A stretch of 29,311 bases of DNA from a virus, in the IMG/VR virus record IMGVR_UViG_3300025759_000481, positions 1-29,311 of that record, one strand, 5' to 3'. The notes beneath the pieces were generated by a model that worked only from the letters and a program-made list of their open reading frames with translations, had not been told where the DNA came from and searched no databases. Of this stretch, positions 1 through 29,311 are shown one piece after another. Position numbers and translations under genes: made by a program. Position 1 is the first letter of the stretch. Each line of letters starts with the position of its first letter.

Positions 1-2
1 AA

Positions 3-188
3 GCTTTTATGAACGATTGTTTGGAACGTGCTCTATCAACTTTTGCTCAATCTTTTGTTGCCCTTGTCGGCACTGATGGTGTCGGCATCCTTGATGTTGG
101 CGTGGTGGACTCGCTAATCGCATCACTGGCAGCAGGTCTACTTGCTGTTCTTAAAGCAGTAGCCAACGCAAAACGAGCTGCTGCTTAA
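3..188 (+). CDS. Phage holin, r1t-like type (5' end outside window)
   Basis: The frame is open from the window edge to a TAA at 186-188 and encodes about 60 residues. The visible protein has an amphipathic start (LERALSTFAQSF), a hydrophobic stretch (VALVGTDGVGILDVGVV), a second hydrophobic stretch (LIASLAAGLLAVLKAVA) and a short basic tail. This pattern, LERAL.TFAQ followed by two membrane segments, is what I recall for r1t-type holins, which open the inner membrane so that endolysin reaches the wall. An ATG at 9 could be the start, but the frame upstream (A-F before M-N-D) matches the family's FW.D.LERA beginning, so the true start is probably left of the window. The endolysin ATG follows after one base, which supports a lysis cassette. 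Confidence 0.75.
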   Translation, partial: AFMNDCLERALSTFAQSFVALVGTDGVGILDVGVVDSLIASLAAGLLAVLKAVANAKRAAA

Positions 189-189
189 C

Positions 190-891
190 ATGGCTAAAGT
201 TATTCCGTTTAAAGAATGGACTAAACGAGGCCGCTGGCGATTCACATACCCGTTTCGAGGCCCAGCAAAAGGCGTCGTCGTCCACCATTCAGTAACACGT
301 CAACTAACTTCAGCAGTTGAATCTGCTCGTGTAGTTGAAGAAGTAACATACAAACGTGGTTCATTCGCCATGATCCCTTACAGTTACTTGCTTCACTACG
401 ACGGCACGATCCTAGAAGGCAGAGCTAACCGGTGGCGTAACGGGGCCAACAGAAACGATCTTCGTCGGCTTAGCTTGTCAAACAGTAATACTATTTCTGT
501 TTGCATTCCTGGTGACATGCGAAATGACAAGATCACAACTGCTCAACAAGCTGCATTCCAGTGGCTGTTGAACGACTTGAAACGTCGCAACATAATCACT
601 CCAGATGCAACAGTTGTACCTCATAATGCTTTAGCAAATACTCTTTGCCCATCCTTTAATGTTCAAGAACTTTTGCTTGACAATAAAGAATATGAAACTG
701 GAGGAGGTGACGAAATGAAAATTATTAACGACCCCGAAAGCAACCGAATGTTTGCTGTCTGGACTCATGAAGGCACTACTATCGTTCGTGAATACGTCTC
801 ATACAGAGGTCCAGAATTTGGTGAAACTATGCCTGGATTTGCTTACATTATTGATGAGCAAATCAAGAAAGGCAACATTAAGAAAGCTTAA
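190..891 (+). CDS. Endolysin: N-acetylmuramoyl-L-alanine amidase with C-terminal accessory domain
   Basis: This 233-residue protein starts with an amidase_2/PGRP-type zinc amidase domain (about residues 25-160). Visible ligand candidates are H32/H33 in VVVHHSV, H145 in VVPHNAL and C153 in TLCPS. YSYLLHYDG (64-72) fits the conserved core strand. Such enzymes cleave the amide bond between muramic acid and the peptide stem. A glycine linker (TGGGDE, 170-175) leads to a C-terminal piece of about 58 residues (from M176) that I do not recognise; a wall-binding or regulatory role is inferred from position. The linker DNA reads GGAGGAGGTGACGAA directly before in-frame ATG 715, a near-perfect ribosome binding site, so the C-terminal domain may also be made alone. 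The main ATG at 190 has little Shine-Dalgarno and is probably coupled to holin translation. The gene converges with the minus-strand operon, overlapping it by 3-4 bases. Confidence 0.88.
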   Translation: MAKVIPFKEWTKRGRWRFTYPFRGPAKGVVVHHSVTRQLTSAVESARVVEEVTYKRGSFAMIPYSYLLHYDGTILEGRANRWRNGANRNDLRRLSLSNSNTISVCIPGDMRNDKITTAQQAAFQWLLNDLKRRNIITPDATVVPHNALANTLCPSFNVQELLLDNKEYETGGGDEMKIINDPESNRMFAVWTHEGTTIVREYVSYRGPEFGETMPGFAYIIDEQIKKGNIKKA

Positions 892-1118
892 TCGTTGTCA
901 GTTTCGTCTTCGTTCATGTCTAAAATATCTGGGATACCAAACGGTGCAATTTCTAAAGCCAAATCGGTAATAGTAGAACACACCGCAGAAAATTCTACCG
1001 ACGTTAGAAGGTTAAGACGCTCTTCTCTGTAGATAACAACTGGAGCGTCACTTACGGGATTCCAAGCGACACAAAGTAGAATATCTAAATTACTTGTGTC
1101 AGCATATTCGCTATTCAC
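888..1118 (-). CDS. Hypothetical protein, last gene of the leftward operon
   Basis: I place the start at GTG 1118, giving 76 residues beginning M-N-S-E-Y-A-D and ending in an acidic tail (DMNEDETDND). The frame stays open further upstream, but that part only shadows the neighbouring 141-residue gene. GTG 1118 overlaps the neighbour's TAG (GTGAATAG), the same coupled style used across this operon, and a purine-rich GAAAGAGAA lies just upstream. The protein is acidic with a hydrophobic middle (LDILLCVAWNPV). I recognise no family. Its stop overlaps the endolysin stop in a convergent arrangement with no visible terminator between them. Confidence 0.55.
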   Translation of the reverse strand: MNSEYADTSNLDILLCVAWNPVSDAPVVIYREERLNLLTSVEFSAVCSTITDLALEIAPFGIPDILDMNEDETDND

Positions 1119-1536
1119 TTGGTTCTCTTTCTTTGAAAGTAGGTTTGTTAACGATTTCGTCAAGACATTCAATTTGTTTATCACCACGTCCATGCGGTTT
1201 ACAAAAAGAATAATGAGCAATACCTGAACGAGTCGGTCCACCACAGTCATAACAAACTTTACTGTACGGATCGTACAAGTCACGGCTTTTGTAAGACGAC
1301 GCTCGCGAAACAACTTCTGCAAGTGACGGCGGGAACTTATCGCCTTGCTCTGCAAACGATTCAATAGCACGATTCATGTCTGCGTAAGGAATATCACCGG
1401 CGTGTTGCGCCCACTCCATAGCAGTCTGCGAAGTTACTTTGAAAGGATTGCCCCACAGTTGCTTCATCTTGATAACGAGAGCTTCAGCATCTGATTTAAT
1501 CAAAGATTGCTTCTTCCATTTCGCTCCAAGCAACAT
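1111..1536 (-). CDS. Replicative helicase loader-like protein with C-terminal zinc-binding motif
   Basis: The 141-residue product from ATG 1536 has the layout I associate with phage helicase loader or replisome organiser proteins of the G39P type: an N-terminal helical domain with a central Trp (AMEWAQHAGDIPYADMNRAI) followed by KFPPSLAEVVSRA, resembling the F-P-P-[ST]-[IL]-A-E motif. A cysteine/histidine cluster follows (C-Y-D-C-G-G, then H-Y-S-F-C and H), consistent with a small zinc knuckle. Such proteins deliver the replicative helicase to the origin. ATG 1536 is preferred over an upstream GTG at 1557 because GGAG lies 7 bases before it. The gene starts inside the 3' end of the upstream 66-residue gene. 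The call is a pattern match; profile comparison was not possible. Confidence 0.5.
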   Translation of the reverse strand: MLLGAKWKKQSLIKSDAEALVIKMKQLWGNPFKVTSQTAMEWAQHAGDIPYADMNRAIESFAEQGDKFPPSLAEVVSRASSYKSRDLYDPYSKVCYDCGGPTRSGIAHYSFCKPHGRGDKQIECLDEIVNKPTFKEREPSE

Positions 1537-1696
1537 ACAAATCTCCAATTTGTTCACAAATAGAGTTTGTGTGTTTGTACAACAGCATCCAACGTTGACG
1601 TTCTTCGTTTTGACTAGCCGTTGCTGCGTACCTAAACATTTCAGCTAGCTGCTGATAATTTTCCATACTTTGCATTGTGTCTTCTGGCAGTTCCAT
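1496..1696 (-). CDS. Hypothetical small helical protein
   Basis: It encodes 66 residues, acidic and predicted largely helical (MENYQQLAEMFRYAATAS, then EERQRWMLLYKH). ATG 1696 is preceded by AAAGGAGAATT, a strong ribosome binding site. It is the first gene after the strong hairpin at 1716-1758, so it may depend on read-through or on a promoter I cannot place. It overlaps the helicase-loader-like gene by about 40 bases. I recognise no family. Confidence 0.6.
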   Translation of the reverse strand: MELPEDTMQSMENYQQLAEMFRYAATASQNEERQRWMLLYKHTNSICEQIGDLYVAWSEMEEAIFD

Positions 1697-1715
1697 AATT
1701 CTCCTTTAAAAAGAT

Positions 1716-1758
1716 AAAGGGGCAAGCCACGACGAGATCAATCGTGACTTGCCCCTTT
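1716..1758 (-). terminator. Strong hairpin, intrinsic terminator for the leftward operon
   Basis: AAAGGGGCAAG (1716-1726) pairs perfectly with CTTGCCCCTTT (1748-1758). After one mismatch, CACGA (1728-1732) pairs with TCGTG (1742-1746) around a 9-base loop. Read on the minus strand the hairpin is followed by ATCTTTTT. It lies after the SSB and 44-residue genes and just before the ribosome binding site of the next gene. Confidence 0.75.
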
Positions 1759-1828
1759 CTTCCACAACAGTGTTCAAACAAGGATGTAACCCTCACCCCG
1801 TTCGGAATTCTCCTCCGACTCTATTCTG

Positions 1829-1963
1829 TTATGGGGTACGTTTCTTCAACTCGCGTTTAACTCGCTTGATCCAATCAGTTGGTTTCTCGTTAGGCAGAAT
1901 ATCTAAGTTATTGCCCAACTTTCGCAAGGGTTCTGGATCAAATATCTTTTTAACTTGTCCCAT
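1829..1963 (-). CDS. Hypothetical small basic protein (44 residues)
   Basis: This short gene begins at ATG 1963, which overlaps the stop of the SSB gene as TAATG, the coupling signature repeated throughout this operon. It ends at TAA 1829-1831. The product starts M-G-Q-V-K-K-I-F-D-P and ends with a basic helix-like tail (W-I-K-R-V-K-R-E-L-K-K-R). The coupling and codon content support it. A nucleic-acid-related role next to SSB is only a guess. The 70 bases between its stop and the hairpin hold nothing I can call. Confidence 0.5.
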   Translation of the reverse strand: MGQVKKIFDPEPLRKLGNNLDILPNEKPTDWIKRVKRELKKRTP

Positions 1964-2382
1964 TAGAAAGGTTCATGCCCTTGAGGGACAACAGGTGTAG
2001 CACCAGGAAAGCTAGCGACAACGTCTGCTGCTCTATTCAACGGAGGACGAACCATCGTAGCCATATCCCAAACATTGCACTTCCAACCCATCTTAGGCTG
2101 GCCGTCCTTGTTGACATACGAATCAGAAACAAACTTGCCACGAATAATAACTCGCGTACCCTTCCCTGAAGACTTAGAGTATTCTTCGCCTTCAGCAGTT
2201 GAGTTGTTCTGATCCGGCCACACAGTTAGATCAACAAACGTAGTAGGATCATCCTTCTTCAAAGAATACGCCAAAGCATTCTCGAAAATAATTTTGTCTT
2301 CACCGTTTACCTGCACATTCTTTGCCACCCAATCGCGACAAAGGTTTCCGTGCAGATAACCAATACCTTCACTTACTGTCAT
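1963..2382 (-). CDS. ssb: Single-stranded DNA-binding protein (SSB)
   Basis: The 139-residue protein has an OB-fold SSB pattern: GYLHGNLCRDW near the N-terminus, TTFVDLTVWPD in the middle, KGTRVIIRGKFVSDSYVNKDG, and KCNVWDMATMVRPP. It ends in G-H-E-P-F, a short relative of the acidic D-D-x-P-F tip by which SSBs contact replication partners. It coats single-stranded DNA during phage replication and recombination. Two ATGs are possible (2388 and 2382). I prefer 2382 because AGGAGG then stands 9 bases upstream, against 3 for the first. It overlaps the end of the annealing-protein gene, which fits a shared recombination role. Confidence 0.78.
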   Translation of the reverse strand: MTVSEGIGYLHGNLCRDWVAKNVQVNGEDKIIFENALAYSLKKDDPTTFVDLTVWPDQNNSTAEGEEYSKSSGKGTRVIIRGKFVSDSYVNKDGQPKMGWKCNVWDMATMVRPPLNRAADVVASFPGATPVVPQGHEPF

Positions 2383-2794
2383 TATCATTTTCCTCCTGCG
2401 CCATATTATCTAGCACATAATTTTCTTGTGACCAGAGATGCAAGCCAACGCCTACCCTCATTGCACAACGTTTAACCGCATCAGATACGGCGTTCTTCAA
2501 GTTTGAACCATTGTTAGGACCAGGACGTTCCACATCTCCAGCCTCTTCAATAACAACAGTTTCGCCATCAATCATAAACGTACAACGCAACACACACCCT
2601 TGCAAAATATGGTCTGCGTTGTAAATAATTTGCACAACCTCTTGCGAAACAGGGCCAACCTTTGCCAACAGAATCTGCTGAATATCAGCATGAGAAACAT
2701 AATCAGCCTGAAAACCACCAGGCTTTGTTTTCACATACGACTTCGGAATTCGTTTAACAAGATTAGCAAGCTGAGGACCAAACGAACTTGACAT
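2369..2794 (-). CDS. Single-strand annealing recombinase (Rad52/ERF superfamily-like)
   Basis: The product is 141 residues. The segment SDAVKRCAMRVGVGLHLW (about 108-125) matches the hallmark of phage annealing proteins of the ERF/Rad52 type, A.SDA.KRA...GIG..L. Upstream, SHADIQQILLAKVGP and the strands V-V-Q-I-I-Y-N-A-D and L-R-C-T-F-M-I-D fit the beta-sheet core. Such proteins anneal complementary single strands, usually with a nuclease and an SSB, and both are encoded next door. The C-terminus is short and acidic. ATG 2794 lies two bases after the stop of the ribbon-helix-helix gene. The exact subfamily is uncertain. Confidence 0.62.
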   Translation of the reverse strand: MSSSFGPQLANLVKRIPKSYVKTKPGGFQADYVSHADIQQILLAKVGPVSQEVVQIIYNADHILQGCVLRCTFMIDGETVVIEEAGDVERPGPNNGSNLKNAVSDAVKRCAMRVGVGLHLWSQENYVLDNMAQEENDNDSK

Positions 2795-2796
2795 GG

Positions 2797-2991
2797 TTAC
2801 AGGCGATCTGCCTCAACCTCGTCAAGATAATGCTCTTCTTCAAGCGCCAACTTCAAACCCTGATGAATAAAGTGCCTAGCTTGAGCAGTCATTGAACGAT
2901 CCTGCTTTTGTGCTACTGACCTCAAAGTTTCTTTGACGAGATTGTCAATTGGCACAATCATCTGCGCATCAAAATTCTTACTTCTAGTCAT
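2797..2991 (-). CDS. Ribbon-helix-helix (Arc-like) DNA-binding regulator
   Basis: The gene starts at ATG 2991, 7 bases after GAGGAGG, and encodes 64 residues. A longer open frame reaches upstream but is a shadow of the nuclease gene. The N-terminus (K-N-F-D-A-Q-M-I-V-P-I-D) can form the DNA-contacting strand, and VKETLRSVAQKQDRSMTAQA then ARHFIHQGLKLAL the two helices of an Arc/MetJ/CopG fold. A basic start and acidic tail (D-E-V-E-A-D) are typical. It probably dimerises and represses early promoters; the operator is not identified. Confidence 0.6.
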   Translation of the reverse strand: MTRSKNFDAQMIVPIDNLVKETLRSVAQKQDRSMTAQARHFIHQGLKLALEEEHYLDEVEADRL

Positions 2992-3016
2992 TTTATTTTC
3001 CTCCTCTGTAACTGAG

Positions 3017-3844
3017 TTACAGATTAACCATGTCAGGGCCAATCCCATAACACGAACTGTTAAACAAACAATAACGGCACTCCCAATGAGCACCCTTCTG
3101 CGGACGACCATACGGGCCAGCAACCTCAACCGTCTTCAAACGGCTCAACCCCTTCGCATCACCCGCTTCATCAAACACAATCGGAACAGCAACAGCGTTC
3201 TTCTTCAACGCTTTATCTACACGCTTAAACCGAGACAACTCAAACGCAACAACTTCTTCAACAGTCTCATTCTCGAACACTTCATCACTCAACAGAAACT
3301 CATGCTGCAACACATCACCAGCACGAATCTTGTCACGATACGAAGTTTCTTTAGCGATATAAACAATCACAATTCCTTTAGCATCCAAACCCTGAGCATA
3401 CAAACCAGCTTGCGCTACATGCTCACGCTTTGGCGCTTCTCTAGCTAACTTGTAACCATAAGCAGACGCAGATTTGAACTCTACAACAACCTTGTTTCCA
3501 TCTTTATAAGTCACAACAAGGTCAGCAGAACCTGACAAATCAACACCCAAATGACGACAATCAACAGGCACTTCAAGGTCAACAGTCACACCACCAACAG
3601 CGGCTTGTGTAACAAACGCTTCCTGCACAAACTCATGAATGCTTGTACCCATATGAAACGCCAACAACGTATTCATATCTGGTGATTCAGACTGGTCAAA
3701 CTTGACAGCCTTAAACCACCGTTGACGCTCACAAATCCCAGCATCAGACACACGATGAACAGTATTCAACGCAGTAGGTTTCGGCCCTTCATCGTTGAAC
3801 TTACGCAGTTGACCTGCATAAATAATGCCTTCGGCATCAATCAA
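3017..3844 (-). CDS. Cas4-like / RecB-family PD-(D/E)XK exonuclease
   Basis: The 275-residue protein has the nuclease core in order: H70 (GTSIHEF), D108 (GSADLVV), E122-F-K124 (VVEFKSAS) and a downstream Q145 motif (QAGLYA). Four cysteines, C38 near the start and C256, C259 and C265 near the end (CRYCLFNSSC), match the 1+3 arrangement that holds a 4Fe-4S cluster in Cas4 and AddB-type nucleases. In phages such enzymes resect DNA ends for annealing-type recombination, and the neighbours (annealing protein, SSB) fit. TTG 3844 is chosen as start because AAGGAG lies 6 bases upstream and the codon overlaps the WhiB stop as TTGA. No CRISPR array is present, so a defence role is not implied. Confidence 0.75.
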   Translation of the reverse strand: MIDAEGIIYAGQLRKFNDEGPKPTALNTVHRVSDAGICERQRWFKAVKFDQSESPDMNTLLAFHMGTSIHEFVQEAFVTQAAVGGVTVDLEVPVDCRHLGVDLSGSADLVVTYKDGNKVVVEFKSASAYGYKLAREAPKREHVAQAGLYAQGLDAKGIVIVYIAKETSYRDKIRAGDVLQHEFLLSDEVFENETVEEVVAFELSRFKRVDKALKKNAVAVPIVFDEAGDAKGLSRLKTVEVAGPYGRPQKGAHWECRYCLFNSSCYGIGPDMVNL

Positions 3845-4068
3845 CTCGCTCTCCTTTTGTTTCGTATACGGGACCTTTCACTCGGACGAGTCCCGCCCCA
3901 GATACCGTAGTCAGCATCCCACGGATCTATTGTATCAAGCCTCCACTCCAAACAGTCGTCTTTCACCGAACAACTTTTGCAAACTTCCATCGCTCTTGTA
4001 GCAGTCGTAGGGTTAAAAAATAAATCAGTATCAATCGACTTACACGCAGCCTCAATCATCCAAGCCAT
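3841..4068 (-). CDS. whiB: WhiB-family iron-sulfur transcriptional regulator
   Basis: Starting at ATG 4068 the protein has 75 residues. It shows the four invariant cysteines at C9, C30, C33 and C39 (C..C.....C after the first) and the family turn G-I-W-G-G at 55-59, followed by a basic tail (RSRIRNKRRAS) expected to contact DNA. The first segment, A-A-C-K-S-I-D-T-D-L-F-F, is typical. WhiB proteins bind a 4Fe-4S cluster and the primary sigma factor of Actinobacteria. Phage copies such as mycobacteriophage TM4 WhiBTM4 down-regulate host whiB genes. The frame extends upstream to TTG 4092, but the shorter start gives the usual family N-terminus. This gene is the strongest host indicator in the window. 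Confidence 0.85.
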   Translation of the reverse strand: MAWMIEAACKSIDTDLFFNPTTATRAMEVCKSCSVKDDCLEWRLDTIDPWDADYGIWGGTRPSERSRIRNKRRAS

Positions 4069-4339
4069 ATCCTCTAATTTCCTCATGCACAAATGCTACT
4101 GCCCGGTTAGCAAACTGTTCTTCTATGGGTTTGACTTTCTGCAAACTAAACAACACTGTCGTGTGATGTTTCCCAAACGCATTGCCAATCTCATAAAGCG
4201 ACCAATCCAAATGACGCAACGCTAAATAAACAGCACGCCTAGCTCGAACAGCCCGCTTACTACGAGAATTAAACAACTGCTGATCGCAGAAACCAAACCG
4301 CTGATTTATGTAACGAACTACATAATCTAGTTCAGTCAT
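4052..4339 (-). CDS. Stand-alone DnaA domain IV-like DNA-binding protein
   Basis: The 95-residue product resembles only the C-terminal, DnaA-box-binding domain of the bacterial initiator: S-R-S-K-R-A-V-R-A-R-R-A-V-Y-L-A-L, then SLYEIGNAFGKHHTTVLFSL. G-K-H-H-T-T-V (56-62) corresponds to the DnaA signature G-G-R-D-H-T-T-V. There is no AAA+ ATPase domain. It could recognise DnaA boxes on phage or host DNA, either recruiting replication proteins or competing with host DnaA; both are inferences. ATG 4339 overlaps the upstream stop by 8 bases (ATGACTGA); TTG 4351 is an alternative. I saw no canonical TTATCCACA box in a partial visual scan. Confidence 0.72.
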   Translation of the reverse strand: MTELDYVVRYINQRFGFCDQQLFNSRSKRAVRARRAVYLALRHLDWSLYEIGNAFGKHHTTVLFSLQKVKPIEEQFANRAVAFVHEEIRGYGLDD

Positions 4340-4577
4340 TGCTTTTATCAACTTTTACACACAAATTTTCCCATGCATATTCAGCTTCGTAAATGTATTC
4401 CAAAGCATTCGTCATAGCTAACTCAACCCAAAGCGGGCGAGGAGTCGTTGCATCAGGGTATGCCTCCTGCAATTCATCCAAAGCTTTCTCAACAAGTTGG
4501 CTCAACGTATTAACTATCTCTGCTGTTTCATGCAAATTTTTAAGCGTTTTGTCAAGAACTACATCCAAATTAACCAT
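4332..4577 (-). CDS. Hypothetical acidic helical protein
   Basis: The 81-residue product from ATG 4577 begins M-V-N-L-D-V-V-L-D-K. That start has GGAG 6 bases upstream and overlaps the preceding stop as ATGGTTAA; an ATG at 4589 is in frame but lacks a site. It looks helical with heptad-like hydrophobics (LHETAEIVNTLSQLVEKALD), suggesting a coiled coil, and a second helix AMTNALEYIYEAEYAWENL. I recognise no family. Confidence 0.55.
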   Translation of the reverse strand: MVNLDVVLDKTLKNLHETAEIVNTLSQLVEKALDELQEAYPDATTPRPLWVELAMTNALEYIYEAEYAWENLCVKVDKSND

Positions 4578-4785
4578 CGTTAACTCCATGCAGTCGAACT
4601 ACATCCCAAGAAGAATCATCAGCAGTTTTCATCTCACCCCAAGTGATAGCTTCATGCTTATTCATAAACGGGCCATGAACTTCAAACCCAGTACTAACGT
4701 CTCCAATAATCGTGCACCACGAATCAGGAAACTCGACATCCTCAAGCAAAGTGCTCAAGTACTCCAACATAGATTCATTACGCAT
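4570..4785 (-). CDS. Hypothetical protein (71 residues)
   Basis: ATG 4785 overlaps the stop of the upstream gene as TAATG. The sequence is acidic and mixed alpha/beta in appearance (MLEYLSTLLEDVEFPDSW, then CTIIGDVSTGFEVHGPF). No motif is recognisable. Its place between the DnaA-like and CxxC-type genes suggests an early function, nothing more specific. Confidence 0.55.
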   Translation of the reverse strand: MRNESMLEYLSTLLEDVEFPDSWCTIIGDVSTGFEVHGPFMNKHEAITWGEMKTADDSSWDVVRLHGVNDG

Positions 4786-5039
4786 TACTCTTCCTCCTCA
4801 ATATTTTCTTGATTTGCAACCACGACAAGACGCACCGCTCTTGGTTTGCAATCAGGACAATGCGCATCAGCAAACGTCACACCATCCCAATCCCTGTACT
4901 CATCAAACGACCACTCATAATTTTCGTAGTCGTCCACCAATACATCAGCAGACTGCCACGCACCACTAAACTCAGTGCTATAACAGCCATCACACCGCAA
5001 AGCCCAACCTTCCGTTGGACCTTCAAACTCCAAACCCAT
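4785..5039 (-). CDS. Hypothetical zinc-ribbon-like protein
   Basis: The 84-residue product has two CxxC pairs, C-D-G-C (16-19) and C-P-D-C (about 61-64), separated by a very acidic and aromatic segment (DDYENYEWSFDEYRDWDG). This is the arrangement of a small zinc ribbon with an acidic insert. The C-terminus ends E-E-E-E. ATG 5039 follows AAAGGAGAAGATA, a strong ribosome binding site. It is the first gene after the terminator of the DUF932 gene, so it may begin a transcription block. Function unknown. Confidence 0.55.
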   Translation of the reverse strand: MGLEFEGPTEGWALRCDGCYSTEFSGAWQSADVLVDDYENYEWSFDEYRDWDGVTFADAHCPDCKPRAVRLVVVANQENIEEEE

Positions 5040-5069
5040 TATCTTCTCCTTTTGTTAAAAGAACAAAGA

Positions 5070-5104
5070 CGGGGGGGCAAGGTTAACCACGCCTTGCCCC
5101 CCCG
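5070..5104 (-). terminator. Very strong GC hairpin after the DUF932 gene
   Basis: CGGGGGGGCAAGG (5070-5082) pairs perfectly over 13 bp with CCTTGCCCCCCCG (5092-5104) around the loop TTAACCACG. On the minus strand it is followed by TCTTTGTTCTTTT, a discontinuous U tract. It sits 10 bases past the stop of the DUF932 gene, so it is best read as its transcription terminator. Confidence 0.75.
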
Positions 5105-5114
5105 TTAACCATGC

Positions 5115-6128
5115 TTAGGCGTCAACCAAGTCGCTAACCATCTTAGTTGCCTTAGCAGTCATCGGGAAATCATTGTTGATGAACTTCGTCATCATGCGCT
5201 GATCCCGATTCTTGTCGTGACCATGATAATGCTGCTCGTACTCATTAACAGCCTGAATAGCATGAAACGCAGACTGACGAGGAATCGTACCGTTCTCGTT
5301 ATGCCAAATGTTTTTCAACATGACACGCGTTTCTGCCGCAGCATTCTGCGCACGCGTATTCGACTGCACCCAATCGCCACTGACAGGATGCACTTTGTAC
5401 GTCGCATGAACAGGCATCTGAATAAGATCAACAAGCGTATCAAACTGCCGATTCGTAAACTCTGTATCAATCAGCCGCATAATCTCCACGTCCATCTCAT
5501 CAGCCTTACGATACGCAGACTCCAACGCATACCGAGCATCAGACAAACGATCCTGAGCAGACGCAGTGTGCTTAATCGACCAGCGCATCTGCCCAAGCCG
5601 AGTAGCCAGATCATACGTGTTCTGACACACAACACGAACATTGACCACATAGACAACAAAATTGCCAGTGCCATGATGCGCAGCCACAAGCAAGAAACGC
5701 TGAGTAGCCTCTTCAGTGTTCTTAAACGCCAAAGACTCGCCAAGATCAAGCAACATCCAAGCCATAGACGAATTGAACATCGTCCCAGCAGTCACAACCG
5801 GCAAATCCAACGGCTCAACAAGCCGAACAATCTCACTGTTCTGAATGATCTCATAACGATCAGACACAATCTGAGGCTGCTTGCCAATCGACTCATACAC
5901 AGGACCGCCATCAATGTCGTCAAAACGCATACGAGAAAGCAGATACCTGCCATCAATAGGCTGATACGAGTCACCATTCACAATCGTTCGCTTCATGATC
6001 TCATAATCAAGACCACCAAGCTTATAAGCGCTTGTCGGCGTCAACACCGTGTCATCAGGCAGAACCAAGCCTTTCCGATGCCACGGCGTCTCACCAACAG
6101 ACACCATCATTTCAGGGATTGCACCCAT
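5115..6128 (-). CDS. DUF932 / phage-plasmid-like protein (TIGR03299 type)
   Basis: The 337-residue protein begins M-G-A-I-P-E-M-M-V and carries the features I associate with the DUF932 family: an N-terminal TPWHRKG segment, the region S-D-R-Y-E-I-I-Q-N, and the core MAWMLLDLGES with VVNVRVVCQNTYDLA. The family is common in phages and plasmids; its biochemical role is not settled and a link to DNA replication or recombination has been suggested from context. ATG 6128 overlaps the previous stop as TAATG and is preferred over GTG 6137. The terminator hairpin follows directly. The size is in the normal range, so the gene appears intact. Confidence 0.75.
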   Translation of the reverse strand: MGAIPEMMVSVGETPWHRKGLVLPDDTVLTPTSAYKLGGLDYEIMKRTIVNGDSYQPIDGRYLLSRMRFDDIDGGPVYESIGKQPQIVSDRYEIIQNSEIVRLVEPLDLPVVTAGTMFNSSMAWMLLDLGESLAFKNTEEATQRFLLVAAHHGTGNFVVYVVNVRVVCQNTYDLATRLGQMRWSIKHTASAQDRLSDARYALESAYRKADEMDVEIMRLIDTEFTNRQFDTLVDLIQMPVHATYKVHPVSGDWVQSNTRAQNAAAETRVMLKNIWHNENGTIPRQSAFHAIQAVNEYEQHYHGHDKNRDQRMMTKFINNDFPMTAKATKMVSDLVDA

Positions 6129-6415
6129 TATTCCCACTCTCCTTCATTTCTGTAATGTTCGGCCATAGTTTCAGCAACATCTAACTGTATTGCTTCTAGA
6201 TATTTTACATGGTTAGGTTGTTTTACCTTGAAGTAAAGCTCATCAAAAGTCAGAAGGGTCACACGATCAAGCGCCTGCTCAACCAAATAATCCCATTCCT
6301 CTTGACGATCAGCCATAATCTGAGCCAAAGCCTCATCGTATTTGTGCTTGGCTTTTTCACGGGACTTGACTAGTTCAGCCAAATCATGCTTGTACTTCTC
6401 ATTGCTAGTACTCAC
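6128..6415 (-). CDS. Hypothetical charged helical protein
   Basis: The start is GTG 6415, with AAGGAG 4 bases upstream, giving 95 residues; the frame stays open to 6508, but that part runs through the terminator hairpin. The protein is rich in charged residues and probably helical throughout (LAELVKSREKAKHKYDEALA, then EEWDYLVEQALDRV), suggesting a coiled-coil protein. It is coupled to the DUF932 gene by TAATG and may be co-expressed with it. No family is recognised. Confidence 0.58.
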   Translation of the reverse strand: MSTSNEKYKHDLAELVKSREKAKHKYDEALAQIMADRQEEWDYLVEQALDRVTLLTFDELYFKVKQPNHVKYLEAIQLDVAETMAEHYRNEGEWE

Positions 6416-6449
6416 TACACTCCTTAACTGGTAACGATACGGGTGGGGT

Positions 6450-6478
6450 ATATTTGATAGTGAATTACTCCAGTACAA
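6450..6478 (-). promoter_or_regulatory. Candidate leftward promoter downstream of a terminator
   Basis: On the minus strand TTGTAC (6478-6473), 17 bases and AAATAT (6455-6450) give a plausible sigma-70-type promoter. It would restart transcription just after the hairpin at 6479-6520 and serve the 95-residue and DUF932 genes. The match is moderate and the -35 abuts the hairpin base. Confidence 0.3.
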
Positions 6479-6520
6479 AAGAGACGGGTCATGGCCTTGC
6501 CCAACCATGACCCGTCTCTT
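6479..6520 (-). terminator. Perfect 16-bp hairpin terminator
   Basis: AGAGACGGGTCATGG (6480-6494) pairs without mismatch to CCATGACCCGTCTCT (6505-6519), with one more A-T pair outside, around a 10-base loop CCTTGCCCAA. The minus-strand flank is TTTT. It ends the block of small genes at 6564-7532. The flank on the plus strand has no clear T run, so leftward termination is the better reading. Confidence 0.75.
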
Positions 6521-6563
6521 GTTAGTAGGGCAGTTTTACCTCATGCCCAGGAGGTGGGGGGAT

Positions 6564-6626
6564 CTATTCTGTTCTAAGTGCCAGAATCACAAAGAACATC
6601 AGCATCAACCATCCAAGCCCTGACAT
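6564..6626 (-). CDS. Putative 20-residue membrane microprotein
   Basis: ATG 6626 overlaps the stop of the upstream gene as TAATG, and TAG 6564-6566 ends a 20-residue peptide starting M-S-G-L-G-W-L-M-L-M and continuing F-F-V-I-L-A-L. It is almost entirely hydrophobic with a charged end (R-T-E), as expected for a single membrane helix. Support comes from coupling and composition only; the length is too short for statistics. Confidence 0.35.
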   Translation of the reverse strand: MSGLGWLMLMFFVILALRTE

Positions 6627-6838
6627 TAGAACGGCTCCAACAGGAAGTCTTCAAAGTCAGGCGAACCTTCCTTTTCGATTGCGTGGTCTAGCAGCAACTG
6701 CGACAGATAGTTGGCTAGTTCGTCAGCCTCACGCCAATTCATCGTCAGGTACTGCGTCATATAGGTGTTGCTTACCTGATCGTGGATATCCCAACGCATA
6801 GTAAACGCTGAACCGTTACGGTCAAATGAAAGATTCAT
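6626..6838 (-). CDS. Hypothetical protein (70 residues)
   Basis: ATG 6838 has GGAG 6 bases upstream and overlaps the previous stop as ATGA, so it is preferred over TTG 6865. The protein begins M-N-L-S-F-D-R-N-G and contains TMRWDIHDQVSNTYMTQYL, followed by a helix-like region ADELANYLSQLLLDHAIE and an acidic end. It resembles the two upstream genes in layout (a beta-rich start, then a helix with A/L and acidic residues), so the three may be paralogues. Function unknown. Confidence 0.55.
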   Translation of the reverse strand: MNLSFDRNGSAFTMRWDIHDQVSNTYMTQYLTMNWREADELANYLSQLLLDHAIEKEGSPDFEDFLLEPF

Positions 6839-7017
6839 ACTGCTCTCCAAACTTGTGTGGCCCAATCGTCAATCATGCTGACAATCATTTGTGCCTCTTG
6901 ACTGCGTGCGTTCAATTCCAACAGGAACTCGTCGTTAGGCCCAAAGAACCTGACCGAAGCGTTAAGCCCATCAAAATCAACCAGCTCATAACTGGCAAGG
7001 TCAGAGTACTGAATCAT
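6835..7017 (-). CDS. Hypothetical protein (60 residues)
   Basis: I choose ATG 7017 because GGAGG stands 9 bases upstream; ATG 7023 is an alternative with too-close spacing. The start lies inside the 3' end of the upstream gene. The product (M-I-Q-Y-S-D-L-A-S-Y) has alternating hydrophobic strands, VDFDGLNASVRFFGPNDEFL, and a C-terminal helix EAQMIVSMIDDWATQVW, like its neighbours. No known family. Confidence 0.52.
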   Translation of the reverse strand: MIQYSDLASYELVDFDGLNASVRFFGPNDEFLLELNARSQEAQMIVSMIDDWATQVWRAV

Positions 7018-7291
7018 CAGCATCATCCTCCGGGTAGAATTCGGCCCACTCGTCAGCATCTTCTGTTTCAGCCGTTGCCTCGGCGAGTCTCTTGTCCTCA
7101 CGGTAGATGGCCGCTGCACTGAGTATGTGGTCAGCCAAACTGACAATTCCCCATTCATCTGTCATGAAGAACGTGACGCTGTTGTTACCGAAGCGCACGG
7201 TAGCCCACGTTGCATACTCGTTACCTCCAACATTCACCACCGGAGATTCTCCGTCAGTGTGCATGTTGATACTCGTTGATCCATAACCCAT
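7001..7291 (-). CDS. Hypothetical acidic protein (96 residues)
   Basis: ATG 7291 follows AAAGGAGAAACAAA, a good ribosome binding site. The protein has a beta-rich first half (ATVRFGNNSVTFFMTDEW), a helix (SLADHILSAAAIYRED) and a very acidic tail (DADEWAEFYPEDDADDS). Layout is shared with the next two genes downstream, suggesting duplication. No family recognised. Confidence 0.55.
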   Translation of the reverse strand: MGYGSTSINMHTDGESPVVNVGGNEYATWATVRFGNNSVTFFMTDEWGIVSLADHILSAAAIYREDKRLAEATAETEDADEWAEFYPEDDADDSVL

Positions 7292-7316
7292 TTTGTTTCT
7301 CCTTTGTTAGCGATTA

Positions 7317-7532
7317 CTAAAGCGACTCATCCGAACAGGCTTCGCACCAGAAACCCAAATCACCAAACGGATTGTTTGGACGATTCGCAATACAGATCTC
7401 TCTGTGCTCAACGCTGCTGTCAGGCCAAACAACCTGAACAAAAGCACCACTTGTATACCGAATCCAATCCGCCGGAGTCACCTCCGTCGAATAAGTTTCA
7501 GCGCAATTCACACAAATTGCTTTCAAATCCAT
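7317..7532 (-). CDS. Hypothetical zinc-ribbon protein, first gene of the leftward operon
   Basis: ATG 7532 lies after TTGGAGGGACAAAA; the frame continues far upstream only because the GC-rich island is free of stops in it. The 71-residue product has C-V-N-C (7-10) and C-E-A-C (63-66), two CxxC pairs that can hold one zinc. It is the first minus-strand phage gene beside the island. The AT-rich stretch 7545-7590 upstream is where the early promoter should lie, but I see no convincing -35/-10 pair. Confidence 0.6.
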   Translation of the reverse strand: MDLKAICVNCAETYSTEVTPADWIRYTSGAFVQVVWPDSSVEHREICIANRPNNPFGDLGFWCEACSDESL

Positions 7533-7762
7533 TTTTGTCCCTCCAATTTTTTTTAACTTGTATGCCAATCGGTATCGTGATAGTGAGTCCCGCGGGGGGG
7601 CGGCGCGCACATCCCGGCTCGGCGTGCGAGCGGGCCGGCGCCGTGGGGGCACCCCGTTGCTGTCGGCCCCGCCCCGTTGGGGACGGCCCCTCGTGCGGCG
7701 TCGCCGCGTACACGACGGCGCCCCGACCCGTGCGGGCCGGGGCACCTGCGCCTCCTGACGGA

Positions 7763-8203
7763 TCAGATCAGGTCGATGATGTCGTCTCGCTCCTCGATCT
7801 CGCGGGGAGTGTTGATCGGAATCAGGGCGAGAGCCAGCGGCTCCAGGACGTCCTCGGCGGCGGTGAAGTCCGGCACCTCGAAGTACCCTGAAATCCTCGG
7901 AGCTTCCGAGTGGCCTTGCCCCATCTTGTAGGTCTTGACCGTGTGCGTCACGACCACGAAGGTGCGTTCCACTCCGTCGCTCTTGGTGACCTGGCTGACG
8001 AAGTACTTGTGGAACTCGCCATCACCGACGGGCAGATCGCCGTGGTGGGGCACGTCGTGGACCCAGGAGCCGTTGACCTTTCCTCCGAAGAGAGTCTTGG
8101 CAATCTGGATACCGTCTGTTCCATCGGGGATCACCTTGAACTGGTGGGCGTGGATTCGATCCAACGCCTCCCCGAGGATTTCTTCTGGCAATGCGGTGCT
8201 CAT
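7763..8203 (-). CDS. Hypothetical protein of the GC-rich island (intact copy)
   Basis: The 146-residue protein starts at ATG 8203, 7 bases after AGGAGG, and its codons are strongly GC-ending, unlike the phage genes on either side. Visible parts include EALDRIHAHQFKVIPDGTDG, VGDGEFHKYFVSQVTKSDG, FVVVTHTVKTYKMGQGH and a C-terminal EIEERDDIIDLI. It looks like a soluble alpha/beta protein with regular strands; I recognise no family. A decayed inverted copy at 9336-9891 keeps the same order of segments, showing the gene was duplicated with the arm. Codon use and G+C suggest acquisition from a high-GC actinobacterium or plasmid, which is an inference. Confidence 0.65.
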   Translation of the reverse strand: MSTALPEEILGEALDRIHAHQFKVIPDGTDGIQIAKTLFGGKVNGSWVHDVPHHGDLPVGDGEFHKYFVSQVTKSDGVERTFVVVTHTVKTYKMGQGHSEAPRISGYFEVPDFTAAEDVLEPLALALIPINTPREIEERDDIIDLI

Positions 8204-8240
8204 CTAGAGCCTCCTTGTTTCGGTTAGGGCCTCACCAAAG

Positions 8241-8256
8241 CGGGACGGGGGTCCCG
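8241..8256. promoter_or_regulatory. Leader hairpin, left arm
   Basis: CGGGAC (8241-8246) and GTCCCG (8251-8256) form a 6-bp stem with a GGGG loop, 38 bases upstream of the start of the 146-residue gene. The same hairpin, flanked by matching sequence (GTGTGACGCATG further out), lies before the decayed copy. Retention in both arms while the reading frame decays suggests a role in leader RNA or DNA structure. Confidence 0.45.
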
Positions 8257-8283
8257 TGACACTGTGGCATGCGTCACACCTGC

Positions 8284-9245
8284 GGAGCGGAGGATTGAGG
8301 AGGAGGAGGGAGTAGGAGCCGAGGAGGAGGAGTGAGGAGGAGGAGTGAGGAGGAGCGAGGAGGAGGAGGAATGAGGAGTGAGGAGGAGGAGGAGCGAGGA
8401 GGAGTGAGGAGGAGGAGAGAGGAGGAGTGAGGAGGAGGAGAGAGGAGGAGGAGTGACGAGGAGGAGGAGCGAGGAGGAGGAGTGACGAGGACGAGCGAGG
8501 AGGAGGACGAGTGAGGAGGACGAGTGAGGAGAAGGAGGAGGACGATTGACGAGGAGGATTGAGGAGGACGATTGAGGAGGAGGATTGAGGAGGACGAGGA
8601 TTGAGGAGGAGCAGTGACGAGGAATGACGAGGAGCGGCGACGAGGATTGAGGAGGAATGACGAGGAGCTTCGACGAGGATTGAGGAGGAGCAGTGACGAG
8701 GAGCGCGAAACGAAGCGGACGGAAGAACCGGAATGAATGGAACGTCGTGCGGAGCGGAGAGACGAGGAACGAGGATCGGAGCGGAGCGCGATAGTGGAAT
8801 GAATGGAGGTGATGACGGGAGCGTAGTGGAGTGGCGACGAGGAGCGGCGACGACGAAGGACGAGGAGTGGCGACGAGGAATGACGACGAAGGACGAGGAG
8901 TGGCGACGAGGAATGACGAGGAATGGCGACGACGAATGACGAGGACGACGATTGACGACGACGATTGAGGACGACGATTGACGACGAGGAATGAGGACGA
9001 CGACGACGACGAGTGAGGACGACGAGTGAGGACGACGACGAGTGAGGACGAGGAGCGACGACGACGAGCGACGACGACGAGGAGCGACGACGACGAACGA
9101 CGACGACGAATGACGACGAACGACGACGACGAGTGACGACGAGCGACGACGACGACGAGCGACGAGTGACGACGACGACGAGCGACGACGAGTGACGACG
9201 ACGAGTGACGACGACGAGGCGACGCCGACCGACGACGACGATTGA
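8284..9245. repeat. Purine-rich GAG/GAC triplet-like satellite between the arms
   Basis: Nearly 1 kb is built from GAG, GAC and GGA steps broken by TGA, CGA, ATTGA or AATGA. The left part (8284-8700) is dominated by GAGGAGGAG units, the right part (8820-9245) by GACGACGAC units, and the middle (8700-8820) is the least regular. The plus strand is almost free of T runs and overwhelmingly purine on the left. All three minus-strand frames stay open, giving artificial Ser/Leu/Val/Pro-rich translations; these are a composition effect. GGA repeats can form quadruplexes or triplexes in known DNA. No gene is called here. Confidence 0.9.
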
Positions 9246-9281
9246 CGGAGCGGAGCAGGTGTGACGCATGGCATGGTGACA

Positions 9282-9297
9282 CGGGACCCCCGTCCCG
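9282..9297. promoter_or_regulatory. Leader hairpin, right arm
   Basis: CGGGAC (9282-9287) and GTCCCG (9292-9297) form the same stem as in the left arm, here with a CCCC loop, 39 bases upstream of the ATG of the decayed gene copy. It is the inverted counterpart of the hairpin at 8241-8256. Confidence 0.45.
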
Positions 9298-9462
9298 CTA
9301 TGGATGTGGTCCTTAGCGAAACAAGGAGGCTCTAGATGCGCTCCGCATGGCCATAAGAAATCCTCCCCCCCTCCCTTCCCTAAGCCTTTCGTATCCTAGA
9401 AACTTTGCTGACCGAGAGGGGAGGCGTTGGATCGAATCCACGCCCTCCAGTTCACAAACAAG

Positions 9463-9479
9463 ACAGTCCCGAAGGGGCG
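9463..9479 (+). repeat. 17-bp mini-hairpin repeat, copy 1
   Basis: ACAGTCCCGAAGGGGCG contains a CCC-GAA-GGG mini-hairpin. It lies inside an insertion that the intact left-arm gene lacks. A second copy with one change is at 9705-9721. Confidence 0.55.
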
Positions 9480-9704
9480 ATCGAACGATCCCCGATGGAA
9501 CTGACGGTATCCAGATTGCCACGCACTCTCTCGGTTGAAAGGTCAACGGCTCATGGGCCCACGACGTGGTCCACCACGAGCGAGATGTTCGTCGGTGATG
9601 GCGAGTTCCACCAGTACGCACGTCAGCCAGGGTGCCAAGAGCGACGGTGTGGAATGCAGATTCGTGATCGTGACGCACACGGTCAAGAGCTACAACAAGA
9701 AAGG

Positions 9705-9721
9705 ACAGTCCCGTAGGGGCG
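9705..9721 (+). repeat. 17-bp mini-hairpin repeat, copy 2
   Basis: ACAGTCCCGTAGGGGCG differs from copy 1 only in the loop (GTA for GAA). It also sits in an insertion absent from the left arm, between the TACAA and ATGGGGCAAGG segments of the decayed gene. Confidence 0.55.
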
Positions 9722-9891
9722 TTTAAAAATGGGGCAAGGCCACGACGGAAGGTCCGCGCGATTTCAAGGTACTTCGAGGTGCCGGACAGCACTGCCGGTG
9801 AGGGCGGTCTGGAGCCGCTGGAATCGTCCTGATTCCGAACTACACTCCCCGCGTGATCGTGGTGCGAGACGACATCAACGGCCTGAGGTGA

Positions 9892-10242
9892 TCCGTCAGG
9901 TGGTGCAGGGGCACCGACCCGCACGGGCCGGGGCGCCGTCGTGTACCAAGACGCCGCACTAAACAAGAACGGCGAGCGCAGCGAGCACGAAAACTGGCCG
10001 TCCCCAACAAGAGAAAGAAACGGCGAAGCACCAGAACCAAGGGGCCGACAGCAACAAAAAATAACGGGCAGCGTAGCTGCCACCATCAACCGCCTCCACG
10101 GCGCCGGACAAGCGAAGCATCGCCGACGGGACCGAAGCCGAAGCCCCTGCCCCCCCTACGCAAGTCTGACGGTGGCTTCCGGGTACGGTTGGTCTGTGCG
10201 TTCGGTTTCGGTACCGAGGGATGTGCCGCGCCGCCCCCCCGC
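9892..10242. other. Outer part of the right arm, non-coding, with mini-hairpins
   Basis: No credible gene is seen. Blocks matching the left arm in inverse order are GGGCACCGACCCGCACGGGC with GGCGCCGTCGTGT, GGCCGTCCCCAAC, GGGGCCGACAGCAAC, CGGCGCCGG and the terminal repeat. Between them are insertions not present on the left, several holding mini-hairpins: GCGAAGC at 10023-10029 and again at 10112-10118, and GGCAGC-GTA-GCTGCC at 10067-10081. d(GCGAAGC) is known as an unusually stable DNA mini-hairpin. Plus-strand frames over this stretch look random. Confidence 0.6.
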
Positions 10243-10258
10243 TTAAATAATGCTAATC

Positions 10259-10329
10259 TTTGTGTTTGTTGTTTTGGTTTGGGGGTTTGGTTTGGGGTGT
10301 TGTGTGGTGTTGGGTTTGTGTGTGTGTGG
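10259..10329 (+). repeat. 71-nt tract of only G and T
   Basis: Every base from 10259 to 10329 on the plus strand is G or T, with runs such as GGTTTGGGGGTTTGG and TTTGGGGTG and ending in TGTGTGTGTGG. The G runs are spaced so that a G-quadruplex is possible. It begins 16 bases outside the island's terminal repeat, after a short AT-rich stretch (TTAAATAATGCTAATC). No gene is seen. Confidence 0.9.
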
Positions 10330-10483
10330 ACCCCTGGGGTTCCCTCCGTCAGTTTCGGTTGATCGCCGCTAGCAAGTAGCTTTGGTTGCTAGGCCGCAGC
10401 CAGTTAAGGACATGCGGCGGCTGCCCCTCTGACGGGCGATCTCTCGGCGGCTGGCCGAGGCACAACTGTTGACCGAGTTGTGT
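10328..10483 (+). ncRNA. Candidate structured RNA or DNA element before the late operon
   Basis: The region holds many inverted repeats: GGACCCC/GGGGTTCC dyad (10328-10343); CCGTCAG (10346-10352) with CTGACGG (10429-10435); GATCGCC (10361-10367) with GGCGATC (10435-10441); CTAGCAA (10369-10375) with TTGCTAG (10386-10392); GCCGCA (10393-10398) with TGCGGC (10413-10418); CTCGGC (10443-10448) with GCCGAG (10454-10459); CACAACT (10461-10467) with AGTTGTG (10476-10482). The second and third pairs cross, which would make a pseudoknot. No known RNA family is recognised. It could be a leader RNA, a packaging RNA or the packaging site itself. No open frame of interest overlaps. Confidence 0.5.
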
Positions 10484-10511
10484 GCGGTGTGGTTGCATTA
10501 TGTCAGTGGCT

Positions 10512-10541
10512 TTGTGGGCCGTCAACGTTTATGGGTATAGG
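10512..10541 (+). promoter_or_regulatory. Candidate late promoter giving a near-leaderless transcript
   Basis: TTGTGG (10512-10517), 18 bases and TATAGG (10536-10541) lie 8 bases before ATG 10550. Transcription would then start at or just before the ATG. Leaderless messages are common in Actinobacteria, and the first gene has no Shine-Dalgarno, which fits. The boxes are weak matches. Confidence 0.3.
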
Positions 10542-10549
10542 TTTTGGCT

Positions 10550-10738
10550 ATGTCCGGTGTTTTGGTGGATGTTTTTCGGAGGGTTGGTGTGCCTGATCCT
10601 GGTGGTTGGTTGTTGAAGTGTGGGTCTGATGATTCGGAGTGGGACGATGATGGGTTGGATTGGGGATCAGATTCGGATGTACCGGTTGATTCTGCGTGCG
10701 ACTTGGAGAACCCGGAGGGGTGCGAGTCGTGTCAGTAA
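10550..10738 (+). CDS. Hypothetical acidic protein, first late gene
   Basis: From ATG 10550 the product has 62 residues: a short amphipathic start (VLVDVFRRVGVPDPGGW) and a very acidic rest (SDDSEWDDDGLDWGSDSD), ending with C-E-S-C-Q. No ribosome binding site is visible. The +1 frame continues past its stop with a cysteine-rich stretch up to 10802. It opens the plus-strand operon, but whether it is translated is uncertain. Confidence 0.45.
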   Translation: MSGVLVDVFRRVGVPDPGGWLLKCGSDDSEWDDDGLDWGSDSDVPVDSACDLENPEGCESCQ

Positions 10739-10801
10739 GGAGTGTGCTGTAGCTGATCCTGATTTGTGTATTTGTGTTGATTGTAGTTGTGAGGTTTTGT
10801 G

Positions 10802-10993
10802 ATGGCTGTTAAAAAGGCTGTTGTTAAAGAAAAGGAGAAAAAGGTAATGCCTGAGAAGGGTGAGAAGAAGTCTACGGTTGTGAAGGTTGATCGTGTTGAG
10901 ATGCTTCATTGGAAGAATGTTGCTCGTAGTTTTGCTGTTGCGCTAGGTTGGTCTAAGGAAGATATTGAGAAGGAGTTTGGTAATGAAGAGTAA
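10802..10993 (+). CDS. Hypothetical lysine-rich protein
   Basis: ATG 10802 follows GTGAGGTTTTGTG, with GAGG 7 bases upstream. The 63-residue product has a basic first half (K-E-K-E-K-K, E-K-G-E-K-K) and a helix-like second half (MLHWKNVARSFAVALGWS, then EDIEKEFG). Lysine-rich short proteins before the terminase are frequent in marine-type phages. A DNA-binding or packaging accessory role is only inferred. It overlaps the next start by 11 bases. Confidence 0.55.
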   Translation: MAVKKAVVKEKEKKVMPEKGEKKSTVVKVDRVEMLHWKNVARSFAVALGWSKEDIEKEFGNEE

Positions 10994-11180
10994 GAAGAAG
11001 CCTGTGAAGAAGGGTTTGTCGAATCCGAAGGCTGCGAAGGGTGCTGCTGCGTCTTCTGCGAAGGGCGGTAATCGGAGTATGAAGGGTTCGTCTGCTTCTG
11101 CTGCGAAGGGCGGTAATCGTTACTCGAAGGGTAATAAGAATCGTCCTTTGCCGATGAAGAAGAGTGGTCGGCGGCGCTAA
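10983..11180 (+). CDS. Small basic repeat protein
   Basis: ATG 10983 has GGAG 7 bases upstream and overlaps the end of the preceding gene. The 65-residue product is almost only K, G, A, S, N and R, with an internal repeat (S-A-K-G-G-N-R-S-M-K-G, then A-A-K-G-G-N-R-Y-S-K-G). It resembles histone-tail-like phage proteins, probably disordered and nucleic-acid binding. Specific function unknown. Confidence 0.5.
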   Translation: MKSKKKPVKKGLSNPKAAKGAAASSAKGGNRSMKGSSASAAKGGNRYSKGNKNRPLPMKKSGRRR

Positions 11181-11470
11181 TGCCTGCGAAGAAAGACCCG
11201 AAGCTTGCTCGGGCTGGGGTGTCTGGTTATAACAAGCCGAAACGCACGCCAAATCACCCAACGAAGTCGCATGTTGTTGTGGCGAAAGGCAAGGGGTGTG
11301 AGAACGGCAAAACGATTCGGTTTGGGCAGCAGGGTGTGAAGGGTGCGGGGAAGAACCCGAAGACTGCTTCTGAGAAGGCGCGTCGCAAGTCGTTTAAAGC
11401 TCGTCATGCAAAAAATATTGCGCGTGGTAAGTGCTCGGCTGCGTACTGGGCTGACAAGGTGAAGTGGTAG
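11180..11470 (+). CDS. Conserved phage protein, DUF6321-like
   Basis: The 96-residue protein reads VSGYNKPKRTPNHPTKSHV, a middle KTIRFGQQGVKGAGKNPKTA and an end RRKSFKARHAKNIARGKCSA followed by AYWADKVKW. I recall this combination from a small conserved family frequent in aquatic phages (DUF6321); the number is from memory. It is basic with a C-terminal Trp motif. ATG 11180 overlaps the preceding stop as TAATG and the gene is coupled to its successor by TAGTG. Its position just before the terminase suggests a packaging or head-related role. Confidence 0.62.
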   Translation: MPAKKDPKLARAGVSGYNKPKRTPNHPTKSHVVVAKGKGCENGKTIRFGQQGVKGAGKNPKTASEKARRKSFKARHAKNIARGKCSAAYWADKVKW

Positions 11471-11748
11471 TGGCTCCTCGTAGGGTTGCTAACCCTGGCC
11501 CTTCTGCGCGTTATTATCGCCGAAATCCTTCTGCTCGTCGTGTGAAAGCAGAGAAGGATACTGAAGTTAATGCTCGTCCTTCGCAGCAAGCAAAGCGACG
11601 CGAGTTGGCGAAAGCCCGACGTGAGCGTGGAATGATGGGCAAAGGCGGCAAGGATTTGTCGCACACTAAGTCTGGTCGGATGGTCCGTGAATCTGTAAAG
11701 AAGAACCGTGGCCGTCAGGGAGCAAACGGTAAATCAACGAAGAAGTGA
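11470..11748 (+). CDS. Conserved basic phage protein upstream of terminase
   Basis: GTG 11470 overlaps the previous stop (TAGTG), giving 92 residues; GTG 11464 is an alternative. The sequence has R-R-N-P-S-A-R-R-V, a K/R-rich helix KRRELAKARRERGMMGKGG, and the ending D-L-S-H-T-K-S-G-R followed by N-R-G-R-Q-G-A-N-G-K. I have seen this last pattern in small proteins of many aquatic phages. It could act as a small terminase-like DNA-binding partner, since no other small terminase is visible, but this is inference. Confidence 0.55.
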   Translation: MAPRRVANPGPSARYYRRNPSARRVKAEKDTEVNARPSQQAKRRELAKARRERGMMGKGGKDLSHTKSGRMVRESVKKNRGRQGANGKSTKK

Positions 11749-11754
11749 GGGTAT

Positions 11755-13704
11755 ATGCCTTCTGGTAGGCACACTACGCCTCAACAATGGGTTCAGTACT
11801 TGTTGCTTCGGCGTGCCGGAACATCTATGCGTCAAGCAGCAATAAAGGCTGACGTAAATTATCATTCAGCGCGCGACAACGAATCTGGGCGAACGTCTAC
11901 TCGTGCATGGCTTCAAGCAAAAGAACAAGTAGACAAAATTGGTGTTTCGGCTATCCCGTCTTACGACGAACTGCCGCCAGAGGTACAAGAAGCCTACGAC
12001 AACATCGAAGCGTTTGCGCTCAGATTTTTCGGCATAATCCTACAACCCTGGCAAATAGAAGCAACCGAACACATTTTCACACTCCTTGATAGCTCACAGG
12101 AAGAATACACAGTAATCAACGCGCCACCCGGCTCTGGAAAATCCACGTTTTTTGCCAAAGTTATCCCAGCCTTTGCCACAGTCCGAAATCGGGCTATCCG
12201 CGGAATGATCGGTTCATCTACCCAGCGACTTGCTGAATGGTACACTCGTCGGCTACGCGCAGAATTTGAACGCGAGCATGTTGCCCGTGCAGAATTAAAC
12301 GATCAAAAACTTGGTTTAGCTGTCGATGCGGAACGCACCATGCAACAAGACTTTGGTGCGTTTAAACCAGACGCGAAAGAAATTTGGCGCGCCGAAGCTT
12401 TTACAGTTTTGCAGCCAGACGACCAGCCGCTGTCGCAGAAAGAACCAACGTGGTCAGCGTTCGGAATGGATTCCGGTTTCTTGGGTGGCCGGTTTGATCT
12501 GGTTATTTGGGACGACGTGTGGGACCCGCGCAAAATGCGCAACTCTGAATCCCGTGCCGATATGTACCGTTGGTGGGATGAGGTTGCAGAGACTAGACTT
12601 GAACCAGGCGGATTGTTTATTCTAAACGGACAGCGGATGTCGTCTGATGACATTTACCGTTACGCTTTAGACAAGAAAACTCCTTTGGATGACACTGAGG
12701 TGGAGGGGGGAATGGTGTCTGGGGAGAACCCAGAACGGGATTCCTCCAATCTTGTTGAAACACCCCCCTCCACTGAGTACGAAGAATCGAAGTATCATCA
12801 TCTGAAATATAAAGTTCATTACGAAGATCGTTGTAATAACGATCATGGAGTAGACGCAAAGCCATATCCAGAAGGATGTTTGCTGTATCCACGGCGGTTG
12901 CCGTGGCGCAGAATCCGGCATATTGCTATGCAAACACCTGACCGATACGAAATTTTGTATCAGCAAGAAGATTCTGACCCGTCGTCAGTTCTTGTTGACC
13001 CAATGTGGGTTAGCGGTGGGGTAGGTAAAGACGGTGTAGACCACGTTGGTTGTTGGGACAATGACCGCGGGTTGTGGGAGCTTCCTCAATATCTTCCGTC
13101 TGATCCGCTTATTGTTGCTTCGGCAGACCCGTCGCCTAGTAATTATTGGGCGTTGCAATGTTGGGCGTACGTCGAAGAATCAAATTATCGTTACTTGTTG
13201 GAGTCGTACCGTCAAAAAATGGACGCTCCATCATTTTTGGATTGGAATCATGACAGACAAGAGTTCACTGGGATTGCTGAAGAATGGTGGCAAATATCTA
13301 ACGATATTGGACACCCGATTCAATATTGGATTGTTGAAGCAAACGCTGCGCAGAAATTCATTTTGCAATATGACCATTTTCGTCGTTGGGCTTCGACGCG
13401 TGGTGTCGAACTTGTGCCGCACTACACGCATTCAAGAAACAAAGGCGACCCAAAATACGGAGTTCAAATGCTGGCTTCCATCTACCGTTCGGGCAAAGTA
13501 CGACTCCCAGGTAAACAAGGTACTGCTGCACGACCGCACTCGTTGCTTCTTGTAAACGAAGTCACAAAATGGAATCCAGAAGGAACAGGGTCTAGGACTG
13601 ACGACTGTGTTATGGCACAATGGTTTTTTGAACATAATCTTGAAAAAATTTATACACCACAAATAGAATCAGTTCGTCAATGGCGACCTTCTTGGATGGG
13701 ATAG
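11755..13704 (+). CDS. terL: Terminase large subunit
   Basis: This 649-residue DNA-packaging motor shows Walker A A-P-P-G-S-G-K-S-T (123-131), Walker B L-V-I-W-D-D (249-254) and a coupling motif FILNGQRM (288-295). The nuclease domain has acidic residues D458 (ASADPS), E528 (IVEANA) and D616/D617 (RTDDCVMAQWF). The first 60 residues include a helix-turn-helix-like stretch (MRQAAIKADVNYHSARD), possibly replacing a separate small subunit. It cuts concatemers and drives DNA into the prohead at the portal, encoded next. Residues 316-341 look like an in-frame insertion carried by a 78-bp DNA unit. The frame is intact across it. Start ATG 11755 follows GTGAGGGTAT. Confidence 0.9.
   Translation: MPSGRHTTPQQWVQYLLLRRAGTSMRQAAIKADVNYHSARDNESGRTSTRAWLQAKEQVDKIGVSAIPSYDELPPEVQEAYDNIEAFALRFFGIILQPWQIEATEHIFTLLDSSQEEYTVINAPPGSGKSTFFAKVIPAFATVRNRAIRGMIGSSTQRLAEWYTRRLRAEFEREHVARAELNDQKLGLAVDAERTMQQDFGAFKPDAKEIWRAEAFTVLQPDDQPLSQKEPTWSAFGMDSGFLGGRFDLVIWDDVWDPRKMRNSESRADMYRWWDEVAETRLEPGGLFILNGQRMSSDDIYRYALDKKTPLDDTEVEGGMVSGENPERDSSNLVETPPSTEYEESKYHHLKYKVHYEDRCNNDHGVDAKPYPEGCLLYPRRLPWRRIRHIAMQTPDRYEILYQQEDSDPSSVLVDPMWVSGGVGKDGVDHVGCWDNDRGLWELPQYLPSDPLIVASADPSPSNYWALQCWAYVEESNYRYLLESYRQKMDAPSFLDWNHDRQEFTGIAEEWWQISNDIGHPIQYWIVEANAAQKFILQYDHFRRWASTRGVELVPHYTHSRNKGDPKYGVQMLASIYRSGKVRLPGKQGTAARPHSLLLVNEVTKWNPEGTGSRTDDCVMAQWFFEHNLEKIYTPQIESVRQWRPSWMG
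12700..12773. mobile_element. Miniature inverted-repeat insertion inside terL
   Basis: GTGGAGGGGGG (12700-12710) is the exact reverse complement of CCCCCCTCCAC (12763-12773), and TGAG flanks both ends (12696-12699 and 12774-12777). Element plus one TGAG is 78 bp, so the terminase frame is kept with 26 extra residues rich in E, G, S and P. Taking it out joins DDTE directly to YEESKYHH. The flanking direct repeat is in fact 7 bp (CACTGAG) because the inverted repeat ends in CAC. It encodes no transposase, so any movement would need one in trans. Confidence 0.5.
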
Positions 13705-13710
13705 GTGCGT

Positions 13711-15459
13711 ATGAAATCAGCCGAAGAAATTGTTGAACTTTACTACAATCGCAAAAATGCGCATTCTGGGGTTAAAGAACGAATGCGTCATATTAGGGAT
13801 CATTACAACGGTGACGTTGTTGTTCCTTTGCCAGAAATTGATTCAACAGAATCTTCTGCTGTAGCAAATCTTTTGGCGCAGGGTTTGGATCAAACTGCAA
13901 TGCGGATTGCGTCAGTTCTTCCTGACATTGTTTGCCCGCCTGATAATGAGACTTCTAAGCAGGCTCAGAAGTATGCTCAGATTCGTCGCAAAGCTATGTT
14001 TGGTTGGTGGCAGAATTCTACGCTTGATCTTCAGTTGGCTAAACGTTCTCGTCATTTGATTGGTTATTCGCAATCTGTGACTCAGATTCGGTTTGATAAA
14101 AAGAAGAATGTTCCGACTTGGCATACGCGTGATCCTTTGACAGCGTATCCGTCGAATCTTCGTGGCGTTGATGACATGACCCCGATTGATTGCGTGTTTG
14201 GTTATGAACGTTCAGTTGGTTGGGTTCAACAGCATTATCCCGCTCAGGCTTTGCAGCTTATGGGCGGGCCGAGCAATATGCGTTACGAGCCAGACAATCA
14301 AATTGAACTAATTGAATATGTCGATAGCGAATGTAATGTTCTTGTTGCTATTAATGAACCGCACGCTAATCAAGGTCATGTTATTCAAGAACTAGAGCGT
14401 GTTGAACATTATTTGGATCAATGCCCGATTGTTGTTTCAAATAGGATTTCGTTGGATGGATCTCGTGGACAGTTTGACGGGATTCTTGGCATGTATCAGC
14501 AGCAGGCAAAGTTGATGGCTTTGGAAGTTCTTGCTGTGCAGAAGGGCGTGTTCCCTGATACTTGGCTTATTGGCAATGCTGGTGAGCAGCCAAAGATTGT
14601 TAACACGGCAAATGGTTTGACTGGTGAAGTTGGTGTAATCCGTGGCGGCACTCTTAGAGATATGCAGTTGCAGCCTGGGTTTATGACGAACCCGGCGATT
14701 GATAGGTTGGAGCGTGCGCAGCGTTTGACTGCGGGTATCCCTGCGGAGTTTGGCGGTGAATCCACTAGCAATATACGAACGGGTCGCCGCGGTGACGCTG
14801 TGCTTTCTGCTGTGGTTGATTTCACGGTTCAGGAAACGCAGAAAACAATTGCGCGTGCGCTAGAAGAAGAAAACAAACTTGCTATTGCGTTGTGTAAGAA
14901 ACACGCAGGCAATAAGCCAAAGTCGTTTTATGTTTCGGTTGGCAAAGTTAAGGGGAAGGTGGATTACACCCCGAACGTTCATTTTACGACTGACGACAAT
15001 GTTGTTTCTTATTCGCAAGCCGGTGCAGATATTAACAACTTGGTTATTGCTGGCGGTCAACGTCTTGCAATGGGAACCATGTCTAAAGAATCGTTTATGC
15101 GAATAGATCCTTTCATTGAGGATGTTGAGCATGAAAAGGATTCGGTAACTTCTGAAAAGTTGGAAGAAGCGTTGCTTGCTAGTTTGCAGCAGCAAGCTAT
15201 GCAGGGTGCTTTGCCTCCTTCTGATTTGGCTCGGATTATGGACTTGGTTTCTAGTGACCGGCTTGAGTTGGCTGATGCTGTTGCGAAGGTTCAGCGTGAA
15301 GCGCAAGAGCGTCAGGCTGAACAGGTTGAAGCGACTGCTCCTGAAGCGCAGCCTGGGATTGCTTTGCCGGGTGCTGGGGCAGAGTCGAATGTTTCTCCAC
15401 AACCTTCTCCACAACCTCCACAAGAAATGGGTTTGCGTGAACTTTTGGGAGCGTTGTAA
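13711..15459 (+). CDS. Portal protein
   Basis: The 582-residue protein starts at ATG 13711 (AGG 5 bases upstream; GTG 13705 abutting the terminase stop is possible). Portal features are a helical start (SAEEIVELYYNRKNAH), the region SSAVANLLAQGLDQTAMRIA, a beta-rich wing with TWHTRDPLTAYPS, and a clip/stem area with RLTAGIPAEFGGESTSNIRT and a long helix TVQETQKTIARALEEENKLA. Twelve copies form the ring through which DNA enters and leaves. The tail end is proline-rich (SPQPSPQPPQ) and probably disordered. Position after the terminase and size agree with the call. It is coupled to the next gene by TAATG. Confidence 0.82.
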   Translation: MKSAEEIVELYYNRKNAHSGVKERMRHIRDHYNGDVVVPLPEIDSTESSAVANLLAQGLDQTAMRIASVLPDIVCPPDNETSKQAQKYAQIRRKAMFGWWQNSTLDLQLAKRSRHLIGYSQSVTQIRFDKKKNVPTWHTRDPLTAYPSNLRGVDDMTPIDCVFGYERSVGWVQQHYPAQALQLMGGPSNMRYEPDNQIELIEYVDSECNVLVAINEPHANQGHVIQELERVEHYLDQCPIVVSNRISLDGSRGQFDGILGMYQQQAKLMALEVLAVQKGVFPDTWLIGNAGEQPKIVNTANGLTGEVGVIRGGTLRDMQLQPGFMTNPAIDRLERAQRLTAGIPAEFGGESTSNIRTGRRGDAVLSAVVDFTVQETQKTIARALEEENKLAIALCKKHAGNKPKSFYVSVGKVKGKVDYTPNVHFTTDDNVVSYSQAGADINNLVIAGGQRLAMGTMSKESFMRIDPFIEDVEHEKDSVTSEKLEEALLASLQQQAMQGALPPSDLARIMDLVSSDRLELADAVAKVQREAQERQAEQVEATAPEAQPGIALPGAGAESNVSPQPSPQPPQEMGLRELLGAL

Positions 15460-15839
15460 TGCCTCGGAAAAGAAACACTCAAAAAGTTCAGACGGCTACT
15501 GGGCAAGAGTATGGGCAAGCAAAGGAACAGGCAGACGCTCAGAAGTTGATTCCGCTTCCACAAAATCCTGACCCGGCAATGCGTCCTGGGGGTTTGCCGT
15601 TTGCTCGCCCGACTGAACGGCCAATGGAAACAGGTTTGGGATCTACTGATGTTCCTGACATGCGTATTCCGATGCAGGAAACTGAACGCATGAAGATTCT
15701 TTCGGTTTTGCCGGTTTTGTCAGAGATTGCGTCGTTGCCTGATGCTTCTCCGCATTTGCGTAACACGATTCGTATGATGCGTCGTCAAGTTGGCAACGTA
15801 GAAGAGTTTGGCTCTAAAGGGTACAGCGTAGATGAGTAG
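15459..15839 (+). CDS. Conserved hypothetical protein downstream of portal
   Basis: The 126-residue product has a basic and glutamine-rich start (KRNTQKVQTATGQEYGQAKE), a proline-rich middle (GGLPFARPTERPMETGL) and a helical end (ERMKILSVLPVLSEIASLP, then HLRNTIRMMRRQVGN). Similar proteins occur right after portals in aquatic phages as I recall. It may link portal and internal proteins. Coupled to the portal gene (TAATG) and overlapping the next gene by 8 bases. Confidence 0.6.
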   Translation: MPRKRNTQKVQTATGQEYGQAKEQADAQKLIPLPQNPDPAMRPGGLPFARPTERPMETGLGSTDVPDMRIPMQETERMKILSVLPVLSEIASLPDASPHLRNTIRMMRRQVGNVEEFGSKGYSVDE

Positions 15840-18800
15840 CTGGTACGGAAATATGTGGAATGGGGCCACCGATCTTTTTGATGGGTTGGGTTCTTTCGGA
15901 GCTGATATTTATCGTGCTGGCGGTGAGCTTGTTGAGGGAGATATTGGTGGCGCTGCTGATTTGATTGTTGGGTCAGCGCAAGAAGATTTGCTTGGGACAT
16001 CTTTGATGGGGTTGTTTGGCCCACAAGGTGTTGTTGGCACAGCAATTGGTGCTATCCCTGAACCTATCCGTCAGCCTGCCAAGTCAGTTATTAACCCTGT
16101 TTTTGGTGTTATTAATTTTGGCTTGGAAGAAATTGTTGATAGGCCGCTTGGTACTGGTGCAACAATTTTGAATCTTGCGGTAACTAAACCTTCTGCTTTG
16201 TTTGATTTGTCAACGTATGCGCGAGCATACGCAATTAATGACGAGCGCACTGTAGGCCAGTCGGTTATGACGCTTGCTTATTTGAGCGATCCTTTTAATG
16301 AAGAAGAGTTTGACCAGCTTCAAGACAAACCTATTTTTAACTTGTTTTCCGGCGCGATGGACTTTGCTGCCGAATTTTTAGATCCAACTATTTATGCTGG
16401 CATGTTTGCTGTTAAGGCTGCTCGCGGTGCAGCAGTTGTTGGTAATTTGTCTAAAACTGGTCAAATTTCAAGCCGGTACGGACGAACGTTTTCAAACGCT
16501 AGGCATTTGTCTAGTGGGAAACGTTTAGCGGCTGCTCCTGATATTAATTTTGTTCGTGGCCGTGGAATGGGTGTTAGGCGAGCAGATATTGCTGGCCGGA
16601 GAATTCGTGGTTTGACTGCAACCGATCAACAGATTGCTCGTAGGCAGAAAGTTGCTGATTTGTTTACTGACGAACGGTCAGCAAACTTTGTTAAAAACGA
16701 TCAGTTTGTTCGGATGAACAATGCTGTTCAAGAAGGAACTAGTGCTGCTGAACGTGCTGCTATTGCAACTTTGCATATGGGCAAGGCAGCTAAAACGTTT
16801 GGCCGCGAAAACATACTGAAATGGGCAACTGGAGAAACTGCTGCTGCTCGCGAGTTGTCTATGCGTGTGATGATGGGCGATAGCACTGCGCATTTGGACG
16901 CAATGAATGTTGCTAAAGAAATTCAGCGTATGCACAATAGTTCTGATTGGGCTGCTATTTCACAGTATCGAACTACTTCGTTTAGACGCGGCAAGACCGA
17001 TATGACTGCCGATCCGGTTACTGGGGATTTAACTCCTGTTGATCCTAGAATTCAAAATTTGTCAAAACAGTACGACGATTTGGTTAGTCAAGTTGATTGG
17101 AATTTGCTTGATAAAACAAATGATGCTTTGAAATCGGCTTTGCCTAAATCAATGGCTATTGATCCTAACACTGGTTTGTATAAAGTGAAGGATGTTGCTG
17201 AAGCAACGTTGAACTCTGTCGATAACGGGATTGCTGTTCAAGCAATTGAAGATTTGGTTGGCAAGTACGATCCTTCTGCACGTTATGCAAACAGTGTTTT
17301 TCTTCAAACTGGAGAAGTTCGCAACCTTCCTTATGGCGTGCGAATTAGCAAAATCTTTGAAGAACAAACTAATTTCTTGAACAGAACTAAAAAGAAGTCT
17401 GCTATTACTACTTATGTTGATCCAGATACGTTTCTTGGTCAAAGCAAGGTTGTAAGGTTTATTAGTGAAAAAGTAAACCGTGCAAGGATTTACTTTCACG
17501 ACTCGGGATCTACTGTTGCTGTTCAGCGAACGATGCGTGATGCTTCTCGTATTGTGTTGCCTAACGGCAAAAAGTTTATAACTGATGATCGCGCAAGAAA
17601 TATTGTTCAAAGGTATGAGCAATTGCGTTCTCAGGGCAATATTGCTCAAGCTCAAGACTTGTTTCTTACAGAAGTTCGCAAAATTAATGAAGAACTAGAT
17701 AATTATCTTGCACAATTTCATCTTGACAATGGGTTTGCTTACGAGCGGCACATTGCTGATGAGTGGGAACTAGCACAGAGAGAAGTAACTAGCGGCAACA
17801 AGCGAGAAACAGTCATTTCTTTGCAAGATGATAACGGCAAAGTTGTAGGTTCGGCTGTTGCAACTACCGGTACTAATGGTGAGACTATTTTGGCTAATGT
17901 TCGTGTTAGCCCTCGTCAGCTTGAACGTTCTGCTGCTTTGCCCCGGTATGATATTGTTCAGAAGAACATTGAACTAATTGCTAAACGAGCTAGCAGTTCT
18001 CGCCGTGTCCGTGTTAGCACTAAAACCGGCGATGTGTTTCGTCTTGGCGTGCGCAAAGGCGGGGATGTTACAAACGTTCCAATGAAGTATTGGCGTTCTG
18101 GAGTGTTGCTTACTCCAAAGTGGCCTATGCGAATTACTTTGGAAGAGCAGTTGCGTATGGCAACGCAGCTAGGAACTTTGGCTACAAGTTTGAACTTCTA
18201 TAAAGGCGTAGGTGAACTACGCAGAAGTTATGCCATTCACAATTTTAGTAACGCTGACATTTTGGCAGACCACAATTTGTTAGAACAAGCAGTTCGTGAT
18301 GCTGCTGGCTCTTCAGGGGAAACCAAATCGTTGCTAGAATTGATGGACGATATTGGAGTTGACGGGTTCCAAAAAATTGTTAAAGGCCTTGTTAAAGAAA
18401 AGGTTATGACTCGTCGTGCGTTGCGGCGTTCTAAGATTAATTCGTCATTGAAAGCTGTTGGTGTTGCTGCGCTGTTTACAAATCCGTTTGTGGGGGGTCT
18501 TTATGGATTTGTGAGCTTTGGTCGCAAAACTAGACGGATGATGCAGCAACAGCAACGCACTGCTGCTTTGCATATGTCTGCTGCTTTGCGTGCGCGTGCT
18601 CGTCAAATGATTCTAAAAAGTCCTGACGATCAAATAGCGTATGCCGCTGCTATGGACATTATGTCTGAAGCAGATTATTTGGCTAAGTTGGCTGCTCCAG
18701 GACCGTACCGACAGAATGGTCGGTTTGCGAAACGGCCAATATCGCAAGGTGAAGCACAACAAGCTTTGAATAGTTTTGAGTTGGCTGACGATTTGCTTGA

Positions 18801-21372
18801 TGAAGCCGGGTTTGGCAAGTTGCAAATTGGTGGGCAAGCTTTTCGGGCAGGATTTGGTGACGATCCCCGATTTATGGCGCAGATTCAACGCGAAGTTTCA
18901 GCTAATCAACATGCTGGGACGTTGTTGCGTGGTCATAAAGAAAACGTTGCTAGAGACTTGGCTGAGAGTGCTAAAGCTGATTTTAAAATTAGCGACGTTT
19001 TGGAAATGTCAGGCGACGAATTTGCTGACGCTTGGGGCGTAATGCTTAACCGCATGTCTTCTGCAAGCGCAAATAACGAGTTTTTTCAAATTGTTTGGTC
19101 AAACGAAGATGTTGGAGTTCGACTAGACAAACTTGTTGATTTGCTTAACAACAATCCTGAAGTGTTCCATTCGGTTATTTCAGACGTTCATCCAGCGTTT
19201 GTTGCAGACGACATGGATTTGATCGCTGAATACATTCTTACAGAATACGACAATATTTTGCCGCCAGGATCTTTTGATGGTTTTCGTGATCTTGTTCGCA
19301 GCGGCGAAGAAGTTCGTTGGCAAGACGTTCAAGACTTTATAACAAGTTCCAATGGATCTATATCTTTTAACGACGCTATAGATTTGTATCGGAATGAAGG
19401 ATACGAACATTTTGGTAAGGCTTTGCACCCAGAAGTTGTTGAACTGCCAACCCAAATGGGTTTGAAAGTTGACAAATATATTGAAAACTTTTACGAAATG
19501 TTTGGCACTTTGCCGTCAGACGAACTATCTCGTTTCCCGTTCTATAAAGCAACGTATGACGTTGAACTTCGTAGGTTGACTTACCGGATGCTTGACGATG
19601 ACGGGACGTTGACTATTTCTCAAAACCAAATGAACAATTTGGAACGGCAAGCACGAGAGTATTCTCTTCAGCAAACACGAGATGTTTTGTTTGAATTGGC
19701 AGAAACTTCTCGGCTGGGTGAATTTATGGGGAACGCGTCGCCGTTCTTTAGTGCTTACATGGAAGTTATTGGGCGTTGGGCTGGGTTTACTGCTGATAAT
19801 CCGTTCTTTATTGCTAAAGTTGGTCATTTGTATAAACAGCCGTGGGAAGCTAAAACTCTTGGGCTACAGCAAGTCACGGTTGAGACTAACGCTGGAGGCG
19901 AAGCTACTTACATTGTGTTTAAGCCGTCTGGCGATGCTTGGGATGAAGAAGGAAACCCAACGACCATCTTTGAAGCAATGCCTGAATCTATTCGGGATTT
20001 GTTTATTCCAGCGGCTATGCGAGACAGTGATGCCCCGCTTCGGTTTTCTAAAGACGGTTTCAATACGTTGATGCAAGGGTCACCTGGTTTTGGGCCTCTA
20101 GTGACTGTTCCTGCACGAGAAGTTCTTAATACCAAACCAGAGTTGGAACCGACTCTTAAGTTTATGTTCCCGTTTGGTCATCCGCATGGAGATTTCTTTA
20201 CGAGAACAAGATCAGCATTGTTGCCTGCTTGGTCTAACAATGTTGAGAATCTTCTTAGACAGACTCACACGCGAGAAACTGTTGTTAATCGGATGTTCCG
20301 TGACCTTACGATCCAAATGGCTGATGCTGGTGATCCTCTAGATTGGAATGACGAAGTTCATGTTATGGAAGTTTTGGAAGAAGCCGAAAGGCGAACTGAA
20401 AACTTCTTTATGTTCCGAGTATTTGCTGGGTTGTTTTCGCCAACGTCAACAACTGTTTTGTCGCCTTATGACGGGCTAGTGCAGCAATACCGAGAATTGG
20501 AAAACAATCTAGGCTTTGAAGAAGCACAAGAACAGTTCTTGACTCTTTACGGATCTGACTTCTTTGCTTTGACTGGCAGAATGTCGCAATTGAATGATGG
20601 TGTTGCTTCTACTTGGGAGTCTGAAGAGCTTTATATGGCTAATCAGAAGCTAGTTCAAGCGCATCCTGAAATTGGAGCATGGATTACAGGCAGTGTTGGC
20701 ACTGTTGATGAAGAAACAGTCTTTTCGCAAATCACATATAACAAGCAATTTATTGATCCTGTTTCTCCTGGTTCGCAAACTACGCGTAGAGAGATCAAAA
20801 CTCCGCAACAGTATGTTGAAGACACCCAAGTTCAACAGGGTTGGAGAGAGTATTCGGACTTGATGTCTGAAATTAGGGGTTATCAAGACCGTGCTGCTGC
20901 TGTAGGTCTTTCTACGGGGTTGACTTCTAACCATATGAGGAAAGTAAAAGCTCTTAAAGACGCTGCTGTTGAAGAAATTACTGCCCGGTTCCCTGCTTGG
21001 CGTAAGGAATTTGATGATTTTGGGTCTTCAACGGCTCGGCTGGTTGCTGTTTATGACGGTTTTGCTGCTGCTTTGCAAGTTGAAGAGATTGTTCAGCGTC
21101 CTTCGTCAAAGCATGTGATGGAGTTTTTGCAATTCCGTATTGAATTGCAGAAACTTCTGGATGATAGAGCAGCGGCTGGGTATACAAACAATATTCAGGC
21201 TTCTGAAAATTCAGATATTGCAATGGTGTGGGAAAGTGGTAAAGAAGAGTTTGGGATGCGTCCTGACTTTGAGACTATTTACGACAGGTACTTCGCTCGG
21301 GATAAACTGTTGCCACAAACTTTTATTAGTGAAGACGATTTTCCAATGTTGAAATTGATGGTTAAGTACTAA
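15832..21372 (+). CDS. Giant virion protein (1846 residues), probably internal or ejected
   Basis: This is the largest gene of the window and has no frameshift. The N-terminus (SSWYGNMWNGATDLFDGLG) and glycine/alanine-rich helices are typical of capsid-internal proteins. A possible membrane segment lies at about residues 876-897 (VGVAALFTNPFVGGLYGFVS). Just before it comes a tract with KYWRSGVLLTPKWPMRITLE and LRMATQLG, which I recall from large phage virion proteins of unknown function. I find no protease, lysozyme or nuclease motif by eye. Its place between portal and scaffold, with three further large proteins, suggests a protein packed in the head and injected with the DNA, perhaps forming a channel. 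A tape-measure role is less likely because such genes normally follow the capsid gene. Confidence 0.6.
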   Translation: MSSWYGNMWNGATDLFDGLGSFGADIYRAGGELVEGDIGGAADLIVGSAQEDLLGTSLMGLFGPQGVVGTAIGAIPEPIRQPAKSVINPVFGVINFGLEEIVDRPLGTGATILNLAVTKPSALFDLSTYARAYAINDERTVGQSVMTLAYLSDPFNEEEFDQLQDKPIFNLFSGAMDFAAEFLDPTIYAGMFAVKAARGAAVVGNLSKTGQISSRYGRTFSNARHLSSGKRLAAAPDINFVRGRGMGVRRADIAGRRIRGLTATDQQIARRQKVADLFTDERSANFVKNDQFVRMNNAVQEGTSAAERAAIATLHMGKAAKTFGRENILKWATGETAAARELSMRVMMGDSTAHLDAMNVAKEIQRMHNSSDWAAISQYRTTSFRRGKTDMTADPVTGDLTPVDPRIQNLSKQYDDLVSQVDWNLLDKTNDALKSALPKSMAIDPNTGLYKVKDVAEATLNSVDNGIAVQAIEDLVGKYDPSARYANSVFLQTGEVRNLPYGVRISKIFEEQTNFLNRTKKKSAITTYVDPDTFLGQSKVVRFISEKVNRARIYFHDSGSTVAVQRTMRDASRIVLPNGKKFITDDRARNIVQRYEQLRSQGNIAQAQDLFLTEVRKINEELDNYLAQFHLDNGFAYERHIADEWELAQREVTSGNKRETVISLQDDNGKVVGSAVATTGTNGETILANVRVSPRQLERSAALPRYDIVQKNIELIAKRASSSRRVRVSTKTGDVFRLGVRKGGDVTNVPMKYWRSGVLLTPKWPMRITLEEQLRMATQLGTLATSLNFYKGVGELRRSYAIHNFSNADILADHNLLEQAVRDAAGSSGETKSLLELMDDIGVDGFQKIVKGLVKEKVMTRRALRRSKINSSLKAVGVAALFTNPFVGGLYGFVSFGRKTRRMMQQQQRTAALHMSAALRARARQMILKSPDDQIAYAAAMDIMSEADYLAKLAAPGPYRQNGRFAKRPISQGEAQQALNSFELADDLLDEAGFGKLQIGGQAFRAGFGDDPRFMAQIQREVSANQHAGTLLRGHKENVARDLAESAKADFKISDVLEMSGDEFADAWGVMLNRMSSASANNEFFQIVWSNEDVGVRLDKLVDLLNNNPEVFHSVISDVHPAFVADDMDLIAEYILTEYDNILPPGSFDGFRDLVRSGEEVRWQDVQDFITSSNGSISFNDAIDLYRNEGYEHFGKALHPEVVELPTQMGLKVDKYIENFYEMFGTLPSDELSRFPFYKATYDVELRRLTYRMLDDDGTLTISQNQMNNLERQAREYSLQQTRDVLFELAETSRLGEFMGNASPFFSAYMEVIGRWAGFTADNPFFIAKVGHLYKQPWEAKTLGLQQVTVETNAGGEATYIVFKPSGDAWDEEGNPTTIFEAMPESIRDLFIPAAMRDSDAPLRFSKDGFNTLMQGSPGFGPLVTVPAREVLNTKPELEPTLKFMFPFGHPHGDFFTRTRSALLPAWSNNVENLLRQTHTRETVVNRMFRDLTIQMADAGDPLDWNDEVHVMEVLEEAERRTENFFMFRVFAGLFSPTSTTVLSPYDGLVQQYRELENNLGFEEAQEQFLTLYGSDFFALTGRMSQLNDGVASTWESEELYMANQKLVQAHPEIGAWITGSVGTVDEETVFSQITYNKQFIDPVSPGSQTTRREIKTPQQYVEDTQVQQGWREYSDLMSEIRGYQDRAAAVGLSTGLTSNHMRKVKALKDAAVEEITARFPAWRKEFDDFGSSTARLVAVYDGFAAALQVEEIVQRPSSKHVMEFLQFRIELQKLLDDRAAAGYTNNIQASENSDIAMVWESGKEEFGMRPDFETIYDRYFARDKLLPQTFISEDDFPMLKLMVKY

Positions 21373-21374
21373 TT

Positions 21375-22097
21375 ATGACTTGGCGAGAAGATTTAGAAGA
21401 CCTAAAGAATAATCCGTTCATTTTTGATGATCCTATTCTTGGGGTAAAGGAAACTTTTAGTGATCCTTTGACTCAAGAGGTTTCAGGCGAAAGTTCGCGA
21501 CCTGTACCGGTTCTTCAAAGCCAAATTATTCAAAGACTTCCTAATGAGTTGAATCCAAGTGCGCAACTTCGGTTGGCTTTGGAAATGTTTTTGAACGTTG
21601 ATTCTGCTTATAGCGATTTGGACGAGGTTCTTGAAGAAGATGGTTCTGTAAATCAGGATTCGTTTATGTCTGCTGTTCAGACTACGTTGCAGTTGGCTGC
21701 TACTGCTGGTCCTATGGGTTTAAATACGACTACAAAGTATTTGGACATTCTTACTGGGGCTTCTTCAAGTGGTGATTCTGGTAGTGGGCGTCCTTCAATT
21801 GATGAATTGTTGGCTAAGGCTGCGAGTGAAGAATCTGGTAAGGCTTTCCCGTTTAGCGGTCTTGTAATTAACGAAATGCTTGATCGTGGATTGTCTAATG
21901 TTCTTGGTAGGGGCGCAAGTAAGCCAGAACAAAAGGCGTTTACAGAAATAATTTTGAAAATGGGTGATTCTGTCAATACAACTGATTTGGTTCTTGAAGC
22001 TGAAGCTTTTGGCCGTCAGACTAGCCCGAATGAAGCTGCCGGATATTCAATGGTTGAAGCTGCTGGGTCTGTTATGAAAGTTCTTGGGTTGGGGTAA
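21375..22097 (+). CDS. Hypothetical virion-associated protein (240 residues)
   Basis: The protein begins with a charged helix and N-P-F-I-F-D-D-P-I-L-G and is moderately acidic. Helical regions include LNPSAQLRLALEMFLNVDSA and the C-terminal NEAAGYSMVEAAGSVMKVLG; a serine/glycine linker (GASSSGDSGSGRPS) lies in the middle. ATG 21375 follows the previous stop after two bases without a clear ribosome binding site. The genes around it are all virion-type, so a minor internal protein is the best guess. No family recognised. Confidence 0.5.
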   Translation: MTWREDLEDLKNNPFIFDDPILGVKETFSDPLTQEVSGESSRPVPVLQSQIIQRLPNELNPSAQLRLALEMFLNVDSAYSDLDEVLEEDGSVNQDSFMSAVQTTLQLAATAGPMGLNTTTKYLDILTGASSSGDSGSGRPSIDELLAKAASEESGKAFPFSGLVINEMLDRGLSNVLGRGASKPEQKAFTEIILKMGDSVNTTDLVLEAEAFGRQTSPNEAAGYSMVEAAGSVMKVLGLG

Positions 22098-22099
22098 TT

Positions 22100-24592
22100 A
22101 TGGAACGTGGATTGGAAATTTGGGTTTCTCTTACCGAAGAAGAAAAAACGCAGGTTCTTAATGGTGTTGCTCCTGAGTTTCTGTCGCCTTACGATTTTTC
22201 GGTACTTCAAGACTGGATTAATACGAGTTTGCGCTCGCAAACTTCAACTACTCCTTTTAATGCTACAGAAATTTTAAATCCAGACGCCCCAAAGGCTTCT
22301 CCGCCGCGTACTTCTACAAGAACTTTTACGAGTGCTACTAGTAACGTTCCTGAAGCACCAGCGCCTACTTCTACGAGGACTCCTAGCACTGGACCAGCGC
22401 GTACTTCTACGAGGACTCCTAGCACTGGAATTGTTGAGTTTGATCAGCCGGTAGAAGCTATTCGAGACTCTCTTAACCAATTGGCTACTGAAGCGCCTAG
22501 ACCATTTACTCCTGGTTTTGAACTTGACATTAGTAAGTTTATTAGCCGATTTGTTCAAGAAATTGATGGTCTAATTGGCGGTGTAGAAAACGAAATAGAC
22601 AATTTGAATCAGCAAATTGCTGACACTTATTATGTCGGCGCTGACGTTAGCGAACAGAATGCTTTGTATTATGCGTCCGCAATCGCGTTTCTTAAAAATC
22701 TAAACGAATTCAATAATCTTGATGATCCAGATATTACTATTGAAGATTTGTTTTCAGGCGATACCCCAATCAGAGTAAAAGATTTTGAATACGGCGCTTT
22801 TAAAGTTGAAACAATCCGTACTTTTGCTAATGGGTTTGAGCTTCTTGACGCTCTTTATGATGCTGATCCGTTGTTGCATCCTGGAACTGGCATTTACGAA
22901 ACAGAAGCAGATATTAAAAAAGCCCAAGAAGAAATTTCAAAAAGTATTGAAAACTATTCAGAGATTGAAGATACGCGGCCAGAACTTGTTGATTCTTTGT
23001 CGGATTCTAAAAAAGAATTGGCAAGGCTGTCTCAAGTTAAGTTTAATTTGAATGGTTCTTTGGGTATTGGTGAAATAGGCACTACTGAAGAAGATTTGAT
23101 GGGGCCAGTTTCTGATGAAGGGAAACTTGCTGTAGCTCTTAATTCAATGAGGGAACTTCAAGAGTACGCTGATTTCCGTTATTTGATTGACCCTCTTGAA
23201 AATTTGCGGCAGTCGATTGCTCCTGGTTTAGAATCAATTTCTTTGGTAAATAATCCAGAGTTGTCTGCGGCAATGCGTAGTAACGCTACTGCTGAATCTG
23301 AACGTCTGTTGTCTGTTTCAACTGAGCGTTCTGTTACAACTGAGCGTCCTGACGCTTCTGCTTTCGGTACGTTTGTGCCCAGTGAGCGTCCTGACGCTTC
23401 TGCTTTCGGCCAGTCTGCGCCGAGTCAAAGCCCTAGTGTTTCTGGTTTTGATCCTGGTATGAATTTGCAGGGTGGTCAGCCTGCAAGTGTTGAACCTGTT
23501 GTTCTGGGTGGAGGAAATCAACGTCCTGATGCTTCCGCTTTTGGCGTTGTTCCTTCGCAAACTGGTGAGGAACAACCTGGTAGCACGCCAAGACAACCGT
23601 GGCAATTGCCTAGTGAAATACAGTATGAAGTTGTTGAAGCAATGACTTCTTTGTTTGGCATTAGAGCAGCGTTTTGGAATTTGGATGAAAACCAATTGAA
23701 GATTGGTGTAGACAGAAACGGTTTGCCTGTTGATCCAAACTCGTCAGAAGCACTACGAGTTGAACATCTTCTGTCTTATATTTCAGGAAGAAAAATTACT
23801 GATGAGAACCGGATTCTAGCTGCTGTTGAACAAACGCCGTGGTATAGAAGTACAAATGCTTCTATGCGGGAGTTTGATGCTAAATATGGCGGGCTAGAAG
23901 CGTTTCTAAGTTTGAATCCTGAAAATCAGCTTGACAAAATTGGTGACGTTTACACTGTTGTTGAATCTGGGTTTAAGCAACTTGGTGTTCAGGTTTCTGA
24001 AGATCGAATGATTGAGATTGCTGCGACGTTGGATTATTTGGGGTATGAGCTAGACGAAAACGAAATCTTTACTGCTGTTATGGAGGAAGCAAAACGTGTA
24101 GAGAATCAGTTTAATGCTGAGACTGCTGAGTTTACTGAGTTTGCTTCTAGTAGAGATGCGGTTCAGTCTCTTGCGCAGCAGTATTATTTGAATCTTCCTG
24201 CAAGTGTTATTGCAGATTATGCTGAACAGCTTTTTACTCGTGATATGACGGTTGAAAAGTTGGGTTCTATTTTTAGAGAACAAGCTTCTGCAAGGTTTGC
24301 TCAAGATGTTCGTGTTCAAAGTGCTTTGAATGCCGGGATGACTTTGGAGCAGTATTTTGCTCCTTATCAAGGCGAGTTGGAACGTATTTTGGAACGTCCG
24401 GTTGATTTGTTTTCAGAGTTTCCTGAAGTTCTTGAATTCATGGGGTCTGATGGGGATGTTCGTGCGATGACGTATTCAGAGATGCGTCAGTTTGCTCGCG
24501 AGCAGCCTGAGTGGGCGCAAACAACGGCTGCTCAAGATGCTGCTACTGAAATGGTGTTTGAACTTGGACGATTGTTTGGGACGGTGGCGTAA
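22100..24592 (+). CDS. Large virion-associated protein with low-complexity repeat linkers (830 residues)
   Basis: Three ordered regions are joined by disordered linkers. After a short N-terminal domain comes a Thr/Ser/Pro/Arg linker (residues about 65-114) with the 12-residue repeat TSTRTPSTGPAR. A helical, acidic domain (about 115-395) contains long helices such as DIKKAQEEISKSIENYSEIE. A second linker (about 400-500) repeats R-P-D-A-S-A-F-G three times. The C-terminal part (about 500-830) is helical with FSEFPEVLEFMGSDGDVRAM near the end. It resembles multi-domain ejection or internal head proteins in organisation only. The start is ATG 22100, two bases after the upstream stop, with GGGG upstream; the end overlaps the next ATG as TAATG. 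Confidence 0.5.
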   Translation: MERGLEIWVSLTEEEKTQVLNGVAPEFLSPYDFSVLQDWINTSLRSQTSTTPFNATEILNPDAPKASPPRTSTRTFTSATSNVPEAPAPTSTRTPSTGPARTSTRTPSTGIVEFDQPVEAIRDSLNQLATEAPRPFTPGFELDISKFISRFVQEIDGLIGGVENEIDNLNQQIADTYYVGADVSEQNALYYASAIAFLKNLNEFNNLDDPDITIEDLFSGDTPIRVKDFEYGAFKVETIRTFANGFELLDALYDADPLLHPGTGIYETEADIKKAQEEISKSIENYSEIEDTRPELVDSLSDSKKELARLSQVKFNLNGSLGIGEIGTTEEDLMGPVSDEGKLAVALNSMRELQEYADFRYLIDPLENLRQSIAPGLESISLVNNPELSAAMRSNATAESERLLSVSTERSVTTERPDASAFGTFVPSERPDASAFGQSAPSQSPSVSGFDPGMNLQGGQPASVEPVVLGGGNQRPDASAFGVVPSQTGEEQPGSTPRQPWQLPSEIQYEVVEAMTSLFGIRAAFWNLDENQLKIGVDRNGLPVDPNSSEALRVEHLLSYISGRKITDENRILAAVEQTPWYRSTNASMREFDAKYGGLEAFLSLNPENQLDKIGDVYTVVESGFKQLGVQVSEDRMIEIAATLDYLGYELDENEIFTAVMEEAKRVENQFNAETAEFTEFASSRDAVQSLAQQYYLNLPASVIADYAEQLFTRDMTVEKLGSIFREQASARFAQDVRVQSALNAGMTLEQYFAPYQGELERILERPVDLFSEFPEVLEFMGSDGDVRAMTYSEMRQFAREQPEWAQTTAAQDAATEMVFELGRLFGTVA
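22367..22429 (+). repeat. Tandem 36-bp unit with 27 identical bases
   Basis: ACTTCTACGAGGACTCCTAG and the next seven bases occur at 22367-22393 and again unchanged at 22403-22429. They encode the repeated T-S-T-R-T-P-S-T-G. Identity at silent positions means a recent duplication. Confidence 0.8.
23341..23409 (+). repeat. Direct repeat, 27 identical bases at 42-bp spacing
   Basis: TGAGCGTCCTGACGCTTCTG plus seven bases occurs at 23341-23367 and 23383-23409, encoding E-R-P-D-A-S-A-F-G twice. A third, diverged copy (Q-R-P-D-A-S-A-F-G) lies near 23519. This is the second disordered linker of the protein. Confidence 0.8.
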
Positions 24593-26220
24593 TGGCTATG
24601 GATCGCGGTGAATTTGCTGAACGTCTTTTGATTGGTATTGATGCGCCGGTAACTGCTTCAAATATTGAAGCGGTGCTTGCTTGGATGGAAGGTGAGAATA
24701 CTAGGGCAGATAACAATCCTTTGGCGACAACTTTGTCTTCGTATGATTCTGAGGGCGCTACATATTTCAATACTTTTGGCGATCAAGGCCAATATCATGT
24801 TCGCAATTATACAACTCCTGAACAGGGACTTGATGCGACTATTAGTACTTTGAATTTAAGTTATTATTCTGATATTAAAAATGCTTTGCAATCAGGGACA
24901 GACGCTGCCGAATTGGAAAAACTTGTTGCGGATAGTCCGTGGGGTACAAAAAACTTTGGTTCTGTAAGTTCAACTTCTTCTAATATCGTATTGGGGACCG
25001 CATCTCAGGATCGAGTTATGACTAGCACCGTTGATTCAATTAATCAAAATCCAATTTATCAGTACAACGTTGGGGACAGTAATACAACTACTGTTACTGT
25101 TGCAGATCCAATTAACCAGAATCCTATTTGGCGTTACAACCAGCAGGATATTGGTGGTTCGCAAGAACTTATAACTATAAACGGGGTTGAGGCTACTAGA
25201 GCCGAGTGGGAGGCGCTTGCAGCGTTGTCTGATGAAGAGCGAGAAGTTCTTCGGCAGATGCAGGATGCACAACCAGTTGTTGATGAACCTCAAACTGAAC
25301 CAGTAAATCCAGAACTAAGTCCAGAAGATTTGTTTCGGATGCAACAGGAGGCGTATCAACAACAAAGGCTGGCAGACGAACTACTAAGGCAAGAAGATGC
25401 TTTTGCTATTGCTAGAAGCATGTTGGATGATATGGGGCTGGGAAGTCTTTACGACAAAGTTTATGATTTGATTGTGAGTGGTCGTAGCGCTGAATCTGCT
25501 ATGGCACAAATGCGTTTTGAACCAGAGTTTAAAGCACGTTTCCGTGGTATGGAGGAGCGGATTGCTAATGGTTACAACGCAATTACTCCAGGTCGGTACT
25601 TGGAACTTGAAGATAATTATCGAAACATGCTTGAACAGGCTGGGTTTCCTGGTGATTTCATTCAAGATTTTCATGAGTTTATTGCTAATGATGTAAACGA
25701 AACTGAGTTTGGTGATCGTATTCAAGTTGCGATGCGTGCTGCTGAGGCTGCTGATCCCGTGATTCTTGAAGAATTGAAAACTCGTTATGGGATTGGTATT
25801 GATAGCAAAGCCGATATCACGATGTATTTCCTTGATCCTGAGCGTGCTGTGACTTTGTTGGAAGCTAAAACCCAGCTTGGTGTTGCTGAACTTTCTGCTG
25901 CAACTACAAAAGCTGTTGGTGGGAGGTTGACAGAGACAACGGGTAGGGAGTTGTTCCAGCGTGGTTATGTGAGTCGTGAAGTAGCTGAACGTTTGAAGGG
26001 TCAGGGTTCTTTGCGTCAACGAATGGTTGGGGAGGGAGCGACTGGTTCTAGGACTGGCCCGTTGACTTCTTCGTCTTTGGCTGCTGCCGAGTTTGGTTTG
26101 GATTCTGAAGCGGTTGCGCGGTTGAAGTTGTTGCGTCAGAAACGTCAACAGCGTGGTGTTCTTGAATCTGGGGCGGCTATTAATGCTTCTGGTGTTAGCG
26201 GATTTAGTATTGCCCAGTAA
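24592..26220 (+). CDS. Virion-associated peptidoglycan hydrolase-like protein (542 residues)
   Basis: Residues about 5-125 resemble a lysozyme/transglycosylase-like domain that I know from actinobacteriophage proteins: AVLAWMEGENTRADNNPLAT with acidic candidates E33/E35, then FNTFG (59-63), VRNYTTPEQGLDATISTLN and YYSDIKNALQSG. The pattern N-N-P-L-A-T-T / F-N / G-x-x-A-T-x-x-T-L / Y-x-x-I is the basis. The rest is a linker with a repeated D-P-I-N-Q-N-P-I-[WY]-[RQ]-Y-N segment, a Gln-rich helix (MQQEAYQQQRLADELLRQED) and an acidic helical C-terminus. Such proteins open the cell wall locally during DNA entry. It follows the other internal proteins and ends just before the capsid promoters. Confidence 0.58.
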   Translation: MAMDRGEFAERLLIGIDAPVTASNIEAVLAWMEGENTRADNNPLATTLSSYDSEGATYFNTFGDQGQYHVRNYTTPEQGLDATISTLNLSYYSDIKNALQSGTDAAELEKLVADSPWGTKNFGSVSSTSSNIVLGTASQDRVMTSTVDSINQNPIYQYNVGDSNTTTVTVADPINQNPIWRYNQQDIGGSQELITINGVEATRAEWEALAALSDEEREVLRQMQDAQPVVDEPQTEPVNPELSPEDLFRMQQEAYQQQRLADELLRQEDAFAIARSMLDDMGLGSLYDKVYDLIVSGRSAESAMAQMRFEPEFKARFRGMEERIANGYNAITPGRYLELEDNYRNMLEQAGFPGDFIQDFHEFIANDVNETEFGDRIQVAMRAAEAADPVILEELKTRYGIGIDSKADITMYFLDPERAVTLLEAKTQLGVAELSAATTKAVGGRLTETTGRELFQRGYVSREVAERLKGQGSLRQRMVGEGATGSRTGPLTSSSLAAAEFGLDSEAVARLKLLRQKRQQRGVLESGAAINASGVSGFSIAQ

Positions 26221-26223
26221 TAC

Positions 26224-26252
26224 TTGACAGTTGTAATTAAAACTCTTATTCT
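26224..26252 (+). promoter_or_regulatory. Strong sigma-70-type promoter before the scaffold/capsid genes
   Basis: TTGACA (26224-26229), exactly 17 bases, then TATTCT (26247-26252). The -35 is a perfect consensus. The expected start is near 26259, about 90 bases before the scaffold ATG. Such a secondary promoter would raise capsid expression above the upstream late genes. Confidence 0.65.
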
Positions 26253-26269
26253 GGTTTTTAGATTGGCCC

Positions 26270-26298
26270 TTGAAAAAGGTGAGCTATTCTACAATATA
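26270..26298 (+). promoter_or_regulatory. Second tandem promoter candidate
   Basis: TTGAAA (26270-26275), 17 bases, then AATATA (26293-26298), 46 bases downstream of the first promoter. The match is moderate. TACAAT at 26290-26295 is an alternative -10 but with a poorly spaced -35. Confidence 0.35.
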
Positions 26299-26350
26299 GG
26301 TTCCGTTTGTTGTCCACCGCAACGAACGCGTATTTAAAGGTGAGTGACAT

Positions 26351-26803
26351 ATGACAGATGAAATGCCTACTGAGGCTACAGACTCTGTTAGCCAAGAATC
26401 GAAACCAAATTGGCGACGTGATCTTGAAAACCGGGCTAAAGCCGGTGACGAGGCGGTTGCCGAGTTGGCGCAGTTGAAACGTGATTTGTCGTTCCGTGAT
26501 GCAGGTGTTGATCCAAGTTCTAAACAGGGTCAATATTTTATTCGGGGCTACGAAGGCGAGATGACTGTGGATGCTATTCGTGCTGAAGCTGTTGAGCTTG
26601 GGTTGGTTGGGGAGAGTAATACCCTGGCTAGTCCAGCACCGCCTATTGATTATGGTGCGGAACAGCGAATTGCGATGGCCGCTGACGATGCTGGACCCGT
26701 TGCTAATCCTGATCTTGATACGTTGATTCGTCAGACAACTTCGCCTGAAGAACTTCAGAATTTGATGGAAGCTAACGGCTACACTTGGAATGCAGCAGTC
26801 TGA
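26351..26803 (+). CDS. Putative scaffolding protein
   Basis: The 150-residue, acidic and largely helical protein sits directly before the major capsid gene. It has W-R-R-D-L-E-N-R-A-K-A-G and AELAQLKRDLSFRDAGVDP, then QGQYFIRGYEGEMTVDAIRA, a combination I associate with scaffold proteins of actinobacteriophages: a coiled coil followed by G-Y-[ED]-G-E. Scaffolds guide capsid assembly and leave the prohead. ATG 26351 follows AAAGGTGAGTGACAT. It is served by the two promoters upstream. The gene is somewhat short for the role. Confidence 0.65.
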   Translation: MTDEMPTEATDSVSQESKPNWRRDLENRAKAGDEAVAELAQLKRDLSFRDAGVDPSSKQGQYFIRGYEGEMTVDAIRAEAVELGLVGESNTLASPAPPIDYGAEQRIAMAADDAGPVANPDLDTLIRQTTSPEELQNLMEANGYTWNAAV

Positions 26804-26840
26804 TAGCTAATTAGGCGTTTAGATTACGGGAGTAATTCTA

Positions 26841-27845
26841 ATGCCGTACATTGCAAATACTACTGGTACCGCTGCGGTATCAACTGACACTACTGCTTTT
26901 GAGCAGCTTGCTTATTTTGCGCTTCGTTCGCAGCCAATGCTTGAAATGGTTGCTGATGTTCGTAGCACTAATCAGTCGCACCCTGGTTCGTCTGTGCAGT
27001 TTACGTTCTATGACGATCTTGCTCGTTCGACTAGCGCATTGACGGAGCTTGACGAGGTTTCGGCTGTTGCTCTTGGCGATAGTACTGTGACCGTTACTCT
27101 TAATGAGTACGGTAACGCTGTTGTGACTTCTGCCAAGCTGCGTGGCGTGTCGTTCCTGAACGTTGACGCTGATGCTGCCAACATTGTTGGTTACAACATG
27201 GCTGATTCGATTGATGCCATTGTTCACGATGTTGTGGTTGGAAGCGCTGTTAGTGCGCAGGTTCACTACGCTGGTAATGCGACTTCTCGTACCACGATTG
27301 ATGCTTCTGACAATCTTGATGCGGGCGATGTCCGTGAGGTTGTTGCTCAGCTTCGTCGTGATTCGGTTATGACGTTTGGTGGCGGTCATTATGTCGGGAT
27401 GATTCACCCTGACGTGTCCTACGATTTCCGTTCGGACACTGCTGTTACTGACATTATTCAGTACCAGATTCGTCAGGATGGATCGGCTGTTCGTCAGGGC
27501 AGCATCGGCATGTTTGGTGGCGTTGACTTTATTGAGACTCCGCGTCTTGGTATTGGCATCGACACGACTGCTGGAACGTGGACGAACGCATCGGATGGCG
27601 CTGGTTCTACCGGTAACGTTGATGTGTATCCGACGATGATTGTTGGCAAGCAGGCTTTGGCTAAGGCATTTAGCCGTGCGCCTGGTTTCAGCGAAAACCC
27701 GTCGATTGTTCAGGGTCCAGTGACCGATATTCTGCGTCGGTTCCAGCCGATGGGGTGGTACCACCTTGTTGGTTACAGCCGGTTCCGTGAAAAGGCGATG
27801 GTTCGTATTGAGTCGTCGTCCAGCATTGGGGCTAACGCTTCCTAA
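26841..27845 (+). CDS. Major capsid protein (HK97 fold, N4-gp56-like family)
   Basis: The 334-residue protein has the layout of the N4-gp56-like capsid family: an N-terminal S-T-D-T-T-A-F-E-Q-L-A segment, an E-loop-like region with GSSVQFTFYDDLARS, VTVTLNEYGNAVVTSAKLRG, a spine helix ADSIDAIVHDVVVGSA, GGGHYVGMIHPDVSYDFRSD and the C-terminal VGYSRFREKAMVRIESS. It forms the icosahedral shell. Codon use is richer in preferred GC-ending codons than in the preceding large genes, as expected for the most highly expressed gene. ATG 26841 has GGGAG 8 bases upstream. A strong terminator follows 16 bases after the stop. Confidence 0.85.
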   Translation: MPYIANTTGTAAVSTDTTAFEQLAYFALRSQPMLEMVADVRSTNQSHPGSSVQFTFYDDLARSTSALTELDEVSAVALGDSTVTVTLNEYGNAVVTSAKLRGVSFLNVDADAANIVGYNMADSIDAIVHDVVVGSAVSAQVHYAGNATSRTTIDASDNLDAGDVREVVAQLRRDSVMTFGGGHYVGMIHPDVSYDFRSDTAVTDIIQYQIRQDGSAVRQGSIGMFGGVDFIETPRLGIGIDTTAGTWTNASDGAGSTGNVDVYPTMIVGKQALAKAFSRAPGFSENPSIVQGPVTDILRRFQPMGWYHLVGYSRFREKAMVRIESSSSIGANAS

Positions 27846-27861
27846 TGTGATAGGTTAAAGT

Positions 27862-27905
27862 GGAGAGGGGACCGGGAAGGTCCCGGTCCTCTCTCCCGCT
27901 TTTTT
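27862..27905 (+). terminator. Intrinsic terminator after the capsid gene
   Basis: GGAGAGGGGACCGGGA (27862-27877) pairs with TCCCGGTCCTCTCTCC (27881-27896), 16 bp with one G-T pair and a 3-base loop, followed by CGC and six T (27900-27905). It should stop much of the transcription from the capsid promoters and so set the capsid to downstream-gene ratio. Confidence 0.88.
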
Positions 27906-27916
27906 GGAGTTTTGTT

Positions 27917-28009
27917 ATGCCTATGGTCAAAGGTAAGAAGTATCCGTATACAAAAGCGGGTAAAGCTGCGGCGAAGAAGGCTGCTGCGAAGAAGAAGGGT
28001 AAGCGCTAA
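27917..28009 (+). CDS. Tiny lysine/alanine-rich basic protein (30 residues)
   Basis: ATG 27917 follows GGAGTTTTGTT and the gene ends at TAA 28007-28009. The peptide begins M-P-M-V-K-G-K-K-Y-P-Y-T-K-A-G-K and ends in a K/A-rich tail, like the C-terminus of histone H1. I recall very similar short proteins (K-K-x-P-Y-T-x-x-G-K-A-A-A-K-K-A) beside capsid genes in aquatic phages. It may bind packaged DNA or the inner shell. The next ATG overlaps its stop (TAATG). Confidence 0.6.
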   Translation: MPMVKGKKYPYTKAGKAAAKKAAAKKKGKR

Positions 28010-28443
28010 TGGCTTCAGGTTTGTATGGAGTGACGTTTCTAAACGCACTGAAGAACGATCTTGCTTTGGATCTTGATGACACGACGGCTGACCGTTTTAA
28101 GATCATGCTTGTTACGTCGGCGTACACGCCTGACTTTGGCGCACACGATTTTAAGGCGGATGTGACCAACGAGGTTTCTGGCACTGGGTATACCGCTGGT
28201 GGCGAGTCGCTTACGTCGGTGACGTTGACGCAGGCGGCTGGTGTTATCACGTTTGATGCTGCTGATGTGACGTGGACAAGTTCTACGATCACGGCTCGGG
28301 CAGCGGTGATCTATGACGATTCGTTGGCTTCTGATCCGTTGATTTGCTACATCGATTTTGGTTCGGACCAGTCTTCGAGTTCAGGTGACTTTCAAATTTC
28401 GTTCAATGCGTCAGGAATCTTTACTCTTGATTTGACCCCGTGA
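28009..28443 (+). CDS. Conserved virion structural protein (144 residues)
   Basis: The protein reads M-A-S-G-L-Y-G at the start, then RFKIMLVTSAYTPDFGAHDF, NEVSGTGYTAGGESL, a W-T-S-S-T-I-T-A-R-A-A-V-I-Y-D-D strand and LICYIDFGSDQSSSSGDF. I know this block order from a family of small phage structural proteins that follow capsid genes; assignment as head decoration or tail component is open. It is beta-rich and has no signal or membrane segment. Confidence 0.7.
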   Translation: MASGLYGVTFLNALKNDLALDLDDTTADRFKIMLVTSAYTPDFGAHDFKADVTNEVSGTGYTAGGESLTSVTLTQAAGVITFDAADVTWTSSTITARAAVIYDDSLASDPLICYIDFGSDQSSSSGDFQISFNASGIFTLDLTP

Positions 28444-28451
28444 GGTGAGTT

Positions 28452-28871
28452 GTGGCTACTAATTACCCTGGAAGTTTGGATGCGACTACGGACGTTGGTG
28501 GCGGCACTGAGCCTGAAGCCGTTACTGCATTGGATGATTCGACTTCGGGTCATCCGACTCATGCCGGGTTGCATCAGAATCTTGGTGACGCTGTTCAGCA
28601 GATTGAGACGAAGGTTGGTGTTGGGTCTTCGACGCCTTCTGCGAATCAGGTGTTGGCGTGTGCGTCGGGTTCTACTTCGGCGTGGACTGATTCGCCTTCG
28701 ATAGCGAATATTACGTTGTCTGGCAATTTGAATAGCAAAGAAGCTGATGATCTTGCGTTGATGGTCAACAACGGTGACGTTGGTTATGACGGTCGAAGGA
28801 TTACAGTGTCAGCAAATGTACCAACAAGTCCTGCTCCTAATACTGGTGATTTGTGGATTGAGATCGCATGA
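28452..28871 (+). CDS. Putative tail fibre or virion surface protein (139 residues)
   Basis: GTG 28452 is preceded by GTGAGGTGAGTT. The sequence M-A-T-N-Y-P-G-S-L-D, then SGHPTHAGLHQNLGDAVQQI and ETKVGVGSSTPSANQVL resembles the N-terminal repeat region of phage fibre-type proteins (H-x-x-L-H-x-N-L-x-D-A). The C-terminus (PTSPAPNTGDLWIE) also resembles surface proteins that present a short collar motif. The short length suggests a connector rather than a complete fibre. It overlaps the next ATG by ATGA. Confidence 0.55.
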   Translation: MATNYPGSLDATTDVGGGTEPEAVTALDDSTSGHPTHAGLHQNLGDAVQQIETKVGVGSSTPSANQVLACASGSTSAWTDSPSIANITLSGNLNSKEADDLALMVNNGDVGYDGRRITVSANVPTSPAPNTGDLWIEIA

Positions 28872-29311
28872 CATGCTCGTATCTGGTGTTTTGCAAGAAC
28901 AGCGACGAGACACGCCCTGACAGGACACCTGAGTGGGTGCAGTCTAAGCCGCACCGAGGCGACATTGTTGGCGTAGTAGAAGCTGGTACGTCGTGGGGTC
29001 GTCGTGAATCAATGCAGGTGTGGGTTGCTGACGGTAACGATCCTGCTGATTATCCAGGCGACTATGGGATTGTGAATGTGGTTGATGGCGATGTTGATCT
29101 GTCAACAGCCGAGTCTGTGTTTTATCATTCGCGAGTTGTACGGCCAACAACTCCGGCAGACTCTAATCACCGAGTTGAGGAAGGCGGAACTGTGTCTTCT
29201 ACTGTGGTTGTTTACAAGTTTGGTTGGCGTTTGAGGTTGTCTGAGTTGACGCCTGCTCAACAAGAAGCGTTTGCGTCTAATTACACGATTGATTTGACGC
29301 AAGACGAGTTC
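28868..29311 (+). CDS. Hypothetical virion-region protein (3' end outside window)
   Basis: The frame opens at ATG 28868 (overlapping the preceding TGA as ATGA) and continues without stop to the window edge, 148 codons. It begins M-T-C-S-Y-L-V-F-C-K-N-S-D-E and includes SKPHRGDIVGVVEAGTSWG and YPGDYGIVNVVDGDVDL. This looks like a compact beta-rich domain. It lies in the post-capsid structural block. No family recognised, and the end is missing. Confidence 0.55.
   Translation, partial: MTCSYLVFCKNSDETRPDRTPEWVQSKPHRGDIVGVVEAGTSWGRRESMQVWVADGNDPADYPGDYGIVNVVDGDVDLSTAESVFYHSRVVRPTTPADSNHRVEEGGTVSSTVVVYKFGWRLRLSELTPAQQEAFASNYTIDLTQDEF

Follow-up and report, generated by a model that had tools for sequence, protein, structure and literature searches.

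Obelisks are RNA agents rather than loci of DNA genomes; they are circular RNAs of about 1 kb and encode an Oblin protein. The island described here is found in a tailed phage at positions 7592–10242 of a 29,311 nt stretch of DNA (IMG/VR record IMGVR_UViG_3300025759_000481, termed the window). It resembles Obelisks and other rod-like viroid-like RNAs in displaying a long, predicted rod-like fold over most of its sequence and one small open reading frame on one arm (PMC11922315, PMC13096302). The proportion of bases paired in the rod-like fold on the + strand exceeds the 60% set for Obelisks, i.e. 66% in the window and 82% in each of two related islands, L006 and L059. Unlike Obelisks, however, the island is DNA-encoded at a fixed place in the phage genome and is contiguous with phage genes in three contigs. 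The three islands range from 1.3 to 2.65 kb in length, the open reading frame is on the strand opposite the favoured fold, and the pairing is strand-asymmetric.

GOLLD and ROOL are also large structured RNAs encoded by phages (PMC12286853). These are multi-branched and have pseudoknots and a conserved core, whereas the island is predicted to be one rod and has no Rfam match. A moron is an autonomous cargo gene of deviant G+C and optional presence. The island has in common with it an extra gene of deviant G+C that is located between divergent units and is absent from the records of other relatives, many of which are fragments; morons as usually conceived, however, include neither a mirror copy of the gene nor a rod. 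Insertion sequences, MITEs and fold-back elements likewise have inverted terminal repeats around an inserted block, yet the island has no transposase or visible target-site duplication, and its whole length is folded, not only its ends. Protein-primed linear phages of the phi29 type have inverted repeats at the early/late divide. These phages have a terminal protein and a protein-primed polymerase and no terminase, whereas a large terminase is present in the window phage; in addition, the nearest isolates (Beephvirinae) have direct terminal repeats, and the island repeat is internal with a 9-nt loop and strand-asymmetric mismatches. No published phage element of this kind was found in the open-access literature. 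If the + strand is indeed made as RNA, the kind of element is new; otherwise the island is an unusual decayed inverted duplication.

The inverted-repeat island and its small gene

The source phage is a 29.3-kb IMG/VR fragment. Its leftward genes are of the early type (SSB, Erf-like annealing protein, Cas4-type exonuclease and DUF932), and its rightward genes begin with small open reading frames and the terminase and include the major capsid protein. The capsid protein is approximately 41% identical to those of Streptomyces phages of the Beephvirinae, and the local order, i.e. terminase followed by a very large protein and then the capsid, is as in these phages. The GC-rich island occupies 2.65 kb between the leftward early and rightward late units, as a sequence-only reading of the window had proposed.

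That reading also described inverted arms with matching blocks in the same order. The island ends at 7592–7607 and 10227–10242 form a perfect 16-nt inverted repeat, thus the limits are exact, and over 7592–7615 and 10218–10242 the ends match at 24 of 25 positions. The inner part of the right end, GGATGTGCCG, is common to relatives at the late side. The left arm extends from 7592 to 8283 and the right arm from 9255 to 10242. A gapped self-match of positions 7693–8283 with 9255–9959 gives 72% including gaps (E-value = 7e-129), and ungapped blocks of 35–123 nt are mostly 85%–97% complementary, all in mirror order. The right arm has inserts relative to the left arm; these are A-rich and bear short hairpins, and there is also a 52-nt pyrimidine-rich insert at positions 9366–9417 of the + strand. 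The G+C content is 0.59–0.65 (about 61%) in the island compared with 0.40–0.50 (about 45%) in the early flank, and none of the window proteins tested is a transposase or integrase; both properties had been noted from the sequence. The island is flanked by GTCCC and TTAAA and shows no target-site duplication. Searches for tRNAs and Rfam families revealed no tRNA or known RNA; no covariance model, including GOLLD, ROOL and OLE, matched the window at E ≤ 1, and L059 and L014 gave only sub-threshold chance matches.

The intact gene is in the left arm, at positions 7763–8203 of the − strand, and has 146 codons with an AAGGAGG site before the ATG. The mirror copy lies on the + strand of the right arm at approximately 9336–9891. 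It has kept the AAGGAGG and the ATG, and these are followed by stop codons, inserts and indels. Thus the arms do share a gene, as proposed, the right-arm copy being broken. The 146-aa protein is 36% identical to that of the L006 island (E-value = 4e-20) and aligns with that of the L059 island at 18% identity (hhalign E-value = 2e-4). It has no match in Pfam, PHROG, the phage collection or GTDB genomes, and no homologues of the island protein besides those of L006 and L059 were found in phages, viral contigs or GTDB genomes. The gene is missing from 20 of the 22 related records searched, many of which are fragments. A structure search gave no match at E ≤ 0.001; weaker structural matches, some of them to RNA-phage coat proteins, have TM values of about 0.2 and were dismissed as noise. 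Judged by these comparisons, the island gene is a putative, undescribed and fast-evolving protein family with homologues only in the L006 and L059 islands.

A search with the terminase gave 51 related loci. L006 is the nearest relative (terminase identity 89%) and has an island at 6375–8266, which is the same genomic place as that of the window island. The L006 island has terminal inverted repeats, arms that are 80%–83% complementary over stretches of 404 and 151 nt, and an intact − strand gene together with a broken mirror copy. A pyrimidine-rich insert of 52 nt likewise occurs in the right arm of L006, at a position near that in the window. L059, which was found through a leader pattern, has an island of 1.3 kb in which an intact gene is accompanied by a broken, inverted copy that covers most of it; the alignment score of gene and copy is 377, compared with 84 ± 9 for shuffles. 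The L059 protein aligns with the window and L006 proteins over most of its length. The L006 and L059 islands therefore have the plan and place of the window island and a different sequence. The end sequences differ between phages and the site is fixed. Within each phage the arms are alike; between phages the genes differ greatly, and conservation of the flanking genes is much higher. L060, a sister contig of the window phage, is 99.8% identical to the window up to base 6428 and ends before the island.

A comparison with related phages had been suggested as a check. It places the island in L006 and L059, and shows a GC-rich region with other leftward genes, without such arms, at the island site of more distant relatives. 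The proposal that the island is foreign or cargo DNA held between the operons stands to this extent, that the site holds other GC-rich leftward genes in those relatives. Separately, the L006 and L059 islands, which are otherwise unlike, share close to their right ends an almost identical stretch of about 38 nt, GGAAGTCT..CTTTGTTTGACCGGTGCCGGTGGTTTAAG (about 8160–8190 in L006 and about 950–910 on the − strand of L059). In more distant relatives the cargo region contains or is flanked by clusters of CGAACNNNNGTTCG-type sites similar to the LexA (SOS) box of actinobacteria, e.g. at 4977–5009 and 8121–8210 of L037; similar sites are seen near the right end of L008, L009 and L013.

Strand-specific pairing and the predicted fold

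The arm alignments were scored by identity only, hence no mismatch type was favoured. Mismatches that are favourable on the + strand (G.U, G.A, U.U and G.G) were compared with their complements (A.C, C.U, A.A and C.C). L006 displays 108 favourable and 3 complementary mismatches (n = 111, p = 2e-28). By class there are 57 G.U vs. 0 A.C, 36 G.A vs. 3 C.U, 9 U.U vs. 0 A.A and 6 G.G vs. 0 C.C; the transversion classes alone give 51:3. The corresponding numbers are 41 and 9 for L059 (p = 6e-6) and 48 and 20 for the window (p = 9e-4), where the bias is weaker than in the other two. This preference for one strand argues against selection on double-stranded DNA or on a cruciform as such.

In L006 adjacent mismatches are rarer than expected (3 vs. 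20.9), and the longest perfect run is shorter than random in L006 (16 vs. 24) and in L059 (14 vs. 29). The longest perfect run in the window, 28, is inside the shuffled range. Adjacent mismatches are commoner than random in the window and L059, and regular spacing is not common to all three islands. In L006, 11 of 83 C residues at the third codon position are mismatched, compared with 24 of 78 at the first and second positions, as if synonymous changes restore pairing. Pairing is thus maintained in a strand-specific manner in three related phages; these are the three genomes with the island, and among them compensatory changes are not separable from pairing itself.

The pattern of changes shows that the + strand has been adapted to form one very large hairpin, probably as RNA. 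The RNA minimum free energy (MFE) of the window + strand is −1547.7 kcal/mol, compared with −1046.1 ± 7.5 for dinucleotide shuffles and −1374.4 for the − strand, and the fold predicted for the whole island (7592–10242) is one giant rod. With 12 dinucleotide shuffles per sequence, the MFE z scores of the + strand are −66.6 (window), −66.0 (L006) and −32.3 (L059), and those of the − strand are −43.6, −32.7 and −24.2, respectively; the + strand is lower in all three. Unpaired C residues on the + strand amount to 12%, 8% and 12% in the three islands, in the same order, vs. 63%, 40% and 28% for unpaired A.

The window rod has its predicted apical loop of 9 nt at positions 8764–8772 and is decorated with A-rich side hairpins. 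L006 is one continuous rod with a loop at 7213–7221. L059 shows two adjacent rods; the order of its paired segments is a circular permutation of the order in L006 and the window, and the cut is near the place of the 52-nt pyrimidine-rich insert of L006. Control regions of the window have far less stable folds. No comparable rod is seen in L008, L012, L037, L041, L045, L048 or Streptomyces phage Kumquat, and L017 displays a mild + strand excess.

The purine centre of the island, at 8284–9254 (about 950–970 nt), carries no gene. It is not a plain repeat and folds back on itself on the + strand. Its 5′ half, of the (GGA)n type (8293–8763), pairs with its 3′ half, of the (GAC)n type (8773–9245), in exact register over about 470 columns, with 160 Watson-Crick, 27 G.U, 263 G.A and 19 other pairs, and 6 gaps. 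The alignment rewarded G.A pairs, therefore unit shuffles and register slides serve as the test. Pairing is 96% compatible in register and at most 75% at any slid register, and the score of 425.5 falls to 202.9 ± 10.6 after shuffling the repeat units of one half. Under the same rules the − strand scores −232. The pairs include G-C, C-G, A-T and T-A, and 136 of the 137 C residues face G. With identity-type scoring there are 261 favourable and 20 complementary mismatches. Since “ga” faces “ga”, the centre cannot result from copying a complement. The centre of L006 contains a small version of the same motif.

DNA folding parameters likewise prefer the + strand, so that these energies do not tell RNA and single-stranded DNA apart. 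We infer that the folded molecule is the + strand as RNA, because a transcript is the simpler way to account for a rod of 1.3–2.65 kb. The search for a + strand promoter was negative, a sigma-70 scan showing nothing above chance. A start at GATAGTG, with +1 at the first rod bases, would fit by its spacing in all three phages; it was rejected since the motif is situated among leftward genes and ahead of leftward starts. A T7-like phage RNA polymerase, suggested by GACTCACTATC, had no match in 13 records, nor in the control genomes.

Explanations for the island

The best reading, to which we assign a probability of roughly 55%, is that the island specifies a giant RNA rod on the strand opposite to a rapidly evolving protein gene. 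The island would be one overlapping unit in which the − strand codes for the protein and the + strand for the rod. The gene region on one arm would pair with its decayed mirror copy on the other, and the purine centre would close the rod with single base pairs separated by tandem G.A pairs. The mirror copy would thus be a folding partner and not a dead gene. As to function, the most likely mechanism, which is put forward tentatively, is that rightward transcripts across the divide are kept stable and harmless as the cargo sequence folds back on itself. The few unpaired C residues would make for poor Rho loading, and the L006 and L059 rods, having no long perfect duplex, would be poor RNase III targets. 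The antisense of the cargo mRNA would be masked in cis by the mirror arm, and the − strand mRNA would stay less folded, since these pairs become A.C and C.U mismatches in it. The 52-nt pyrimidine insert is C-rich and unpaired and does not fit the idea of a rod without unpaired C.

A close rival, though in itself rather unlikely, is that the rod is the working RNA (a decoy, scaffold or other large structured RNA in infection) and the opposite-strand gene is secondary. The gene-free centre keeps its pairing in register, thus the rod seems to be maintained for itself, and the A-rich window inserts with their short hairpins agree with this; on the other hand, no conserved primary sequence or motif is recognised between the three rods, their length varies from 1.3 to 2.65 kb, and the topology of L059 differs. 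The mirror copy would serve as a folding partner on this reading too. It is improbable that the island is a by-product of repeated inverted duplication and decay, i.e. template-switch palindromes with one copy decaying, where the asymmetric mismatches would come from biased mutation or from selection against folding of the − strand mRNA. Mutation hotspots are known at quasi-palindromes (PMC3820800, PMC7202029), the arms within a phage are much more alike than the genes between phages, and the + strand of the adjacent late leader is rich in G and T, all of which would suit such an origin. Strand-specific deamination, however, gives transitions only, yet the L006 transversions are equally biased (51:3), and “ga” facing “ga” is impossible by copying, yet there are 160 Watson-Crick pairs in register. 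Deamination as the sole cause is excluded by the transversion classes and the centre.

We consider it very improbable that the island is a DNA-borne, viroid-like (Obelisk-like) RNA replicon captured by or living in the phage genome, where the rod would be transcribed or released as RNA, circularise and replicate, with the protein gene on the opposite polarity. The rod-like fold, with 66%–82% of bases paired and one small open reading frame on one arm, is comparable to that of a hot-spring Obelisk, which has 68% of its bases paired (PMC13096302), and the circular permutation of the L059 segments with respect to those of L006 and the window would be explained by a circle captured at different points. 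The fixed genomic place in three phages speaks against a replicon, as do the strand-asymmetric pairing, which is unlike that of a replicon needing to fold in both polarities, and the lack of a ribozyme match in the island. The sequence-only reading had offered joined terminal inverted repeats or a chimeric contig, and we give hardly any credence to the island as physical ends in either form. Its premise that linear ends lie at the early/late divide is correct for the nearest isolates, whose ends lie between the early genes and the terminase: the record of Streptomyces phage Kumquat (OR193800) starts 658 nt before the terminase, and its first ~260 bases (1–263) recur at the record end. These are direct repeats, however. 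The symmetry point of the island is a 9-nt loop in a G.A-paired centre, and DNA ends would not be expected to show a strand-specific mismatch bias, which would be left without explanation. The two independent contigs L006 and L059, each with a similarly built island at this site, speak against a chimera or assembly artefact.

Should the + strand be made as RNA, in the manner of the overlapping gene and rod preferred here, these tailed phages would carry an RNA hairpin of exceptional length, its helix spanning roughly 0.6–1.3 kb. Ordinary, G.U and tandem G.A pairs would hold the helix together, and it would be kept through rapid sequence turnover by the matching of a protein gene with its non-coding mirror. 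It would also mean that natural selection has maintained a duplex of hundreds of base pairs interrupted by G.A pairs, and that one piece of DNA can serve both a protein gene and a giant RNA. The strand-asymmetric mismatch classes between inverted arms provide a simple test for finding more such elements among inverted repeats that are usually ascribed to mobile elements or artefacts.

Sequences near the early/late divide

At window positions 10342–10500 a strongly conserved leader of about 150 nt separates the terminase operon from the late side of the divide. It is present at the same place in L006, L059, L014, L008–L013, L017, L037, L041 and L048. RNAalifold analysis of 14 sequences gives 28 pairs, 11 of which are changed on both sides, and the leader has no Rfam match. 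It is likely an undescribed structured RNA, and perhaps has a pseudoknot in which CCGTCAG pairs with CTGACGG and GATCGCC with GGGCGAT. Directly after the island, positions 10260–10330 are almost purely G/T on the + strand, a character that is kept in all relatives read.

The GATAGTG motif (CACTATC) recurs between leftward early genes, often next to a small palindrome or terminator-like hairpin. In the window it is found as CACTATC on the − strand at 7579–7585, just outside the left island end, where it was assigned by position only. Other sites are at 5227, 6360, 7573 and 8071 of L006 and in L059, L008, L012, L020, L021, L037, L041 and L046. In L006 and L059 the motif precedes leftward starts by 22–26 nt, and it is probably a leftward early promoter element of this phage group.

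Among the metagenomic contigs, starts upstream of the terminase are frequent and loosely clustered; their positions do not coincide, and no common physical end was found. The direct terminal repeats of Kumquat adjoin a long non-coding stretch. Two tandem duplications are also present in the window, one at 11035–11132 upstream of the terminase (45-nt units, 79% alike) and one at 22357–22429 inside an 830-aa late gene (36-nt units, 97% alike).
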